Source of the DNA: Nonomuraea terrae
GTDB taxonomy: Bacteria; Actinomycetota; Actinomycetes; Streptosporangiales; Streptosporangiaceae
NCBI RefSeq assembly: GCF_004348995.1
Contig: NZ_SMKQ01000023.1
Coordinates: 1-64,000 of the forward strand
Length of the DNA stretch: 64,000 bases
Reading direction: 5' to 3'
Of this stretch, positions 1 through 64,000 are shown in pieces. Position numbers and translations under genes: made by a program. Position 1 is the first letter of the stretch. Each line of letters opens with the position of its first letter. The notes under the pieces are model-generated. The model did no database searches and had not been told where the DNA came from. It saw only the letters and a program-made list of their open reading frames with translations.

Positions 1-30
1 GCGTCAGCGTCAGAGGTGTATCAGAGACAG
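1..30. other. Residual sequencing-adapter sequence at contig edge
   Basis: The first 30 bases match the 3' end of the Nextera/Tn5 read-1 adapter at 26 of 30 positions by eye (mismatches at 1, 4, 15 and 22) and end in the mosaic-end tail CAGAGACAG. Coding sequence of eccC begins right after it at base 31. This is best explained as untrimmed library adapter with errors, not genomic DNA. The adapter identity rests on my memory of the adapter sequence. Confidence 0.85.
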
Positions 31-3000
31 CCCCCGCGCGGCGAGATCCTGCTCGAATCTCCCCCCGAGATTCCCGAGGTCCAGAGCCAGGGCTTCACCG
101 CGGTACTCACCTACCTGCCCATGGTCGCCGGGGCCGCGGCGATGGGCCTGATGTTCACCGTGGGCGGCAACAGCAACCCGATCATGTACGTGGCCAGCGG
201 CCTGTTCGCGCTGTCCATGGTGGGGATGACGATCGGCCAGCTGGCGCGCCAGGCAGGCGAGCGCAAGTACCGGCTCAACGGCGCCCGCCGCGACTACTTC
301 CGTTACCTGAGCCAGGTGCGCAAGCGGGCCAGGCGCGCGGCCCGGCAGCAGCGTGAGGCCCTCGAGTGGAGCGGGCCCGAGCCCGATGCCCTGTGGTGGA
401 TCGCCATGGGCCCGCGGCTGTGGGAGCGCCGTCCCCGCGACGAGGACTTCGCCACCGTACGGCTCGGCACCGGCGTCCAGAAGCTCGCGATCCAGATCAT
501 CCCGCCGGACTCCAAGCCGGTGGAGGACCTGGACGCGCTGTCGGCCGGCGCGTTGCGCAGGTTCGTCAGGGCACATTCGACGGTCGCCGAGCTGCCCGTC
601 GCCGTCGCGCTCGGCTCGTTCGCCAGGATCCGGCTGACCGGCGAACCCGGGGCCATGCGTGACCTCGTCCGCGCCATGATCGCCCAGCTCACCGTGTTCC
701 ACTGTCCCGACGACATGCGGATCATGGTGTGCGCCGACGTGGAGACCATGCCCCAGTGGGAGTGGGTGAAGTGGCTGCCCCACGCGCTGCATCCGGAGGA
801 GGTGGACGCGGCGGGCGCCGTACGGCTCATGACGGAGAACCTGGGCGAACTGGACCGGCTGGTCGGCGACGAGCTCAAGGAGCGCGCCCGCTTCCGGCCC
901 GGCGCGCCGGCCGACGCACTGCCGTACCACGTGCTCATCGTGGACAACGGGCACGTGCCGCACGACTCCCAGCTCGGCAGCGACGCCATCCACGGCGTGA
1001 CCGTGATCGACCTGTCCGGCTCGACCGCCGACGTCGAGGAGCAGAACACGCTGCGGTTGGACGTGCGGTCCGACGGGTTCCACATGGTGAAGCTCGACCA
1101 CGCGGGCAAGGAGCACCTCACGCGGCTCGGAGACCCCGACCGGCTCGACTACATGCGGGTGGAGGGCCTGGCCCGCCAGCTGGCGCCGCTGCGCGCCTCC
1201 GCCGCCGTCGCCGGGGAGAGCGAGGACGTGCTCGCCGCCAACACCACGCTGACCGAGCTGCTCGGCGTTGGCGACCCGGCCCAGCTTGACCCGTCCGTGA
1301 CCTGGCGGCCGCGGGCCGGCCGCAACAGGCTGAGGGTCCCCATCGGCCTGGGCGGCGACGGACGCGTGGTGGAGCTGGACATCAAGGAGTCCGCGCAGGG
1401 CGGCATGGGGCCACACGGCCTGGTCATCGGCGCCACGGGCTCCGGCAAGAGCGAGCTGCTGCGCACGCTGGTGCTGGGCCTCGCCATCACGCACTCCTCG
1501 GAGACCCTCAACTTCGTCCTGGTCGACTTCAAGGGCGGCGCGACGTTCCTCGGGCTGGAGTCGCTCTCCCACGTCTCGGCGGTCATCACCAACCTGGAGG
1601 ACGAGCTGCCGCTGGTCGACCGCATGCACGACGCCCTGCACGGCGAGATGGTGCGCCGGCAGGAACTGCTGCGCTCGGCGGGCAACTACGCGTCCCTGCG
1701 CGACTACGAGCGGGCCAGGGAGCAGGGGGCCAACCTGGCGCCGTTGCCCACGCTCTTCGTGGTGCTGGACGAGTTCAGCGAGCTGTTGTCCGCCAAGCCC
1801 GAGTTCATCGAGCTGTTCGTGATGATCGGTCGGCTGGGCCGGTCGCTGGGCGTGCACCTGCTGCTGGCCTCGCAGCGCCTGGAGGAGGGACGGCTGCGCG
1901 GCCTGGACACCCACCTGTCGTACCGGATCGGTCTGCGCACCTTCTCGGCCATGGAGAGCCGGGTCGTCCTGGGTGTGGCCGACGCGTACGAGCTGCCCTC
2001 CGCACCCGGCAACGGATATCTCAAGTTCGACACCACCGGCATGACCAGGTTCAAGGCCGCGTACGTGTCGGGCCCCTACCAGCCCGACTCCCGCCACTCC
2101 AGCTCCGACGACGGCCACACCGTCCTGCGGCAGGTCGTGGAGTACGGCCCGACCTACGTGCCGCTCCCGGTCGTCAAGGAACCGGCCGGCGAGGAGCGGA
2201 AGGCAGAGGTCGACGAGCGGGCCGCGCAGAAGAACAGCCTGCTCGACATCGTGGTGCGCCGCCTGGCCGGGCAGGGCCCCGCCGCGCACCGCATCTGGCT
2301 GCCGCCGCTCAGCGAGCCGCCCACGCTCGCCCACCTGCTGCCGGCGCTCTCCGTCACGCCGGAGTACGGCCTGTCCACGACCGGCTGGGACGGACGGGGC
2401 AGGCTGCACGCCGTCATCGGCATCATCGACAAGCCGTTCGAACAACGCCGCGATCCGTACTGGGTGGATCTGTCCGGCGCGGCCGGGCACGTAGGCGTGG
2501 CGGGCGGCACCCAGAGCGGCAAGACCAACGTGCTGCGCACTCTGATCACCAGCATGGCCCTCACCCACACGCCGCGGGAGGCGCAGTTCTACTGCCTCGA
2601 CTTCGGTGGCGGCGGCCTGGCGGCCCTGGAAGGGGTGCCGCACGTCGGCGGCGTGGCCACCAGGCTGGACGCCGACCGGGTACGCAGGACCGTCGCCGAG
2701 GTCTCGGGGCTGCTGCGGCAACGCGAGCGCGAGTTCGCCGACCGCGGCATCGAGTCCGTCGCCACGTACCGGCGCATGGTCGCCGACGGCAGCCTGCCGA
2801 GCGACGGCTGGGGAGATGTGTTCCTGGTCATCGACGGCTGGCTGACGATCAGGCAGGAGTTCGAGGGACTGGAGGCCGTGATCACCGACCTGGCGGCGCG
2901 CGGGCTCGGTTACGGCATCCACGTGGTGGCCGCGACCAACAAGTGGTCGGAGTTCCGGGCGGGCATCAAGGACCTGTTCGGCACCAGGATCGAGTTCAAG

Positions 3001-3966
3001 CTGGGCGACCCGTACGAGTCGGAGATCAGTAGAAAGGCCTCGGTCGCCGTGCCCGAGGGGGTGCCGGGCCGGGGCCTGACCAGGGACGGCATGCACTTCC
3101 TCGCCGCGCTGCCGAGGATCGACGGGCGGACCACCGCCGACGACGTGGCCGAGGGCGTGCGGTCGCTGGTCGAGCTCGTCCGCGAGTCGTGGCAGGGGCC
3201 CGCGGCACGGCCCGTGCGCCTGCTGCCGTCGCTGCTGCCTGCCGCCTCCCTGCCGGTGCCCGAGCAGACGGGCCCTGGACGGATCGCGATCGGCATCGAC
3301 GAGGACTCCCTCTCCCCGGTCATGGTCGACTTCGACAACGATCCGCACTTCATCGTGTTCGGCGACAACGAGTGCGGCAAGTCCAACGTGCTCAGGCTCG
3401 TCATGGAGGGCGTGGTGGCGAGGAGAACGCCGCGCGAGGCCATGATGATCGTGATCGACTACCGGCGCTCGCTGCTGGACACCGCCGTGACCGACCACCG
3501 CATCGGCTACGCCGCCTCCAGCACCGCCGCCGTCGAGCTGATCCAGGAGGCCCGCTCCGCGCTGCTCAAGCGGCTGCCACCGGCCGACCTCACGCCGGAG
3601 CAGCTGCGCGCGCGCAGCTGGTGGCAGGGCTCCGACCTCTACATCGTGGTCGACGATTACGACCTCGTGGCGACCTCCAGCAATCCGCTGGCGCCCCTGG
3701 CCGACCTGCTGCCCCAAGCCCGCGACATCGGCCTGCACCTGGTGCTGGCCCGACAGAGCGGAGGCGCCAGCCGGGCCATGTACGATCAGGCCGTCCAGCG
3801 CATGAAGGAGATGGCCAGCCCGGCCCTGATCATGTCGGGCAACCGCGAGGAGGGGCCGCTCTTCGGCAACATCCGGCCGCAGGCACTGCCGGTGGGCCGT
3901 GGTTTCTACGTCGACCGGAGATCCGGCTCGCGTCTGGTCCAGACGGCGTTCCTGGAGCCGTCGTGA
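31..3966 (+). CDS. eccC: Type VII secretion FtsK/SpoIIIE-family ATPase EccC, 5'-truncated
   Basis: EccC is the membrane ATPase motor that recognises and drives WXG100-type substrates through the type VII secretion channel. About 1,311 residues are present. The conserved GEILLESPPEIPE segment near the start is followed by two membrane segments (about 25-44 and 50-68 of the genomic part), a cytoplasmic stalk, and three ATPase domains. Their Walker A motifs are GATGSGKS (near nt 1429), GGTQSGKT (near 2503) and GDNECGKS (3361). Each has a Walker B-like stretch (VVLDEF, LVIDGW, IVVDDY). Both halves are in one polypeptide, unlike the split EccCa/EccCb of some mycobacterial loci. The natural start lies beyond the contig edge; the apparent GTG at 16 is adapter. 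Downstream genes encode likely substrates. Confidence 0.95.
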   Translation, partial: PPRGEILLESPPEIPEVQSQGFTAVLTYLPMVAGAAAMGLMFTVGGNSNPIMYVASGLFALSMVGMTIGQLARQAGERKYRLNGARRDYFRYLSQVRKRARRAARQQREALEWSGPEPDALWWIAMGPRLWERRPRDEDFATVRLGTGVQKLAIQIIPPDSKPVEDLDALSAGALRRFVRAHSTVAELPVAVALGSFARIRLTGEPGAMRDLVRAMIAQLTVFHCPDDMRIMVCADVETMPQWEWVKWLPHALHPEEVDAAGAVRLMTENLGELDRLVGDELKERARFRPGAPADALPYHVLIVDNGHVPHDSQLGSDAIHGVTVIDLSGSTADVEEQNTLRLDVRSDGFHMVKLDHAGKEHLTRLGDPDRLDYMRVEGLARQLAPLRASAAVAGESEDVLAANTTLTELLGVGDPAQLDPSVTWRPRAGRNRLRVPIGLGGDGRVVELDIKESAQGGMGPHGLVIGATGSGKSELLRTLVLGLAITHSSETLNFVLVDFKGGATFLGLESLSHVSAVITNLEDELPLVDRMHDALHGEMVRRQELLRSAGNYASLRDYERAREQGANLAPLPTLFVVLDEFSELLSAKPEFIELFVMIGRLGRSLGVHLLLASQRLEEGRLRGLDTHLSYRIGLRTFSAMESRVVLGVADAYELPSAPGNGYLKFDTTGMTRFKAAYVSGPYQPDSRHSSSDDGHTVLRQVVEYGPTYVPLPVVKEPAGEERKAEVDERAAQKNSLLDIVVRRLAGQGPAAHRIWLPPLSEPPTLAHLLPALSVTPEYGLSTTGWDGRGRLHAVIGIIDKPFEQRRDPYWVDLSGAAGHVGVAGGTQSGKTNVLRTLITSMALTHTPREAQFYCLDFGGGGLAALEGVPHVGGVATRLDADRVRRTVAEVSGLLRQREREFADRGIESVATYRRMVADGSLPSDGWGDVFLVIDGWLTIRQEFEGLEAVITDLAARGLGYGIHVVAATNKWSEFRAGIKDLFGTRIEFKLGDPYESEISRKASVAVPEGVPGRGLTRDGMHFLAALPRIDGRTTADDVAEGVRSLVELVRESWQGPAARPVRLLPSLLPAASLPVPEQTGPGRIAIGIDEDSLSPVMVDFDNDPHFIVFGDNECGKSNVLRLVMEGVVARRTPREAMMIVIDYRRSLLDTAVTDHRIGYAASSTAAVELIQEARSALLKRLPPADLTPEQLRARSWWQGSDLYIVVDDYDLVATSSNPLAPLADLLPQARDIGLHLVLARQSGGASRAMYDQAVQRMKEMASPALIMSGNREEGPLFGNIRPQALPVGRGFYVDRRSGSRLVQTAFLEPS

Positions 3967-4015
3967 CACAGAGGCGCCCGTCGCCACGGGCGGCGCACAA
4001 CAGTCAGGGAGTCTC

Positions 4016-4321
4016 GTGAGTTTCGTGGACGTGCACGTCCAGGCGCTGGAGGAGTGCGGACGGCAGAGTCTCAGGGTGCGCAACATGCTCGACGTCGACG
4101 ACGCGTTCGTCGGCGGAGACGGCCCTCGGCCGGGCGAGGCCAGAGCCGCCGTCTTCGGCGACATCGAGGGCGCCGGCTCCCTGGCCGCCAAGGTGAACGC
4201 CGTCTGGAGGTCGATCGAGGAGGATCTCGGCGCAGGACGCAACCGCCTGAAGAACGTCCACGACGCACTCGGCGAGGTCGCCGGCAACTTCAGGTCAGCG
4301 GAAGGAGCCAACGGCGGATGA
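4016..4321 (+). CDS. Small ESX-like helical protein of the T7SS locus
   Basis: A 101-residue protein starting at a GTG 49 bases after eccC. No WXG motif is obvious, but the size, charged amphipathic helices (VWRSIEEDLGAGRNRLKNVHDAL in two parts) and position directly before a WXG100 protein suggest a partner in an ESX-type heterodimer. The stop overlaps the next start as ATGA, so the two are probably translationally coupled. The 5' extension of this frame into the eccC end was rejected because the GTG start gives a protein of ESX size. Function is inference from context. Confidence 0.7.
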   Translation: MSFVDVHVQALEECGRQSLRVRNMLDVDDAFVGGDGPRPGEARAAVFGDIEGAGSLAAKVNAVWRSIEEDLGAGRNRLKNVHDALGEVAGNFRSAEGANGG

Positions 4322-5436
4322 GCCTCGTATCGACGCTGGCCTCGCTGAAGCGGAAGCTCGACGGCGACCCACAGGAGATCAGGAACATCGCCGCCGCCCT
4401 GCGCACGGTCGCCGAGCACGTCGCCACGTCCGCCGGCAGGCTCACCGCGTATGTCGACGAGGTGGACAACGCCTGGCAGGGCCGCTCGTCGGAGGCCTTC
4501 GCCACGTACATGACCGCCTACCCCCGCGCCGGGCAGAGCCTGAAGGGGGCGATCACCGCCTGCGCCTCGGCTCTCGACACCGCGGCGGGGGCGCTGGAGA
4601 CCGCCTACAACACGGTCGACGGTCTCCACCGGGACGCGATGGCGGAGGAGAACGCGTACAAGCGGAACCATCCCGACGCCTCGCAGGCCGACATCGACGG
4701 CCACCTCGGCGGCGTGGCGTCGCTCAGCGGAGCCGCCGGCAAGGCCCGCCAGGCAGTGACCGACGCGGAGACCGCCCTGAGCACGGCCGTCCGAGCCCTC
4801 GACCGCCAGCTCGGGGAGGACGGCTTCCGCTTCTTCCACGGCATCCGCCAGCCCGGCGGCGCCGACTTCCAGTCCGGTGAGCACGCGGTCGACTGGAAGA
4901 AGGCGGCCGGTTACCGGCCCACCACGACGCTCGCCTCGACGGGCGCGCCCGGCGGCGGCGCTGGCGGTGGCGGCGCGGGCGGTGGCGGCGGTGTCGGGCC
5001 GGCCTCGTCGTACGGGAACGCCCCGGCGCCCAAGGCGCAGGTCGTCGAGTGGATCAAACAGGCGCTCACCGTCATCACGTCGCCCGGGATGGCCGCGATC
5101 ATGCGCCGGCGCGGTCTGGACGTGAGCGATCTGGACCCGAACGATCCCGTCGACATCCAGCGCATCTGGACGGTCATCTACCACGAGTCGGGCGGCAATC
5201 CCAACGCCGTCAACAACTGGGACGTCAACGCCAGGAACGGTGTGCCGTCCCAGGGCCTCATGCAGACCATCCCTCCGACGTTCAACGCGCATGCCCTGCC
5301 CGGCTACGGCGGGATCCGGGAGCCGGTGGACAACATCATCGCCGGAGTCCTGTACACCTACAGCCGCTACGGCGATCTCGCGCACCACCCCGGCATCCAA
5401 TCGCTGGAGAGAGGCGGCCCCTACCGGCCCTACTAA
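4318..5436 (+). CDS. WXG100 domain fused to lytic transglycosylase (SLT) domain
   Basis: A 372-residue protein. Residues 1-100 look like a WXG100 module (NAWQGRSSEAF near residue 50), followed by a second helical region, a glycine-rich linker (GAGGGGAGGGGG, about residues 205-225) and a C-terminal SLT-type lytic transglycosylase domain of about 130 residues. That domain contains the putative catalytic glutamate in YHESGGNPNAVN and the motif GVPSQGLMQTIPPTF. There is no signal peptide, so export through the adjacent EccC machine is the natural inference, after which the enzyme would cut peptidoglycan glycan strands. The start ATG overlaps the preceding stop. Confidence 0.88.
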   Translation: MSLVSTLASLKRKLDGDPQEIRNIAAALRTVAEHVATSAGRLTAYVDEVDNAWQGRSSEAFATYMTAYPRAGQSLKGAITACASALDTAAGALETAYNTVDGLHRDAMAEENAYKRNHPDASQADIDGHLGGVASLSGAAGKARQAVTDAETALSTAVRALDRQLGEDGFRFFHGIRQPGGADFQSGEHAVDWKKAAGYRPTTTLASTGAPGGGAGGGGAGGGGGVGPASSYGNAPAPKAQVVEWIKQALTVITSPGMAAIMRRRGLDVSDLDPNDPVDIQRIWTVIYHESGGNPNAVNNWDVNARNGVPSQGLMQTIPPTFNAHALPGYGGIREPVDNIIAGVLYTYSRYGDLAHHPGIQSLERGGPYRPY

Positions 5437-5559
5437 CCGCGAAAGCGCAAGAAAAGCGCAAGGAACGCCAGGTTACGACGACATTAAATGTGGACTCCCA
5501 TTCCCTTAACCCCCGAAAACAGCAATTTGTGCTACATATCGCGATGGTAAAAAGATCGG

Positions 5560-6216
5560 GTGTCGACTGATCCTCCATCCGCCACGCCATCCCCCTCGGG
5601 CGGCCCCTCGTCGGCCTACACGCCCACCGCGAGCCCGTCCCCCACCGGTGGGACGCAGTCACCCGCTCCGACGCCGTCGTCCAGCCCGGCGCCGAGCACG
5701 TCCCCGACACCTAACCCCGCGCCCACATCGGGCGCGCCGGAGCCGTCGACGACTCCCACGCCGCTGCCCAGCATGGTGAGCCCGTGCCCACACGTCCCGC
5801 CGTGCCCGCCGCCGACGTGCCTGCCGCCGTCGCTGCGGCCCTCGTCTGCGCCCACCACCTCGAACTCGCCAGCCCAACCGTCCAGAGCGGGCAGCAGTTC
5901 GGGCGACCGCTCGCAGCTGCCCGGTTACGAGGTCGAGGCGGGTCACCTCGCCACGTTCTCCGGGACCATGCAGAGCACGGCGACGGGGGTGAACCTGGCC
6001 GGGAACCGGACCCCGCGCTTCGAGGGCTGGAACCTGGCGCCGCTCGCCGGCATGCCGCAGATCGGCCTGAGGTTCGTCGGCCGCCTCAACGCCATCGCCG
6101 ACACCTGGCGCGACAGCACCGGCATCCTGGGCAACGTCCTCAGGGACGACAGCGACAAGATCATCAAATCGGCGGCCAACTACCGGGCCGCCAACTTGGA
6201 CAGCGGAAAGCCTTAG
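5560..6216 (+). CDS. Pro/Ser/Thr-rich protein with ESX-like C-terminal domain
   Basis: A 218-residue protein from a GTG start. About the first 120 residues are low-complexity proline, serine and threonine with a few cysteines (PCPHVPPCPPPTC). The last 95 residues are ordinary globular or helical sequence with FEGWNLAPLAGMP and TWRDSTGILGNVL, compatible with a T7SS substrate-like fold. It follows a 123-base AT-richer gap (5437-5559) that may hold a promoter. Three bases separate it from the next gene. No family is recognised with certainty; a secreted T7SS substrate or accessory is inferred from context. Confidence 0.6.
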   Translation: MSTDPPSATPSPSGGPSSAYTPTASPSPTGGTQSPAPTPSSSPAPSTSPTPNPAPTSGAPEPSTTPTPLPSMVSPCPHVPPCPPPTCLPPSLRPSSAPTTSNSPAQPSRAGSSSGDRSQLPGYEVEAGHLATFSGTMQSTATGVNLAGNRTPRFEGWNLAPLAGMPQIGLRFVGRLNAIADTWRDSTGILGNVLRDDSDKIIKSAANYRAANLDSGKP

Positions 6217-6219
6217 AGG

Positions 6220-7077
6220 ATGTCGACCCCTCCGAACCAGCCGCCGAAGCTGCTCGTGCCCGGCCGGCCCACCGTTCCCCAGAGCACCCAGCAGTTCTAC
6301 CTCACCAACGCCAGCGGGACGGTGACGAAGACCGTGCCCGTGCCTCCGGCCGCCGCGACCCGTACCGATCCCGGCTTCTTCAAGCGCCTCGTCGGCCAGC
6401 TCAACCCGCTGCGGCAGACCACCAGGACGGCGACCGTGATGTCCGGGCTCGGTGTGGCCGCGCTGGCCCTCGACGTGGCGGCCACGGTCAACCTCGGCAA
6501 TCCGTTCCTGTTCTACGACCGCCGCGAGACCTGGAAGGAGATGTCGGGCTCGCTGGAGGGCAACCGCTCCAATCTGTGGCGTGGCTACTTCGACGACATC
6601 GCACCGAACTGGAAGGGCCACGCAGCCGAAATGCTCCAGCAGTACGTGCGATTCAACGTCAACGGCCTGTTCAGCCAGCTCGGTAAGGTCAGCGACGAGA
6701 TGAGCGGCGCGATGCACAACCAGTACAAAGAGGTGCTGGAGTACGACTTGTCGGTGTTCGGCCTCTACGCCGGCTCGGCACCGATCCTGCGCACGCTGGC
6801 GAGCATGAGCGCGAATCCGGTCGCGCGCGCCGCCCTGATGACCCAGGTCGGCGTCTTCACGACCGCGCTCGGCAACCTGGTCAAGCAATTCACCGACATC
6901 TACAACTCCTACGAGGGCGACCTCAACAAGCTGGAGCTGAAGCTGAACGACCTGAGGGGCGCCTTCTACCAGTCCGGCGACCCCGCCCAAGGAGCACGCC
7001 GGCTCAACCTCTCTCCCACCATCGCCGACCCGAAGAGCGTGAAGAACATGTGGATTCCCGCGGGGGCGGCGGAATGA
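6220..7077 (+). CDS. WXG-type T7SS-associated protein with central hydrophobic segment
   Basis: A 285-residue protein. The N-terminus is proline-rich, followed by a hydrophobic stretch (VMSGLGVAALALDVAATV, about residues 72-90) and then a helical region containing APNWKGHAAEML, which resembles the WXG turn of ESX proteins. A second hydrophobic stretch lies near 185-215, and the C-terminus ends in NMWIPAGAAE. It probably belongs to the set of secreted or membrane-associated proteins of this T7SS locus. The stop overlaps the next start (ATGA). The exact family was not identified. Confidence 0.65.
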   Translation: MSTPPNQPPKLLVPGRPTVPQSTQQFYLTNASGTVTKTVPVPPAAATRTDPGFFKRLVGQLNPLRQTTRTATVMSGLGVAALALDVAATVNLGNPFLFYDRRETWKEMSGSLEGNRSNLWRGYFDDIAPNWKGHAAEMLQQYVRFNVNGLFSQLGKVSDEMSGAMHNQYKEVLEYDLSVFGLYAGSAPILRTLASMSANPVARAALMTQVGVFTTALGNLVKQFTDIYNSYEGDLNKLELKLNDLRGAFYQSGDPAQGARRLNLSPTIADPKSVKNMWIPAGAAE

Positions 7078-7454
7078 GCGAGGTCAGCGCCTTCGCCGAA
7101 GGCAGGGAGAGCGATGTCGCCGGCCTGCTGCGCCACGTGAATGACTGGGCGGGCGTGCTGAACGAGAGGCTGACGACGCTGGCCCGCGAGCACCTGGACG
7201 GGACGGACCGCACAGGCGCCGTACGTGCCCGGGTCTCCGGCGCCGGCCGGCTGGTCGGGCTGACCATCGACCCGCGCGGCCTGCGCGACCTCGACAACGT
7301 CCAGCTCGCGCAGGCCGTCATGGAAGCGATCGCCGCCGCGCGCTCCGCCATGGGCGACCGGCTGACGGAGCTGACCGCTGATCCGGCCGGACCGGACCTG
7401 CCCGATGGCGACCCGTTGGCCCCCCACGTCGAGCGCCTGCTGAGGGAGGGCTGA
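7074..7454 (+). CDS. YbaB/EbfC-like small protein
   Basis: A 126-residue protein with the layout of the YbaB/EbfC family: an N-terminal helix, a short beta segment (VRARVSGAGRLVGLTIDPRGL) and a C-terminal helix (QLAQAVMEAIAAARSAM). Family members bind DNA or act as small dimeric partners. Actinobacterial T7SS loci often carry one, with a role that is not established to my knowledge. The start was chosen because ATG overlaps the upstream stop. It forms a pair with the following gene. Confidence 0.65.
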   Translation: MSEVSAFAEGRESDVAGLLRHVNDWAGVLNERLTTLAREHLDGTDRTGAVRARVSGAGRLVGLTIDPRGLRDLDNVQLAQAVMEAIAAARSAMGDRLTELTADPAGPDLPDGDPLAPHVERLLREG

Positions 7455-7456
7455 CC

Positions 7457-7753
7457 TTGCATGAGATGGACGAGGCCACGGCGCGCCTGGAACACCTCGT
7501 CTCCACAGCCAGGCGGGCCGAGGAGATGGCGGCCGAGTGGAGCACCCGCCGGCACGTCGGCCGCGCCGACGAGGGCAGGATCGTGGCCACGACCGATGCC
7601 GTCGGCGCCCTGGTCACGCTGGAGATCAGCCCGCTGAGCAGGAAACGACTGGATGCCAGACGGTTGGCCGACGAGATCCTGGCCGCCGTCACGAAGGCCG
7701 AGCAGGCCGCAGCGGCATCCCAGGACGAGCTCCTGCGCGGCCTCCACTCCTGA
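7457..7753 (+). CDS. Second YbaB/EbfC-like small protein
   Basis: A 98-residue protein with the same helix-beta-helix plan as its upstream neighbour (GRIVATTDAVGALVTLEISP followed by a long helix). The start is probably TTG at 7457, six bases after a GGAGGG ribosome-binding site. An in-frame ATG at 7466 is the alternative. It is the last gene of the + strand T7SS operon and ends just before a strong hairpin terminator. Heteromeric pairing with the previous protein is plausible but not shown. Confidence 0.6.
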   Translation: MHEMDEATARLEHLVSTARRAEEMAAEWSTRRHVGRADEGRIVATTDAVGALVTLEISPLSRKRLDARRLADEILAAVTKAEQAAAASQDELLRGLHS

Positions 7754-7768
7754 CCCACGCAACGAAGA

Positions 7769-7799
7769 GCCCCCTTCGGATGCACGCTCCGAAGGGGGC
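7769..7799. terminator. Intrinsic bidirectional terminator between converging T7SS blocks
   Basis: A perfect 12-bp inverted repeat, GCCCCCTTCGGA and its complement, with a 7-base loop. It lies between the converging ends at 7753 (+) and 7823 (-), so it probably ends both transcripts. Confidence 0.85.
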
Positions 7800-7822
7800 C
7801 CTGTGACATTCGCAGTGCCGGC

Positions 7823-10066
7823 TCAACCGCAGTTGGCCCAGCTCACCATGCCGGTACCACCGGTGCTCGTACTGCCCTCGAAGCGGACGCACTTGCCCTT
7901 GCCGGGCAGCTTCACGGGGCCCGCGTAGAACTCGTACATGCCGATGTCGGTCTTGCGGGGCAGGCCCTGCACCTCGATCGTGGCGGTCACCTTGGTCGGC
8001 TTGCCCACGTCCGCCGTCTTCATGGTGACCACGCAGTTCTCGCCTGTGGAGGCGTTGTAGAGCTGGACGGTCTCGCCACCGGCGAACGGCATCGACCGCT
8101 GGACCTGGAAGCCGTTGCCGCAGACCTGGACCGGCGAGTGCGGGTTGCGCATCGGCGCGGTCGTCGCCGGCTTCGTGGGCGCCGGCTTCGTGGGCGCCGG
8201 CTTCGTGGGCGCCGGCTTCGTGGGCGCGGGCTTCACCACGGTCGTGGTGGGCCTCGCGGTCGGCTTCGCGGTCACGGTCGGCTTCGCGGTCACGGTCGGC
8301 TTCGCGGTCACGGTCGGCTTCGCGGTCACGGTCGGCTTCGCGGTAGCGGTGGGCGCCGGCTTGGCCGGGGTCTGCGTCTGCGGCGGCATCGCCGTCACCG
8401 TCGCCGTCGGGGACGGTGTCACCGTCACCGTCGGGGTCGGTGTCACCGTCACGGTCACCGTGGGCGCGGGGGTAGCCGTAGGCGTGGGGGTCGGCTCGGA
8501 GGTGCCCGACGGATGGACGACGGGTTCCTCACTGGCCGACGGCGTAGGCGTCGCCGAGCCTGTGGCGGTCACCGTCACCGTGGGCTTGCCCGTCTCCGTC
8601 TGCACGAGCGTGGGCTGCGTGCTCGGCAGCACGTACTGGGTGACCTGCGGCGGGTTCGGCACGGTGCTGAGCTCGGGCGGAGTCGGCGTCGTCCAGTCCG
8701 ACGGCAGCACCATCGGGCCCACGTCGTCCGGGTCCGCGGTCGAGGCCCACGGCACGGTGACGTCGGGCTGGGTCTGCTGCGACTGGCCCGTGGCAGGCTG
8801 CCCGGGCTGATCGGGCCGCCCCGGTTCCGCGGGCTGACCCGGCCGATCGGGCTGGCCGACGCCGTTGCCCGTCCCGGCCATGCCCGCGCCACCATCGGAC
8901 GGGCTCGCCCCCACCTGCAGGGCGACGGGCTCGAAACGCTGCGTGGAGGCGTACTCGTTGGCGCCCCACAGGCCGACGCCGGACAGCAGCGCCAGCGCGC
9001 CGACCGCGGCGGCCAGTCCGATCGGGAACGGCCTGCGCGGCCCACGTGAGGACACCGTCTGCCCCTGGAGCGGCTGCTGCGGCGCGTCCTGCGACGGACC
9101 CCATGTGGGTCCCACAGGCGGTGGCGCCACGCCCTGCACCGGCCCCGGGCCGGCCTGCATGGGAGCGTTGTGCGGAGGGCCGCCAGGAACGGGTTCCTGC
9201 GGCAGCGGCCCCCACTGCTGGGTCGGGACTATCGGCGGCATCGGCGGCATCGGCGGCACGCCGGTGACCGGTACGCCCTCGATCGGCGGGACCGGCGGCT
9301 TTTGCGCCATGACCGCGGCGTCCCCGCGCTTGTTGCCGAGGAGCTGCAGCAGAGCCATGTACGTAGTCGGACGCCGCCTGACGTCCTTGTCCAGAGCCAG
9401 CAGCACCACCCGCCGCAGCGGGTCAGCCAGGTCGCCGACCTCGGGCTCCCGCTCCAGCACCGCGCCGGCCTCGTGGCCGAACGGCGGCTTGCCGGTCGCG
9501 GCGAAGACGACCAGCGCTGCCCAGGAGAACACGTCGGCGGACGGACCGTAGCCCAGCCCGTTGATCTGCTCCGGCGCCCGGTAGCCGATCTCGCCGACGG
9601 GCTCGCCGAGATCGGCGTCCGTCACGCGAGGGCCGTCCGAGCCCATGATGATGTTGTGGGGGGTGAGCCCCCGGTGCGTGATGCCCGCCAGATGAACCGC
9701 GGTCAGCGCGGTGAGCACGCCGGCGGCCATCCGCTCCAGCGCGTCGCCCCGGAGCGGGCCGTCCTGAGCCACGACCTCGGCGAGAGTGCGTCCCTCGACG
9801 TGCTCGCGCACCACGTACGACTGGTCGCCGTGCTTGCCCGCCTCCAGCGTCCTGGCGACGTAAGAGCTGGACACGCGTTGCACTCCGGCGAGACGAGCGA
9901 CATCGTCATCGTCCGATTCCGGAGCGGGCAATAATTTGATCACACGTAACGGCGCGTCGTCGGACTCCCTGCCGAGCAAGGCCGGTCCACGCGGACCTTC
10001 GGCCAGTCGCCCGCAGATGACATACGCGCCCAGGTTTTCTGGATCACCCGGCCGCTGGGGGTGCAT
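7823..10066 (-). CDS. Membrane pseudokinase with SapA-like extracellular domain (copy 1)
   Basis: A 747-residue protein. Residues 1-250 have a Hanks-type Ser/Thr kinase fold: ATP-site lysine K44 in RVIKLL, APEQ motif and DVFSWA helix. The catalytic HRD is HRG (131-133), the following lysine is Thr, and the glycine loop is degraded (LAEGPRGPALLG). TDADLG keeps a DFG-like Asp. A membrane segment (IGLAAAVGALALLSGVGLWG) comes near residue 355. A Pro/Thr stalk with tandem repeats follows, and then a roughly 100-residue C-terminal domain resembling Streptomyces spore-associated protein A (CGNGFQVQ, NCVVTMKT, YAGPVKLPGKGKCVRF). The start at 10066 has a GAAGGG site seven bases upstream and matches copy 2. 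It lies downstream of the full mycosin. Probably a signalling scaffold and not an active kinase. Confidence 0.85.
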   Translation of the reverse strand: MHPQRPGDPENLGAYVICGRLAEGPRGPALLGRESDDAPLRVIKLLPAPESDDDDVARLAGVQRVSSSYVARTLEAGKHGDQSYVVREHVEGRTLAEVVAQDGPLRGDALERMAAGVLTALTAVHLAGITHRGLTPHNIIMGSDGPRVTDADLGEPVGEIGYRAPEQINGLGYGPSADVFSWAALVVFAATGKPPFGHEAGAVLEREPEVGDLADPLRRVVLLALDKDVRRRPTTYMALLQLLGNKRGDAAVMAQKPPVPPIEGVPVTGVPPMPPMPPIVPTQQWGPLPQEPVPGGPPHNAPMQAGPGPVQGVAPPPVGPTWGPSQDAPQQPLQGQTVSSRGPRRPFPIGLAAAVGALALLSGVGLWGANEYASTQRFEPVALQVGASPSDGGAGMAGTGNGVGQPDRPGQPAEPGRPDQPGQPATGQSQQTQPDVTVPWASTADPDDVGPMVLPSDWTTPTPPELSTVPNPPQVTQYVLPSTQPTLVQTETGKPTVTVTATGSATPTPSASEEPVVHPSGTSEPTPTPTATPAPTVTVTVTPTPTVTVTPSPTATVTAMPPQTQTPAKPAPTATAKPTVTAKPTVTAKPTVTAKPTVTAKPTARPTTTVVKPAPTKPAPTKPAPTKPAPTKPATTAPMRNPHSPVQVCGNGFQVQRSMPFAGGETVQLYNASTGENCVVTMKTADVGKPTKVTATIEVQGLPRKTDIGMYEFYAGPVKLPGKGKCVRFEGSTSTGGTGMVSWANCG
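8167..8226 (-). repeat. Four tandem 15-bp repeats in the pseudokinase stalk
   Basis: Four identical copies of CCGGCTTCGTGGGCG on the + strand encode repeated PAPTK units on the - strand, part of the extracellular Pro/Thr stalk. This is coding repeat, not CRISPR. Confidence 0.95.
8261..8350 (-). repeat. Five tandem 18-bp repeats in the pseudokinase stalk
   Basis: Five copies of CGGCTTCGCGGTCACGGT on the + strand, the last with a few changes, encode TVTAKP units on the - strand. They suggest slippage-driven length variation of the extracellular stalk. Confidence 0.95.
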
Positions 10067-10101
10067 CTGCATTCCCTTCGCTTTTGCACGATCTTGAAGG
10101 G

Positions 10102-10145
10102 ACATTCAACCAAATCAGTCACATCTGCATCAGTGGTTTCGGACA
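10102..10145 (-). promoter_or_regulatory. Conserved 44-bp element upstream of pseudokinase 1
   Basis: This non-coding stretch matches 13702-13745 at 36 of 44 positions by eye, with no gaps. It sits 35 bases before its start codon, against 34 bases for the other copy. Shared blocks include ACATTCAACCA, GTCACAT, GCATCAG and GTTTCGG (+ strand). It is probably a shared promoter or operator, or untranslated leader; the sigma factor is unknown. Confidence 0.55.
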
Positions 10146-10168
10146 CGGGTTGATATTTCACTACCACG

Positions 10169-11317
10169 TCACGTTCCGGACACGCGGCCGGCGCGCCATC
10201 CCCGCCGCCGCCCGAGGGGGACGAGGAGCGCGAGCGCGCCGACCACCATGACCGTGATCAGCACGCCGACGCCCACGGCCATGGAGACGTCGACGGCACG
10301 CTGGTCGCGCGGCGGCGCCTTGGCGATCGCGCCCGGAGGGAGCGCGGGTTGCGGCGGCTCGGCGACGACCGGCGCGCTGGCCTCCTCGTAGGGCAGCACC
10401 GCCGTGAGCGCGAGCAACGGGTTCACCATCCCGGCGCCGGCGCCCGCGCCGGTGCCGCCGTCCGCGGTGGCGATGATGCGACGGCGCACCTGGTCCTGCG
10501 TGAGCTTGGGAAAGCGGGCCCGTACCAGCGCTGCCGTGCCGGCCACGTACGGCGTGGCGAAGCTCGTGCCCTCCAGCCCGCGCATGTACCCGCGGCCGGG
10601 CCACGGCGCGGTGATGTCCACGCCGGGCCCCAGCACGCCCACGGGGGTGGCGGCGTTGGAGGAGTCGGCGCGGCGGCCGTCCGGACCGGCCGCGCCAACG
10701 GCCAGCACGCCCTCGTAGGCGGCGGGATAGGCGGGCACGTCCTCGTCGTCGGGGCCCGTGACGTTGCCCGCCGCGGCGACCACGACGACGTCCCGGTCGA
10801 GCGCGCGCTGAACGGCCGCCCTCAGCGCCGGCTGGTCGGAGGCGCGTACGGAGATGTTGATCACCTCGGCGCCCGCCGCGACGGCGTCGTCGATCCCGTT
10901 GACCAGTTTGGCGACGTCACCCTCGGTCTTGTTGCTCTGCTTGATCACCACGATCTCGGCCTGCGGCGCGACTCCGTGGAAGGGGACTCCGGCGTAGTAG
11001 CGGGCGCTGACGATGCCCGCCACGGCGGTGCCGTGACCCACGCAGTCGCGGTAGTTGGTGTGCGTCTCGTCGATGATTTTGGAGATCTGCATCTGTGGGT
11101 GGTAGTCCACACCGCTGTCCACGATGGCGACGGTGACCCCCGCACCCTGGGTGAGGCGCCAGGCGTTCTTGATGTCGAGCCGTTTCTGCGCCCACGGCTC
11201 ACTGGCGGGCAGCTTCAGCAGGCCCTTCTTCGGATTGCAGTCCTCGTCCGCGGCCATGGCGGGTGCGGCGACGAGTTGCAGGGCGAGCGCGCTCGCCACG
11301 AGGGCGCGACCAATCAT
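10169..11317 (-). CDS. mycP: Mycosin, membrane-anchored subtilisin-like protease of the T7SS
   Basis: A 382-residue S8-family protease. It has a signal peptide (RALVASALALQLVAAPAMA) and the intact triad motifs AIVDSGVD (Asp), GHGTAVAG (His) and GTSFATP (Ser), with the oxyanion Asn in AAGNVTG. A proline-rich linker and a C-terminal membrane helix (VGVGVLITVMVVGALALLV) follow. Mycosins are anchored outside the membrane and are needed for a stable, active T7SS complex. The start at MIGRAL was preferred over the upstream GTG at 11353 because the truncated second copy starts identically. A conserved leader (11361-11396) precedes it and pseudokinase 1 follows. Confidence 0.92.
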   Translation of the reverse strand: MIGRALVASALALQLVAAPAMAADEDCNPKKGLLKLPASEPWAQKRLDIKNAWRLTQGAGVTVAIVDSGVDYHPQMQISKIIDETHTNYRDCVGHGTAVAGIVSARYYAGVPFHGVAPQAEIVVIKQSNKTEGDVAKLVNGIDDAVAAGAEVINISVRASDQPALRAAVQRALDRDVVVVAAAGNVTGPDDEDVPAYPAAYEGVLAVGAAGPDGRRADSSNAATPVGVLGPGVDITAPWPGRGYMRGLEGTSFATPYVAGTAALVRARFPKLTQDQVRRRIIATADGGTGAGAGAGMVNPLLALTAVLPYEEASAPVVAEPPQPALPPGAIAKAPPRDQRAVDVSMAVGVGVLITVMVVGALALLVPLGRRRGWRAGRVSGT

Positions 11318-11360
11318 GGCCGAAAAGCGTAGCTTGCCGGAAAGAACCGGCACGGGCAGT

Positions 11361-11396
11361 CCGGTGATCAGCGGAAGAAGCCCTGGCGCCTTCGCC
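11361..11396 (-). repeat. Conserved leader of the duplicated mycosin module
   Basis: These 36 bases match 14045-14080 at 32 positions by eye. Both copies lie upstream of a mycosin start and contain CGGAAGAAGCCC on the + strand. At the other copy this segment forms half of a terminator hairpin; here only one arm remains. It marks the 5' edge of the duplicated unit. Confidence 0.7.
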
Positions 11397-11426
11397 GACT
11401 CGTCGTGTCACGGCCTCTGGCGGGGT

Positions 11427-11459
11427 CGGCGTGGCCCAGGCAGAGCCTGGGCCACGCCG
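11427..11459 (-). terminator. Hairpin terminator after pseudokinase 2
   Basis: A perfect 15-bp stem (CGGCGTGGCCCAGGC with its complement) and an AGA loop, located 33 bases past the pseudokinase 2 stop. It separates the two mycosin-pseudokinase units. Confidence 0.85.
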
Positions 11460-11492
11460 GCCACGGATCCGAGGGGCCTTCTCCGGCGGGGT

Positions 11493-13667
11493 TCAGCCGC
11501 AGTTGGCCCAGCCGGTGCTCGTGCTGCCCGAGCCGGCGCTGCCGGACACGCGCACGCACTGGCCCTTGGCGGGCAGCTTGACCGGGCCGGCGTAGTACTG
11601 GAAGCTGCCGCTGTCCGACTGGCTCCCGCCGCCCTGCACCTCCAGCGTGACGCTGACGGAGGTGCTCTTGCCGACGTTCGCGGTCTTCATGGTGACCGCG
11701 CAGTTCTGTCCGGTGCCGTTGTTCCACAGCTGGTACGTCACACCGCCGGAGAAGGAGCTGGAACGCTGGACCACGAAGCCCGACCCACACACCTGGGTGG
11801 GCGTGTGCGGGTTCTTGACCGGCGCGGCGGCCGCCGTCGGCTTGGCGGTGGTCTTCGTCGGCGTCGGGGCCGGCTTGGCGGTCGTCCTCGTGGGCGTGGG
11901 TTTGGCGGTCGTCGGGGTCGGGCGTGCGCTGGTCCTGGTGGGCTGCGGCTCCCGCGTCGGGGTCGTCCGCCGCGTGGGCGTCCGGCTCGCAGGCACGGTC
12001 TTGGTCACCGTCGCCTGGGGCGAGCTCTGCTTCTTGGCCTTCGCGGTCGGCCGCGCGGTGCTCACCGACGGCGTGGGCACCGCGACCGGCTGCTTCGGCA
12101 GCGGCGCCGGGGTCGCGGGCACGCTCGGCACGGAGGTCAGCTCGGGCACCACCGGAGAGGCCGGCGTCCATTCCGACGGCAGCTCCATCGGGCCGACGTC
12201 CTGGTCAGGGCTGATGGTGCCCCAGGGCACGACGGCCTCGGGCTGCGCGTCGCCGGCCTGATCGGAGCCCTGCGGTCCCTGGGCCGGCGCGGTGCCCACC
12301 GGCGCCGGGATCCCGCCCCGGTCGGCCTGCGCCGCGGCGGAGTCGACCTGCTGGAGCTCGACGTATCTGGTGGCGCCCCACAGGCCGACGGCCGAGACGA
12401 GCGCGACCACGCCGACTCCGGCGACCACCATCACGGGGAAACCCCGACGCGGGGGCTGGGCAGGGTGACCGGGCGGCCTACGCTCGTCCCTGACGGCGTT
12501 CGGCGGCTGCGGAGCGCCCTCCGGCGGCCCCCACATCGGCCTCTCTGGCCGCTGCGGCGGCCCTGCGAGGGGGACGTCGTTCACCGGCCCCTGCGGCGGC
12601 GCCCCGTGGGGCGGCACGTGCGGCGGCGGTCCCTGCGTGAACGGCCTCTGCGCAGGAGCCGTCGGCCCCTGACCCGGCACGCCACCGTTCGGGCCCTGGG
12701 CCGGACGCCACATCGGCCCTTGGGCCGGCACACCGGAAACCGGACCCCCCGGCACCGGACGCGCACCGGGATCCCCCGCCACCGGCCCCGGAACGGGACC
12801 GCCCAGGACCGGACCGCCGGGAACCGGGCCCTGGAGCGGCCCCGGCGCCGGGGCATCGGGGGATGATCTCGGGAGGGGGACGCCCTCGACGGGCTCCTGG
12901 GCGGCGGCGGGCGAAGGAGTATCCCCGCGGTGGTCCCCGAGCATCCGCATGAGCGCGTTGTAAGCGGTCGGCCGCGCCCTCGCCTCCTTTGCCAGGGCCG
13001 CGAGCAGCACCTTGCGCATCGGCTCGGGCTCCATGCCGACCTCGGGCTCGGCGTCGAGCACACCGTCCCGCCCGGCGAACGGCGGCTTCCCCGTCCCGGC
13101 GAACACGACGGTCGCCGCCCAGGCGAACACGTCCGCGTACGGCCCGTACTGGAGGCCCTTCATCTGCTCGGGCGCCTGGTAGGCGGCCTCTCCCGCGGGC
13201 TCGCCGAGGGCGGCGTCGGTCACCCGGGGGCCGTCGGGCCCGAGGATCACGTTGTGCGGGGTGAGCGAGCCGTGCGTGAGGCCCGCGAGGTGGACGGCCG
13301 ACAGAGCGGTCAGCACGCCGACCGCGACCCGTTCCAGCGCGTCCCCGCTCAGCGGCCCGTCGTCGGCGACCGTCTGCGCCAGGCTCTTGCCCTCGACGTG
13401 CTCGCGGACGACGTACGGCCGGCCCTCCAGGAGTCCCGCGTCCAGGACCCTGGCGACGTACGAGCTGGAGACCCGCTTCGCGCCGAGGAGCCGGGCGGGC
13501 GCGTCAGGGCCGGGATCCGGTTCGGCGGGGAGCACCTTGACGGCGACGGTGGGCGCCTCGGCCGACTCGCGTCCGAGGAAGACCTCGCCCCTCGGCCCCT
13601 CTCCCAGCAGCCCGACAATCTCGAAAGCACCGATCCGCTCTGGATCCTCAGGTCGCAACGGGTGCAT
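11493..13667 (-). CDS. Membrane pseudokinase with SapA-like extracellular domain (copy 2)
   Basis: A 724-residue paralogue of the protein at 7823-10066 with the same order of parts: kinase fold, Pro-rich linker, membrane helix (FPVMVVAGVGVVALVSAVGL), Pro/Thr stalk and SapA-like domain (CGSGFVVQ, NCAVTMKT, YAGPVKLPAKGQCVRV). The ATP-binding half is better kept (LLGEGPRGEVFLG, VAVKVL with K44). However, HRD is HGS (132-134) and DFG is ALG in TDAALG, so both catalytic and metal-binding Asp are gone. The start at MHPLRP has a GGAAGG site seven bases upstream. It follows a truncated mycosin and ends at its own terminator. Unlike copy 1 its stalk has no perfect DNA repeats. Confidence 0.85.
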   Translation of the reverse strand: MHPLRPEDPERIGAFEIVGLLGEGPRGEVFLGRESAEAPTVAVKVLPAEPDPGPDAPARLLGAKRVSSSYVARVLDAGLLEGRPYVVREHVEGKSLAQTVADDGPLSGDALERVAVGVLTALSAVHLAGLTHGSLTPHNVILGPDGPRVTDAALGEPAGEAAYQAPEQMKGLQYGPYADVFAWAATVVFAGTGKPPFAGRDGVLDAEPEVGMEPEPMRKVLLAALAKEARARPTAYNALMRMLGDHRGDTPSPAAAQEPVEGVPLPRSSPDAPAPGPLQGPVPGGPVLGGPVPGPVAGDPGARPVPGGPVSGVPAQGPMWRPAQGPNGGVPGQGPTAPAQRPFTQGPPPHVPPHGAPPQGPVNDVPLAGPPQRPERPMWGPPEGAPQPPNAVRDERRPPGHPAQPPRRGFPVMVVAGVGVVALVSAVGLWGATRYVELQQVDSAAAQADRGGIPAPVGTAPAQGPQGSDQAGDAQPEAVVPWGTISPDQDVGPMELPSEWTPASPVVPELTSVPSVPATPAPLPKQPVAVPTPSVSTARPTAKAKKQSSPQATVTKTVPASRTPTRRTTPTREPQPTRTSARPTPTTAKPTPTRTTAKPAPTPTKTTAKPTAAAAPVKNPHTPTQVCGSGFVVQRSSSFSGGVTYQLWNNGTGQNCAVTMKTANVGKSTSVSVTLEVQGGGSQSDSGSFQYYAGPVKLPAKGQCVRVSGSAGSGSTSTGWANCG

Positions 13668-13701
13668 GCCCAAACCTTCCACCAGCAAAGCATGATCGGG
13701 C

Positions 13702-13745
13702 ACATTCAACCAGATATGTCACATAAGCATCAGGAGTTTCGGTCA
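13702..13745 (-). promoter_or_regulatory. Conserved 44-bp element upstream of pseudokinase 2
   Basis: Counterpart of the element at 10102-10145 (36 of 44 identical), ending 34 bases before its start codon. Its upstream end overlaps the stop of the truncated mycosin. Conservation here, while the mycosin between the copies decayed, suggests it is under selection. Confidence 0.55.
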
Positions 13746-14015
13746 TGCGCTGACATAGCCCGTGCCGGTGAGATCGGCCCGGCCGGCCAGGCGGATCTGG
13801 GGATGCTCCAGGTCGACGCCGCTGTCGATGACCGCGACGGTGACGCCCGCGCCGGTGGACAGCGGCCAGACGCGCTTGGGGTCGAGCCGTTTCTGCGCCC
13901 ACGACTCGCCGACCTGCATCGTGCCCCGGGGCGGCCGGCAGTTGTCGGGGGCGACGGCGGGCGCCAGCGGGACGTGCAGGGCGAGCGCGCTCGCCATGAG
14001 GGCGCGACCAATCAT
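13743..14015 (-). pseudogene. Truncated mycosin (second copy)
   Basis: Ninety residues that align with the start of the full mycosin: signal peptide (MIGRALMASALALHVPLAPA), ESWAQKRLDPKRVW, GAGVTVAVIDSGVDLEHPQI. The frame ends in GYVSA soon after the catalytic Asp region. The His and Ser motifs and the membrane anchor are absent, so it cannot be a protease. It sits where the full mycosin sits in the other module copy. A secreted fragment could still be made, but a degraded duplicate is the simplest reading. Confidence 0.85.
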
Positions 14016-14063
14016 GAGGAAAGAGGGTAGCCCGCCCGATTCATCCGGTAATCAACGGAAGAA

Positions 14064-14085
14064 GCCCCGGCGCCGTCGCCAGGGC
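14064..14085 (-). terminator. Hairpin downstream of the WXG100 gene
   Basis: A 9-bp stem (GCCCTGGCG pairing with CGCCGGGGC on the - strand, one G-U wobble) and a 4-base loop, 14 bases after the WXG100 stop. It probably terminates or attenuates transcription into the mycosin remnant. Confidence 0.55.
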
Positions 14086-14098
14086 CTCAGACCGTCGG

Positions 14099-14371
14099 TC
14101 ACTGCGTCGCGGACTCGATGTTCTGGCGGTACGTGCCGATGACGCGTGACGCCTCCCTGAGCTCGTCCGACATGCGCTGGAACGAGACCTGGTAGTTGTC
14201 CCACGCCTGCTTGAAACGCACGGCGCCCTGACCGGTCCACACCGTGCCGACCTTGGCGGCCTCCTTGCTGAGGGCGCCGATGACGGCCTGGACCGCCTCC
14301 GCCTGCCGGTCGAACTGGCTGGCCATCGCCGCCATCTCGGTCGGGTCGCCGCCTAGCATGCTCTGGCTCAT
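14099..14371 (-). CDS. WXG100 family ESX-type secreted protein
   Basis: A 90-residue protein with two helices joined by the WXG turn (GTVWTGQGAVRFKQAW, near residue 45), the standard size of EsxA/CFP-10-like T7SS substrates. A good GGAGG site precedes the ATG. It is the first gene of the - strand block leading into the mycosin and pseudokinase modules. A classical C-terminal YxxxD/E signal is not clear: the end reads GTYRQNIESATQ, where YRQNIE is close. Secretion through the local T7SS is inferred. Confidence 0.9.
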   Translation of the reverse strand: MSQSMLGGDPTEMAAMASQFDRQAEAVQAVIGALSKEAAKVGTVWTGQGAVRFKQAWDNYQVSFQRMSDELREASRVIGTYRQNIESATQ

Positions 14372-14499
14372 GCATACCTCCTGGAAGGGGTGAAAGCGCC
14401 CTCACCCTAAGAGCGGCCCACCGGCCGTCGCCCGGGTTATGCCAAGCGGCTATGGTCTACCAGAGGATCGTTCGGATGCGTTCAGGGAGCAGTCCGCAC

Positions 14500-14876
14500 A
14501 TGCGGGAAGTCGTGGTGACCGGCGGCGGCATCGGCTACGCGATCGCGGCCAGGAGCACCGGATCCGGCTCGTACGGCGCCGTCAAGGCCGCCCTGGAGTC
14601 ATGGACCGCCGACCTGGCCGCCGACCTGGCCGCCGTTCTCGGCCCCCGGGGCGTCACCGCGAACGTCGTCTCCCCCGGCCTCGTGCTGGACACCGACTTC
14701 TTCCGCGGCCGGATGACCGGCGAGGGCGTCCGGCGGCGCGTGGCCGACACCCGTAACGGCCGGCCCGGCACCCCTCCGACGTGGCCGATACCGTTCTGTT
14801 CCTGGCCTCGGCGGGAGCCGGGCACATCACGGGGCAGGTGCTCCACGTGAACGGCGGCGCGTACCTCAGCCGCTGA
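14500..14876 (+). pseudogene. Degraded short-chain dehydrogenase (SDR)
   Basis: The frame begins MREVVVTGGGIGYAIAA, a Rossmann start, and jumps straight to the catalytic helix GSYGAVKAALESW, skipping about 130 residues of a normal SDR. It continues through GVTANVVSPGLV and changes frame near 14780. In the new frame the typical SDR end is readable ([19 protein letters not shown], then [12 protein letters not shown] and TGA at 14874-14876). An internal deletion plus a frameshift make it a pseudogene. Confidence 0.8.
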
Positions 14877-14911
14877 ATCGAGATGAGAGACACGAGGAAG
14901 GACGTGGTCCG

Positions 14912-16672
14912 GTGCGGAAGGTTCTGATCGCCAATCGCGGCGAGATCGCCGTACGTGTGGCCCGGGCGTGCAAGGACGCCGGGATCGGCAGCGTGGCGGT
15001 CTACGCCGACCAGGACCTCGACGCCCTGCACGTCAAGGTCGCCGACGAGGCGTACGCGCTGGGCGGGCAGAGCCCGGCCGAGACCTACCTCGACATCGCC
15101 AAGCTCCTCGACGTCGCCCGGCGCTCCGGGGCCGACGCCGTGCACCCCGGCTACGGGTTCCTGGCCGAGAACGCCGACTTCGCCCAGGCCGTCATCGACG
15201 CGGGTCTCATCTGGATCGGGCCGCCGCCCGCCGCCATCGCCGCCCTCGGCGACAAGGTGCAGGCCCGCCACATCGCCCAGAAGGTCGGCGCGCCGCTGGT
15301 CGCCGGCACGAAGGACCCGGTCTCCGGGGCGGACGAGGTGGTGGCGTTCGCCGAGGAGCACGGCCTGCCCATCGCGATCAAGGCCGCGTACGGCGGCGGC
15401 GGGCGCGGCATCAAGGTGGCCCGCCGCCTTGAGGAGGTCGCCGAGCTGTACGAGTCGGCGGTGCGCGAGGCGGTCGCCTCGTTCGGGCGCGGCGAGTGCT
15501 TCGTCGAGCGCTACCTCGACCGGCCGCGCCACGTCGAGACGCAGTGCCTGGCCGACCGCGAGGGCAACGTGGTGGTCGTCAGCACACGCGACTGCTCGCT
15601 CCAGCGCCGCCACCAGAAGCTGGTCGAGGAGGCGCCCGCGCCGTTCCTGACCGACGAGCAGGTCGAGATCCTCTACACGAGCTCCAAGGCCATCCTCAAG
15701 GAGGCCGGCTACGTCGGTGCCGGCACCTGCGAGTTCCTCGTCGGCCAGGACGGCACGATCTCGTTCCTGGAGGTCAACACCCGGCTGCAGGTCGAGCATC
15801 CCGTCACCGAGGAGGTCTCCGGCATCGACCTGGTGCGCGAGATGTTCAGGGTCGCCGACGGCGAGCCGCTCGGTTACGACGACCCGGTGCTGCGCGGCCA
15901 CTCGATCGAGTTCCGGATCAACGCCGAGGACGCCGGGCGCAACTTCCTGCCCGCGCCCGGCACGCTGACCGTCATGCGCCCGCCGTCCGGGCCGGGCGTG
16001 CGGCTCGACGCCGGGTACGAGGCCGGGATGACCGTGCCGGGCACGTTCGACTCCCTGGTCGCCAAGCTGATCGTGACCGGCCGCACCCGTCAGGAGGCGC
16101 TGGAGCGGTCGCGGCGGGCGCTGGCCGAGTTCGACATCGCCGGCATGCCGACCGTGCTGCCGTTCCACCGGGCCATCGTGTCCGACCCGGCGTACACGTC
16201 CTCGCCGTTCTCCGTCCACACGCGGTGGATCGAGACGGAGTGGGACAACCCCGTCGAGCCGTACGCGGGCGACGTGGCCACGGCCGAGACGCCCGCACGG
16301 GAGACGGTGACGGTCGAGGTGGGCGGCAAGCGCATCGAGGTCGTCCTGCCCGCGGGGCTGGGCACGTCCTCGTCCTCGTCCTCGTCCGCGCCGGCCCCGG
16401 CCAGGGCGCCGCGGCGCGCGGGCGGCGGGGCGAAGAAGGCATCGGCCGCGGGCGGAGACTCGCTGGTCAGCCCGATGCAGGGCACCATCGTCAAGGTCGT
16501 CGCCGCCGACGGCGACACGGTGAACGAGGGCGACACGGTCGTGGTGCTGGAGGCCATGAAGATGGAGCAGCCGCTCACCGCCCACAAGGCCGGCACGATC
16601 ACCGGCCTGACCGCGGCCGTCGGCCAGACGGTCACCGCGGGCGCGGCGATCTGTGAGATCAAGGACACCTGA
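14912..16672 (+). CDS. Acyl-CoA carboxylase biotin carboxylase/BCCP subunit
   Basis: A 586-residue alpha subunit of an acetyl-/propionyl-CoA carboxylase. It contains a biotin carboxylase N-domain ([17 protein letters not shown]), an ATP-grasp domain ([27 protein letters not shown]), a BC C-domain, an Ala/Pro/Ser linker and a C-terminal biotinyl domain with the biotinylated lysine in EAMKMEQP. It carboxylates biotin with bicarbonate and ATP for transfer to acyl-CoA by a separate beta subunit, which is not in the neighbourhood. The start is GTG after a purine-rich leader. The family feeds malonyl- or methylmalonyl-CoA to lipid and polyketide synthesis. Confidence 0.95.
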
Positions 16673-16860
16673 TCGCCGGCGGTGGGCGGTTTGACCGGAG
16701 CACAAGGCGCCACACCGCCCGTTGACCGGCGATCGACCGGACCGGTGCCTGTCTGTTCCACCGCGATGTACGCCTATGAGGGTCCGGACGGGTAGCGTGC
16801 GCATTGAGGAACTTTGCCGACCGCCCGTTCGTCCTCATGGGCGAAGGAGGCTTGCTGCCA

Positions 16861-18234
16861 ATGATCCATTCGCTGCGCCGCGCAGGGGCCGCGATCGCGG
16901 CTCTGATCGCCGGTCTACTCGTCGTTTTCGCGCTGTCCCCTGCCGCCAACGCGGCGGCTCCCCCCGACGCACAGTCGGTGGTGTCCCACTGGAAGGACAA
17001 AGATCCGCTTCTGGTCCAGTCCGGCTCGCCGCTGACGTCGGACCAACAGAGTGAGATCCGTGACGCCCTCGAAGGAGCCAGCAGCAAGATCTACGCTGTC
17101 GCGCTTCCTCCCAACACGGTGACCGACTCCACCATCGCGTCGTACATGACCCAGCTCAACTCCGCGATGGAGGCCGCGCGGGCGCCCCGGGCCACCTACG
17201 CGGTGCTCGACGGCACGAAGCTGTACGCCGCCTCCAGCGCCCTGCGCGCGGACGGTCTCGCGGGCCGGCTGTCCGACCTCGCGGTGACCGCCAACCCCGG
17301 TGACGTCGTCGCCGGGATGAAGGACTTCACCAACCGCGTCGACGACGCCGTCCGCGGGCGCAACTCCGCGCTCGACCCCGACAGCCAGGCCAACCCCGGC
17401 GCCGGCGGCACCGCGGCGCTGATCGCCCTGGGCGCGCTCGTCCTGGTCGGCGGCGGCGGCTACTTCCTCTACTCCAGCAACAGGAAGAAGAAGCGGGCCA
17501 TCCAGGAGGCGAAGGACCTCGCCGCGGTCAAGCAGACCGTCGACGAGGACGTCACCAAGCTGGGCGAGGAGATCACCGCGGTCGACGCCGACGTCACCCT
17601 GTCCGGCGCCGGCGGCAAGCACATCGACGAGTGGCAGACCGCTCTCGACTCCTACGAGAAGGCCAAGACGCAGCTGGCCGCCGTCCAGCGGCCCGACCAG
17701 GTGCGCGAGGTCACGCAGACCCTCGAGGACGGCCGTTACGCGCTGGCCGTGGTGAAGGCCAAGGTCAACGACGAGCCCGTGCCCGAGCGGCGCGCGCCCT
17801 GCTTCTTCAACCCGCAGCACGGCCCGTCCCTCCGTGACGTGCGCTGGGCCCCGCCCGGCGGCGCCGCACGTGACGTGCCGGCCTGCAAGATGGACGCCGA
17901 GGCCGTGGAGCGCGGCTTCGACCCGCAGATGCGCGAGGTCATGGTCGACGGCCAGCGCAGGCCCTACTACGACGCCGGCCCCGCCTACCAGCCGTACGCC
18001 TACGGCTACTACGGCGGCTTCGGCGACATCATGACCGGCATGTTCATCGGCACCATGATGGGCAGCATGCTCACCGGCGGCTTCGGCATGGGCGGCTACG
18101 GCGCCGGCTACGCGGAGGGTGCCTCCGACGCCGGTGCCGGCGGCGACTTCGGCGGTGACGCCGGCGGCGGCTGGGGCGACTTCGGCGGCGGCGGAGACTT
18201 CGGCGGAGGCGACTTCGGCGGCGGCGACTGGTAA
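16861..18234 (+). CDS. Secreted or membrane TPM-like protein with glycine-rich tail
   Basis: A 457-residue protein. It has a signal peptide (AAIAALIAGLLVVFALSPAANA), an extracytoplasmic alpha/beta domain of about 150 residues of the TPM kind, a membrane helix (ALIALGALVLVGGGGYFLY), a charged coiled coil and a cytoplasmic region with RAPCFFNPQHGPS. The tail is rich in Gly and aromatic residues (GGDFGGGDFGGGDW type). The ATG at 16861 follows GAAGGAGG. TPM domains occur in membrane protein quality control and phosphatase-like proteins; the role here is unknown. A strong terminator follows. Confidence 0.65.
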   Translation: MIHSLRRAGAAIAALIAGLLVVFALSPAANAAAPPDAQSVVSHWKDKDPLLVQSGSPLTSDQQSEIRDALEGASSKIYAVALPPNTVTDSTIASYMTQLNSAMEAARAPRATYAVLDGTKLYAASSALRADGLAGRLSDLAVTANPGDVVAGMKDFTNRVDDAVRGRNSALDPDSQANPGAGGTAALIALGALVLVGGGGYFLYSSNRKKKRAIQEAKDLAAVKQTVDEDVTKLGEEITAVDADVTLSGAGGKHIDEWQTALDSYEKAKTQLAAVQRPDQVREVTQTLEDGRYALAVVKAKVNDEPVPERRAPCFFNPQHGPSLRDVRWAPPGGAARDVPACKMDAEAVERGFDPQMREVMVDGQRRPYYDAGPAYQPYAYGYYGGFGDIMTGMFIGTMMGSMLTGGFGMGGYGAGYAEGASDAGAGGDFGGDAGGGWGDFGGGGDFGGGDFGGGDW

Positions 18235-18250
18235 ACCGCACGAGCACACC

Positions 18251-18293
18251 AGAAGCGCCCCTCCGGACCCACGGGTCCCGGAGGGGCGCTTCT
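18251..18293. terminator. Strong intrinsic terminator
   Basis: A perfect 16-bp stem, AGAAGCGCCCCTCCGG with its complement, between the converging genes ending at 18234 (+) and 18344 (-). It probably works in both directions. Confidence 0.9.
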
Positions 18294-18343
18294 GCCGTCT
18301 CCGGTCACCGAGCGGAGAGCCGAGGAGCCGGGGCTCCCCCGGT

Positions 18344-18856
18344 TCACCTGGCACCGAGCGCGCGCAGGAGGGTGGCGAGGGACTGCTCGGCGGTCTGCCC
18401 GGCCGTGTCGACGGTGATGTGGTCGCGGGTCCACGGCTCGTAGTCGCGTTCGACGACCTCCCGCCAGGTGGGCAGCAGGTGGCCGGGGATGTCGGGCGAG
18501 CGCGAGGTCACCCGGCGCCGGTGCTCGGCCGGGTCGGAGCAGACCACCTCGACCTCGGCCACCGGGACGCCCGCCTCGGCCCCGACCTGCCGCCAGGCGT
18601 CCCGGGTGACCGCGATCGGGTTCACCGACTCGGCGACGACGGTGAGCCCCTGGCGCAGATGGTCGCCGGCGAGCGCGTACGCGACCACGTAACCGACGGG
18701 CCCGAGCGGCTGCCGGGCCAGCCCTGACCGCACGATGGCCTGTTCGATGGTGTCCACGCGTACGTGAACGCCGTTCAGCCGGGCGGCCGCCAGCCGCGAG
18801 AGCGTCGTCTTCCCCGCGGCCGGCAACCCCCCGATGACAACGAGCACAGCCCTCAT
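18344..18856 (-). CDS. AAA_33-type small P-loop kinase
   Basis: A 170-residue P-loop protein: Walker A GGLPAAGKTTLS at the N-terminus, HVRVDTIEQAIV (strand and DT/E motif), VVAESVNPIAVTRDAW, and a lid region rich in Arg. This layout is shared by small kinases of the zeta-toxin/chloramphenicol-phosphotransferase type, which phosphorylate small molecules. The substrate cannot be told. It lies 16 bases past the stretch that starts the methyltransferase-GNAT stop, in the same direction, so it may be co-transcribed with it. Confidence 0.8.
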   Translation of the reverse strand: MRAVLVVIGGLPAAGKTTLSRLAAARLNGVHVRVDTIEQAIVRSGLARQPLGPVGYVVAYALAGDHLRQGLTVVAESVNPIAVTRDAWRQVGAEAGVPVAEVEVVCSDPAEHRRRVTSRSPDIPGHLLPTWREVVERDYEPWTRDHITVDTAGQTAEQSLATLLRALGAR

Positions 18857-18872
18857 GCTGCCAGAGGCCGGC

Positions 18873-20120
18873 TCAGACGCCGAAGGCCGCCGGGTACCGG
18901 ATGGTGCCCGAGGGGACCGGGCGTCCGGGGTCGAGGACGAGCGCCATCATGTACTCGTCCGCGACCTCGAACGACGGGCGGATGCCGTAACGGGAGGCGG
19001 GGACGAACCCGAAGCGGGGGTAGTACTCCGCGTGGCCGAGGACCAGCACGAGGTTCTCACCCTGCTCACGGGCGGCCCGCAGCGCCGCGCGGATGACCGC
19101 CGACCCCGCACCCCGGCGTTGCAGCTCCGGCCGTACGGCGCACGGCCCCAGCGTGAGGGCCGGAGCGCCGTCGACGTGGCAGCGGGTGAGCAGCGCGAAG
19201 GCCGCGACGTCTCCCTCGGAGTCCTCCGCCACCCACGACAGACCGGGCGACCACGCCTCCGGGTCCGCACGCAGGGCCTCGACCAGGTCGGCCTCGTGCG
19301 GGCCCGGGAAGGCGGCCAGGTTGACCGCACGGATCCCGAGACGGTCGGCGGCGCTCTCGGGCCGGGTGGTCCAGGCGTCGTGGCCGGGGTGCGGTCGCAG
19401 GACGTAGCCGGTGTAGCGGTACTCGGCGCCGTGCTCCCGGCGCAGGGCGATCTCCTCCCGGGTGGCGGCGACGGCCTCGCGCATGCCCGGCACCGTCAGG
19501 TCGGCGGTCTGGACGCGTTCGGCCAGGGGCGAGTAGTACTCGTCGAACCAGTCGCTCTCCGGCAACTCGTGCAGCCCCGGCACCTCGTCCCCGGCCGCGC
19601 GGGCCGTGGCGAGGTTCTCCGCCCTGGTCCGCAGCCGGTACCGCTGGTCCCAGAACGCCCGTGCCTGGGCGGAGGGCGAGTCGGTGCTCCATTCGCACTC
19701 GGTGAGCACCAGGACTCCGCCGGGCGCGAGCAGCCGCCGCCAGGAGCGCAGGGCGGCGTCGAAACCGACGAAATAGGCCGACCCTTCCGCCCAGATCACG
19801 TCGAAGCTCGCGTCCGGGAAGGGCAGGTCCGCCATCGAGGCGCGTACGGTGCGGACGGCGAGGCCGCGATCGGCGGCGGCCTGCGCCAGTTCGTCCAGGA
19901 ACGGCTGGTACAGGTCGAGCGCGACGACCTCGGCCCCGGCCTCCTCGGCCAGGAGCAGCGAGGCACGGCCGGGCCCGCAGCCGATGTCCAGGACGCGCGG
20001 GCGGTCCGGCAGCGGACCGGCCAGCGCCATCATGCGGCGGGTGGAGGAGTCGGAGCCCGGCCCCTGGCGGGGCAGGCCGTGGTGCAGGGTGAGGAACGCG
20101 GACGTCAAAGCGTCGTGCAT
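18873..20120 (-). CDS. Fused SAM-dependent methyltransferase and GNAT acetyltransferase
   Basis: A 415-residue two-domain enzyme. Residues 1-190 form a class I methyltransferase (VLDIGCGPGRASLLLAEE, with acidic VVALDLYQPF and FDVIWAEGSAYFV). After a linker, residues about 250-415 form a GNAT domain with the acetyl-CoA loop (VRPELQRRGAGSAVIRAAL) and YYPRFGFVPASRYGI. The two activities could modify one small-molecule or protein target in turn. The pairing resembles resistance-type modification enzymes, but the substrate is unknown. A 22-codon ORF and a small hairpin lie upstream, suggesting possible attenuation. Confidence 0.85.
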   Translation of the reverse strand: MHDALTSAFLTLHHGLPRQGPGSDSSTRRMMALAGPLPDRPRVLDIGCGPGRASLLLAEEAGAEVVALDLYQPFLDELAQAAADRGLAVRTVRASMADLPFPDASFDVIWAEGSAYFVGFDAALRSWRRLLAPGGVLVLTECEWSTDSPSAQARAFWDQRYRLRTRAENLATARAAGDEVPGLHELPESDWFDEYYSPLAERVQTADLTVPGMREAVAATREEIALRREHGAEYRYTGYVLRPHPGHDAWTTRPESAADRLGIRAVNLAAFPGPHEADLVEALRADPEAWSPGLSWVAEDSEGDVAAFALLTRCHVDGAPALTLGPCAVRPELQRRGAGSAVIRAALRAAREQGENLVLVLGHAEYYPRFGFVPASRYGIRPSFEVADEYMMALVLDPGRPVPSGTIRYPAAFGV

Positions 20121-20177
20121 GGTGATGGGTGATCCTTGCGAGAAGGGCCCCGACGCGATTCAGGCGTCACCCACCTG

Positions 20178-20195
20178 ACGAGCCGTGCGGCTCGT
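20178..20195 (-). promoter_or_regulatory. Small hairpin between the leader ORF and the methyltransferase gene
   Basis: A 7-bp inverted repeat (ACGAGCC, loop GTGC, GGCTCGT) between the short ORF ending at 20215 and the start at 20120. It has no clear T-tract. It could be an attenuator or a chance structure. Confidence 0.35.
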
Positions 20196-20214
20196 GACGA
20201 AGCGGGGAACCGGG

Positions 20215-20283
20215 TCAGGCCGGGACCGGGAACATGAGGACGATCGCGGCGCTGCGCACGGCAGCGGCCTTCGGCGCGGCCAT
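20215..20283 (-). CDS. Possible 22-residue leader peptide
   Basis: A short ORF (MAAPKAAAVRSAAIVLMF and four more residues) with a good GGGGGAG site eight bases upstream of its ATG. It lies 94 bases before the methyltransferase-GNAT start. A hairpin sits between them. It has no homologue I can name. Leader-peptide control is known for antibiotic-resistance genes in actinomycetes; that it applies here is inference. Confidence 0.35.
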   Translation of the reverse strand: MAAPKAAAVRSAAIVLMFPVPA

Positions 20284-20337
20284 CAACTCATCTCCCCCTT
20301 CATCGCGGACGAATCGCACCCTAGCACCTGCAGCAGA

Positions 20338-20883
20338 ATGTCGGATGTGATCTATCTTGCTCAGGGGGCTCGGGTGGCCATCCGGTACGTCACCCTGCGG
20401 GACTTCGAGGAGCTCGCGGCCCTGCACGAGGAGAGCGCCGAGATGCTCGCCCGGTGGATGCCCGGCGCCCCCATCGTCACCTACGAGGACTTCGAGAGGT
20501 ACGTGGCCAGGTTCGACGGGCCGTCGCACGAGGGGTTCCTCATCTGCCGGCACGACACCGGCGCGATCGTCGGCCGCGTCAACGTCAACAACATCATCCG
20601 CGGCACCCACCAGAGCGCGACCATCGGCTACTGCGCGTACGCCTCCACGACCGGGCGCGGCTACATGACCGAGGGGCTGCGGCTGCTCGTGCGGCACGCG
20701 TTCGGCGAGATGGAGCTGCACCGGCTGGAGGCCAACATCCAGCCGGCGAACACGCCCTCGCTCGGCCTCATCCGGCGGGCCGGCTTCCAGCGCGAGGGCT
20801 ACTCGCCGAACTTCCAGTTCATCGACGGCGCCTGGCGCGACCACGAGCGCTGGGCCATCACCGCCGAGATGGCCACACCGTGA
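20338..20883 (+). CDS. GNAT acetyltransferase, RimJ/RimL type
   Basis: A 181-residue GNAT protein. VAIRYVTLRDFEELAALHEES is the typical N-terminal strand and helix (20 of these residues form the motif). GAIVGRVNVNNIIRG and YCAYASTTGRGYMTEGLRLLV carry the acetyl-CoA loop, and NTPSLGLIRRAGFQREGY is the RimJ/RimL C-terminal signature. Members acetylate N-termini of ribosomal proteins or small molecules. The ATG at 20338 was chosen because the family starts here; upstream sequence is non-coding. Its stop overlaps the NUDIX start by four bases, so the two are coupled. Confidence 0.85.
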   Translation: MSDVIYLAQGARVAIRYVTLRDFEELAALHEESAEMLARWMPGAPIVTYEDFERYVARFDGPSHEGFLICRHDTGAIVGRVNVNNIIRGTHQSATIGYCAYASTTGRGYMTEGLRLLVRHAFGEMELHRLEANIQPANTPSLGLIRRAGFQREGYSPNFQFIDGAWRDHERWAITAEMATP

Positions 20884-21401
20884 TCGTCCGCGAGACGGCC
20901 CGCGTCCTGCTGGTCGACGCCGCCGACCGGATCCTGCTCTACCGCGGCCTGCTGCTGCAGCGGGAGGACACGCCGTACGCGTGGTTCACGCCAGGCGGCG
21001 GCGTCGACCCCGGCGAGAGCGCCCCGCAGGCCGCCGCCCGTGAGCTGCGGGAGGAGCTCGGCCACGTCGTCGCCCCCGAGGCGCTCGGGCCGGTGGTGGC
21101 GACGAGCGAGGGCGGCTGGCGGCTGGGCGGGCGGCGGTACCACTCCCGCGACTCCTTCTTCCTCCTGCGCGTGCCGGGGCTGGAGGTGGACACGTCCGGC
21201 ATGGACGAGGAGGAGCGGGCGACGACCGACCGGTTCAGGTGGTGGTCGCGGCACGAGCTCGACCGCGCCGACGAGCCCGTCGTGCCGAGAGAGCTCGGCA
21301 AGCTGATGGAACGGCTGCTCCGCGGCGCGGTGGACGAGCCCGTCGTGCTGCCGTGGCACCTCAGCGCGGATGACGGAGGAACCAGACCGTGCTCCGGGTG
21401 A
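20880..21401 (+). CDS. NUDIX hydrolase
   Basis: A 173-residue NUDIX protein from a GTG start overlapping the upstream stop. The full NUDIX box is present (GGGVDPGESAPQAAARELREELG, shown by G, E and REELG positions 42-64), with PYAWFTPGG before it. It hydrolyses a nucleoside-diphosphate-linked substrate, probably in clean-up of damaged or toxic nucleotides; the substrate is not predictable. Its 3' end overlaps the convergent oxidoreductase gene by 41 bases. Confidence 0.88.
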   Translation: MIVRETARVLLVDAADRILLYRGLLLQREDTPYAWFTPGGGVDPGESAPQAAARELREELGHVVAPEALGPVVATSEGGWRLGGRRYHSRDSFFLLRVPGLEVDTSGMDEEERATTDRFRWWSRHELDRADEPVVPRELGKLMERLLRGAVDEPVVLPWHLSADDGGTRPCSG

Positions 21402-22458
21402 CGGCCTCCTTGAAGGCGGCCGAGGCACGCCCCGTCATGACGGCGTCGAGGGGCGTGTCGTCGGCGCGGGTGAACTGGGTGACGCCGTCGCGGCGGCCCA
21501 GGCTGACGTTCTGCCAGACGAAACGGAAGCGCGCGGTACGCGGTTCGCGGCCGGTGAGCAGGTCGGCGACGGCCTCGCCGGCGTACCTGCCCATGGGCAG
21601 GCCCGTCTGACAGGACATACGGGCCGTCCGGCCCCGCCGGTCGGCGGCGGCCGCGTCCCCCGCGCCGAACACGTCGGGGTGCGACAGGGACCGCAGCGAC
21701 GCGTCGACCAGCATGCGTCCGTGCCCGTCGGCGGCCAGGCCCGCGTCGGCGGCCAGCGCCGGCACGGCGAACCCGGCCGCCCACACCACCGTCTCCGCGG
21801 GCAGTTCCGTGCCGTCGTCCAGCAGCAGGGTGCCGGGGCCGAGCTTGGCGACGGGCGCGTGCTCGCGTACGGCGACGCCCATGAGCGCGAGCGACCGGCG
21901 GATGTGGCCGCGCGCGCGGGCCGACAGGCCGGGCCCGGCGACGCCGGTCGTCAGCAGCTCCACGCGCAGCCCCGGGCGGGCCAGCTCGGCCGCCGCCTCG
22001 ATGCCGGTCAGCCCGCCGCCGACCACGGTCACCGAGCCGGTCTCCGCCAGCCGCGCCCGCAGCCGCAGCGCCTCGTCCGCCGTGGCCAGCGGGTACGCGT
22101 GCTCCCGCACCCCCGGCACCGCCTCGCCGCCGGAGCCGCTGCCGAGCGCGTAGACCAGGACGTCGTAGCGCAGCTCGTACGGCGGCCCGTCGAGCCGTAC
22201 GGTCCGCTCCGCCAAGTCGATCCCGGTGGCCCGCGCGACCACCAGCTCCACCGAGCTGCCGCCGAGCAGGCCCGCCAGCGGCAGCTCGGCCAGCCGCCGG
22301 CCGGCCGCGAGCTGGTGAAGCCGTACCCGCTCCACGAAACGGCTGGACGCGTTGACCAGCGTCACCCGTGCGGCGGTGCGGCGCAGCCGCGCGGCGGCGC
22401 GCTTGGCCGCCGCCAGCCCCGCGTATCCGGCTCCCAGCACCACGATGTGGTCCGTCAT
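21361..22458 (-). CDS. NDH-2-like FAD-dependent pyridine nucleotide oxidoreductase
   Basis: A 365-residue flavoprotein: FAD-binding HIVVLGAGYAGLAAAKRAA, NAD(P)H-binding SVTVVGGGLTGIEAAAELA, and FGAGDAAAA near the C-terminus. It resembles type II NADH dehydrogenase-like oxidoreductases. The ATG at 22458 follows GGAGG at five bases; the longer frame upstream is not supported. It lies 73 bases downstream of an ECF41-type sigma factor gene in the same direction. ECF41 sigma factors usually control one neighbouring oxidoreductase or similar gene, so this is the likely target. The 3' end overlaps the NUDIX gene. Confidence 0.88.
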   Translation of the reverse strand: MTDHIVVLGAGYAGLAAAKRAAARLRRTAARVTLVNASSRFVERVRLHQLAAGRRLAELPLAGLLGGSSVELVVARATGIDLAERTVRLDGPPYELRYDVLVYALGSGSGGEAVPGVREHAYPLATADEALRLRARLAETGSVTVVGGGLTGIEAAAELARPGLRVELLTTGVAGPGLSARARGHIRRSLALMGVAVREHAPVAKLGPGTLLLDDGTELPAETVVWAAGFAVPALAADAGLAADGHGRMLVDASLRSLSHPDVFGAGDAAAADRRGRTARMSCQTGLPMGRYAGEAVADLLTGREPRTARFRFVWQNVSLGRRDGVTQFTRADDTPLDAVMTGRASAAFKEAVTRSTVWFLRHPR

Positions 22459-22503
22459 GGTTCCTCCCATCGAGTCACCACCTGAACCGGACAGCCGGGT
22501 CAT

Positions 22504-22511
22504 CCGTGACA
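22504..22511 (-). promoter_or_regulatory. ECF41-like -35 motif before the oxidoreductase
   Basis: The - strand reads TGTCACGG, close to the TGTCACA -35 motif known for ECF41 sigma factors. A matching CGTC -10 at the expected spacing is not clear (TGTC occurs about 11 bases on), so the assignment is weak. Confidence 0.35.
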
Positions 22512-22531
22512 CCCCCGGCCCGTGATGCCGG

Positions 22532-23413
22532 TCACATGAGCTGGGCGGCGGCGTAGGCGAGTTTGGCCGGGTTGACGATCGTCCGCACGGCCACCACCCG
22601 GCCGGCCGCGACCTCCATGGCCACGACCGCCAGGATGCCGCCCGTGGCGTCGCGGAAGAGTGCGGCGGGCTCACCGTTGGCCTCCACGACCTCGCCCGTC
22701 GCCACGGCAGCCTCCGGCCGTCGGCTGAGCCCGCCCAGGTAGCGCAGCACGGCCGCACGCCCGCGTACCGGACGCCGGGCGGCGGTCGTGGTGCCGCCGC
22801 CGTCGGCCCAGGCGGCCACGTCGTCGGCGAGCAGCCGTTCGAGGGCCGCGACGTCACCCGTGCGGGCGGCGGCGAGGAAGCCGCGCACGATCCGCCGGTG
22901 GTGCTCCCGGTCGCCGTCGAACCGTTTGCGCGGCTCGCCGACGTGCGTCCTGGCCCGGTGGTGCAGCTGGCGCGAGTGGGTCTCTTCGATGCCGAGGATC
23001 GCGGCGATCTCCGCGTGCGGGTGCCCGAACGCCTCCCGCAGCACGAACACCGCCCGTTCCACCGGGGTCAGCCGCTCCAGCAGCACGAGCACACCGATGG
23101 AGACGCTCTCGCGCTGTTCGACGGTCTCCAGCGGGCCGAGCGCGCCGCCGCCCGTGAGGACCGGCTCCGGCAGCCACGGCCCCACGTAACGCTCACGCCG
23201 TGCGCGGGCGGAGGTGAGCTGGTTGAGGCAGAGGTTCGTGACCACCCGGGTCAGCCACGCCGCCGGATCCCCGACCGGTCGGGCCCGGCTCCATCGCAGA
23301 TACGCCTCCTGGACGACGTCCTCGGCCTCGGCGGCGGAGCCGAGCATCCGGTACGCCAGCCCCAGCAGCCGCGGCCGCTGCCCCTCGAACACCTCCACGC
23401 CACCGGACTCCAC
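22532..23413 (-). CDS. ECF41-type RNA polymerase sigma factor with SnoaL-like tail
   Basis: A 293-residue sigma factor. Region 2 (GLAYRMLGSAAEAEDVVQEA) and region 4 (LTPVERAVFVLREAFGHPHAEIA) are followed by a SnoaL-like domain of about 110 residues. The ECF41 hallmarks are present: WLPEP in the linker (YVGPWLPEP), a DGGGT version of the DGGGR motif, and NPAKL near the end (usually NPDKL). The tail takes the place of an anti-sigma factor and tunes activity. The start is GTG at 23413. The next gene downstream, the NDH-2-like oxidoreductase, is the probable target. Confidence 0.9.
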   Translation of the reverse strand: MESGGVEVFEGQRPRLLGLAYRMLGSAAEAEDVVQEAYLRWSRARPVGDPAAWLTRVVTNLCLNQLTSARARRERYVGPWLPEPVLTGGGALGPLETVEQRESVSIGVLVLLERLTPVERAVFVLREAFGHPHAEIAAILGIEETHSRQLHHRARTHVGEPRKRFDGDREHHRRIVRGFLAAARTGDVAALERLLADDVAAWADGGGTTTAARRPVRGRAAVLRYLGGLSRRPEAAVATGEVVEANGEPAALFRDATGGILAVVAMEVAAGRVVAVRTIVNPAKLAYAAAQLM

Positions 23414-23489
23414 GCGTCGATGCTAGGGCTCCGTCAACGAAGGACGGCGTGGTCCCCAGGTAGGCCGTCCCCGGCCGATCCGCGCGGAG

Positions 23490-23786
23490 TCAGTCGTTCG
23501 ACGGCAGGAGGGTGCCCAGGGGGCCGAGGTCGAGGTTGAGGTCCTGCGGGCGCAGGCCGAAGTGGTCGCAGAGGTCGTCCATTCCCTCCTCCAGCCGCAT
23601 CAGCGCGACGCCGAGCGCCTCGATCTGCTCGTCCGTCAGGTCGCCCTGCTCCATCCGCCGTACGGACTGGCGCTCGACGAGCTGGCGGACCAGCTCGACG
23701 AGCGTCAGCACGAGACGGGTCAGGTCGCGCTCCACCGTGTCCGGGTCGGCGGCGACCCGCCAGGCCGGCCTCTCCGTCTGGCTCAC
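23490..23786 (-). CDS. gvpK: Gas vesicle protein GvpK
   Basis: A 98-residue GvpK protein with the family core TVERDLTRLVLTLVELVRQLVERQ, seen in two segments, and MRLEEGMDDLCDHFGL. GvpK is a small accessory protein needed for gas vesicle assembly in many gvp clusters. It is the last gene of the operon. Its ATG overlaps the gvpS stop by four bases. Confidence 0.93.
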   Translation of the reverse strand: MSQTERPAWRVAADPDTVERDLTRLVLTLVELVRQLVERQSVRRMEQGDLTDEQIEALGVALMRLEEGMDDLCDHFGLRPQDLNLDLGPLGTLLPSND

Positions 23787-23983
23787 CAGCCGGCACTCCC
23801 CTCGAGGTCTTCGTCGATCGACGCGATCAGGGCTCGCAGCGAGATGCGGACGAGGTCGATGTCGGCGATGGACAGCACCAGGTCACCGGTGATCACCACG
23901 CCTCCCGCCAGGAGCCGGTCCAGTAGGTCCACGAGCGCGACGCGCTCGGGAGGCAGCCGTTCCTCGGCCACCACATCACGCAT
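23783..23983 (-). CDS. gvpS: Gas vesicle protein GvpS (GvpA/J family)
   Basis: A 66-residue protein with the GvpA-family core (ALVDLLDRLLAGGVVITGDL, then VLSIADIDLVRISLRALIASID). In actinobacterial clusters a short GvpA/J-type protein between gvpL and gvpK is called GvpS; minor shell or nucleation roles are proposed for this group. The start ATG shares a base with the gvpL stop (TGATG), and the stop overlaps gvpK. Confidence 0.9.
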   Translation of the reverse strand: MRDVVAEERLPPERVALVDLLDRLLAGGVVITGDLVLSIADIDLVRISLRALIASIDEDLEGSAGW

Positions 23984-24783
23984 CAGCCCATCTCCATCAC
24001 CGTGAACGAGTACGGCGCCCACGGCCCGGTCACCCGGATCTCCACCCCGTCGCCCCCCAGGGCCGCCGCCTGCTCGGCGAACTCGGCGTCGCGGCCCTCG
24101 TCCACGAGGTAGGCGCCGTTCAACAACATCCAGTCGTGCCGGCCGGACAGGCGCGGGTCCTGGGCGCGGTGCCGGTAGCTCGCGGCGGCCAGCTCCGACA
24201 GCGCCCGGTGGATGTGGTCGGCGCGCTGGAGCACCTGCCTGCGCACCTGCTCGCGCCCGCGCAGGCTCGCGCGGCGCCGCTGCAGGTACGCGGTCCCGGG
24301 TCGCCCGGCACCCCCGCCGCCGCTCGCGCTCGGTCCCGGGCACGACTCGCCGTTCCCGTCGCCGGAGGCTCCCGGTCCGGGGCCGACGCCGGCGGCCGGG
24401 TCGGCGTACGCCTTGACGCCCCACTCGCGGCGGCCGCTCACGCGCGCGAGGACCCGCAGGAAGTCGTCCCCCCGCCGGTCCAGCAGGTCGCGCACGTGCC
24501 CGTCGTCGTCGTACACGGTGACGAGCCGGACGGGGGCCGTCGGGGTGGCGGCGGCCACGGCGTCCACGACCCGGTGGTGGGCGCGGGCCGTCTCGGCCAG
24601 CCAGTCCATGTCCTCCAGCGACCGGCGCAGCGCCTGCTCGCCGAACTGCTCCAGCGGCACCGTGCTCACGTACGCGACCAGCCCCTCCCGGCCGATCGTG
24701 CGCACCGGCAGGTCCGCCACGCCCGCCGGGCACTCCGGAAGCGCGTCGCGCGCCACGGCGTACAGGTACGTCGCGTCAGACAT
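23983..24783 (-). CDS. gvpL: Gas vesicle protein GvpL (GvpF/L family)
   Basis: A 266-residue GvpF/L-family protein: start ATYLYAVARDALPE, middle RLVTVYDDDGHVRDLLDRR and GRREWGVKAYAD, and end LTGPWAPYSF-like RVTGPWAPYSFTVMEMG. These proteins interact with GvpA and help nucleate the shell. A glycine/proline/serine insertion (about residues 128-160, GVGPGPGASGDGNG and GGGGAGRPG) interrupts the domain between the two halves. The start at 24783 lies eight bases inside the gvpJ end. Confidence 0.9.
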   Translation of the reverse strand: MSDATYLYAVARDALPECPAGVADLPVRTIGREGLVAYVSTVPLEQFGEQALRRSLEDMDWLAETARAHHRVVDAVAAATPTAPVRLVTVYDDDGHVRDLLDRRGDDFLRVLARVSGRREWGVKAYADPAAGVGPGPGASGDGNGESCPGPSASGGGGAGRPGTAYLQRRRASLRGREQVRRQVLQRADHIHRALSELAAASYRHRAQDPRLSGRHDWMLLNGAYLVDEGRDAEFAEQAAALGGDGVEIRVTGPWAPYSFTVMEMG

Positions 24784-25183
24784 CGACGTCTCCATGTCGC
24801 TCCGCGTGGTCCCTGTACCGGTCGTACCGCTCCGTGGAGTCGCCGCCGTCGATGGCCTCTCCCCGTCGTTCGATGGCGGACAGGCGGCGGCGCAGGCGGC
24901 GGTTCTCCTCCACCAGCTCACGATCCCGGCCCGACAGCCACGGGTCGTGCTCCCACCAGTCGATGCCGAGCTCCCTGGCGGTGTCCACGGACGCGATCAG
25001 CAGCCGCAGCTTGATCGTGAGCAGTTCGATGTCGAGCAGGTTGACCCGGATGTCACCGGCGATCACCACGCCCCTGTCGAGCACCCGCTCCAGGATGTCG
25101 CCGAGGTTGGTCGGCTCGCGGTTGGCCGCCGAGCCCGCGTAGGCAGGGCGGACCGCCGAACCGGATCCCATCATTCTGTCCAT
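24776..25183 (-). CDS. gvpJ: Gas vesicle protein GvpJ
   Basis: A 135-residue GvpA-family protein with a longer charged C-terminus. The core is NLGDILERVLDRGVVIAGDI and LLDIELLTIKLRLLIASVDT, followed by the GvpJ-type WWEHDPWLSGRD and a coiled coil (ELVEENRRLRRRLSAIERR). GvpJ is a minor shell component in other organisms. It shares one base with the gvpO stop (TGATG). Confidence 0.92.
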   Translation of the reverse strand: MDRMMGSGSAVRPAYAGSAANREPTNLGDILERVLDRGVVIAGDIRVNLLDIELLTIKLRLLIASVDTARELGIDWWEHDPWLSGRDRELVEENRRLRRRLSAIERRGEAIDGGDSTERYDRYRDHAERHGDVDV

Positions 25184-25617
25184 CAGAACGCCTCACCGAT
25201 GTCGGCGTTCGAGCGCCGGTAGCGCCGTGTCCTGCGGTATGACAGCAAGCTGCCCTCCCTGTCGATCTTGGCTTGGTAGATGGCGAGGATGTCGCCGGAG
25301 GAGGGAATCCGGCGGTCCTCTACGACCTCGACGCTGACGATCCAGCCGTCCTCGACGGGCTCGACCGAGGTCACGCCCTCGGTGTGCTTCGAGGTCAGGT
25401 CGGCGATGTGGCGCACGCCGACACCGCCCGCCGTCGCGGCCGTCAGCTCGCGGGGCTGCTGCCGTTGCGGGCGGGCGGCACCGCGTGCCCCCGCCTCACC
25501 CGAGGCGGGGGCACGCTGGTCCACCTCCCCCGAGGCCGCGGCGCGAGTGCCCTCCTCCTCGTCGGTCGATGGGCGGGCGCGCGTCTTCGTGACGGTGGTG
25601 CGCCTGGTAGTGGGCAT
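25183..25617 (-). CDS. gvpO: Gas vesicle protein GvpO
   Basis: A 144-residue protein. The N-terminal 60 residues are low-complexity and charged, and the GvpO domain follows: SVEPVEDGWIVSVEVVEDRR, DILAIYQAKIDREGSLLSY and RRTRRYRRSN. GvpO is required for gas vesicle formation in haloarchaea and occurs in actinobacterial clusters. Here it sits in the middle of the operon, between gvpG and gvpJ, whereas the Streptomyces coelicolor order as I recall it starts with gvpO. Confidence 0.9.
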   Translation of the reverse strand: MPTTRRTTVTKTRARPSTDEEEGTRAAASGEVDQRAPASGEAGARGAARPQRQQPRELTAATAGGVGVRHIADLTSKHTEGVTSVEPVEDGWIVSVEVVEDRRIPSSGDILAIYQAKIDREGSLLSYRRTRRYRRSNADIGEAF

Positions 25618-25621
25618 CTAT

Positions 25622-25855
25622 TCACCTCCGGGTGGCGGTCATGCGCTGCAGAACCTCCTCGACCGCCCGGCGCTCCTCCTCTTCGGAGATCTCGCCGGCC
25701 CGCCGGGCCTCCTCGATCTCCTCCAGGCGCCGCCGGACGGACGTGGGGCTGTGCAGTTCCATCTCTGCCTGGTCCTGAATCCGCTCCGCGAGCCAGACCA
25801 GGCCGCGCAGCGGCGCACTGACCGGAAAGGTCAGGATCCCGGTCACGAGGCCCAC
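25622..25855 (-). CDS. gvpG: Gas vesicle protein GvpG
   Basis: A 77-residue GvpG protein: a hydrophobic start (GLVTGILTFPVSAPLRGLVW) followed by WLAERIQDQAEMEL and a charged helix (RRRLEEIEEARRAGEISEEE). GvpG is an accessory assembly protein that works with GvpF/L. It lies three bases after gvpF and four before gvpO. Confidence 0.93.
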   Translation of the reverse strand: MGLVTGILTFPVSAPLRGLVWLAERIQDQAEMELHSPTSVRRRLEEIEEARRAGEISEEEERRAVEEVLQRMTATRR

Positions 25856-25858
25856 GGG

Positions 25859-26668
25859 TCACACCCCCTGCTGGTCGGTGACGACGAAGTCGTACGGCGC
25901 CAGCGGCCCCAGCAGTCGCAGGTCCACGCGGCCCTCCCAGCGCTCGCCGAACGCGGTGAGCGTTTCCTCCAGCCGGCCCTGCTCGCTCGTCCTGGCCAGC
26001 ATCGCGACGTGCACGGCGTCCTGCTCGTGCGTCGGCTCGCGCACGAACGCCATCTCGTAGTGGCCGGAGAGGCGGTCGAGTAGCTGCTGCGTGTCGAAGT
26101 CGCGCTTGGCCTCGATGCCGGCGGAGATGATCTCCCCGAGCCTGATCCGCTCGTCGCGGGTGAGCTCCTCGGGACGGCCGCGGATGGCCTGGCGCAGGCT
26201 TTCTGCCTCCGCGTTCTCCGCGAGGATCTCGGCCAGCACGGCACGCTCGACGTAGCGGCCCCGGATGATGAACTCGGCCTTGCCCTCCAGCTCGCGCAGC
26301 GCGGCGAGGAACTCGTCGTGGTGCGGTTCGAGCAGCTCGGCCACGACCGCGTCGGCGTTCGCCACCACGCCGCCGAAGCGGAACGGCAACACCGGCGCCT
26401 TCGCGGCGGTGGCGTCGAGCAGCCGCTCGTGCGCCAGGAAGTCGCCCGGCCGGCCCAGCGGCTCGTCGGCGTCGATGTCGCTGACGAGCGCGGCGATCTC
26501 ACCGTGACGGACGAGCCGTACTTTTCCCGCCGGGTCGCCCAGCCCCTCGGTCTCCGGCGGGCTCTTGAGGTCGGCGGGCACGACGCCGTAGACGTACGAA
26601 GCGAGGTTCTGGACCTTGCGCGTGCGTTGTTTCGGCACGGAGGATTCTGAGACCTTCGATCGTCCCAT
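25859..26668 (-). CDS. gvpF: Gas vesicle protein GvpF
   Basis: A 269-residue GvpF/L-family protein. ASYVYGVVPADL opens the first domain, AALVSDIDADEPLGRPGDFL and VLPFRFGGVVANADAV are typical, and RLLGPLAPYDFVV closes the second. GvpF is thought to help start shell assembly at GvpA. The start MGRSKVS at 26668 lies four bases after gvpA; the longer upstream frame overlaps gvpA and is not supported. Confidence 0.93.
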   Translation of the reverse strand: MGRSKVSESSVPKQRTRKVQNLASYVYGVVPADLKSPPETEGLGDPAGKVRLVRHGEIAALVSDIDADEPLGRPGDFLAHERLLDATAAKAPVLPFRFGGVVANADAVVAELLEPHHDEFLAALRELEGKAEFIIRGRYVERAVLAEILAENAEAESLRQAIRGRPEELTRDERIRLGEIISAGIEAKRDFDTQQLLDRLSGHYEMAFVREPTHEQDAVHVAMLARTSEQGRLEETLTAFGERWEGRVDLRLLGPLAPYDFVVTDQQGV

Positions 26669-26672
26669 GGCG

Positions 26673-27125
26673 TTACCCTTCCTCTCGCTGCGGGCGCGGC
26701 CGCTTGCGCGGGGCCTCGCGTGGCTCACGTTCGACCGTGACCTCGGGCTCCTCGGCGGCGGAGCGCGGCTTGTCGGTGAGCTCGCGCAGCTTGTCGCCGG
26801 CCGTGTCCATCACGCCTTCGACCAGTTCCTTGGCCTTGTCGGCGCCGCCGCCCTTCGTCTTGGCGAGGACGTCGGTCAGGCCCTCCTCGCTCTCGGCGAG
26901 GTCCAGCCGGTTGGCGGCCTCGGCGAAGCGCAGATACGTGTCGACGCTGGCCACGACGACGCGAGCGTCCACCGTGAGAATCTCGATCCCGACAAGCGAG
27001 ACCCTGACGTACGCGTCGATCACCAGGCCCTTGTCCAAGATGGTGTCGATGACATCGGCCAGGCCCGAAGACGACGGACGTCCGGCCATCTGACCGGACG
27101 CCGCCGGTTGCACAGACGTAGTCAT
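26673..27125 (-). CDS. gvpA: Gas vesicle structural protein GvpA
   Basis: A 150-residue GvpA. The shell-forming core ([52 protein letters not shown]) is followed by an actinobacterial charged extension ending in RPRPQREEG. GvpA forms the ribbed wall of the gas-filled vesicle. It is the first gene of an eight-gene operon with near-zero spacing. The ATG at 27125 follows GGGGAG. The upstream gap (27126-27342) holds the operon promoter; a weak stress-sigma-like pair (GGTT and GGGTTC on the - strand, 27173-27195) is visible but unproven. Confidence 0.95.
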
Positions 27126-27342
27126 GAATATCTCCCCTCGCCTTTCGCAGCCTGCCCATCGAAACCGACACAGAACCCCATACGACAAAAAAACCGGCAG
27201 ACTTGGCACACATTGCGCTTACGGGTAGCGACATTCCGTGACCTTTCCCAGCGCCGGAGTTTGTTCTCAGGAAGCGTCCGTGGAGTGTTTCCCACGGGCA
27301 GGGTGGGACGCATGCTGCGGCGTGTCCGGGTAGCTGGCGTAC

Positions 27343-27795
27343 ATGGACACTCTCGTCAAGGGCCTGATCGCCGGTGCGGCCGGGACCAGCGCGCTCAACC
27401 TGGTCACGTACCTCGACATGGTGATCCGGGGACGCGGGTCCAGCAGCACGCCGCAGCAGGCCGTGGAGAAGCTCACCGACCTCGCCGACGTGGACCTCGG
27501 CGAGGCCGAGCGGGCCGAGAACCGCAAGCAGGCGCTCGGCTCGCTCATGGGCTACGGCACGGGGGCGGGCGCGGCCCTGTGCTACGCCCTGCTGTCGGCC
27601 CGCCGCCGCCCGCCGTGGCCGGCCGGGGTGCTCGCGCTCACGGCCCTCGCCATGCTCGGCTCCAACGCGCCGCTGACCGCGCTCGGCGTCACCGACCCGC
27701 GCGAGTGGCCGGCGTCCAGCTGGGTCTCGGACGCCGTCCCGCACCTGGCGTACGGGATCACGGCGTACGCGGCGTACGAGATGTTGAGGGCTTGA
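27343..27795 (+). CDS. Small multi-pass membrane protein
   Basis: A 150-residue protein with about four hydrophobic segments (VKGLIAGAAGTSALNLVTYL, GYGTGAGAALCYALLSA, AGVLALTALAMLGSNAPLTA, LAYGITAYAAYEML). It has a charged loop with VEKLTDLADVDLGE. It is divergent from gvpA across 217 bases. No family is recognised with confidence; small membrane proteins like this are common in actinobacteria. Confidence 0.65.
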   Translation: MDTLVKGLIAGAAGTSALNLVTYLDMVIRGRGSSSTPQQAVEKLTDLADVDLGEAERAENRKQALGSLMGYGTGAGAALCYALLSARRRPPWPAGVLALTALAMLGSNAPLTALGVTDPREWPASSWVSDAVPHLAYGITAYAAYEMLRA

Positions 27796-27854
27796 CAGGC
27801 GGGACCAGCGGGCGAAGCGTGGCGTTCACACGCGCCACCCGAGGGGGTTCCGCC

Positions 27855-28973
27855 ATGGCCGTTCACGAGATTCGCATCAACCCCGCTCTCCCCTTACGTG
27901 ACGAACCCGGCACCGGCCACAACCGCTGGCATCCGGACATCCCACCCGTCGTCCGCTGCGCTCCCGGCGACGAAGTGGTCATGGAGACGCGCGACGCGTT
28001 CGACGGCCAGATGGGCCCGGACGCCACGCTGAAGACCGTCGAGGCCCCGAACCTCGACCTCGTCCACCCGCTCACCGGCCCGGTGTACGTCGAGGGCGCC
28101 GAGCCCGGCGACCTGCTGGAGATCGAGATCCTCGAGGTCGTCCCCGACGGCTACGGCTACACCGTGCAGGTGCCGGGCTTCGGGTTCCTGCGGGACGTGT
28201 TCCCCGAGCCGTTCATCGTGCGCTGGCAGCTCGCCGACGGCTGGGCGGTCTCCGACGACCTGCCCGGCGTGCGCATCCCCGCCGCGCCCTTCATGGGCAC
28301 GATCGGCCTCGCTCCCGGCCACGCGTCGCTGGCCGCGATCACCGCACGCGAGCAGGCGGCGCTGTCGCGCGGCGGCTTCGTGCTGCCGCCCTCGCCCGAG
28401 GGCGCGGTGCCCGCCTCCGCCGCCGGGGCGGCCGGTCTGCGCACGATCCCGCCCAGGGAGCAGGGCGGCAACGTGGACATCAAGCAGCTCGGGGCGGGCA
28501 CGCGGCTGTTCGTCCCGGTGGACGCGCCGGGTGCGCTGTTCTCGGCCGGCGACGCCCACTTCGCGCAGGGCGACAGCGAAGCGTGCGGCACGGCCATCGA
28601 GATGAACGCGACCCTGCGGGTGCGCTTCCACCTGCACCCCGGCGAGGCCGCCGCCAAGGGCATCCGTGCTCCCCGTTTCACCCGCTCCGACTACTGGGTG
28701 GCCCCGGCGTACGCGGCGCCGCGCCGTTTCTACGCCACGACCGGCATGTCGGTGAGCCGGGACGGACAGGTGGCCGCCGAGGACGCCACCCTGGCCGCCC
28801 GCAACGCCCTCCTCGACATGATCGACCACCTGGGGGAACGCGGGTGGACGGCGCAACAGGCGTACGCGATCTGCAGCGTCGCCGTCGACCTCAAGGTCAG
28901 CCAGCTGGTGGACGTCCCCAGCTTCCTGGTCTCCGCCTTCCTCCCCGAGGACATCTTCCCTGACGGCCACTGA
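27855..28973 (+). CDS. Acetamidase/formamidase family protein
   Basis: A 372-residue FmdA/AmdA-family amidase: GHNRWHPDIPPVVRCAPGDE, VHPLTGPVYVEGAEPGDLL, and GNVDIKQLGAGTRLFVPV with DAHFAQGDSE. The family releases ammonia from acetamide or formamide. The length is normal and the C-terminal part (VDLKVSQLVDVPSFLVSAFL) is present. It starts at ATG 27855, 59 bases after the membrane protein gene. No other amide or urea genes are nearby. Confidence 0.92.
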   Translation: MAVHEIRINPALPLRDEPGTGHNRWHPDIPPVVRCAPGDEVVMETRDAFDGQMGPDATLKTVEAPNLDLVHPLTGPVYVEGAEPGDLLEIEILEVVPDGYGYTVQVPGFGFLRDVFPEPFIVRWQLADGWAVSDDLPGVRIPAAPFMGTIGLAPGHASLAAITAREQAALSRGGFVLPPSPEGAVPASAAGAAGLRTIPPREQGGNVDIKQLGAGTRLFVPVDAPGALFSAGDAHFAQGDSEACGTAIEMNATLRVRFHLHPGEAAAKGIRAPRFTRSDYWVAPAYAAPRRFYATTGMSVSRDGQVAAEDATLAARNALLDMIDHLGERGWTAQQAYAICSVAVDLKVSQLVDVPSFLVSAFLPEDIFPDGH

Positions 28974-28981
28974 CCGGGCCC

Positions 28982-29115
28982 CTCGGCGTACCGTTCGGCC
29001 GGCTCCCGGCCCGGCGAACACGGACCGGGGTCGTTCGGCCCGTTCGCGGCCGGAGGTCATGCAGTCAGCTCCCGGCCGGGCGGCGCTCGGCGTACCGTTC
29101 GGTCAGTTCCCGGCC
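28982..29115. repeat. 30-bp direct repeat at the 3' end of the WYL regulator gene
   Basis: 28982-29011 and 29086-29115 agree at 27 of 30 positions (CTCGGCGTACCGTTCGG plus TCCCGGCC). The second copy encodes the regulator's C-terminal ERYAER segment; the first is outside the gene. A shorter third piece lies near 29066-29078. It looks like local slippage duplication. Confidence 0.75.
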
Positions 29116-30009
29116 GATCCGGGCGAGTTCGGCGCGTACCGACTCCGGCTCCACCACCTCCACCATCGCGCCCCAGCCCGCCAGTTGCTCGGCGATCGAA
29201 CGAACCAGGTGCGCGCCCACTCGCGCCCTGACCCGGCCGTCCTCCTGGCCGATGACCTCGCAGTGGCGTGCGAAATGCGAGCGCAGCACCGGGAGGAAGC
29301 GGGCGTCGATCAGCACCACGGCGGAGACGAGCGAGCGCCGCCGCTCCATCTCCGCCACCACCCGCGCCCACTCCGCCGGCAGGTCGAAGTCGTCGGGACG
29401 CTCGGCACGGAGGTCGGTGACCTCGGCGGAGTCGACGCGGTCCACGCGGAACGTCCGCCGGCCCGCCTCGGTGCCCGCGACGAGGTACCAGGTGCCGTCC
29501 TTGTCGGCCAGGCCGAGGGGATCGACCAGCCGTTCCGTCCCCCTGTACGTCAGCCGTACCTTGTGCCGTCGCACCACGGCGTCCCGCAGCGCCCGCACGA
29601 GGGCGGGAGGCTCGCGCTCGGCCTCGCCCCAGCCCGCCGGATCGGAGACGACGGCCCGCGCCGCGGCCTCCGCGTCGGCGCGGAACGTGGCGGGCAGGGC
29701 GTGAACGAGCTTGCGCAGGGCGGAGGCCAGCACCGGCTCGCCCGAACCGGCCGGACCGAGGAGCAGGAAAAGGGCCTGGGACTCCGCCGCGGTCAACCCG
29801 CTGAGATCCGTACGGGCGCCGCCGACGAGCTGCCAGCCCCCACCACGCCCCGGCTGCGGGTAGACGGGGATCCCGGCGGCGGACAGGGCCTCCAGGTCAC
29901 GCCGCGCCGTGGCCACCGACACCTCCAGCTCCTCGGCCAGCTCGGACGCGGTCACCCGGCCGCGGGCCTGGAGCAGCAGCAGGGCGGCCACGAGACGGTC
30001 AGCGCGCAT
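29065..30009 (-). CDS. HTH-WYL transcriptional regulator (YafY/PafC type)
   Basis: A 314-residue regulator. The N-terminal winged helix (DRLVAALLLLQARGRVTASE, SVATARRDLEALSAAG) is followed by a WYL domain (DPLGLADKDGTWYLVAGTEA, where WYL is exact). The C-terminal WCX extension contains VRSIAEQLAGWG. WYL domains sense small ligands or nucleic acid. The start at 30009 was chosen for the GAGG site nine bases upstream and the family start MRADRL. It diverges from a VOC protein gene across an 11-bp palindromic operator, so it probably regulates both. Confidence 0.9.
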   Translation of the reverse strand: MRADRLVAALLLLQARGRVTASELAEELEVSVATARRDLEALSAAGIPVYPQPGRGGGWQLVGGARTDLSGLTAAESQALFLLLGPAGSGEPVLASALRKLVHALPATFRADAEAAARAVVSDPAGWGEAEREPPALVRALRDAVVRRHKVRLTYRGTERLVDPLGLADKDGTWYLVAGTEAGRRTFRVDRVDSAEVTDLRAERPDDFDLPAEWARVVAEMERRRSLVSAVVLIDARFLPVLRSHFARHCEVIGQEDGRVRARVGAHLVRSIAEQLAGWGAMVEVVEPESVRAELARIGRELTERYAERRPAGS

Positions 30010-30027
30010 GTCGCTCATCCTCGCAAA

Positions 30028-30054
30028 CAAAGTGCTCAGTTGATGAGCACTTTG
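30028..30054. promoter_or_regulatory. Palindromic operator between WYL regulator and VOC gene
   Basis: A perfect 11-bp inverted repeat, CAAAGTGCTCA and its complement, with a 5-base spacer. It lies 19 bases before the regulator start and 42 before the VOC gene. Most likely the regulator's own binding site; binding is inferred. Confidence 0.75.
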
Positions 30055-30095
30055 AACGCGAGTATGGGTCTCACCACCCCGAGAGAGGACCGGAA

Positions 30096-30506
30096 ATGTT
30101 GCGAGGACTCAGCACCATCACCTTCTACTCGCCCGACTTCGAGGCGACCAAGCGCTGGTACACCGACCTGCTCGGGATCCCGCCGTACATGGACACGCCG
30201 GCGTACATGGAGTGGCGCGTCGGCGACTACCAGCACGAGTTCGGCTTCATCCACAGCTCCTACGCGGGCGGCGAACTGGCCAGGACCCCCGACCCTGGCA
30301 CGGTCGGAGGTCCGGCGGGCGCCGTGGTCTTCTGGCACGTCGACGACGTGCCGGCGACCCTGGAACGGCTCGTGGCGATGGGGGCGAAGGAACACGACTC
30401 GCCGCGCGACCGCGGCACCGGCTTCATCACCGCCTCGGTGATCGACCCCTGGGGCAACATCCTGGGCCTGATGTACAACCCGCACTACCTGAAGGTCCTG
30501 GGCTGA
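30096..30506 (+). CDS. VOC/glyoxalase-family protein
   Basis: A 136-residue vicinal-oxygen-chelate protein with two beta-alpha-beta-beta-beta modules: LSTITFYSPDFEATKRWYTD and VVFWHVDDVPATLERLVAMG, ending in VIDPWGNILGLMYNP. Metal-binding candidates are His and Glu in these strands. Members include glyoxalases, dioxygenases and resistance proteins; the substrate is unknown. It is divergent from a WYL regulator and shares its palindromic operator, which suggests inducible expression. Confidence 0.88.
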   Translation: MLRGLSTITFYSPDFEATKRWYTDLLGIPPYMDTPAYMEWRVGDYQHEFGFIHSSYAGGELARTPDPGTVGGPAGAVVFWHVDDVPATLERLVAMGAKEHDSPRDRGTGFITASVIDPWGNILGLMYNPHYLKVLG

Positions 30507-30582
30507 TCACGGCACGGGACGCCTCATGAGGCGCCCCGGTAGTCTCGGGGAAATCCCGGTTGGTACAGCACGGAGGCCATGA

Positions 30583-31092
30583 ATGATGCGGTTGGAGCGG
30601 GGTTCGAGTCGGCTGTACGGCATGATGCTCATGCTGGCGGCGGTGGTCCTGCTCGTGGACCAGCTCACCAAGCTCTGGGCGGTCTCCGCGCTGTCCGACA
30701 GCGAACGCGTCGCCGTGATCCCCCCTCTGATCCACTTCCGGCTGCTGTACAACGCCGGGGCGGCGTTCTCCACAGGCACCGGCGTGACATGGGTGTTCGC
30801 CCTGGCTGCGGCAGGGGCGGTGGTCGGCATTCTCTACACCGCGCGTCGGCTGGCCTCCCCCGGCTGGGCGCTCGTGCTGGGCATGCTGCTCGGCGGCGCG
30901 GTGTCCCACCTGGGCGATCGTCTCTTCCGCGAGCCCGGCTTCGCCCGCGGGCGCGTCGTGGACTTCATCGACTACGGCCCGTTCGTGGGCAACGTCGCCG
31001 ACATCGCGATCACCTGCGGGTGCGTCGCGATGGTGCTGCTCAGCATGCGGGGTGTGCCGCTCGCCAAGGTGCCGGGCGAAGAGCCCGCCTAG
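30583..31092 (+). CDS. lspA: Lipoprotein signal peptidase II
   Basis: A 169-residue LspA with four membrane segments. It removes signal peptides from prolipoproteins after lipid modification. Conserved boxes are VDQLTKLWAV, LLYNAGAAFS, GGAVSHLGDR (first catalytic Asp) and VVDFIDYG with GNVADIAI (second catalytic Asp). Several lipoproteins are encoded in this window, including the BMP-type binding protein. The gene stands alone and its 3' end overlaps a hairpin terminator. Confidence 0.92.
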   Translation: MMRLERGSSRLYGMMLMLAAVVLLVDQLTKLWAVSALSDSERVAVIPPLIHFRLLYNAGAAFSTGTGVTWVFALAAAGAVVGILYTARRLASPGWALVLGMLLGGAVSHLGDRLFREPGFARGRVVDFIDYGPFVGNVADIAITCGCVAMVLLSMRGVPLAKVPGEEPA

Positions 31093-31107
31093 CTCCCGGG
31101 CGGGCTC
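31081..31107 (+). terminator. Hairpin terminator at the lspA end
   Basis: A 9-bp stem (GAGCCCGCC with GGCGGGCTC) whose first arm is the last codons of lspA and whose loop holds the TAG stop. Confidence 0.7.
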
Positions 31108-31189
31108 GCGTGGCGGCGGTGCGCCACAGAGCGGCCGGCGGGTGTTTCGGTGGACGGGCGCGAGCGGGCGGTGACCGTGACGGTGGAGA

Positions 31190-32578
31190 TCAGATGGAGA
31201 CGCCGGGCTGCATGAGGCGGCGGGCGGCTTCGGTGATGGAGCCGGACAGGGACGGGTAGACGGCGAACGTGTGGGCGATTTGGTCGACGGTCAGGCGCTG
31301 CTGCACCGCGACCGACACGGCCAGGATCAGCTCGGACGCGCGCGGCGCCACCACCACCCCGCCGAGCACGATGCCGGTGTGGGGGCGGCAGAAGAGCTTG
31401 ACGAAGCCGTCGTTGAAGCCCTGCATCTTGGCCCGCGCGTTGGTCGCCAGCGGCAGCTTGACCACGTTGGCCTCGATCTCGCCCGCCTCGATCGCCCGCT
31501 GCGCGACGCCCACCGCCGCGATCTCCGGGTCGGTGAAGATGTTGGAGGCCACGGTGGACAGCCGCAGCGGCTGCACGGCCTCGCCCAGCGCGTGCCACAC
31601 CGCGATGCGCCCCTGCATGGCCGCCACGGAGGCGAGCATCAGCACGCCGGTGCAGTCGCCGGCCGCGTAGACGCCGGGCGCGGAGGTGCGCGAGACCTTG
31701 TCGACCTTGATGAAGCCGCCCCGGTCGAGCTGGACCCCGGCCTCTTCCAGGCCGATGCCGGAGGTGTTGGGCACCATGCCGACGGTCATCAGCGCGTGAG
31801 AGCCCTCGGCCGTGCGGCCGTCCTCCAGGGTCACCACCACGCCGTCGTCGGTGCGCTTGACGGACGACGCCCGCGAACGGCCCATGACGTTCATGCCGCG
31901 CCGCCGGTAGACCTCTTCGAGCACCTCCGCGCCGTCGGCGTCCTCGTTGGGCATCATGCGGTCGCGGCTGGAGACCAGCGTGACCTCCGCCCCCAGCGAC
32001 CGGTAGGCCCCGGCGAACTCCGCCCCGGTCACGCCCGAGCCGATCACGATCAGGTGCTCGGGCAGCTCCTCCAGGTCGTAGAGCTGACGCCAGTTGAGGA
32101 TGCGCTCCCCGTCGGGCTCGGCCCCGGGCAGCACGCGCGGCGTCGCGCCGGTGGCGATCAGCACCACGTCGGCCCGGATCGTACGGTCGCCCGCCCGCAC
32201 CACCTGCGGATCGACCAGCCGCCCGCGCGCCCTGACGATCTCGACGCCCTCGGCCTCGACCCGCGTCGCGATGTCGGCCGACTGAGCCTGCGCCAGCTCC
32301 TTGACCCGCTTGTTGACCAGCGGCAGATCGACCCCGACCGATCCGACGTCGCCGTCGGGCCCGCCGGTGAACGACACGCCCAGCGAGGCCGCGTCGAGCA
32401 GCGCCTGTTTGCGCACGGAGGTCGCGATCAGGGTCTTGGACGGCACGCAGTCGGTCAGCACGCAGGCCCCGCCGGGCCCGTCCTGCTCGACCAGCGTGAC
32501 TTGCGCGCCGAGTTGCGCCGCCACCAGCGCCGCCTCGTAGCCGCCGGGTCCGCCGCCAATGATCACGATCCTCGTCAC
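31190..32578 (-). CDS. lpdA: LpdA-type NAD(P)H-quinone dehydrogenase (lipoamide dehydrogenase family)
   Basis: A 462-residue flavoprotein disulfide reductase closely resembling Mycobacterium tuberculosis LpdA (ATGATPRVLPGAEPDGERIL, NWRQLYDLEELP, GSGVTGAEFAGAY, ALMTVGMVPNTSGIGL, VYAAGDCTG). FAD binds at GGGPGGYEAALVAA. Two cysteines in the CxxxxC spacing remain (Cys39, Cys44 in GGACVLTDCVPSK). The catalytic His-Glu dyad of true lipoamide dehydrogenases is replaced: HAHPTLSE becomes AVYPSLSG. Quinone reduction is therefore more likely than lipoamide turnover. The GTG start overlaps the stop of the double-AAA ATPase by four bases. Confidence 0.9.
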   Translation of the reverse strand: MTRIVIIGGGPGGYEAALVAAQLGAQVTLVEQDGPGGACVLTDCVPSKTLIATSVRKQALLDAASLGVSFTGGPDGDVGSVGVDLPLVNKRVKELAQAQSADIATRVEAEGVEIVRARGRLVDPQVVRAGDRTIRADVVLIATGATPRVLPGAEPDGERILNWRQLYDLEELPEHLIVIGSGVTGAEFAGAYRSLGAEVTLVSSRDRMMPNEDADGAEVLEEVYRRRGMNVMGRSRASSVKRTDDGVVVTLEDGRTAEGSHALMTVGMVPNTSGIGLEEAGVQLDRGGFIKVDKVSRTSAPGVYAAGDCTGVLMLASVAAMQGRIAVWHALGEAVQPLRLSTVASNIFTDPEIAAVGVAQRAIEAGEIEANVVKLPLATNARAKMQGFNDGFVKLFCRPHTGIVLGGVVVAPRASELILAVSVAVQQRLTVDQIAHTFAVYPSLSGSITEAARRLMQPGVSI

Positions 32579-34434
32579 GGTTTCATTGTCCCGTACATAC
32601 CGGACTGCACTGCAACCGGGCTGTGGCGGCTCCCGGCGGAGGTGAAGATCTCGATCCAGAAGCGCTGGCGCTCGTCACCCGCCCCCACCAGGTACGTCGC
32701 CTTCAGCTTGGGCGGCAGCAGGGGCGCGAGCCGGGCGACCACTTCACGGTGGGCGCGCAGTTGCGACAGCTCGGCGTTGGCCAGGACGCGGTGCACGACG
32801 TCGCTCGCGTCCGCGCCCTCGGGGCCGTCCTCGGCGGCCTCGCGCAGCCGCGCGGCCCAGCCGTCCACGTCGCCGGCCAGCTCGCGCAGTCCGGTCACCT
32901 GCCGGGAGGCCAGGCGGGCCGACAGGTCGGTGAGCGGCACGGGGGCGTACTCGCCGTCGCCCAGGTAGATCTTTCCCAGCTCCAGGGGCAGCCCGCGCCC
33001 GTGCAGCTTGACGAGCCGCTCCAGGGTGCGCTTGGTGATCCAGGCGCGGCCCTCGTCGTCGATGTCGTTCTTCCACCACTCCAGGACGGTCTCCGCCACC
33101 GGGCCGTACCGCTCGATCAGCCACTCGTTGGCCGGGATGTCCTCGGGCGTGATGTCCAGCGAGACGGTGAAGCGGGAGGCCTGGGCGACGGTGTTGCGGG
33201 CGACCAGGAGTTTGCGTCCGAGGTGGTACGGCGGGTTCTGGAGCGCCACCTGGGCCCGCAGCCCCTCGATGCGTCGCCCGGCCAGCGACCATTCCTGCGT
33301 GATCTCCATGAGCCTGGCGAAGGTGGACTTGTCCTTGGGCCGGTTGTACTCGTCCCAGACCACGGCCTTGGCCTCCTCGCCGGTGAAGACGCGGGCCATC
33401 AGGTTGTCGAGCGTGCCGTCCGGGGTGGGCACCGGGACGCACAGATCCTCGACGTTGGTCACGGGCAGGGAGAAGTAGACCGGGTCGCGGCCCAGTTCCT
33501 CGCGTACGACCTGCTTGACGACCTCGGTCTTGCCGCAGCCGGGCGGGCCCTGGATCAGCACCGCCCAGCGGCGCCGCAGGGCCTCGCGGACGACCGTGCG
33601 GACGGCGTCCGGCAGGTGCGCCGGGGCCGGAACGTCGGCACCCGCGCGGCGCAGCTCCTCGACCACGGCGGCCAGCACGTCGGGTGCCTGGTCAGGGCCG
33701 GGCGTGCCGTCCTGGCGGGGCACGGCGAGGCGCAGCCGGTCGCCGTTCACCAGCGGCAGGCCCCAGTGCGGCGGGAGGCCGGCCAGGGCGCAGTCGAGGA
33801 CGTGCTCCAGCGTGCGCGGGGACATCAGGCGGCGCAGGTCCGGCGGCAGCGTCGCCCACACCCGGAAGACGCCGGAGAGGTCGACGTCACCGAACTTGCG
33901 CGCGAGCGCGGCGCGCCACGCGGTGTCGGCCGCCGTCACCCGCAGGGTGGCCATCCGGTCGAGGATCGCGAGGTCGGAACGGCGGGCGGAGGTCTCGGTC
34001 AGCGACTCGTTGTCGGTGAGGAAGACGCCGACGCAGCCGAGCGCGCGCAGGTCGTGCTCGCCCAGCGTCCAGGAGCAGGCGATCTGCATGAGCTGGGCCT
34101 GGATGGTCTCGCCGGCCTGCAGGGAGTCGTCGATGAGCAGCACGAACGGGCGGCCCGGGCTGAGCTGACGCATGATCAGCTGGCGCAGGACCAGCTCGCC
34201 GTCCTGCCGTACGGGGGCGTTGACGAGGAGGTCGTCGGGCGTGAGGTTCGCGGCGGGCACGTAGACCAGACGGACGCCCTCCATGTTCTCCCGGACGTGG
34301 GTGAAGAAGGTGGCGGTCTTGCCGATGCCGTGCTCGCCGAAGACCTGGCCGGTGATGCCGAGGTCGATCATCGCGTCGATGAAGTCGGCGAGGGCGGAAC
34401 GCCTCGTCCGGCGGCCGGGCGGCTGCTGGTTCAC
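32575..34434 (-). CDS. Double AAA+ (MoxR-like) ATPase
   Basis: A 619-residue protein with two AAA modules. Module 1 has Walker A GEHGIGKT (33-40) and VLLIDDS as Walker B. Module 2 has GPPGCGKT (about 296-303), AVVWDEYNRPK and a following QNPPYHLGRK stretch typical of MoxR sensor regions. MoxR ATPases act as chaperones, usually with a VWA-domain partner; a metallopeptidase-VWA protein lies 3 kb away on the same strand. The GTG start at 34434 follows GGAGG by seven bases. It is divergent from the zinc-ribbon SDR gene and coupled to lpdA downstream. Confidence 0.82.
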   Translation of the reverse strand: MNQQPPGRRTRRSALADFIDAMIDLGITGQVFGEHGIGKTATFFTHVRENMEGVRLVYVPAANLTPDDLLVNAPVRQDGELVLRQLIMRQLSPGRPFVLLIDDSLQAGETIQAQLMQIACSWTLGEHDLRALGCVGVFLTDNESLTETSARRSDLAILDRMATLRVTAADTAWRAALARKFGDVDLSGVFRVWATLPPDLRRLMSPRTLEHVLDCALAGLPPHWGLPLVNGDRLRLAVPRQDGTPGPDQAPDVLAAVVEELRRAGADVPAPAHLPDAVRTVVREALRRRWAVLIQGPPGCGKTEVVKQVVREELGRDPVYFSLPVTNVEDLCVPVPTPDGTLDNLMARVFTGEEAKAVVWDEYNRPKDKSTFARLMEITQEWSLAGRRIEGLRAQVALQNPPYHLGRKLLVARNTVAQASRFTVSLDITPEDIPANEWLIERYGPVAETVLEWWKNDIDDEGRAWITKRTLERLVKLHGRGLPLELGKIYLGDGEYAPVPLTDLSARLASRQVTGLRELAGDVDGWAARLREAAEDGPEGADASDVVHRVLANAELSQLRAHREVVARLAPLLPPKLKATYLVGAGDERQRFWIEIFTSAGSRHSPVAVQSGMYGTMKP

Positions 34435-34521
34435 CTCGTGTCCTCCCCCTGGGACGTCGTGTGAGAGCCAGTACATCGGGGCCCGCCAGGAATATCATCC
34501 GATTTGCCGTTTAATACCGGC

Positions 34522-35868
34522 ATGCGTGAGGACGATCTCCGAGTATGCCTGCGGGTGCTCGCCGAGCTGGCCGAGGCTCCGCACGACGACCCCGATCTCG
34601 TACGCCTCCAGCACGCGGTCAGCGCCTTCACCAAGCGCACCCGGGAGAACGCACGGGCCAGGGAACGACGTCGGCGCGTGGACGAAGACGCCGCGGCCCT
34701 GGCGAGCCCCCGCCCGGCGCCCCGGACGGAGGCGGCCGAGTGCGCCGATGGTGCGCCGACGGCCCTCGTACGGTCCCCGGAAGCGGCCGTCGTGCCGCTC
34801 CCGGAGGGCACCGGCCGTCCGGTGCGGTGGCCGCTCGGCTCCGGCGACGGGCTGCGGCGGTGCTACGTGTGCAAGAGCCATTTCCGGGGCGTGGGCAGGC
34901 TGTGCCCGCCATGTGATGCCGAGAACCGGGCGCGCAGGCACGCCCGTGCCGACCTGTCCGGCAGGCGGGCCGTCGTCACCGGCGGCCGGGTGAAGGCCGG
35001 CTTCGAGCTGGTGCTGAAGCTGCTGCGGGACGGGGCCGCGGTGACCGCGCTCACCCGGTTCCCGCACGACGCGCGCCGCAGGTTCGCCGCCGTGCCCGAC
35101 AGCCCCGAGTGGGCCGGCCGGCTGACGGTCACCGGGATGGACCTGCGCGACGTCCCCGCCCTGCTGCGCTGGTGTGACGCGCAGGTGGACGCGGGCGAGC
35201 CGCTGGACATCCTGGTGAACCTCGCCGCCCAGACCGTGCGGCCTCCGGCGGAGTCGTACGCGGCGCTGCTGGCGGCCGAACGTGTCGCCGAACGGGCCGC
35301 CGAGCTGACCGCGGGGCCGAGCCTGGGGGCGAGCGCGGAGATCGCCGCCGTAAGAGACGTCTCGGGCCTGATCCCCGACCTGTCGCCGGTCAACTCCTGG
35401 ACCCGCCTGGTCGAGGACGTCGACCCGGTGGAGTTCCTGGAGGTGCAGCTGATCAACGTCACCGCGCCGTTCCTGCTGCTCGGCCGACTCCGCCCGCTGC
35501 TGGAGAGCTCGCCGCACCCCCGCAGGTACGTCGTGAACGTCTCGGCTGCCGAGGGCCAGTTCGACCGGCGGCACAAGGGCCCGGAGCACCCGCACACCAA
35601 CATGGCCAAGGCCGCGCTCAACATGCTCACCCGCACCAGCGCCGGCGAGCTGGCCGCCCACGGCGTCTACGTGACGAGCGTGGACCCCGGCTGGTTCTCC
35701 GACCAGCAGCCGGAGCCGGACCGCCGCCGCCGCGCCGCGGCCGGTTTCCGCCCGCCGCTGGACGACGTGGACGCGGCGGCCCGCGTGTACGACCCGATCG
35801 CGCGCGGCGAGGCCGGCGACCCGCCGTACGGGTGCCTGCTGAAGGACTACCGCGTCGCGCCCTGGTGA
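34522..35868 (+). CDS. Atypical SDR with N-terminal zinc ribbon
   Basis: A 448-residue protein. The first 110 residues are helical and charged. A CYVC and CPPC zinc ribbon follows at Cys114, 117, 128 and 131. Then comes a Rossmann SDR domain (RRAVVTGGRVKAGFELVLKL, ILVNLAAQT, VVNVSAAEGQF, AKAALNMLTRTSAGELAAHG, TSVDPGWFSD). The usual YxxxK reads TNMAK, so the catalytic Tyr is missing and the glycine motif is also altered. It may bind NAD(P) without classic dehydrogenase chemistry. It sits between the MoxR-like ATPase and the VWA operon on the opposite strand. The start could also be TTG at 34504; neither has a strong ribosome-binding site. Confidence 0.75.
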   Translation: MREDDLRVCLRVLAELAEAPHDDPDLVRLQHAVSAFTKRTRENARARERRRRVDEDAAALASPRPAPRTEAAECADGAPTALVRSPEAAVVPLPEGTGRPVRWPLGSGDGLRRCYVCKSHFRGVGRLCPPCDAENRARRHARADLSGRRAVVTGGRVKAGFELVLKLLRDGAAVTALTRFPHDARRRFAAVPDSPEWAGRLTVTGMDLRDVPALLRWCDAQVDAGEPLDILVNLAAQTVRPPAESYAALLAAERVAERAAELTAGPSLGASAEIAAVRDVSGLIPDLSPVNSWTRLVEDVDPVEFLEVQLINVTAPFLLLGRLRPLLESSPHPRRYVVNVSAAEGQFDRRHKGPEHPHTNMAKAALNMLTRTSAGELAAHGVYVTSVDPGWFSDQQPEPDRRRRAAAGFRPPLDDVDAAARVYDPIARGEAGDPPYGCLLKDYRVAPW

Positions 35869-35872
35869 CCGG

Positions 35873-37468
35873 TCAGGCGGCCACGGCGCCCGCGGTGACC
35901 AGCAGCTCGGGAAGGGTGCCGACGAAGCCGTCCTGCAGCAGCCGCAGCGCCACCATCCACGCCTCCGGCCGCCCGCCGAGGTTCTGGTGCACCAGCTCGG
36001 CCAGCCGGCGCAGCACCCGCGGATCCGGCAACGCCGCCGGGTCGGGGGCGAGCACGGCGTCCGGGGAGACCATGGACAGCACCTCGTCTGCCGACAGCTC
36101 GCGATGCCGCAGCGCGTCGGCCACCTGCCGCCCGTAGACGGCCGCGGCGTCCCAGTGCGCCCGCCGCAGGGGTGAGCGCAGCCGGCGGTGGGCGCCGTGG
36201 CCGGTCTCGTCGCAGAAGAACGGCCGCAGGACCACGTCGCCGTCCTTGCCGGTCAGCGTGCGAACCGCCGCCGTGCCGCGCAGCCCGGGAAGCCACAGCG
36301 ACTCCGCGTACGGCTCCAGGGCCTCGGCCGGGAGGATGGAGACGATCTGCTCGGCGGTCAGGGTGCCCATGACGAAGCCGTTGCCGGCCACCTTCACCGC
36401 GGCGGGCGCGCCGACCAGCGCCAGGCGCTCGCAGACGTCCGCGAGCAGCTCGGCGGTGGGTGCGGGGGCGAGCGGCGCGACATGGGGATGGTCGGCGACC
36501 GCGAGCCGGAGCAGCTCGTACGGCGTGTCGGGGCGCAGCGCCAGCAGCCGCGCCACCAGGTGGGGGAAGGGCCCGTCGCGCCGCCGCCGTTCCGGTTCGG
36601 CCGCCAGCAGGGCGGGCCAGTCGATCCGGGGCGCGCAGGGATGCCGGCGGTGGACGACCGAGCGCACCAGCGGCGCGGACGCCAGCGGGTCGCGGCCCGC
36701 CGCGTCGCCGAGTTCGGCCACCGAGGTGAGCCGTTCCGGCCGCCGCACCCGCTCGCTCAGCTCGCGCAGCCGGTCGGCGCCGTCCTGGCTGCGCAGCGCG
36801 GCCCGTACGTACGCGCCGACGCTCGGCTCCGACTCGTCCGGCCCCCAGCGGGCTTCGGGCAGCCGGTCCTCCTCCTCCAGCCGCCGCAGCTCGTACGAGC
36901 GGTGGGTGTCCAGCAACAACCGGCAGGCCCGTACGGCGCCGTGCGGCTCGGCGCCCCGGCCCAGCGTCCGCAGGGCGTGCGCGGCGACGTCGGGGTCGGA
37001 GGAGTGCAGCAGCGCGTTCAGCAGCCGCTCGGAGCCTGCCTGCTGCAGGACGTGCGCCGGGAGCGGGACGGGCGTGACTCCGTCGCGCCGGGAGGTCTGG
37101 CCGGCCAGCTGCCGCAGGACGTTGCGCGGCACGGCGGGCGAGAGGAAGAGCGCGCCGTTCACCTCGGGGTCGTCCAGGTCCAGCAGCCGGCCGAGCAGGC
37201 ACGACTTCGGGTCCAACAGCGCCGGATCGGACAGCAGGCCGGCGGGCGGGCGGCCGTCCCGCCGCAGGAACGCCTCGACGACCGTCAGGTTGAGCATTCC
37301 GTAGCTGGTGTGGGCCTGTGCGGTCAGGGGGTCGGCGAGCAGCGCGTCCAGCTCGCCGGGGGCGGCGAAGCGCAGCAGGCCCGCGGCGCAGGCGCGGATG
37401 TCGGCCGCCCTGACCCGGGCGACAGCGGCAAAAGTCACGGATCGACACCGTACGGGGTCGGAGATCAC
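35873..37468 (-). CDS. Helical repeat-like protein paired with metallopeptidase-VWA
   Basis: A 531-residue protein of unknown family, mostly leucine/alanine-rich helices, suggestive of a HEAT-like solenoid (LLHSSDPDVAAHALRTLG is a good unit). The C-terminal half has FVMGTLTAEQIVSILPAEAL, RPFFCDETGHG and EVLSMVSPDAVLA. The probable GTG start overlaps the stop of the upstream metallopeptidase-VWA gene (GTGA), so the two are translationally coupled. A later GTG start is possible. A scaffold or substrate-recognition role with the MoxR/VWA pair is inference. Confidence 0.6.
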   Translation of the reverse strand: MISDPVRCRSVTFAAVARVRAADIRACAAGLLRFAAPGELDALLADPLTAQAHTSYGMLNLTVVEAFLRRDGRPPAGLLSDPALLDPKSCLLGRLLDLDDPEVNGALFLSPAVPRNVLRQLAGQTSRRDGVTPVPLPAHVLQQAGSERLLNALLHSSDPDVAAHALRTLGRGAEPHGAVRACRLLLDTHRSYELRRLEEEDRLPEARWGPDESEPSVGAYVRAALRSQDGADRLRELSERVRRPERLTSVAELGDAAGRDPLASAPLVRSVVHRRHPCAPRIDWPALLAAEPERRRRDGPFPHLVARLLALRPDTPYELLRLAVADHPHVAPLAPAPTAELLADVCERLALVGAPAAVKVAGNGFVMGTLTAEQIVSILPAEALEPYAESLWLPGLRGTAAVRTLTGKDGDVVLRPFFCDETGHGAHRRLRSPLRRAHWDAAAVYGRQVADALRHRELSADEVLSMVSPDAVLAPDPAALPDPRVLRRLAELVHQNLGGRPEAWMVALRLLQDGFVGTLPELLVTAGAVAA

Positions 37469-38886
37469 ATCGCCAGCGCCGGGCGTACCCGGTGGCAGGC
37501 CATCGGCGGGTGATGCCGCTCGGGCCAGTCGTCGCCGCCGGGCGTGATCAGCCAGATCCACCGGTCGGGCATGGCGGGCGTGATCGGCGGAGCGTGCCCA
37601 TCGGTGAGCACGATCACCGCGTCGGGGTGCCCATCAAGGTGATCAGCCTGCCCGTCCGGCTGGTCGCGTACCCCGTGACGGCCCTCGACGTGGTCGCGGA
37701 CCGCGGCGAAGCTCGTGCCGCCCCCGCCGTACACCCTCTCACCCGGCCGGAACGGCATGACGACGGCGTCGAAGCTCAGCCAGTGCGCCTCCACCCCGTC
37801 GATCCGCCCGACCAGCTCGGTGAGCCACTCCACCACGCCGTCCGGCATCGACCCCGACGTGTCGAGGGCGATCACCAGCGTCTTGACCCGCTCCCGGCCG
37901 CGCCGGGCCAGCGTGGGTTCGTGGCCGAGCGCGGCCAGCACGGCGCCGCGCTTCTTCGGGTAGACCAGCCGCTCGCCGTCCCTCAGCTTGGAGCCGAGCA
38001 CGTCGACGAGCCACTGCTGCCACCATTCGACGCGGCGCGTGGCGACGGTGCGCCCGCGCAGCGCGTGCGCGCCGAGGTCGCCCCAGAGCCGGTCGGCGCG
38101 CGCCCCCGCGCCTTCGGTGCGGTCGAGCAGGTCCAGCAGCTCGCCGCGCGCCACGGCGTTGCCGCGCCTGGCGGCGATCAGCACGCTGCGCAGCACCTCG
38201 TTGCCGACGCGGTCGACGGTCTCCTGGTCGAGCCCGTCCATGAGCAGGTGGACGCAGGGCGGCTGCCGGGGCACGGGCGGATGGCGCATCCGGCGCAGCT
38301 CCCGGTAGACGATCATGTCGGTGGCGGCGAACTCCTCGTAGGGGAGCGCCGCCAGCCCCTGCTCCGCCAGGTCGGCCTGGTACGCCCGGTGCACCCTGGC
38401 CGGGTCGACGCCCACCGGCCGCCCGTCGATCACGGGAAGCCCGCGGGCGCGCAGCCGTACGAGCGCGACGTGGTTGATGGTCACCTCGCAGGCCAGGGTG
38501 AAGACGGGGTCGTCCAGCAGCTCCTGCTCGGCGAACAGGTGCCGCTGCACCAGGTGACGGGCCTCGTGGAAGAGGACGAACCGCACCCCTTCCAGGCCCA
38601 GCGCCACGAAGAAGCCGGGGTTGTAGAGCAGCAGGCACGTGCCGTCGCCGGAGGCCAGCACGGCCGCGGTGTCCACGGCCGTGGTCGGGACCTGGTGGTG
38701 ACACTTGCTGTAGATCCACGACGCGATCGCGCTGTGCGTCAGGCCGAGATCGAGCAGCGCCTGCTCCTTCAGCCGCCGCGCCCGCTCCACCGTCTCGGGA
38801 TCGGCCGGCCGCCACCGCTCCAGCGCGCGCCGGTCGGTCAGCTCGACGACCGGCGGCCTGGGCCTTCCCGTCTGTCCGTACGGCAT
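37465..38886 (-). CDS. Putative metallopeptidase with VWA-like domain (DUF2201 type)
   Basis: A 473-residue protein. The N-terminal half carries the zinc-peptidase motif HEARH (about 106-110, in VLFHEARHLVQRH) with a downstream ACEVTINH helix. The C-terminal half is a VWA-like domain with the metal site DTSGSMPDG (about 343) and VIVLTDGHAP. This domain order is that of the DUF2201 family, whose members are usually next to a MoxR-type AAA ATPase. The start at MPYGQTG was chosen; the long upstream frame runs through a neighbouring gene. It is coupled to the helical protein downstream. Confidence 0.82.
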   Translation of the reverse strand: MPYGQTGRPRPPVVELTDRRALERWRPADPETVERARRLKEQALLDLGLTHSAIASWIYSKCHHQVPTTAVDTAAVLASGDGTCLLLYNPGFFVALGLEGVRFVLFHEARHLVQRHLFAEQELLDDPVFTLACEVTINHVALVRLRARGLPVIDGRPVGVDPARVHRAYQADLAEQGLAALPYEEFAATDMIVYRELRRMRHPPVPRQPPCVHLLMDGLDQETVDRVGNEVLRSVLIAARRGNAVARGELLDLLDRTEGAGARADRLWGDLGAHALRGRTVATRRVEWWQQWLVDVLGSKLRDGERLVYPKKRGAVLAALGHEPTLARRGRERVKTLVIALDTSGSMPDGVVEWLTELVGRIDGVEAHWLSFDAVVMPFRPGERVYGGGGTSFAAVRDHVEGRHGVRDQPDGQADHLDGHPDAVIVLTDGHAPPITPAMPDRWIWLITPGGDDWPERHHPPMACHRVRPALAM

Positions 38887-39009
38887 GGAGCCAGCATGCC
38901 TGACCGTGGCATGACACGGCTTCGTACCGGGGGTGGAACGACTCGGCCGCGGGGCGTGACAGGATAGCGCGGTAGCTGGATGAGCGTCACCCGTCGAGAG
39001 GGGTGGATC

Positions 39010-39498
39010 GTGGCATGGCTTTCGCACTCGGGGAAGCCGAATGACCGCAGGCTTTACGCTGCTTACGGCTCCAACATGGATCCGGAGCAGATGGCCATGC
39101 GTGCGCCGCATTCTCCGATCTGGGGCGTGGGCTGGCTGCCCGGCTGGCGGCTGACGTTCGGCGGCTACGACTCGTCCTGGGAGGGCGCGGTCGCGACGAT
39201 CGTGGAGGATCCCAGCGAGCACGTGTTCGTGGTGCTCTACGACGTGCCCGAGTGGGAGGAGACCTCGCTCGACCAGTGGGAGGGCGCGGTGCGTGGCGCC
39301 TACCACAAGGTGCGGCTGCGTGTGCAGACGCTGGAGGGCGAGGTCGTGGCCTGGTTCTACGTGCTCGACGGCTATGAGGGCGGCCTGCCCTCGGCCCGCT
39401 ACCTCGGCTGCCTGGCCGAGGCGGCCGAGCGCGCCGGAGCCCCCGACGACTACGTCAAGGAGCTCAGGCAGCGCCCCTGCACGTCGTACGGCGGCTAG
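39010..39498 (+). CDS. Gamma-glutamylcyclotransferase-like protein
   Basis: A 162-residue GGCT-fold protein: YAAYGSNMDPEQM is the diagnostic substrate-loop motif, WLPGWRLTFGG and VFVVLYDVPEWE follow, and YLGCLAEAAERAG ends the fold. The family opens gamma-glutamyl compounds to give 5-oxoproline; the exact substrate is unknown. The GTG at 39010 has GAGAGGGG just upstream and is preferred over the ATG at 38980. Its stop overlaps the convergent APH gene by four bases. Confidence 0.85.
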   Translation: MAWLSHSGKPNDRRLYAAYGSNMDPEQMAMRAPHSPIWGVGWLPGWRLTFGGYDSSWEGAVATIVEDPSEHVFVVLYDVPEWEETSLDQWEGAVRGAYHKVRLRVQTLEGEVVAWFYVLDGYEGGLPSARYLGCLAEAAERAGAPDDYVKELRQRPCTSYGG

Positions 39499-40406
39499 AT
39501 CGGGTAACGCGTGGCGTCCGCGGTGAGCAGGTCCGCGAGGAAGGCCGCCTGCCGCGGGTCGTCCCAGTCGCCGACCTCGCCGCCGTGGACGGCCGTCCAC
39601 ACGCCCCACTCCAGCAGCATGTACGTCAGAGCGGCCGGCCACAGCGCCCGCTCCTGATCGGTCAGCCGCACGTGGGCGAGATAGGCGTCCCGGAAGGCGG
39701 CCCACTCCGTAGCGGAGAACGACCGCGCGGGGCCGCCCGGCAGGTCGTTGTGGAACAGCAGCACGGCCAGTGCCAGGTCGAGGAGCCGGGGCGCCCGTTC
39801 CCCGTTGTCGGGGTCGATCAGCACGGGCCCGGCCGCGCCGTACACGAGGTTGACGGCCTTGTGGTCCAGCGACACGTCGGCCGCGGGCAGGCCGGCGTCG
39901 CGGATCGCGGGCAGCGTGGTGGTCATGAACGACCACAACAGCGGCGCGAGCCGGCCGAGCACCTGCTCGCGCAGGTCCGGCCGGTAGGCGGTGAGCACCT
40001 TGTCGAGGCCCGCCACGTCCTCCTCGACCGACGCCGCGTCGTGGCCGGGCCACTCGAAGCCGGGCAGGCCGGTCGAGCCGTCGGGCGCCGCGTGCAGGCG
40101 TCCCAGCAGGTCTCCGGCGGCGCGGATGTCCGCCGGCGAGCCGTCGTAGGCGCGCCCGTCGATCCAGGGGTAGGCGACCCAGTCGTCCTCGCCGATCCGG
40201 TACGGCCCGGCCAGTGGCGTCACCACCGGCACGCCCGCGCCAGCGAGGTGGCGCACCCACCGGCCCATGGCCTCGGCCGAGTGGGTGCGTTTGACGGCGA
40301 CGGCCACTCCGCCGATCGCGCCGCGGAACACGGGGGCGTAGGGGTAGAAGGAGTCCTGCGGTTCGATGCCGAACCGCAGGAACACCTCCGAGTAGTCGTC
40401 AGTCAC
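39495..40406 (-). CDS. Aminoglycoside phosphotransferase-fold kinase
   Basis: A 303-residue APH-family protein. An N-lobe with GGVAVAVKRTHSAEAM holds the ATP-site lysine. The catalytic segment DVSLDHKAVNLVY differs from the usual HGDxxxxN but keeps Asp and Asn at the right spacing, and the metal loop is VLIDPDNGERAP. Such kinases phosphorylate aminoglycosides, homoserine, choline or other small molecules; the context does not choose. It is the downstream neighbour of the MFS transporter, 10 bases away, on the same strand. Confidence 0.8.
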   Translation of the reverse strand: MTDDYSEVFLRFGIEPQDSFYPYAPVFRGAIGGVAVAVKRTHSAEAMGRWVRHLAGAGVPVVTPLAGPYRIGEDDWVAYPWIDGRAYDGSPADIRAAGDLLGRLHAAPDGSTGLPGFEWPGHDAASVEEDVAGLDKVLTAYRPDLREQVLGRLAPLLWSFMTTTLPAIRDAGLPAADVSLDHKAVNLVYGAAGPVLIDPDNGERAPRLLDLALAVLLFHNDLPGGPARSFSATEWAAFRDAYLAHVRLTDQERALWPAALTYMLLEWGVWTAVHGGEVGDWDDPRQAAFLADLLTADATRYPI

Positions 40407-40416
40407 GAGCGGGACG

Positions 40417-41721
40417 CTAGCTCAGCGGCCGGCCCTTCGTCTCCTTGAGGACGAACACGTAGACGAGGGTCGAGATCAGCGCGAGAGCCGACATGTACCA
40501 CGGGAAGAGCTGCGGGTTGCCGGCCTGCTGCAGGGCGGTGCCGATCAGCGGCGCGGTGCCGCCGAAGAGCGCCACGGTCAGCGAGTACGGGAACCCCGCG
40601 CCCGCCGCCCGCACCCGCGTCGGGAAGAGCTCGGAGTTGACCGCGGCCGAGATCGAGGTGAAGCAGCCGAGGAAGACCATGCCGACGAGCTGCACGACGA
40701 GCAGGCTCGCGTACGCGTCGGTGAGCAGGCTGAGCAGCGGCACCGGCAGCACGAGGAACCCGACGCCGAACGTGATGAGCATCGGCCGGCGCCCGACCCG
40801 GTCCGACAACATGCCGAGCAGCGGCTGCAGGATCATGAAGAAGACCAGCGAGATCGTGCCGATCTGCAGCGAGTCGGCCTCGTCGAAGCCGACCGTGATC
40901 TGCGCGTACGTGGGCAGGAAGCTGGTCCAGGTGTAGTACGCGACGGTGCCGGCGATCGTGATGCCCACGATGGTGGCCGCCGACCTCGGGTGGTGCCTGA
41001 GGAACTCGAACATCTTCGGCCGCTCGGCCTTGCCCTGCTGGATCTCCTCGGCCACCGCCGACGTCTCGTCGGCGCCCTTGCGGATCCACAGGCCGACGAG
41101 GCTGAGCACGGCGCCGACGATGAACGGGATGCGCCAGCCGTAGGAGTCCATGTCGGCCTCGGCGAGGCTGGTGGCCAGCAGCGCCGCGAGGCCCGAGGCG
41201 AGGAGCTGGCCGATGGTCGTGCTGACGTACTGGAAGCTCGAGAACAGGCCGCGGCGGCCCTCGGGGGCCGACTCGACGAGGAACGTGGTGGCGGCGGCGA
41301 ACTCGCCGCCCACCGACAGACCCTGGATGAGCCGGGCCAGGGTGAGGATGACCGGCGCTAGCAGGCCGACCGCCTCATAGGTGGGGGTCAGGCCGACGAT
41401 CAGCGAGCCCACGCCCATCAGGATGATGGTGAACGTCATGGCGGCCTTGCGCCCGTACCGGTCGGCGAAGGCGCCGACCAGCAGGCCGCCGAGCGGACGC
41501 ATGAAGAAGCCCACGGCGAAGACGGCGAACGAGCTGAGCAACGGCACGAGACTGCTGCCGGTGCTCGCGGGGAAGATCTGCGCGGAGAAGTAGATCGCGA
41601 GGAAGGTGTAGGCGTACCAGTCGTACCACTCGACGACGTTGCCGATGCTCGCCGCCATGAGCTGGCGAGCCCGGCTCTTGGGGATGCCGAGCGGTGACGG
41701 GGCCATGGGGGAGGTGGCCAC
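40417..41721 (-). CDS. MFS transporter, metabolite:H+ symporter type
   Basis: A 434-residue 12-helix transporter of the MHS/ProP-like group: IGNVVEWYDWYAYTFLAIYF in helix 1, the signature FADRYGRKAAM between helices 2 and 3, RLIQGLSVGGEFAAATTFLV in helix 4, and LSDRVGRRPMLI in the second half. Substrates in the group are small carboxylates, betaines or shikimate-like acids. It is divergent from an Lrp-type regulator and may be controlled by it. Confidence 0.92.
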   Translation of the reverse strand: MATSPMAPSPLGIPKSRARQLMAASIGNVVEWYDWYAYTFLAIYFSAQIFPASTGSSLVPLLSSFAVFAVGFFMRPLGGLLVGAFADRYGRKAAMTFTIILMGVGSLIVGLTPTYEAVGLLAPVILTLARLIQGLSVGGEFAAATTFLVESAPEGRRGLFSSFQYVSTTIGQLLASGLAALLATSLAEADMDSYGWRIPFIVGAVLSLVGLWIRKGADETSAVAEEIQQGKAERPKMFEFLRHHPRSAATIVGITIAGTVAYYTWTSFLPTYAQITVGFDEADSLQIGTISLVFFMILQPLLGMLSDRVGRRPMLITFGVGFLVLPVPLLSLLTDAYASLLVVQLVGMVFLGCFTSISAAVNSELFPTRVRAAGAGFPYSLTVALFGGTAPLIGTALQQAGNPQLFPWYMSALALISTLVYVFVLKETKGRPLS

Positions 41722-41831
41722 CTGGACTCCTTTGCTGCCACGTGCGGGAATGCTTTACTGTGCAGGTAGCGGACCGAAACAGTCAAATGTCGAGGAATAT
41801 ATTTACAATCCCGACACAGAAACGGGTCTAC

Positions 41832-42824
41832 GTGGACGTTCTCGACCGGCGGCTCGTCGCCGCCCTGCAGGTCAGCCCCCGCGCGTCGTGGGGCGAGATC
41901 GGCCGGGCCGTGGGCGAGCACGAGCGCACGGTCGCCCGGCGGCTGCAACGGCTGATCTCCGAGGGCGTCGTCCGGGTCACCGCCATCTACGACGACCTGC
42001 GCACCGGCCACGGGCGTCCGGTGCACCTCGACGTCCAGGTGTACGCGGGCACGGCGGACCACGTCGCCAAGTCGCTGACCGAGCGGCCCGACACCCGCTC
42101 GGTGTACGCGCTGACCGGCGCCGCCGACCTCGGCTGCGAGCTGATCGCGCCCTCGCGCGAGGACCTGCACCGCATCCTGTCCGAGCAGCTCACCGGCATC
42201 GACGGCATCGTGCGCACACAGGCGCAGGTGGTGCTGCACACGTTCAGGACCGTCGCGGAGTGGCACGCGCCCTACCTCACCGAGCAGGAGGTCGCCGAGC
42301 TGCGGCCGGGGCCGCCGCCGGAGTGCCTGCCCGACGAGGAGACCCTGTCGCCGCTGGAGCAGCAGATCGCCGACCTGCTCGTCGCCGACGGCCGCATCGC
42401 GTACACCGCGGTCGCCGAGCGGCTCGACCTCTCCCCGCCGACCGCCCGCCGCCGGCTCACCTCGCTGCTGGAGCGGCGGCTGCTGCTGCCGCGCGCCGAG
42501 GTGGAGCCCGCGCTGCTCGGGCTGCAGGTGGAGGCCATGCTCTGGCTGAAGGTCCGCCCGCACGGGCTCGACCTGGTCGGCCAGCGGCTGGCCGCACACC
42601 CCGACGTCCGGTACTGCGCCGCGACCACCGGCACGCGTTCCCTCATCGTGCAGGTCGTCGCGGCGCACGAAGCCGACCTCTATCGCTTCGTGACAGGGGT
42701 GGTCGGCCGGTACGACGAGATCACCGACATCGATCTCACCCTCATCACCCGCGCCTACAAACGCGGCCATCTCCACAAGTCCGGACTGCTCACGCTGAAC
42801 CACCGTTGGGAGACCACACCATGA
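41832..42824 (+). CDS. Tandem Lrp/AsnC-family regulator
   Basis: A 330-residue protein made of two Lrp/AsnC units. The first starts VDVLDRRLVAALQVSPRASW with a helix-turn-helix (GEIGRAVGEHERTVARRLQR). The second HTH is SPLEQQIADLLVADGRIAYT and LDLSPPTARRRLTSLLERR, with ligand-binding RAM-type sheets after each. The GTG at 41832 fits the family start. An AT-rich stretch just upstream (AATATATTTACAAT) is the probable promoter of this gene or the divergent MFS gene. It is coupled by ATGA to the M20 peptidase gene, so it probably senses an amino acid or related ligand. Confidence 0.88.
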   Translation: MDVLDRRLVAALQVSPRASWGEIGRAVGEHERTVARRLQRLISEGVVRVTAIYDDLRTGHGRPVHLDVQVYAGTADHVAKSLTERPDTRSVYALTGAADLGCELIAPSREDLHRILSEQLTGIDGIVRTQAQVVLHTFRTVAEWHAPYLTEQEVAELRPGPPPECLPDEETLSPLEQQIADLLVADGRIAYTAVAERLDLSPPTARRRLTSLLERRLLLPRAEVEPALLGLQVEAMLWLKVRPHGLDLVGQRLAAHPDVRYCAATTGTRSLIVQVVAAHEADLYRFVTGVVGRYDEITDIDLTLITRAYKRGHLHKSGLLTLNHRWETTP

Positions 42825-44125
42825 CGCCCGCAGAGAAGGAAGTCGCCGACCTGTGCGTGGAGCTCATCCGCGCCGACAGCAGCAACTACGGGGACGGCAG
42901 CGGCCCCGGCGAACGGGCCGCCGCCGAGGTCGTCATGGCCAGGCTGTCGGAGGTCGGGATCGAGTCGACGTACATCGAGAGCGAGCCCGGCCGCGGCAAC
43001 GTGATCACCCGGGTGGAGGGCTCCGACCCGTCGTTGCCCGCCCTGCTGGTCCACGGCCACCTGGACGTCGTGCCGGCCAACGCCGCCGACTGGTCGGTGG
43101 ACCCGTTCGCGGGCGAGATCCGCGACGGCTACATCTGGGGCCGCGGCGCGGTGGACATGAAGGACATGGACGCGATGATGCTGGCCCTGATCCGCCAGCT
43201 CAAGCGGGAGAACCGCAGGCCCCGCCGCGACATCGTGTTCGCCTGGGTGGCCGACGAGGAGGCCGGCGGCGTGTACGGCGCCAAGTACCTCACGGCCCAC
43301 CACCCCGAGCTGTTCGAGGGCGTCACCGAGTCGATCAGCGAGGTCGGCGGCTACTCGCTGGAGGTGGACCCGTCGCTGCGGCTCTACCTCATCGAGACGG
43401 CCCAGAAGGGCCTGTCCTGGATGAAGCTGATCGCCGACGGCACGGCCGGGCACGGCTCGATGCTCAACTCCGACAACGCCGTCACCGAGGTCGCCAAGGC
43501 CGTGGCGAGGATCGGCGAGCACGACTGGCCGCTGACCTACACCGCCACGGTCCGGCAGTTCCTCACCGAGGTCGCCGACGCCTTCGGCATCCCGTTCGAC
43601 GAGGACGACCCGCAGCCGGTCCTGGACAAGATCGGGCCGCTGGTGCGGTTCGTCGGCGCGACGCTGCGCCACACCGCCAACCCGACCCAGCTCGACGCCG
43701 GCTACAAGTCGAACGTCATCCCCGGCCAGGCCACGGCCGTGGTGGACGGGCGTTTCCTGCCCGGGTTCGAGGAGGACTTCTTCAAGACGATCGACTCGCT
43801 GCTCGGGCCGAAGGTGCGGCGCGAGTTCATCCACCACGACATCGCGCTGGAGACGACGTTCGACGGGGCGCTGGTGGAGTCGATGATCGCGGCACTGAAG
43901 GCCGAGGACCCGGCGGCGCGGGCGATCCCGTACTGCATGTCGGGCGGCACCGACAACAAGACGTTCTTCGCGGACCTCGGGGTGCGCGGGTTCGGGTTCG
44001 TGCCGCTGCGGCTGCCCGGCGACATGGACTTCGCCTCGATGTTCCACGGCGTGGACGAGCGGGTGCCGGTGGACGCGCTGCAGTTCGGCGTCCGGGTACT
44101 GGACCGGCTGCTCCTAAACTACTGA
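42821..44125 (+). CDS. M20-family metallopeptidase (ArgE/DapE/carboxypeptidase G2 type)
   Basis: A 434-residue di-zinc hydrolase. The metal and catalytic motifs are VHGHLDVVPA, GRGAVDMKD, WVADEEAGG and SGGTDNKTF, with a lid domain between. It is of the ArgE/DapE/ACY1 kind, removing an acyl group or a terminal amino acid from a small peptide-like substrate. The start overlaps the Lrp regulator stop, so it may be the regulator's main target. The PNP gene follows after three bases. Confidence 0.93.
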   Translation: MTPAEKEVADLCVELIRADSSNYGDGSGPGERAAAEVVMARLSEVGIESTYIESEPGRGNVITRVEGSDPSLPALLVHGHLDVVPANAADWSVDPFAGEIRDGYIWGRGAVDMKDMDAMMLALIRQLKRENRRPRRDIVFAWVADEEAGGVYGAKYLTAHHPELFEGVTESISEVGGYSLEVDPSLRLYLIETAQKGLSWMKLIADGTAGHGSMLNSDNAVTEVAKAVARIGEHDWPLTYTATVRQFLTEVADAFGIPFDEDDPQPVLDKIGPLVRFVGATLRHTANPTQLDAGYKSNVIPGQATAVVDGRFLPGFEEDFFKTIDSLLGPKVRREFIHHDIALETTFDGALVESMIAALKAEDPAARAIPYCMSGGTDNKTFFADLGVRGFGFVPLRLPGDMDFASMFHGVDERVPVDALQFGVRVLDRLLLNY

Positions 44126-44128
44126 TTT

Positions 44129-44932
44129 GTGAACAACGACCCTTACACCCTGGCCGGCGAGGCCGCGGCGGCGCTGCGCGGCGCCGCCGGCCTCGACACC
44201 TTCGACGTGGCGCTCGTCATGGGGTCGGGGTGGGTGCCCGCCGCCGACGCGATCGGCGAGACGGTGAGCGAGATCCCGTTCGCCGACCTGCCCGGCTTCC
44301 GCGCCCCCGCGGTGGCGGGGCACGGCGGCAAGATCCGCGCCGTGCGCACCGCCGGGGGCAGGACCGCGCTGATCTTCCTCGGCCGTACGCACCTGTACGA
44401 GGGGCTAGGCGTCGACGCGGTGGTGCACGGCGTGCGCACGGCGGCAGCGGCCGGCGTCCGCACACTCGTGCTGACCAACGCGGCAGGCGGGCTGCGTCCC
44501 GAGACGCAGAACGTCGGCGACCCGGTCCTGATCAGCGACCACATCAACCTGACCGGGGCCAACCCGATCACCGGCACCACGTTCATCGACCTCACCGAGG
44601 TCTACTCACGCCGCCTGCGCGACCTGGTCCGCGAGATCGACCCGTCCATCGCCGAGGGCGTCTACGTCGCCTTCCGCGGGCCCACGTACGAGACGCCGGC
44701 CGAGATCCGCATGCTGCGCACGCTGGGCGGCGACCTGGTCGGCATGTCCACCGTCCTGGAGGCGATCGCGGCCCGCGAGGCGGGCGTGGAGGTGCTCGGC
44801 GTCTCCCTCGTCACCAACCCCGGCGCCGGGCTCTCCGGCGAGCCGCTCGACCACGAGGAAGTGCTGGAGGTGGGCCGCGCCACGGCCGCCCGCATGGGCG
44901 TGCTGCTCGCCAAGGCGGTGGACCACCTGTGA
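44129..44932 (+). CDS. Purine-nucleoside phosphorylase (trimeric type)
   Basis: A 267-residue class I PNP: LVMGSGWVPAAD is the phosphate loop, FLGRTHLYEG, LTNAAGGLRPE, FRGPTYETPAE and VSLVTNPGAG complete the site. It splits purine nucleosides with phosphate to base and (deoxy)ribose 1-phosphate. The GTG start is three bases after the M20 stop. Its stop overlaps the mutase start, a natural pairing since the mutase can take on the sugar 1-phosphate. Confidence 0.95.
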   Translation: MNNDPYTLAGEAAAALRGAAGLDTFDVALVMGSGWVPAADAIGETVSEIPFADLPGFRAPAVAGHGGKIRAVRTAGGRTALIFLGRTHLYEGLGVDAVVHGVRTAAAAGVRTLVLTNAAGGLRPETQNVGDPVLISDHINLTGANPITGTTFIDLTEVYSRRLRDLVREIDPSIAEGVYVAFRGPTYETPAEIRMLRTLGGDLVGMSTVLEAIAAREAGVEVLGVSLVTNPGAGLSGEPLDHEEVLEVGRATAARMGVLLAKAVDHL

Positions 44933-46560
44933 GCGATCTCCTGACGCGGGCCCGCCGGTGGCTGGAGCAGGACCCCGACCCCGACACCCGCGCCGAACTG
45001 ACCGCCCTCATCGAGCGGGAAGACCTCGGCGAGCTGCGGGAACGGTTCGGCGCCCGGCTGGAGTTCGGCACGGCGGGGCTGCGCGGCGAGCTGGGCGCGG
45101 GCCCGAACCGGATGAACCGCGTCACCGTCATGCGCGCCGCCGCCGGACTGGCCGCCGTGCTGGGGCCGGGCAGGCACGTGGTCATCGGGTACGACGCGCG
45201 GCACAAGTCCGACGTGTTCGCCCGCGACACGGCCGCCGTGCTCACGGGGGCGGGGCTGCGCGCCTCGCTGCTGCCACGCCCGCTGCCCACCCCCGTCCTG
45301 GCCTTCGCCGTGCGCCACCTGGGAGCGGACGCGGGCGTCACCGTGACGGCCAGCCACAACCCGCCGCGCGACAACGGCTACAAGGTCTACTGGGGCGACG
45401 GCTCGCAGATCGTGCCGCCGATCGACGCCGAGATCTCGGCCGCCATCGACGCCGCAGGCCGCGTCGACGAGCTGCCCATGAACGGCCCCGGTGAGCTGAC
45501 GATGCTCGGCGAGGACGTCGTCACCGCCTACCTCGACGCCGTGACCTCGCTGCCCCTCGGTGACGCCCGCGACCTGCGGGTGGCCTACACGCCGCTGCAC
45601 GGCGTCGGCGCGGACCTGCTGACCAGGGCGTTCAAGGCGGCCGGGTTCGAGGAGCCGATCGCGGTCGAGGAGCAGCGCGACCCCGACCCGGACTTCCCGA
45701 CGGTGGCCTTCCCCAACCCGGAGGAGCCGGGCGCGATGGACCTCGCCGTCGCGCTGGCCGCCAAGACGGACGCCCACCTGGTGCTGGCCAACGACCCCGA
45801 CGCCGACCGGTGCGCGGTGGGGGTGCCGCTGCCGGGCGGCGGCGTACGCATGCTGACCGGTGACGAGCTCGGCGGCCTGCTGGCCGAGCACGTCATCACG
45901 CACACCACGGGCGACCGCATGGTGGCCACCACGATCGTCTCCTCCACCCTGCTCGGCAAGATCGCGCGGGCGCACGGCGTCCGGTACGGCGAGACGCTCA
46001 CCGGCTTCAAGTGGATCATCAAGGCCGGGCCCGGGCTGGTCTTCGGCTACGAGGAGGCCATCGGCTACAGCATCGGCTCCGACTCCGGCCTGCCGGTCCA
46101 CGACAAGGACGGCATCGGCGCGGCACTGACCGTGGCCGGCATCGCGGCGGCGGCCCGGCGCGACGGCCGTACGCTGCTGGACCTGCTGGACGACCAGGCC
46201 CGCCGCTACGGACTGCACGCGACGTCGCAGGTGTCGTTCCGGGTGGCGGACCTGTCGCTGATCGCCGACGCGATGTCCCGCCTGCGCGCCGCTCCGCCCG
46301 CGACGCTCGGCGGGCCGGCGGTGGAACGCGCCGACGACCTCTCGCGAGGCGACGGCGGCCTGCCCCCCACCGACGGCCTGCGCTACCACCTGTCAGGCGA
46401 CGCCCGCGTCGTCATCCGCCCCTCCGGCACGGAACCCAAACTGAAGTGCTACCTGGAGGTCGTCGTCCCGGTAACCGACGACGTCCCGCAGGCCCGCACC
46501 AAGGCCACCCACGCCCTCAGCGCCCTGGAACACGACCTGACCACCCGTCTGGGTCTCTGA
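44929..46560 (+). CDS. Phosphohexomutase of the PGM2/phosphopentomutase-like group
   Basis: A 543-residue alpha-D-phosphohexomutase. The phosphoserine loop is TVTASHNPPRDNG, followed by YKVYWGDGSQIVPPID, the metal loop NDPDADRCAV, sugar loop GYEEAIGYSIG and phosphate-binding RPSGTEPKLKCY. The KVYW...QIVPP and GYEEAIGY forms are typical of PGM2, which acts well on (deoxy)ribose 1-phosphate. With PNP directly upstream (GTGA overlap), ribose-1-P to ribose-5-P conversion is the likely job. Annotated as phosphomannomutase in many genomes. Confidence 0.92.
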   Translation: MSDLLTRARRWLEQDPDPDTRAELTALIEREDLGELRERFGARLEFGTAGLRGELGAGPNRMNRVTVMRAAAGLAAVLGPGRHVVIGYDARHKSDVFARDTAAVLTGAGLRASLLPRPLPTPVLAFAVRHLGADAGVTVTASHNPPRDNGYKVYWGDGSQIVPPIDAEISAAIDAAGRVDELPMNGPGELTMLGEDVVTAYLDAVTSLPLGDARDLRVAYTPLHGVGADLLTRAFKAAGFEEPIAVEEQRDPDPDFPTVAFPNPEEPGAMDLAVALAAKTDAHLVLANDPDADRCAVGVPLPGGGVRMLTGDELGGLLAEHVITHTTGDRMVATTIVSSTLLGKIARAHGVRYGETLTGFKWIIKAGPGLVFGYEEAIGYSIGSDSGLPVHDKDGIGAALTVAGIAAAARRDGRTLLDLLDDQARRYGLHATSQVSFRVADLSLIADAMSRLRAAPPATLGGPAVERADDLSRGDGGLPPTDGLRYHLSGDARVVIRPSGTEPKLKCYLEVVVPVTDDVPQARTKATHALSALEHDLTTRLGL

Positions 46561-47068
46561 CGGCCACATCTCATCGGTGAGACCGCCTCGTACATGCAGG
46601 CGGAGTGCGCTCGGCTGGTGTCGATCTGCGGGGGCTGCCGGCCGGAACTGTTCATCGCGTGGCTTCCGTTCTCTTCGGCCCTGCCTGAAGTGGCCGACAA
46701 GGTCCCGGGTTCGGATGTCCGGCGTACGACCAGGACGTCAACTGCCTGCTCAGCAGGCGAGTTGATGGTGAAGCTACCAGAGGTCGCGAGGGCTCTGAAG
46801 AGCGAGCGCCGATGCTCCGGCCCTACCAGGAGAGCAACACATGCGGCCCCCGGAGCAGCGGCCGCCCCGCTGCCGGCATGTGCGCGGGACAATCGCGTCA
46901 CCAAGCCGAGCTCGATCGGTACCCACCAGCTCCTCGAGCGTCAGCCCGCTCCACGCGGTCTCCGGAGTGGGTGCGAGGTGGACGGGGTCGCCCACATCGC
47001 TCCCGAGCAGCCGCTGGAGGCCTGGGGACAGGCGGTGCGGCGGGTTGCGGCGCACCGCCTGGACGGCG
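46561..47068. other. 508-bp region without a supported gene; possible remnant
   Basis: No frame here has a convincing start, RBS and protein-like sequence together. A - strand stretch at about 46870-47050 reads like real protein (RLLGSDVGDPVHLAPTPETA, GLTLEELVGTDRARLGDAIV) but soon breaks down, so it may be a decayed gene end. The rest shows lower coding character than its neighbours. Confidence 0.4.
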
Positions 47069-47554
47069 TCAGGACAGGCGGAACTGCAGGTCGATGTCCC
47101 AGTTGTTGAGGTCGGGTTCCTCCAGCGGGTTGGTCTTGTAGAGCTCCAGGCGGCAGCCCCAGTGCTCGGTGCCGTCCTTCTCGGTCGTGTCCAGGGTCAG
47201 GCCCTGCTCCTTGACCCACGTGAGCACGGACTCGATGACGCCGAACAGCTGGTCGGGGTGGCCGTGGTGCGACTCGGTGACGTAGCGGCCGGCCGGAAGC
47301 ACGGCGGCGAAGAGGTCTCCCTCGCCCTCCACCGGCACGGCCACCGGCACCCCCGCCTGCACGACCAGCCGGTCACCGGCCATGTCGATCTCCTCGTACC
47401 GGAAGAACGGGGCGTCGGCGGGGTGGTGGCCGCGTTCGGCGAGCCAGCCGATGATCCCGGCGATGCGGTCGCCCACCACGCCGAACGTGGTCATGGTGAT
47501 GGTCCCCCGCACCCCGACGTACGGACGCTCGGGAAGTTCGATGATCTGTGGCAT
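47069..47554 (-). CDS. GyrI-like/AraC effector-binding domain protein
   Basis: A 161-residue stand-alone GyrI-like (BmrR/SOUL-type) domain: VGVRGTITMTTFGVVGDRIA, GVPVAVPVEGEGDLFAAVLP, AGRYVTESHHGHPDQLF and TEHWGCRLELYKTNP. These domains bind small hydrophobic or cationic ligands; some are cyclopropanoid hydrolases. The ATG at 47554 follows GGAGG by four bases. It lies just downstream of an ECF sigma factor gene on the same strand and could be in its regulon. Confidence 0.85.
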   Translation of the reverse strand: MPQIIELPERPYVGVRGTITMTTFGVVGDRIAGIIGWLAERGHHPADAPFFRYEEIDMAGDRLVVQAGVPVAVPVEGEGDLFAAVLPAGRYVTESHHGHPDQLFGVIESVLTWVKEQGLTLDTTEKDGTEHWGCRLELYKTNPLEEPDLNNWDIDLQFRLS

Positions 47555-47564
47555 GTGTCCTCCT

Positions 47565-48497
47565 TCACCCATCAGTACGGAGGACGTCCCCGAAACTCAT
47601 CGGCAGCCCGAAGAACGGGAACAACCCCGGATCCAGGTACGTCGTCTCCCCCGTGATCACGCCGCTCTCGACCTCCAGCACGACCAGGGCGAACGCCTCC
47701 CCCTTGACGTACTGCCCGAAAGCCGGGCAGCCGTTGGCCCGCGTACGGACGAGGCGGGAGCCGGCGCAGTACGCGTCGCCGGCGGCGGCGACCAGCACCG
47801 TGCGGATGTCCTCCCGCCCGCGCAGCCACCACGTGAACGGCGGCATCGACGACGTGGCGTCCTCGTGCAGCAGCGACACGAGCGCGGCCACGTCGTAGCG
47901 CTCGAACGCCGACACGTAGCGGTCCAGCAGCCCTTCGTCCACCTCTGAGTCGGTCTCCCGGGTGGCGGGCAGGGCGGCCCGGGCGCGTTGCAGGGCGCTG
48001 TTGACGGAGGCGACGCTCGTGCCCAGCAGGACGGCCGTCTCGGCGGCGCTCCACTTCAGCACGTCACGCAGGATGAGCACGGCGCGCTGCCGGGGCGGCA
48101 GGTGCTGCAGGGCCGCCACGAACGCCAGCCGCACCGTCTCCCGCGTCACCGCCACGTCGGCGGGATCGAGGACGCGCACGTCGGGGACGGGCCAGACCCA
48201 CCGGTCCCCCGGCAACGGGGCACCCAGGTCGGCGCCTGGAACGGCGGCGGGCGTGAGGTCCATGGCCCGGGCGCGGCGCTGGGGGCCGCGCAGCATGTCG
48301 AGGCAGATGTTCGTGGCCAGGTGGAACAGCCACGCCCGCAGCGGCCCCTTGGCCGAATCGTACGTCCGCCACGCCCTGACGAACGTCTCCTGCACCGCGT
48401 CCTCGGCCTCGAAACCGGAGCCGAGCATGCGGTAGCAGTAGCCGGTCAGCTCGACCCGATGCGGTTCCAGCAGCGGCCCGAGGTCCTGCGCGGTCAC
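47565..48497 (-). CDS. ECF-type sigma factor with SnoaL-like C-terminal domain
   Basis: A 310-residue sigma factor. Region 2 is LTGYCYRMLGSGFEAEDAVQ with ETFVRAWRTYD, and region 4 is LPPRQRAVLILRDVLKWSAA. A SnoaL-like domain follows (YVSAFERYDVAALVSLLHED, TWWLRGREDI). The size and the PVTAQDLG-type start match the SigG-like group of long ECF factors, which lack a classic anti-sigma factor. The GTG start overlaps the stop of a small upstream gene (GTGA). It differs from the ECF41 factor at 22.5 kb in lacking WLPEP. Confidence 0.85.
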   Translation of the reverse strand: MTAQDLGPLLEPHRVELTGYCYRMLGSGFEAEDAVQETFVRAWRTYDSAKGPLRAWLFHLATNICLDMLRGPQRRARAMDLTPAAVPGADLGAPLPGDRWVWPVPDVRVLDPADVAVTRETVRLAFVAALQHLPPRQRAVLILRDVLKWSAAETAVLLGTSVASVNSALQRARAALPATRETDSEVDEGLLDRYVSAFERYDVAALVSLLHEDATSSMPPFTWWLRGREDIRTVLVAAAGDAYCAGSRLVRTRANGCPAFGQYVKGEAFALVVLEVESGVITGETTYLDPGLFPFFGLPMSFGDVLRTDG

Positions 48498-48718
48498 GGG
48501 GACGGGATCACCTCGATCTGGAGTTCGGTCACCCATTCCTCCGGGTTCTCCGGGCAGTGCAGGGAGATCCCCCTGGCAAGGTCGAGTATCGGGCCGAAGT
48601 CCTCGACCTCGTAACTCGCCGCCCGGGCGCTGCCGTGCGGCTCCTCCGGGCCGGTCTTCTCGTCCAGGCTCGCCCTGACCTGCTCCAGGGCGAAGCCGAG
48701 CTCTCCGATGCCGAACAT
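48494..48718 (-). CDS. Small uncharacterised protein coupled to the ECF sigma factor
   Basis: A 74-residue acidic protein (MFGIGELGFALEQVRASLDE at the start, ENPEEWVTELQIEVIPSP at the end). The start may instead be GTG at 48745, giving 83 residues. Its stop overlaps the sigma factor start, so the two are made together. No family recognised. A modulator of the sigma factor is possible, but nothing in the sequence shows it. Confidence 0.6.
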   Translation of the reverse strand: MFGIGELGFALEQVRASLDEKTGPEEPHGSARAASYEVEDFGPILDLARGISLHCPENPEEWVTELQIEVIPSP

Positions 48719-48806
48719 GTCCTCACCAGATGTAGGGGCTGACACGGCGTCACAGCCAACCTATGGCGATTTTTCACGACGTGAGGTACTTTTCGAAGTC
48801 GAGGCG

Positions 48807-48820
48807 ACCGAACGTTCGGT
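48807..48820. promoter_or_regulatory. Palindromic TetR-type operator
   Basis: A perfect 14-bp palindrome, ACCGAACGTTCGGT, seven bases before the TetR start codon. It has the form of many TetR/FadR-like operators and would give autoregulation of the operon. Confidence 0.8.
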
Positions 48821-48827
48821 AGGCAAT

Positions 48828-49523
48828 ATGTCAACTCACCTCACCACCCGCGACACCGGCGAACGGATCAGGACGGCGGCGGTCCTGCTGTTCGCCCGGC
48901 AGGGCTACGCCGCCACGAGCGTCAGAGACCTCGCCAAAGCCGTCAACATGACCAACGCCGGCATCTACCACCACGTCTCCAGCAAGGAAGCCCTGCTGGC
49001 CGACCTCATGCGCGTCGCCCAGCAGGGGCTGATCGACGCGACCGAGCGCATGCTGGCCCCGTACGCCCGCCCCGCCGACCGCCTCGCCCTGCTGATCGGT
49101 TCGCTCACCGCCATCCACGCCCGCAACCCCATGACCACCCGCGTCATGGACGGCGAGCTGCGGTCCCTGACGCCCGGCTCCGCCGCCCGCGACGAGATCA
49201 TCACCCTGCGCGACACGTACGAGGACCACTGGCGGCGCTCCCTGGCCGACGGCGTGGCGGAGGGCACGTTCCGCCTCGCCGACCGGAGGCTGACCCGCCT
49301 GGCACTGATGTCCATGTGCACCGGCACCAGCGAGTGGTACCGCCCCGACGGGGACTCCACGCTCGAGCAGGTGTGCGCCGAGTTCGTCACGATCGGGCTG
49401 GCCGCCGTCCGCGCCCCAGCCGACGCCGCCGTTCCCACCGCCGATTTCTCCCAGCTGCCCGACTTCCCATGGGAGCCGCCGGATGTACGCAACGATCCCC
49501 GACCTGATGAGGCACGCCGCTAG
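48828..49523 (+). CDS. TetR-family regulator
   Basis: A 231-residue TetR regulator: RIRTAAVLLFARQGYAATSV, RDLAKAVNMTNAGIYHHVSS (recognition helix) and KEALLADLMR. The C-terminal domain is of the kind that senses acyl-CoA or similar ligands. It starts an operon with an acyl-CoA ligase and an enoyl-CoA hydratase, and a perfect palindrome lies seven bases upstream. It probably represses its own operon until a CoA-thioester or acid appears; this is inferred. The end overlaps the ligase start by 41 bases in another frame. Confidence 0.92.
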   Translation: MSTHLTTRDTGERIRTAAVLLFARQGYAATSVRDLAKAVNMTNAGIYHHVSSKEALLADLMRVAQQGLIDATERMLAPYARPADRLALLIGSLTAIHARNPMTTRVMDGELRSLTPGSAARDEIITLRDTYEDHWRRSLADGVAEGTFRLADRRLTRLALMSMCTGTSEWYRPDGDSTLEQVCAEFVTIGLAAVRAPADAAVPTADFSQLPDFPWEPPDVRNDPRPDEARR

Positions 49524-50955
49524 GACGTACGGCGACCGCGAGTTCCTCCGCTTCCCCTCCCACGGATCCGTCACCTTCGCCGAGGCCGGCACGCGCTCCG
49601 ACCGGCTGGCCGGCGCCCTGGCCGACAAGGGCGTGCGGCCGGGCGACCGGGTGGCGATCATGATGGACAACGTGCCCGGCTGGCCGCTGACGTGGCTCGG
49701 CGTGCTCAAGGCGGGCGCGACAGCGGTGCCGGTGAACGTCCGTTATCGCGCCGCCGACCTGGAGCACGTCCTGCGCGACTCGGGCGCCGTCGCGACCGTC
49801 ACCACCGCCGGGCACGCCCCGCACATCCCCGGCACGGTGCACCTCTTCGACGCCCTGACCGACGGGACCTCTCCCGCCATTCGCATCAATCCCGACGATG
49901 TCGCGAATTTTCAGTACACGTCGGGTACGACGGGCTTCCCCAAGGCCTGCATGCTCACCCACGACTACTGGCTCAGATGCGCGCAGGTCGTCGCCGACCA
50001 GGTGGGCCTGCGCGACGACGACGTGATCATGATGGCCCAGGCGTACTCGTACATGGACCCGCAGTGGGTCACCGTGCTCGCGCTGATCGGCGGCATCCCG
50101 CTCGTGGTGCTCCCCCGCTTCTCCGCCTCCGGCTTCTGGCCCGCCGCCGGCGAGCACGGGGCGACGCTCACGTACGTGCTGGGCACGATGCCCCTCCTCA
50201 TGCACAAGCAGCCGCCCGCCCCGCACGACCGCGACCACCGCATGCGGCTCGTGCTCTGCTCCGGCATCCAGCCCGACCTGCACCGCACGTTCGAGGAACG
50301 GTGGGGCGTCCCCTGGCGCGAGCTGTACGGCTCCACGGAGAGCGGCCCCGACCTGGTGATGCCCGTCGAGGCGAAGGACACGGTGGGAACGGGCGCGATG
50401 GGCCTCGCCCCGCCGGGCAAGGAGGTGGTCGTCGACGAGGAGACCGGCGAGATCCTGGTCAGGGGCGTCCCCATGATGAAGGGCTACTGGAACCACCCCG
50501 AGGCGACCGCCCACGTCTTCAGGGGCGGCTGGTACCACACCGGCGACCTCGGCGTCCGCGACGACCGGGGCTACATCCGCCACGCCGGGCGGATCAAGGA
50601 CATGGTCCGCAGGGGCGGCGAGAACATCTCGTGCGCCGAGGTCGAGAACGTCCTCGCCCAGCACCCGGCGGTCCTGTCGGCAGCGCTCGTGCCCGTCCCC
50701 GACGACCTGTTCGGCGAGCTGCCGAAGGCGTTCCTCCAGCTCCGCCCGGGATTCCCGCCGACCGAGGAGACCGCCGTGAGCGTGGTCGAGCACGCCAGGG
50801 AACGCCTGGCCCGCTTCAAGATCCCGGCGTACGTCGAGTTCGTCGAGGAGTTCTCGCTCACCCCGTCGGCCCGCATCGAGAAACGCCATCTCCTCCAGCC
50901 GGAGCGCGACCAGCGCGCCGCCCCCGCCATCCAGGTCGACAAGGAGACCCGATGA
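49483..50955 (+). CDS. AMP-binding acyl-CoA synthetase
   Basis: A 490-residue ANL-superfamily ligase. The P-loop is FQYTSGTTGFPKACMLTH. Other motifs are LYGSTESGPD, GYWNHPEATAHVF, GWYHTGDLGVRDD and GRIKDMVRRGGENIS, and the C-terminal domain ends PSARIEKRHLL. The last motif replaces the usual GK lysine by Arg with a lysine two residues on, which could alter the adenylation step. It activates a carboxylic acid as CoA thioester. The start overlaps the TetR end by 41 bases, and the hydratase gene overlaps its stop (ATGA). Confidence 0.9.
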   Translation: MYATIPDLMRHAARTYGDREFLRFPSHGSVTFAEAGTRSDRLAGALADKGVRPGDRVAIMMDNVPGWPLTWLGVLKAGATAVPVNVRYRAADLEHVLRDSGAVATVTTAGHAPHIPGTVHLFDALTDGTSPAIRINPDDVANFQYTSGTTGFPKACMLTHDYWLRCAQVVADQVGLRDDDVIMMAQAYSYMDPQWVTVLALIGGIPLVVLPRFSASGFWPAAGEHGATLTYVLGTMPLLMHKQPPAPHDRDHRMRLVLCSGIQPDLHRTFEERWGVPWRELYGSTESGPDLVMPVEAKDTVGTGAMGLAPPGKEVVVDEETGEILVRGVPMMKGYWNHPEATAHVFRGGWYHTGDLGVRDDRGYIRHAGRIKDMVRRGGENISCAEVENVLAQHPAVLSAALVPVPDDLFGELPKAFLQLRPGFPPTEETAVSVVEHARERLARFKIPAYVEFVEEFSLTPSARIEKRHLLQPERDQRAAPAIQVDKETR

Positions 50956-51680
50956 TCGACGTGACCGTACGCGACGAGGTGGCCCTGATCACCCTCGCCC
51001 GCCCCGAGAAGCTCAACGCCCTCACCGCCGGCATGCGCGAGGACCTCGCGGCGGCCGTCCGCGAACACGGCAGCGGCACGAGAGGGATCGTGGTGACCGG
51101 CGCCGGGCGGGCGTTCTGCGCGGGCGAGGACCTGCACCAGGCCGTCGGCCGGTCGCTGGTCGAGGAGGTGGAGCTCTTCCACGACATGACCAGGGCCGTG
51201 CTCGAAACGCGAGTCCCGGTCGTGGCGGCGGTCAACGGCCTGTGCGTCGGCGGCGCCGCCGAATGGACGCTCAGCTTCGACGCCCGCGTCGGCGCCCCGG
51301 CGGCCGAGTACTTCTTCCCGGAGAACCACATCGGCCTGTCGGTCTCGAACGCGGCCGGCTACCTGCTCCCCCGACTGGTCGGCGCGCGGGCGCTGCGGTT
51401 GGTGCTCGACTCGACCCGCATGAGCGCCGCCGACGCCCTCTCCCTCGGCCTGCTGGACGAGATCGTCGCCCCCGAGGCGCTGGTGGAGACGGCGATCGCC
51501 CGGGTCCGCCGGTGGACCGAGCCGGGCACGGCCACGTCCGTCCACCTCGCCCTGCTCCGCCCCGCGCCGGAGGAGGTCGAACGGGCCTTCGCGGCGGAGA
51601 CGGAGGCGGCCCGGCAGGTGGAGTCGTCCGGCATCGCCCAGGCCGGCATGGCGGCCTTCGTCAACCGCCCCCGGCCGTGA
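50952..51680 (+). CDS. Enoyl-CoA hydratase/isomerase
   Basis: A 242-residue crotonase-fold enzyme: oxyanion loops GRAFCAGEDLHQA and VNGLCVGGAAEWTLSFD, with FFPENHIGLSVSNAAGYLLP. It hydrates or isomerises an enoyl-CoA made by the ligase next door. The start is coupled to the ligase stop. The 3' end overlaps the converging XRE remnant by 20 bases. Together with the TetR gene this is a compact acid-catabolism operon with no dehydrogenase or thiolase nearby. Confidence 0.92.
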   Translation: MIDVTVRDEVALITLARPEKLNALTAGMREDLAAAVREHGSGTRGIVVTGAGRAFCAGEDLHQAVGRSLVEEVELFHDMTRAVLETRVPVVAAVNGLCVGGAAEWTLSFDARVGAPAAEYFFPENHIGLSVSNAAGYLLPRLVGARALRLVLDSTRMSAADALSLGLLDEIVAPEALVETAIARVRRWTEPGTATSVHLALLRPAPEEVERAFAAETEAARQVESSGIAQAGMAAFVNRPRP

Positions 51681-52380
51681 GCTCTCCCAGGGCGCGCAGG
51701 GTGCCGGCGGTGAAGGCGTCGAGGGGATAGAAGAGCTCGATCGCCAGCTCCGACAGCGTGACGTCGGCCGGCGCGCCGAACGTCGCCATGGTGCTGAACA
51801 TCGCCAGCTCACCCAGCGGGGTGCGGATCCGCAACGGCACCTGGATCGGGCTGGGCTGGTGCCGCGAGGGGCCGTCGTCCCGCGCGGTCACGGGGTAGCC
51901 GGCCACCTCCTCGTGCAGCGCCCGGAGCTCGGCGTCGCCGGTCGCGTCGGCCTGGCGTGACAGCCGTTCGAGGAAGAGCTCCCGCACCTCGCCCAGGTTG
52001 GCCAGCCGCGCGGCCAGCCCGTCGGGGTGCAGGGCCGGCCGGAACACGTTCGGCAGCGGCTCCAGCAGGTGCGGCGGGATCCCGTCCATGAGGACGCCCA
52101 TGGCCCGGTTGGTCAGCAACACGTTCCACAGCCGGTCGACCACGACCGCCGGGTACGGCTCATGCGCCGTCAGCATGGTCTCCAGCGCCGAGCGGATCGA
52201 GGTCATGTAGCCGTCATCGAGGCTGCTCTCCCGGTAGGCCGGCGCGTAGTCGGCGGCCAGCAGCAGGGTGTTGCGCTCCCGCAGCGGCACGTCGAGAGCG
52301 GCGGACAGGCGCAGCAGCATGGCCCGGCTCGGGCGCGCCCGGCCGTTCTCCATGTACGACAGGTGCCGCGCCGCGCTGAC
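51661..52380 (-). pseudogene. 5'-truncated XRE-family (MmyB-like) regulator
   Basis: The remaining frame starts inside the helix-turn-helix (VSAARHLSYMENGRARPSR, typical of residues about 35-55) and continues as an MmyB-type ligand domain (TAHEPYPAVVVDRLWNVLLT, NVFRPALHPDG, LSELAIELFYPLDA). The first half of the DNA-binding domain is missing. An internal ATG at 52353 could make a protein without DNA-binding ability. Upstream of about 52381 the sequence belongs to another gene read in the opposite direction. Confidence 0.75.
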
Positions 52381-52486
52381 CGGCCTGGGGGTCGCCTTCC
52401 TGCTGACCGGCGCGCTGGTGGTCGCGGTCTACGCCGCGCTCGAGTACGTCGGGCTGCGCCGGCTGCCCAGGGGTGGGAGCGCCTGA
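52379..52486 (+). pseudogene. 3' fragment of a membrane protein
   Basis: A short + strand piece, TGLGVAFLLTGALVVAVYAA then LEYVGLRRLPRGGSA and a stop, which looks like the last membrane helix and tail of a transporter-type protein. It abuts the truncated XRE gene head to head, so its own 5' part is missing. A deletion scar is the likely cause. Confidence 0.55.
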
Positions 52487-52491
52487 CGGCG

Positions 52492-53103
52492 CTACGCGAA
52501 GGCGACGACCCCGACGAGCAGCACGACCGTGACCACCACGAAGGCGATCGAGTCGTACGACCACGTGATCCGGGCCGGTGCCGCGGCCTCGTCACGGAGC
52601 CTCGCCTTCTCGGCGCGCTCACGGATCTGGTCGCCCACCCAGTCGGCGTGGGTCTTGCCCGCGAACGCCTCGGCCGCCGCCTGCTCGGCCTTGGGCAGCG
52701 TCGGCTCGGTCTGGAACCGCCCGCGCCGCTCCGGCACCGTGCCGCGGCGCTGCGCCTTGGCCCGCTCGCGGGCGCTGCTCATCGGCGTCCAGAGCCGCAG
52801 CACCTGCTCGTCGCCGTAGCGGACGGCGATGGCGTGCGACACGCTCACGTCGTCGATGGCGGCCCACGGCACGAACGTGTTGCGGAACGGGTTGCGCCCC
52901 AGCAGCCCCTCCTCGGTGAGGACGGTGGCGGGGCGCAGCGCGATCGCGTACACGAGGGACGTCAGCAACGCCAGCACGGCCAGCGCCACCAGCGACGGCT
53001 TGCCGGTGTAGCGGGCGATCAGGTCCCAGACGTTGAGCGCGACGAACGCCAGCCACACCCACGCCAGCACGAACGCGGTCTTGGAACGGAAGGTCTGCTT
53101 CAT
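52492..53103 (-). CDS. Bacterial PH-domain membrane protein
   Basis: A 203-residue protein with two N-terminal membrane helices ([35 protein letters not shown]), a bPH-type domain ([32 protein letters not shown]), a charged segment and a C-terminal helix ([18 protein letters not shown]). The role is unknown. The ATG overlaps the adenosine deaminase stop, so it is translated with it; such pairs are common in actinobacteria. Confidence 0.8.
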
Positions 53104-54173
53104 GGCTGCCATTTGAGTTGGGCGAACCCCGGCTTGATCACGCCGTTGATCAGCGCCAGCCGCTCGTCGAAGGGGAGGAACGCCGACTTCATGGCGTTGA
53201 CCGTGAACCACTGCAGGTCGTCCCAGCCGTAGCCGAACGCCTCGACCAGCTTGTGGAACTCCAGCGACACGCTGGTCGAGCTCATCAGCCGGTTGTCGGT
53301 GTTGACCGTGACCCGGAAGTAGAGCCGCCGCAGCAGCCCGATCGGGTGCTCGGAGATCGACGCGGCGGCCCCCGTCTGCAGGTTGGAGGTCGGGCACATC
53401 TCCAGCGGGATGCGCTTGTCGCGGACGTACGCCGCCAGCCGGCCCAGCTTGGCCGTGCCGTCCTCGGCCACGGAGATGTCGTCGATGATGCGCACGCCGT
53501 GGCCGAGCCGGTCGGCGCCGCACCACTGGATGGCCTGCCAGATCGACGGCAGCCCGAACGCCTCGCCGGCGTGGATGGTGAAGTGGGCGTTCTCGCGCTG
53601 CAGGTATTCGAAGGCGTCGAGGTGGCGCGTGGGCGGGTAGCCGGCCTCGGCGCCGGCGATGTCGAAGCCCACGACGCCGCCGTCGCGGTAGCGCACGGCC
53701 AGCTCGGCGATCTCACGGGAGCGGGCCTGGTGCCGCATGGCGGTCAGCAGCGTGCCGACGCGGATGCCGCGCCCGCGCGAGCCCTGCTCGAACCCCTCCA
53801 GCACGGCCTCCACCACCTGGTCGAGGCTGAGCCCCGTGGTGGTGTGCTGCTCGGGCGCGAAGCGCACCTCGGCGTAGACGACGCCGTCGGCGGAGAGGTC
53901 TTCCGCGCACTCGGCGGCCACGCGGACGAGGGACTCGCGGGTCTGCATGACGCCGACCGTGTGCGCGAACGTCTCGAGGTAGCGCTCGAGCGAACCGGAG
54001 TCGGACGCCTCCTCGAACCACCGGCGCAGGTTGTCGGGATCGTGGGTGGGCAGCCGCTCGTAGCCGGACTCCCTGGCCAGCTCGGCGATCGTCTCGGCGC
54101 GCAGCCCGCCGTCGAGATGATCGTGGAGCAGAACCTTGGGAGCCCGCCGGATCTCGTCAAGCGTGAGACTCAT
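53100..54173 (-). CDS. add: Adenosine deaminase
   Basis: A 357-residue amidohydrolase: HDHLDGGL (zinc His pair), TIHAGEAFG (catalytic Glu), RLGHGVRI, and [11 protein letters not shown] where the zinc Asp is kept. It turns (deoxy)adenosine into (deoxy)inosine and ammonia, feeding the PNP encoded at 44.1 kb. It stands first in a two-gene unit with the PH-domain protein. Family length is normal. Confidence 0.95.
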
Positions 54174-54200
54174 CTGGCCATGATATGAGCACCGTCGGGC

Positions 54201-54551
54201 TCAGTCGCGCCCCGCGGCCTCCGGCGAGAACGCGGGCAGGCACACGGCGATGTACTCCGCGCCCTCGGGGCCGACGCTGTAGCGGACCTTCTCCCCCGGC
54301 GACGTCACCACCGACTGCCCGGCCTCGACCCGGGTGACGCCCCCGTCGTGCTCCACGATGACCGTGCCGCGCAGCACCACGGTGTATTCGGTGAACGACG
54401 GCGTCTGCGGCGGTTCCTCCCATCCGGGCGGGGCGGTCATATGGGCGATGGAGACGGCCTCGTCGCCGCCGGCCACCCGGCCCACGTGCTCGTCGATCAC
54501 CTTGCCGCCGGGGACGGGGATGCGGGCCGGGCCCTCGATCTTTTTCACCAC
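54201..54551 (-). CDS. Small cupin protein
   Basis: A 116-residue single-domain cupin: SFTEYTVVLRGTVIVEHDGG (cupin motif 1 without the usual His pair) and SVVTSPGEKVRYSVGPEGAE (motif 2). The loss of most metal-binding His suggests a binding rather than catalytic role. It is upstream of add with 27 bases between, in the same direction, and may be co-transcribed. Confidence 0.82.
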   Translation of the reverse strand: MVKKIEGPARIPVPGGKVIDEHVGRVAGGDEAVSIAHMTAPPGWEEPPQTPSFTEYTVVLRGTVIVEHDGGVTRVEAGQSVVTSPGEKVRYSVGPEGAEYIAVCLPAFSPEAAGRD

Positions 54552-54556
54552 GGACG

Positions 54557-55174
54557 TCAGTGTGCCACGTCGATGACGAGCCGGTTGGGCGAGCCCATCT
54601 CCTTCACCTCGAACGGGGCCTTCCTGTCGAGCACCAGGGCGATGCCCACGCGGGCCTCGAAGTCACCGGTCCTGACGACGCCGGTGAGGTTGCCCAGCCC
54701 CGCCTGGTAGACCGGGCCGCCCTCCCAGGTGAGCCGCCCCTTCTCGTCGTGGGCGTTGGCCGGGAAGAGCGTGAGCAGCAGGTACGCGCCGCCGCCCACG
54801 TCGATGGGCCGGCCGGAGCCGTCCTGGACGAGCTGGTCCACCCAGCGCACGGAGTAGCCGGGGACGTCGCCTTCGAGGTCGACCACGAGCCGGTCGTACG
54901 AGCCGTGGGAGGCGTAGCGGACGTCCTTCACGACGGCGGGCTCCATGCCGCCGCGGTCGACCTCGACCTCGGCGGTGCTCGTGGGCACGTCGGGGACGGG
55001 GCTCGGCGAGCCGGGCGTGCCGCCGGGCGGGGTGCCGGTCGTGACGGCCTGCTTCTCCGGCAGGGCGCTCTGCTCGGCCTGGCCGCAGGCCGTCAGCACG
55101 GTGAGCCCGGCGGCCAGGGCCAGCAGGACGCGTGGAGCGGGCAGACGGCCGCGCGGCGAGGATGGCGAGTCCAT
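54557..55174 (-). CDS. AMIN-like domain lipoprotein
   Basis: A 205-residue lipoprotein. The signal ends in the lipobox LTAC (VLLALAAGLTVLTACGQ), a Pro/Ser/Thr linker follows, and a globular domain (VVKDVRYASHGSYDRLVVDL, PYSVRW-like GYSVRWVDQLV, FEARVGIALVLDRKAPFEV, NRLVIDVAH) resembles AMIN-like domains that bind cell-wall polymers. The start at 55174 was picked because it gives a clean signal peptide. It is processed by the LspA encoded at 30.6 kb. It sits six bases before the cupin gene. Confidence 0.8.
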   Translation of the reverse strand: MDSPSSPRGRLPAPRVLLALAAGLTVLTACGQAEQSALPEKQAVTTGTPPGGTPGSPSPVPDVPTSTAEVEVDRGGMEPAVVKDVRYASHGSYDRLVVDLEGDVPGYSVRWVDQLVQDGSGRPIDVGGGAYLLLTLFPANAHDEKGRLTWEGGPVYQAGLGNLTGVVRTGDFEARVGIALVLDRKAPFEVKEMGSPNRLVIDVAH

Positions 55175-55263
55175 GCCGGTTAGATGCCCCGCCCACCGGC
55201 CCGCAAGCCGCACCACACCCGATCGGTACGGCCCTTCCCGCGACCGCTCCGGGCCCCTACCCT

Positions 55264-55324
55264 GCCCCGCCGGACCATGCGGCACCCTCTATGAGGCAGG
55301 GCCCCGCCGGTCCGGCGGGGCCCC
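55264..55324. promoter_or_regulatory. GC-rich nested inverted repeats before the MarR gene
   Basis: GCCCCGCCGGACC (55264-55276) is the inverse of GGTCCGGCGGGGC (55309-55321). The latter also pairs with GGGCCCCGCCGG at 55299-55310 to form a compact hairpin. The two structures exclude each other. This part of the 374-base gap (55175-55548) may be a terminator or attenuator; nothing else clear is seen outside this and the operator at 55489. Confidence 0.45.
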
Positions 55325-55488
55325 AGCGCGGTCGGACCGCATCGTAAGCGGTCGGACGGCCTCAAACGGACGGCCCCGTCTCGTTCAGGGACGGGCCGCC
55401 TCGCGGGAGCACGACCCGGTCGCCGGGGCGGCCGGCACCGGCCCCCGGCAGAGGAGAAGGCGCGTAAAGATAATAGTTGTTTGTGCAC

Positions 55489-55507
55489 TTAATGCAAATG
55501 CAATTAA
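55489..55507. promoter_or_regulatory. AT-rich candidate MarR operator
   Basis: TTAATGCAAATGCAATTAA is an imperfect palindrome with outer arms TTAAT and ATTAA, in an unusually AT-rich island 42 bases before the MarR start. MarR proteins often bind such sites near their own promoter. Confidence 0.5.
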
Positions 55508-55548
55508 TGCGTTGGTCTGAGTATTTGCGAAGTGGTAACCTCCGCGTC

Positions 55549-55929
55549 ATGGAGGAGCAGTACGTCGTGGACACCTGGCAGTACGTGCTGTCCACGCACG
55601 CCAGGGCCATGTGCGCGCTGGAGCGGGAGCTGGGTGACCGGCACGGCCTGGGTCCCAGTGAGTTCGAGGTGCTCGACCGGATCGTCCTCCATGACCGCAA
55701 GCTGCGCATCCAGGAGCTGTGCGACGAGGTCCACCTCAGCCAGAGCGCGCTGTCGCGCGTGGTGGCCCGCCTGGAGAAGGCGTCCCTGGTGACGCGCGTG
55801 GTGTGCGACGCCGACCGCCGCGGCGTCTACGTCAGCATCACCGACGAGGGCCGCACCCGCCACGCCGAAGCCCTCCCCACCCACCGCGCCGTACTCAAGC
55901 AGGTCTTCACCGACGCCCTGACCTCCTGA
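55549..55929 (+). CDS. MarR-family regulator
   Basis: A 126-residue winged-helix regulator: MCALERELGDRHGLGPSEFE, VLDRIVLHDRKLRIQELCDE, VHLSQSALSRVVARLEKASL (recognition helix) and RVVCDADRRGVYVSITDEG (wing). It probably responds to a small phenolic or oxidising ligand. The ATG at 55549 fits the family; upstream AT-rich sequence is regulatory. No obvious target gene is adjacent on the same strand. Confidence 0.9.
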   Translation: MEEQYVVDTWQYVLSTHARAMCALERELGDRHGLGPSEFEVLDRIVLHDRKLRIQELCDEVHLSQSALSRVVARLEKASLVTRVVCDADRRGVYVSITDEGRTRHAEALPTHRAVLKQVFTDALTS

Positions 55930-55981
55930 CCGCGCCCGGTCCCGCGGGGCCCGCGGCACGAAGCCGAGGGAGTCCCCGTCC

Positions 55982-56353
55982 TCACTCCCCGGCCGCGCCC
56001 CAGTCCCACAGGGCCTGGAGTACGGGGGCCAGGCCGCGGCCGTGCGCGGTGAGGGTGTAGCAGGTGCGGGGTGGCCAGCCCGGCAGGCGGCGGCGTTCGA
56101 CGACGCCGGCCTGAGCCAGCTGCGCGAGCCGTTCGGAGAGCACCTTGTCCGACAACGCAGGCAACGCCCGGCGCAGGTCGGTGTAGCCGCGGTCGCCGCG
56201 CAGCAACTCCCGGATGACCAAGGTCGTCCAGCGGCCCCGCAAGGCCGCCAGCGTGATCTCCACCGGGCACGAGGGATCGGGCTCGGTGACGTCCGCGAGC
56301 GGATCGTCGGGCAGGCCCGGCCGGGCCGGGTGACCAACGGTTTGGTGAGTCAC
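55982..56353 (-). CDS. HxlR-family regulator
   Basis: A 123-residue HxlR-type winged helix: PVEITLAALRGRWTTLVIRE, LLRGDRGYTDLRRALPALSD, KVLSERLAQLAQAGVVERR and PRTCYTLTAHGRGLAPVLQAL. The N-terminal cysteine (DPSCPVE) is typical and can be redox-active. The GTG at 56353 follows AGGAGG by seven bases. It is divergent from the SnoaL-like gene, its likely target. Confidence 0.9.
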   Translation of the reverse strand: MTHQTVGHPARPGLPDDPLADVTEPDPSCPVEITLAALRGRWTTLVIRELLRGDRGYTDLRRALPALSDKVLSERLAQLAQAGVVERRRLPGWPPRTCYTLTAHGRGLAPVLQALWDWGAAGE

Positions 56354-56410
56354 GAGAGCGCCTCCTAGCGTTGCCGCGTCCCAGTGATTCCTACCTGCCG
56401 GAAGGTCAAG

Positions 56411-56792
56411 ATGCGCGAGCTCGCCGAACGTCCCGAGGATGTGCCCCTGGTGTTCGCCGAACGCTTCAACAGCGGCGACCCGGACGCGGTGGCCCAGGTG
56501 TACGAGAGCGGAGCGCTGTTCGTCCCCGAGCCGGGCCGTGCGCTGACCGGGACGCGGGCCCACGCGGCCAACGCCCGGTTCATGCAGCTGGGAGTGCCGA
56601 TCACCGTCCGCCCGCGGCACGTCTACACCGCGGGCGACCTCGCGCTGCTGATCGTGGACTGGTTCATCGACGGCGAGGACGCCGACGGCCGGCACGTGCG
56701 CATCGAGGGGACCGCCACCGACGTCGCCCGACGCGGCCAGGACGGACGATGGCGGTACGTCGTCGACAACCCCTTCGGCACGCTGCGCACCG

Positions 56793-56803
<11 letters not shown>
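56411..56803 (+). CDS. SnoaL/NTF2-like protein
   Basis: A 130-residue NTF2-fold protein: VPLVFAERFNSGDPDAVAQV, YESGALFVPEPGRALTGTRA, HVYTAGDLALLIVDWFIDGE and RWRYVVDNPFGTL. Similar stand-alone proteins are called YybH/SgcJ-like; catalytic roles vary. The ATG at 56411 follows GGAAGG. It is divergent from the HxlR regulator across 57 bases. Its 3' end overlaps the converging deoA by 11 bases. Confidence 0.82.
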
Positions 56804-58066
<1,263 letters not shown>

Positions 58067-58067
<1 letters not shown>

Positions 58068-58462
58068 CACGCGCTCCGGCTGAGGTCCTGCGGCCCGAAC
58101 GCGTACGGCAGGAACTCGGCCATGCGCTTGGGCCCGTCCTCCGTCTCGACCAGCAGGTCCTCACCGCCGAACTCGTAGAGCAGCTGGCGGCAGCGCCCGC
58201 ACGGCATGAGCAGCTCGCCGTGGCCGTCACAGCAGGTGAACGCCACCAGCCGCCCGCCGCCCGTGGCGGCCAGCGCCGAGACGAGACCGCACTCGGCGCA
58301 CAGGCCGACGCCGTAGGAGGCGTTCTCGACGTTGCAGCCGGTGACCACCCGCCCGTCGTCCACGAGCGCCGCGGCCCCCACGGGGAACTTCGAGTACGGC
58401 GCGTACGCGTTCCGCATGGCCTCCTCGGCGGCGGCCCGCAACGCGTCCCAGTCGATGTTCAA
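58067..58462 (-). CDS. cdd: Cytidine deaminase
   Basis: A 131-residue cytidine deaminase: NAYAPYSKFPVGAAALVDDG, GCNVENASYGVGLCAECGLV (CAE catalytic Glu and zinc Cys) and MPCGRCRQLLYEFG (two more zinc Cys). It turns (deoxy)cytidine into (deoxy)uridine, the substrate of the downstream phosphorylase. Its start overlaps the permease stop by four bases. Confidence 0.95.
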
Positions 58463-59727
58463 TGCTGTTCCCCTCTGCGGTAGGTCACGCCGTCGGCCTT
58501 GGGCATCCGCAGGCGCTGCGAAGCCACCAGGAGCACGAGCAGGGTGAGCACGTGTGGCGTGATGTTGACGAGTTCGTCCGGCAGCCGGTCGACGGTGAGC
58601 CAGAGCCAGAACAACACGATCATGCCCAGGGCGGCGAAGGCCATGACCGTGTACTGCCTGGCGGTTCTCGCGTCCAGCTCGGACGACATGAGCTTGCGGG
58701 CCTGCATGACCAGGTAACCCAGCAGCAGCAGCGCCCCGAACAGCAGGACCGAGGTGATCGCCCCCGAGCTGCGCAGCTGCAGGCCGTCGGCGTAGCCGAA
58801 CAGGCCCGCGCCGACGGCGAGCCCGCCGGGCCGCCAGTTACCGAAGATCATGGCGGCCAGGCCGATGAAGCCGCGGCCCTGCGTCTGGCCCTCGACGTAC
58901 TTGGTGGAGACGAAGACCAGGAAGACGCCGCCGAGACCGGCGAAGGCTCCGGAGATCATGACGGCGATGTACTTGATCCGGTAGACGTTCACGCCGAGCG
59001 ACTCGGCCGCCCACGGGTTCTCGCCGACAGAGCGCAGCCGCAGGCCGAAGGGGGTGCGCCAGAGCACGTAGAAGGTCAGCGGCAGCAGCAGGACGGCCAG
59101 GATGACGAGCACGTTCACGTTGTGGGTGAGGCCGCGCAGGATGCCGGCCACGTCCGACAGCAGGAACCAGTGGGTGCTCTCCAGCCTGCCCAGCAGGTCG
59201 GGCCCGTCGGAGAGCAGCGGCAGGCTGCGCTCCGGGGCGGGCGGGCTGATCGGCGGCGAGGTGGTGATGGCGCCGCCGGCCTCCGCGGCCGCGGTGCCCT
59301 CCCGGTAGAGCACCTCCGACAGGAAGCGGGTGACGCCGGGGCCGAGCAGGTTGATGGCGACGCCGCTGATGATGTGGTCGACGCCGAAGGAGACGGTGGC
59401 GATGGCGTGCAGCAGCCCGCCGAGCGCGCCGCCGAGCAGCCCGGCGACGAGCGCCGCCACGGGACCCCACTGGTAGCCGGCCCAGCCGGCGAACCAGGTG
59501 CCGAGCACCATCATGCCTTCGAGGCCGATGTTGACCACGCCGGCCCGTTCGGCCCACAGGCCGCCGAGCCCGACGAGGGCGAGCGGCACCGCCAGCGTCA
59601 GCGCGGCCGAGAACGTGCCGGAGGAGGTGATGTCGTTCTGGCCGGTCACCACGCGGACGAGCGACATCAGCAGCAGGAGCGCGGCGACCCCGATGAGCGC
59701 CAGATGGTACTTGCCGATCCTGGTCAT
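58459..59727 (-). CDS. BMP-family nucleoside ABC transporter permease (second)
   Basis: A 422-residue permease of the BPD_transp_2 type with about ten membrane segments: ALTLAVPLALVGLGGLWAER, AGVVNIGLEGMMVLGTWFAG (the group's signature loop), GLAAMIFGNWRPGGLAVGAG and GAITSVLLFGALLLLGYLV. It pairs with the other permease to import nucleosides. A long periplasmic-type loop with TTSPPISPPAPERSL is unusual. The ATG at 59727 overlaps the upstream permease stop. Confidence 0.93.
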   Translation of the reverse strand: MTRIGKYHLALIGVAALLLLMSLVRVVTGQNDITSSGTFSAALTLAVPLALVGLGGLWAERAGVVNIGLEGMMVLGTWFAGWAGYQWGPVAALVAGLLGGALGGLLHAIATVSFGVDHIISGVAINLLGPGVTRFLSEVLYREGTAAAEAGGAITTSPPISPPAPERSLPLLSDGPDLLGRLESTHWFLLSDVAGILRGLTHNVNVLVILAVLLLPLTFYVLWRTPFGLRLRSVGENPWAAESLGVNVYRIKYIAVMISGAFAGLGGVFLVFVSTKYVEGQTQGRGFIGLAAMIFGNWRPGGLAVGAGLFGYADGLQLRSSGAITSVLLFGALLLLGYLVMQARKLMSSELDARTARQYTVMAFAALGMIVLFWLWLTVDRLPDELVNITPHVLTLLVLLVASQRLRMPKADGVTYRRGEQH

Positions 59728-60851
59728 GCTGTCACCTTCAGTTGCCTGGCGGCCCGCCGCTCTTCGAGCCTGAGCGCGAACCGGTTGGTCACCTCGTTCG
59801 CCACCACGACCAGCAGGACGATCGCGCCCTGGATGATCTCGACGACGGAGGGCGGGATGTTCGCGAACTGCAGCGCGCCCTGCGCCCGGTCGAGGAAGGC
59901 GAAGAGCAGCGCGGCGACCGCGATGCCGACGGGCTTGTTGCGGCCGAGCAGCGCCACCGCGATGCCCAGGAAGCCCAGCCCCGAGGTGAAGGTGGTGCCG
60001 AACGAGCCCGTGGAGCCGAGGATCTCGGGCAGTCCGATGAGACCGGCGATCGCGCCCGACAGCACCATCGCGGCGATCACCATGCGCTTGGGGTTGACGC
60101 CGGCGGCCAGGGCCGCGGACTGGTTGAGGCCGCTGGCCTTGACGTCGAAGCCGAAGCGGGTGCGCTCCAGCACCACCCAGAGCACCACGCCGAGCACGAT
60201 CGCCACGACGAGGAAGCCCCACAGGCCGCCCTCGCGGGTGGGGGCGAGCATGCCGAACCACCCGAAGAGGAAGTTGAGATCGGGGAACATGCCCGAGTCG
60301 GGGAGCGGCGGCGTGCTCACGGTCAGCTCGCCCTCCGCCCGCGTGCCGGCGAAGGGGCCGCGCACGAGGTAGGCGGTGATGTTGAGGGCGATGTAGTTGA
60401 GCATGATCGTGGCGATGACCTCGTTGACGCCTCTGGTCACCTTCATGATCGCGGGGATGAGCGCGTACAGGCCGCCGGCGACCATCGCCACGATGATGAT
60501 CACCGCGATCTGGATCGGCGCCGGAGCCACGAAGGTGGAGCCCACGTACGCCGCGCAGATGGCGGCGATGCGGTACTGGCCCTCCACGCCGATGTTGAAG
60601 AGGTTCATGCGGAAGCCGACCGCCACCGCGAGACCGGCGATGAACAGCGGCACCGCCCGGTTGAACAGCGTGGCGACGCTGTTCGACTGCGCCCGCTCGG
60701 AGGCGCCGAAGTCGAAGAAGGCGGTCAGCGCGTGCAGCGGGTCGCCGCCCGCCGCGACGATCGCCACGCTGCAGACCGCGATGGCCAGCACGATGGCGAC
60801 GACGGCGCCGGCGAGGGTGAGCAGCGCCCGGTTGAGCCCGGCGGGCATCAC
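59724..60851 (-). CDS. BMP-family nucleoside ABC transporter permease (first)
   Basis: A 375-residue permease: AVPLFIAGLAVAVGFRMNLF, NIGVEGQYRIAAICAAYVG (signature), RGVNEVIATIMLNYIALNIT and GFLGIAVALLGRNKPVGIAV. It forms the channel with the other permease and is driven by the adjacent duplicated ATPase. The start overlaps the ATPase stop by four bases. Confidence 0.93.
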   Translation of the reverse strand: MMPAGLNRALLTLAGAVVAIVLAIAVCSVAIVAAGGDPLHALTAFFDFGASERAQSNSVATLFNRAVPLFIAGLAVAVGFRMNLFNIGVEGQYRIAAICAAYVGSTFVAPAPIQIAVIIIVAMVAGGLYALIPAIMKVTRGVNEVIATIMLNYIALNITAYLVRGPFAGTRAEGELTVSTPPLPDSGMFPDLNFLFGWFGMLAPTREGGLWGFLVVAIVLGVVLWVVLERTRFGFDVKASGLNQSAALAAGVNPKRMVIAAMVLSGAIAGLIGLPEILGSTGSFGTTFTSGLGFLGIAVALLGRNKPVGIAVAALLFAFLDRAQGALQFANIPPSVVEIIQGAIVLLVVVANEVTNRFALRLEERRAARQLKVTA

Positions 60852-62455
60852 TCCTCCTCAGTTCCGGCGATGGCGCCGGTCATGTAGCCGCCCAGCCGTT
60901 CGGGCGTGATGTCGGATGGGTCGAGGGCGGCCACCAGCCGGCCGCGGTAGATCACCTGGATGGTGTCGGACAGGCCGATCAGCTCGTCGAGGTCGGCGGA
61001 GATCAGCAGCACGGCCAGCCCGGCGGCGCGGGCGTCGCGCAGGTGGTCCCAGATCGCGGCCTGGGCGCCGACGTCGACGCCGCGGGTGGGGTGGGCGGCG
61101 ATGAGGAACGACGGCTCACCGCTCATCTCGCGTCCGACGATCAGCTTCTGCTGGTTGCCGCCGGACAGCGCCAGCGCGAGGGTCTCGACGCCGGGGGTGC
61201 GGACGTCGTATTCGCCGATGATGCGCTCGGTGTCGGCCTTGGCGGCCTTGCGGTCGATCCAGGGGCCCTTGCGGGCCGGCCGCCTGGTCTGGTGGCCGAG
61301 CACCCGGTTCTCCCACAGCGACGCCTCCAGGAGCAGGCCCTGGCGGTGGCGGTCCTCGGGGATGTAGCCGATGCCGGACTCCCGGCGCCGCAGTGTGGAC
61401 CAGGAGCTGATGTCACGGCCGTCCAGCTCGACGCTGCCGTGCGCCTGACGGATGCCCATGATTGCTTCGATCAGCTCGGACTGGCCGTTGCCCTCGACGC
61501 CGGCGATGCCGAGGATCTCACCCTTGTGGATCTCGAACGACACGTCGTCGAGGAGCAGGCGCTTGCCGTCCTGGCGAAGCTTGTCCGCGTAAAGGCGGAC
61601 CGAGGTGCCCTTGGGGACGGGGCGGTGGCCGCCGGCCTCCATGGTGAGGCCCGCGACCTTCAGCGCGACCGTGTCGGTGACCGTGGACTCGCGGGTCTCG
61701 GGGGTGGGGAGCTCGCTGCCCACCATGAGCTCGGCGAGCCGGCGGGCGGTGACCTCGCGGGGGTCGACGCTGGCGACGGTGGTGCCGCGCCGGATCACGG
61801 TGATCTCGTCGGCGATGTCGAGCACCTCGTCCAGCTTGTGCGAGATGAAGATGACCGTCAGGCCCTCGGACTTGAGCTCGCGCAGGTTCTGGAAGAGCTC
61901 CTCGACCTCCTGCGGCACGAGCACAGCCGTCGGCTCGTCGAGGATGAGGATGCGGGCGCCGCGGTAGAGGACCTTGAGGATCTCCACGCGCTGCCGGTCG
62001 CCGACGCCCAGGTCTTCGACCAGCCGGTCGGGGTCGACGCGCAGGCCGTGGGTGGCGGCCAGCTCGGTGATGCGCCTGCGGGCGGCGGCCGTGTCGAGCC
62101 GCAGGCCCTTCCTCGGCTCGGCGCCGAGAACGATGTTCTCCAGCACCGTGAAGTTGTCGGCGAGCATGAAGTGCTGGTGCACCATGCCGATCCCGGCCGC
62201 GATGGCGTCGCTCGGCGTGCGGAACGCCATCTGCTCGCCGTTGACCTTGATGGTGCCCTCGTCCGGCCGCTGCATGCCGTAGAGGATCTTCATCAGGGTG
62301 GATTTGCCCGCGCCGTTCTCCCCCACGATGGCGTGCACCGTACCGGGCCGGACGGTGATGCGGATGTCGTGGTTCGCGACGACGCCGGGGAAACGCTTGG
62401 TGATGCCCTCAAGCTCTACGGCGGGTCGCGCCGTGGCCAAGGTGTCAGCACTCAT
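60848..62455 (-). CDS. BMP-family nucleoside ABC transporter duplicated ATPase
   Basis: A 535-residue protein with two ABC ATPase halves. The first has Walker A GENGAGKSTLMK, signature-region DLGVGDRQRVEILKVLYRG and Walker B ILILDEPTAV. The second has the degenerate Walker A GVEGNGQSELIEAIMG and signature ALSGGNQQKLIVGREM. This is the layout of monosaccharide and purine-type importers. The ATG at 62455 follows GGAGAGG. A hairpin separates it from the binding-protein gene. Confidence 0.95.
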   Translation of the reverse strand: MSADTLATARPAVELEGITKRFPGVVANHDIRITVRPGTVHAIVGENGAGKSTLMKILYGMQRPDEGTIKVNGEQMAFRTPSDAIAAGIGMVHQHFMLADNFTVLENIVLGAEPRKGLRLDTAAARRRITELAATHGLRVDPDRLVEDLGVGDRQRVEILKVLYRGARILILDEPTAVLVPQEVEELFQNLRELKSEGLTVIFISHKLDEVLDIADEITVIRRGTTVASVDPREVTARRLAELMVGSELPTPETRESTVTDTVALKVAGLTMEAGGHRPVPKGTSVRLYADKLRQDGKRLLLDDVSFEIHKGEILGIAGVEGNGQSELIEAIMGIRQAHGSVELDGRDISSWSTLRRRESGIGYIPEDRHRQGLLLEASLWENRVLGHQTRRPARKGPWIDRKAAKADTERIIGEYDVRTPGVETLALALSGGNQQKLIVGREMSGEPSFLIAAHPTRGVDVGAQAAIWDHLRDARAAGLAVLLISADLDELIGLSDTIQVIYRGRLVAALDPSDITPERLGGYMTGAIAGTEEE

Positions 62456-62488
62456 TTGCCTCTCCTGTTTGGCGCTGCACAAGCAGAA

Positions 62489-62514
62489 GGCCCGAAGTAC
62501 GCGGACTCCGGGCC
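62489..62514 (-). terminator. Leaky terminator between binding protein and ATPase genes
   Basis: A 10-bp stem with one mismatch (GGCCCGAAGT with ACTCCGGGCC) and a 6-base loop. Such hairpins after the binding-protein gene often lower expression of the membrane parts relative to the binding protein. Confidence 0.6.
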
Positions 62515-62533
62515 CTCGCCTTTCACAGCATGC

Positions 62534-63598
62534 TCAGCTCTCCGGCTGGCTGGGAACCTTGATCGTGCCGTTGACGATGTCCTGCTTGGCCTTGTCGAGC
62601 TGATCCTTGATGTCGTCGATCTCGCCACCGGTGGTGGCCAGGCCCACGCCGTCGACCTTCAGGTCGTACGTGACGTCCTGGCCGCCCTTGGCACCGCCCT
62701 GGAATGCCTTGATGAACTCGAAGACGCCGACGTCGACGCGCTTGAGCATGGAGGTCATGATCACCGACTGGAGGTTGGTCTCGGTGACCGTCTGGCGCTG
62801 GTCGGAGTCGACGCCGATGGCCTTCTTGCCGGCCGCCGCGGCGGCCTGGAAGACGCCGAGGCCGGAGTCGCCGGCGGCGTGGTAGACGATGTCCGCGCCG
62901 TCCTGGAACATCTTCTCGGCCGCGATCTTGCCCTTGTCGGGGGCCTGGAAGCCGGAGAAGTCACCGTCGGGGGTGAGGTAGGTGACGTCGATCTTGGCGT
63001 CGGCCTTGACCGACTTCACACCGGCGTCGAAGCCGGCCTCGAACTTTCTGATCAGGTCGTTCTCGACACCGCCGACGAAGCCGACGTGGCCGCTCTCCGA
63101 CTTGGCCGCCGCCGCGACGCCCGCCAGGTACGACCCCTGCTCCTCGGCGAAGAGCAGGCCGGTCACGTTGGGGGCACTGGAGGCCGAGTCGACGATGGCG
63201 AACTCGATGTCCGGGTATTCGGCCGCGGCCGCCTTGACGTCCTCGGCGTACGCGAAGCCCACGCCGATGATCGGGTTGTAGCCGGCGTCGGCCAGCTGAC
63301 GCAGCAGGTCGCCGCGGTTGGAGCCGTCCGCGGCCGGGCTCAGCTCCTTGATCTCGGCGCCGAGGTCCGTCTTGGCCTTCTCCAGGCCGGCGTACGCGGC
63401 GTCGTTGAAGGACTTGTCACCACGCCCGCCGACGTCGAAGGCGAGGCCGACCTTGAGACCCGACGCCGGGCTGCTCGCGCCGCCCGCCGGCTCGTCGGTG
63501 GCCGTGGATCCCCCACCGCCGCCGCAGGCCGCCACCGCCATGAGCATGACGCCGACCGCTGAGCCGAACGCCATCCTGTTGAATCGCTTGCCGAGCAA
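62534..63598 (-). CDS. BMP-family nucleoside-binding lipoprotein
   Basis: A 354-residue substrate-binding lipoprotein. The lipobox is VAAC (GVMLMAVAACGGGGG), and the BMP domain follows: VGLAFDVGGRGDKSFNDAAY, NPIIGVGFAYAEDV, GFVGGVENDLIRKFEAGFDA and GADIVYHAAGDSGLGVF. BMP proteins capture purine nucleosides for ABC import. It is first in the six-gene operon with the ATPase, two permeases, cdd and deoA, which together take up and degrade nucleosides. Confidence 0.94.
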   Translation of the reverse strand: MLGKRFNRMAFGSAVGVMLMAVAACGGGGGSTATDEPAGGASSPASGLKVGLAFDVGGRGDKSFNDAAYAGLEKAKTDLGAEIKELSPAADGSNRGDLLRQLADAGYNPIIGVGFAYAEDVKAAAAEYPDIEFAIVDSASSAPNVTGLLFAEEQGSYLAGVAAAAKSESGHVGFVGGVENDLIRKFEAGFDAGVKSVKADAKIDVTYLTPDGDFSGFQAPDKGKIAAEKMFQDGADIVYHAAGDSGLGVFQAAAAAGKKAIGVDSDQRQTVTETNLQSVIMTSMLKRVDVGVFEFIKAFQGGAKGGQDVTYDLKVDGVGLATTGGEIDDIKDQLDKAKQDIVNGTIKVPSQPES

Positions 63599-63898
63599 GG
63601 CGACTCCCTTCCTCTCCCGCCGTCTTCCGCCGCCGTCAAGAACTCATCGCGGGCGCGAAGAAAACGTACGGCACCTGCACGGAAGATAGTTGCTTGACCA
63701 GGCGAGACCAAACCAGCACACAGGGTCGCAACCGCTCCGTTATCGACATCACTCGCGACCGTGACCTGAATTGGGATTCAGGCACTTCGGGCACGCACGC
63801 GGAAACTTTGCCCAAAATTGGGACAAGTCCACCTCTTGCCCCGAGGGCGATCATGGCGGAGATTCCCTCCGACAGGTCAACTTCTCATCGGAGACCGC
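63599..63898. other. Divergent intergenic promoter region
   Basis: Three hundred bases between the binding-protein gene (-) and the partial gene at the right edge (+). No gene is supported. It holds a small inverted repeat CCCAA-AA-TTGGG (63811-63822) and AT-richer patches that could be promoters; no motif can be named with confidence. Confidence 0.5.
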
Positions 63899-64000
63899 AT
63901 GCACCCTTGGAAGGCACTGGCCGTGCCGCTGGCCGCGTTACTCGTCGCGACCATGACCGGCACCACGCCTGCCACCGCAGACACCCCCTCCATCCGGATC
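63899..64000 (+). CDS. Secreted protein, cut by the window edge
   Basis: Only 34 codons are visible. They start at ATG with GGAG six bases upstream and encode a typical signal peptide (MHPWKALAVPLAALLVATMT, then an ATA-type cleavage region before DTPSIRI). The gene continues past the window. The mature function cannot be judged. Confidence 0.7.
   Translation, partial: MHPWKALAVPLAALLVATMTGTTPATADTPSIRI

Follow-up and report, generated by a model that had tools for sequence, protein, structure and literature searches.

The window analysed in this study is a stretch of 64,000 nucleotides of a Nonomuraea terrae contig (NZ_SMKQ01000023.1), and near its start it carries a mycosin gene flanked by the genes of two membrane pseudokinases, all three on the minus strand (Table 1). 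Because EccC and a WXG100 protein are also encoded here, the region is a type VII secretion (T7SS) locus, in agreement with the first-pass annotation of the sequence. The minus-strand run has the WXG100 gene first, followed by pseudokinase 2, the mycosin and pseudokinase 1. Scans for promoters and terminators gave no signal above chance.

Table 1. Features of the T7SS locus of N. terrae, in nucleotide positions of the window
Feature	Position	Strand	Remarks
EccC (EccCa and EccCb domains), T7SS motor ATPase	16-3966	+	profile matches
WXG100 + SLT transglycosylase fusion	4054-5436	+	start uncertain; putative T7SS substrate that would act on peptidoglycan
Pro/Thr-rich ORF	5560-6216	+	no family match; recurs in part of related loci
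ORF	6220-7077	+	no family match; recurs in part of related loci
YbaB/EbfC-like protein 1	7050-7454	+	
YbaB/EbfC-like protein 2	7457-7753	+	
Pseudokinase 1	7823-10105	-	760 aa ORF
Pseudokinase 1, C-terminal 4-Cys domain	~7826-8170	-	Pro/Thr stalk between TM and domain
Pseudokinase 1, TM	8963-9022	-	
Pseudokinase 1, kinase-like domain	~9314-10087	-	
Pseudokinase 1, DAD(LG)	9605-9619	-	
Pseudokinase 1, HRG loop	9653-9676	-	
Pseudokinase 1, VIK	9926-9943	-	
Mycosin (S8 protease)	10169-11353	-	TIGR03921 262.9 bits, curated cut-off 278.75
Pseudokinase 2	11493-13709	-	738 aa ORF; ATG start of the first-pass annotation at 13667
Pseudokinase 2, C-terminal 4-Cys domain	~11496-11837	-	
Pseudokinase 2, TM	12375-12434	-	
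Pseudokinase 2, DAA(LG)	13203-13217	-	
Pseudokinase 2, HGS loop	13251-13274	-	
Pseudokinase 2, VAVK loop	13527-13544	-	
Remnant of a second mycosin	13743-14015	-	N-terminal part only, 90 aa
WXG100 protein	14099-14371	-	

Both pseudokinases have the layout that had been described for them. The Pfam Pkinase model matched each protein over its cut-off (4.5e-18 in copy 1 and 8e-16 in copy 2), one hydrophobic helix and a Pro/Thr-rich stalk follow, and the Cys-containing C-terminal domains of the two copies are 57% identical over 109 residues. Where a canonical kinase has HRD, copy 1 reads HRG and copy 2 reads HGS, so the catalytic Asp is gone in both, and both keep the ATP-site Lys of beta-3 (Lys44, numbered from the start chosen in the first-pass annotation); these earlier readings were correct. 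However, the claim that copy 2 lacks the DFG Asp was wrong, as the DFG region is VTDADLG in copy 1 and VTDAALG in copy 2, with the aligned Asp kept in both. The shortened activation loop, the lost catalytic-loop Lys and the mycosin remnant had been missed in the first reading.

The two proteins belong to a pseudokinase family of Nonomuraea and related soil actinomycetes that was found at 63 loci in 8 named genera. Across 74 distinct kinase domains of this family the HRD Asp (D166), replaced by Gly, Ser or Ala, and the catalytic-loop Lys (K168) were found in none, the DFG Asp (D184) and H164 were found in all 74, and N171 was found in 68. This absence of the HRD Asp from distinct relatives rules out sequence error or local decay as the reason for its loss, and HRD-intact orthologues, which the first-pass annotation had named as evidence against its own reading, were represented by a single mycosin-linked outlier (L055). 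That member keeps the HRD Asp, has a 24-residue activation segment and was excluded from the 74-domain set; it is possibly an intermediate between a receptor kinase and a machine part. The beta-3 residue is Lys in 64 and Arg in 10 of the 74 domains and the P-loop glycines are kept in 45, 63 and 67 of them, so nucleotide binding may not be general. The activation loop is shortened in all 70 domains compared, and the alpha-C column, read from a gappy alignment of the helix, holds Glu in 7 of 70, too uncertain a count to be taken as a loss of this residue. Pfam Pkinase matched 44 of 44 family members, and exactly one hydrophobic helix lies between the kinase and C-terminal domains in 65 of 66. 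Judged from its residues, the domain is kinase-like, devoid of the canonical phosphotransfer residues, and keeps most of the residues for nucleotide and Mg.

It should be noted that the pattern scan of contigs favours HR[GS] (80 of 85 relatives were kept). Two samples are independent of this pattern, one taken by the C-terminal domain first and the other by the mycosin first. Among the matches listed in the former (40 stretches), 20 of 21 mycosin-linked kinases lacked the HRD Asp and all 14 kinases for which no mycosin was seen had it. In the mycosin-first sample of 61 genomes, 13 of the 14 pseudokinase neighbours among the best matches listed lacked the HRD Asp; the table behind this sample has 29 rows for EccC-type mycosins, 4 of which were dropped because they fell outside the 61 genomes (G097, G081, G096 and G069). 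The mycosin profile was built mostly from pseudokinase-linked mycosins, so the gap in profile score between the groups is no independent evidence.

The kinases that share the C-terminal domain and had no mycosin in the stretch examined are canonical in 14 of 14 cases, with Asp and Lys kept, though the flank is short for some of them (in L078 and L064, for example, the gene starts about 1.2 kb from the contig end). In a tree that excluded the motif columns and several loci duplicating genomes of the first set, 43 pseudokinases formed one clade (SH-aLRT 98). The sequences suggest a conserved family with a single origin. Pairs of a kinase and a pseudokinase are established in eukaryotes, and this precedent favours the idea that the pseudokinase allosterically partners an intact sister kinase that shares its C-terminal domain (L078 in N. 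terrae itself) and would bring that kinase to the machine. At least six genomes carry both proteins (G000, G069, G003, G009, G012 and G028). However, the sister genes were found on stretches separate from those that carry the T7SS genes, and such a partnership is considered unlikely.

The linkage to T7SS, whose absence had been named as the other result that would speak against the first-pass annotation, is conserved. A mycosin is present in 61 of the 63 loci, the kinase gene running into the contig end in the other two, and 64 of 70 kinase ORFs lie no more than 330 bp from it, measured between stop-to-stop frames. Within the flank examined, 33 of the 63 loci also encode EccC, and in three genomes (G096, G061 and G038) an EccB match lies 162-295 bp from the match to the pseudokinase C-terminal domain. 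EccB and EccD each scored over the cut-off in 20 of 20 genomes; in N. terrae they are on other contigs (C259 and C272). EccE scored over the cut-off in 0 of these 20 genomes, 6 of which gave weak matches that did not exceed 21.6 bits, and in the positive control it was over the cut-off in 13 of 98 genomes of the class, none of them among the 6 of the bacterial family that bears the pseudokinase. The ESX systems of mycobacteria belong to the T7SSa family of machines. Because some ESX-4 variants are also described as missing EccE (PMC11217815), membership in T7SSa stands despite this gap.

A role for the pseudokinase as a replacement of EccE is unsupported, as three genomes of the same bacterial family without the pseudokinase (G066, G067 and G098) also have no EccE over the cut-off; in these the mycosin adjoins EccC. 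Where EccE is present, its gene is adjacent to that of the mycosin, or in one open frame with it, in 5 of 6 loci of one family (f4), whereas the 8 loci examined in other families all have 0.4-3.2 kb between the two. Among the best matches listed for the 61-genome sample, a pseudokinase neighbour is found beside 14 of 25 EccC-type mycosins and is missing at 11, two of which (L170 and L181) have a contig end close by; a 26th EccC-type mycosin (L282, in G066) also has no such neighbour. With so many EccC-type mycosins lacking it, the pseudokinase is no obligatory core part.

Over 28 loci, pseudokinase distances correlated with those of the mycosin (r 0.73) and of EccC (r 0.81), with 0/999 in a partial Mantel test. 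The flanking AccA gave r 0.31 with the pseudokinase, 0.13 with the mycosin and 0.16 with EccC, though it is a weak control because it varies little (mean distance 0.13). These comparisons suggest that pseudokinase, mycosin and EccC diverge together whereas the flanking gene does not, which can also be explained by linkage and by exchange of the module as one piece. The co-divergence and the close partnership with the mycosin fit a reading in which the ectodomain is a mycosin substrate, the stalk being cut when the machine is active and its shedding resetting the system or signalling through the kinase-like domain; the Pro/Thr stalk is predicted to lie on the mycosin side of the membrane. However, the pseudokinase co-diverges with EccC no less strongly than with the mycosin, and copy 2 persists although its adjoining mycosin is only a remnant, which leaves proteolytic shedding an improbable explanation.

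Co-divergence with EccC and the mycosin also argues against a pseudokinase that stands outside the machine and, as a wall sensor, regulates development or the expression of T7SS genes. A receptor-kinase-like layout would agree with such a regulator, as would the existence of small proteins bearing this C-terminal domain and the two YbaB-like genes (a DNA-binding family) that neighbour pseudokinase 1 and recur at some related loci, but many related locus maps have no YbaB-like genes. Moreover, the link to sporulation proposed in the first-pass annotation derives from the putative name, spore-associated protein A (SapA), that it gave to the C-terminal domain and is unsupported. A regulatory role of this kind is considered quite unlikely.

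Within the window, copy 1 is of the same type as the resident mycosin and EccC. Copy 2 most likely stems from a second mycosin-pseudokinase pair and has outlasted its partner mycosin, which decayed; the mycosin remnant shares 74-87% identity with the five fetched mycosins that match it best and 51% with the intact mycosin of the window. When compared with N. aridisoli, dN/dS was 0.19 and 0.39 for the kinase domains of pseudokinases 1 and 2, and 0.21 and 0.22 for the C-terminal domains. The loss of catalytic residues, the higher ratio in the pseudokinase 2 kinase domain and the adjoining mycosin remnant, which is a real relic, could be taken to mean that the copies are functionless, decaying relics of an active kinase. 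However, the frames are long and open across the 8 genera, D184 and H164 are invariant, the shortened loop is common to every domain compared, and the C-terminal ratios likewise argue against decay, so that this explanation is highly improbable.

The C-terminal domain, presumably a disulfide domain, has four invariant Cys, and searches of Pfam, NCBIfam and PDB gave no match to it at a meaningful E-value. A connection to the cell wall is indicated because the same domain sits on M23 peptidases. The stalk preceding it is about 22% Pro and 19% Thr. A plasmid search for the domain returned 4 records. Its matches include a stand-alone copy on a Kitasatospora plasmid, annotated as a serine/threonine kinase, and N. 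gerenzanensis, in whose record the domain is unannotated.

EssB is a pseudokinase on which the Firmicute T7SSb depends, and Pfam includes a model for YukC. When 44 members were searched against Pfam at E 0.1, no such family was hit, which rules out membership of the window family in EssB/YukC. Nevertheless, the first-pass annotation, in stating that no system with this architecture was known, overlooked this Firmicute T7SSb pseudokinase of the same topology (PMC9600267). EssB/YukC is described as having a cytoplasmic N-terminal kinase-like domain, one TM, an extracytoplasmic C-terminal domain and a shortened activation loop, and as being encoded with an EssC/EccC-type ATPase (PMC9600267, PMC12599244). 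The window family resembles it in its kinase-like domain, one TM, outer domain, short loop and ATPase linkage, with the N-terminus predicted to be inside. However, it always keeps the DFG Asp and mostly the catalytic-loop Asn, and it has a four-Cys ectodomain on a Pro/Thr-rich stalk; for YukC, an all-helical ectodomain and no ATP binding are described (PMC9600267). No FHA domain was detected in the EccC of the window (Pfam, E 0.01), and therefore the EssB-EssC contact cannot simply be copied.

Other kinase-like proteins can be compared through their published descriptions. TscD of T7SSc and TsdD of T7SSd are TM kinases with C-terminal regions predicted to be helical, and the active site of TscD is conserved (PMC11217815). 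They share with the window family an N-terminal kinase domain, a TM protein and a T7SS cluster, but the window family has lost its catalytic residues and its system includes mycosin, EccB and EccD. The ActPs1-3 and DYD families are also actinobacterial with TM regions common, and are set apart by their descriptions, in which neither a mycosin partner nor an ectodomain of this kind is mentioned (PMC12599244). ActPs2 has Asn for the HRD Asp, a beta-3 Arg and a long activation-loop insertion (PMC12599244), whereas the window family has Gly, Ser or Ala for the Asp, mostly Lys in beta-3 (64/74) and a shortened loop, and so falls outside ActPs2. For ActPs3, described with all three motifs degraded and an activation-loop deletion (PMC12599244), the comparison is mixed, as the window family has a short loop but the DFG Asp in 74/74. 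In the DYD family beta-3 has an Arg and the Gly of DFG is replaced by an acidic residue (PMC12599244), the latter as in pseudokinase 1. The ActPs3 pseudokinase of mycobacterial MviN, a membrane protein of peptidoglycan synthesis, is deficient in ATP and Mg binding and is a precedent for a membrane-protein pseudokinase as a wall-related scaffold, although its account mentions no T7SS link (PMC12599244).

The chances are about even that the window pair are conserved, single-origin pseudokinases that form a dedicated accessory component of an EccE-less T7SSa in part of the Streptosporangiaceae. The pseudokinase is probably a structural or sensing part of the secretion machine, and the sensor or scaffold of secretion proposed in the first-pass annotation is the best reading. 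The kinase-like domain would be cytoplasmic, would bind nucleotide as a structural switch and would dock on the EccC/EccB/EccD machine, while the Pro/Thr stalk would span the wall and the C-terminal domain would bind a wall component. The pseudokinase would thus tie the mycosin-capped channel to peptidoglycan and relay the state of the wall to the motor, a role like that of EssB/YukC in T7SSb that may have been reached independently from a receptor kinase still intact in several genomes. It is proposed more tentatively, as a possibility with somewhat less than an even chance, that actinobacterial T7SSa independently acquired a counterpart of EssB: a receptor kinase that binds nucleotide, is non-catalytic and became a machine part, paired with the mycosin in EccE-less systems, anchored to peptidoglycan through the four-Cys domain and exchanged between species as a unit with EccC and the mycosin.

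If the T7SSa branch recruited a second pseudokinase, unlike EssB by sequence family, then a kinase fold placed next to the motor may answer a general need of type VII secretion, for instance the coupling of ATPase and wall. Together with L055, the intact sisters that share the ectodomain in some of the same genomes open the path from receptor kinase to machine component to tests in harmless soil bacteria.

The pseudokinases of the window are a real and conserved feature that is tied to type VII secretion (T7SS) loci. With the pseudokinase as the starting point, a mycosin gene was found in 61 of 63 loci, which goes against the lack of conserved linkage to T7SS genes that the first-pass annotation named as a refuting result; in the two exceptions without a mycosin (L117 and L125) the kinase gene reaches the contig end. 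When the C-terminal domain was the starting point (40 stretches, among the matches listed), 20 of 21 mycosin-linked kinases had no HRD Asp, and kinases that carried the domain with no mycosin in the stretch were intact (14/14; some flanks are short). When the mycosin was the starting point (61 genomes, among the matches listed), 14 of 25 EccC-type mycosins had a kinase of this kind as neighbor, 13 of them without the HRD Asp, and the other 11 had no such neighbor. The set also contained 85 other mycosin-like proteases, one with such a neighbor and five with EccC in reach; these proteases (at L176, L179, L183 and others) are frequently in tandem, mostly with no EccC nearby.

The sole kinase among the 14 that keeps the Asp, at L055 of genome G025, reads HHD with a 24-residue segment, but it shows DHA in place of DFG, its catalytic-loop Lys is gone, and it may be an intermediate. 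Two of the 11 EccC-type mycosins without the neighbor have another kinase close by. At L171 a kinase with HGD lies 1.8 kb away. At L189 (genome G016), where the mycosin adjoins EccC, the beginning of its frame is overlapped by the gene of an intact Ser/Thr kinase whose ectodomain is of another kind, which makes this another T7SS-linked membrane kinase.

The window spans the first 64 kb of contig C155; its own genome is 9.69 Mb in 469 contigs, and the nearest named relative at the locus is Nonomuraea aridisoli (L094), with identities of 91% for the pseudokinase 1 kinase domain, 95% for the mycosin and 95% for EccC. The WXG100-SLT transglycosylase fusion is likely a peptidoglycan enzyme exported by the T7SS. 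Only some of the related loci also have the YbaB/EbfC-like pair.

Features of the T7SS locus in the window
Feature	Position	Strand	Remark
WXG100-SLT transglycosylase fusion	4054-5436	plus	beside EccC
EccC		plus	
Two ORFs		plus	no family match
Two adjacent YbaB/EbfC-like proteins	7050-7753	plus	
Pseudokinase 1	7823-10105	minus	
Mycosin	10169-11353	minus	TIGR03921 score 262.9, slightly below the curated cut-off of 278.75
Pseudokinase 2	11493-13709	minus	
Mycosin remnant, 90 aa	13743-14015	minus	
WXG100	14099-14371	minus	

Copy 1 carries the motifs HRGLTPHN and DADLG and copy 2 carries HGSLTPHN and DAALG. The earlier claim that copy 2 lacks the DFG Asp was wrong, as this residue is present in DAALG and in all 74 distinct family domains (90 rows with identical ones merged and L055 excluded). 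The HRD Asp was replaced in all 74 (Gly 55, Ser 14, Ala 5), as was the catalytic-loop Lys (Thr 67, Ser 6, Val 1). The HRD His was retained in 74/74, the beta-3 Lys position held Lys in 64 and Arg in 10, the catalytic-loop Asn position held Asn in 68 and Thr in 6, and the three P-loop glycines were retained in 45, 63 and 67 domains. These counts show that the family has lost the residues for phosphotransfer and retained most of those for nucleotide-Mg binding. Residue numbers such as D166 follow the PKA convention. The segment between the DFG Asp and APE measured 10-18 residues in 70 pseudokinase domains, whereas it was about 22-26 in intact kinases.

A scan of a genome collection (84,980 species) found at least 75 loci, of which 63 (L094-L156) are members and the other 12 are kinases with 27-36% identity. 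By record title the genera are Nonomuraea (including [Actinomadura] parvosata), Streptosporangium, Sinosporangium, Microbispora, Microtetraspora, Sphaerisporangium, Thermocatellispora and Planomonospora. Among 197 class genomes (at most 13 candidates scored per genome), matches above 400 bits occurred in four, all of the same taxonomic family, and the top match outside that family was 232.6 bits; all 26 other loci retained from this search have H-x-D. In a tree of 71 kinase domains, built by a quick method with the HRD and activation-loop columns left out and with a program warning of long branches, L055 being one of them, the 43 pseudokinases fell on one side of a single branch (SH-aLRT 98). 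The tree supports a single origin of the family, and an intact sister kinase (L078) is present in the window's own genome.

Pairwise distances were compared in the 28 of 63 loci that have one mycosin, AccA, EccC and a downstream pseudokinase. Correlations were r 0.73 for pseudokinase and mycosin, 0.81 for pseudokinase and EccC and 0.88 for mycosin and EccC; those with the flanking AccA gene were 0.31, 0.13 and 0.16 for pseudokinase, mycosin and EccC, though AccA is not a strong control because it varies little. In a partial Mantel test of pseudokinase and mycosin given AccA, 0 of 999 permutations reached the observed value. In all eight loci with EccC 83-95% identical to that of the window, the mycosin is at 73-95% and the downstream pseudokinase is nearer to copy 1 than to copy 2; the 25 loci with EccC at 74-80% have mycosins at 56-65%. 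From these identities we infer at least two types of T7SS locus, with a tendency to travel as a unit. Both EccB and EccD scored over the cut-off in 20/20 genomes and EccE in 0/20; as a control, EccE was present in 13 of 98 class genomes. In f4, a taxonomic family with EccE loci, the mycosin abuts EccE or shares an open frame with it in 5 of 6 loci, and in other families the gap is 0.4-3.2 kb (8/8 loci). In EccE-less systems the pseudokinase adjoins the mycosin, a position that by itself does not make it a replacement for EccE.

The second copy is accompanied by a truncated second mycosin gene of the other sequence type, lying between WXG100 and pseudokinase 2. This remnant is 51% identical to the intact mycosin nearby, 87% to the L130 mycosin and 74-82% to those of L112, L115, L122, L110 and L132. 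In all eight named loci that match it best (these six, L119 and L123) the pseudokinase is closer to copy 2. The window thus most likely contains one complete mycosin-pseudokinase pair plus what is left of another pair, belonging to the other type. The remnant was not recognizable in the three plus frames of the matching stretch of N. aridisoli. Against that species, the kinase domains had dN/dS values of 0.19 (copy 1) and 0.39 (copy 2), the C-terminal domains 0.21 and 0.22, and the mycosin 0.27. Both copies look to be under constraint, copy 2 perhaps less than copy 1.

The pseudokinases resemble EssB in outline, yet they do not match the EssB family. YukC does not bind ATP according to PMC9600267, whereas this family retains most nucleotide-Mg residues. 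Among the open-licence papers listed on pseudokinases, mycosin, T7SS (including Nonomuraea, ESX-4 with EccE, and Esx proteins in Streptomyces sporulation) and SapA, no title or abstract start describes the family. A known actinobacterial pseudokinase family treated in PMC12599244, ActPs3 or DYD, may already include these sequences.

The C-terminal domain has four Cys invariant in 40/40 sequences and matched neither a curated family nor a solved structure in family-model and structure searches. It also ends M23 peptidases, both in the window's own genome (L076 and L077, contig C266) and in four stretches with T7SS genes (L050, L055, L060 and L229:31957-32892), and two ORFs about 172 residues long (L079 and L080) consist mostly of this domain. 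A 363-base stand-alone copy on a Kitasatospora plasmid (L230, NZ_OX419520.1) carries the annotation serine/threonine protein kinase, a name probably transferred from the fused form. A functional mechanism for the T7SS-linked pseudokinases can be proposed with about an even chance of being right. Since the C-terminal domain occurs on M23 peptidases and small ORFs, its likeliest binding partner would be a wall ligand.
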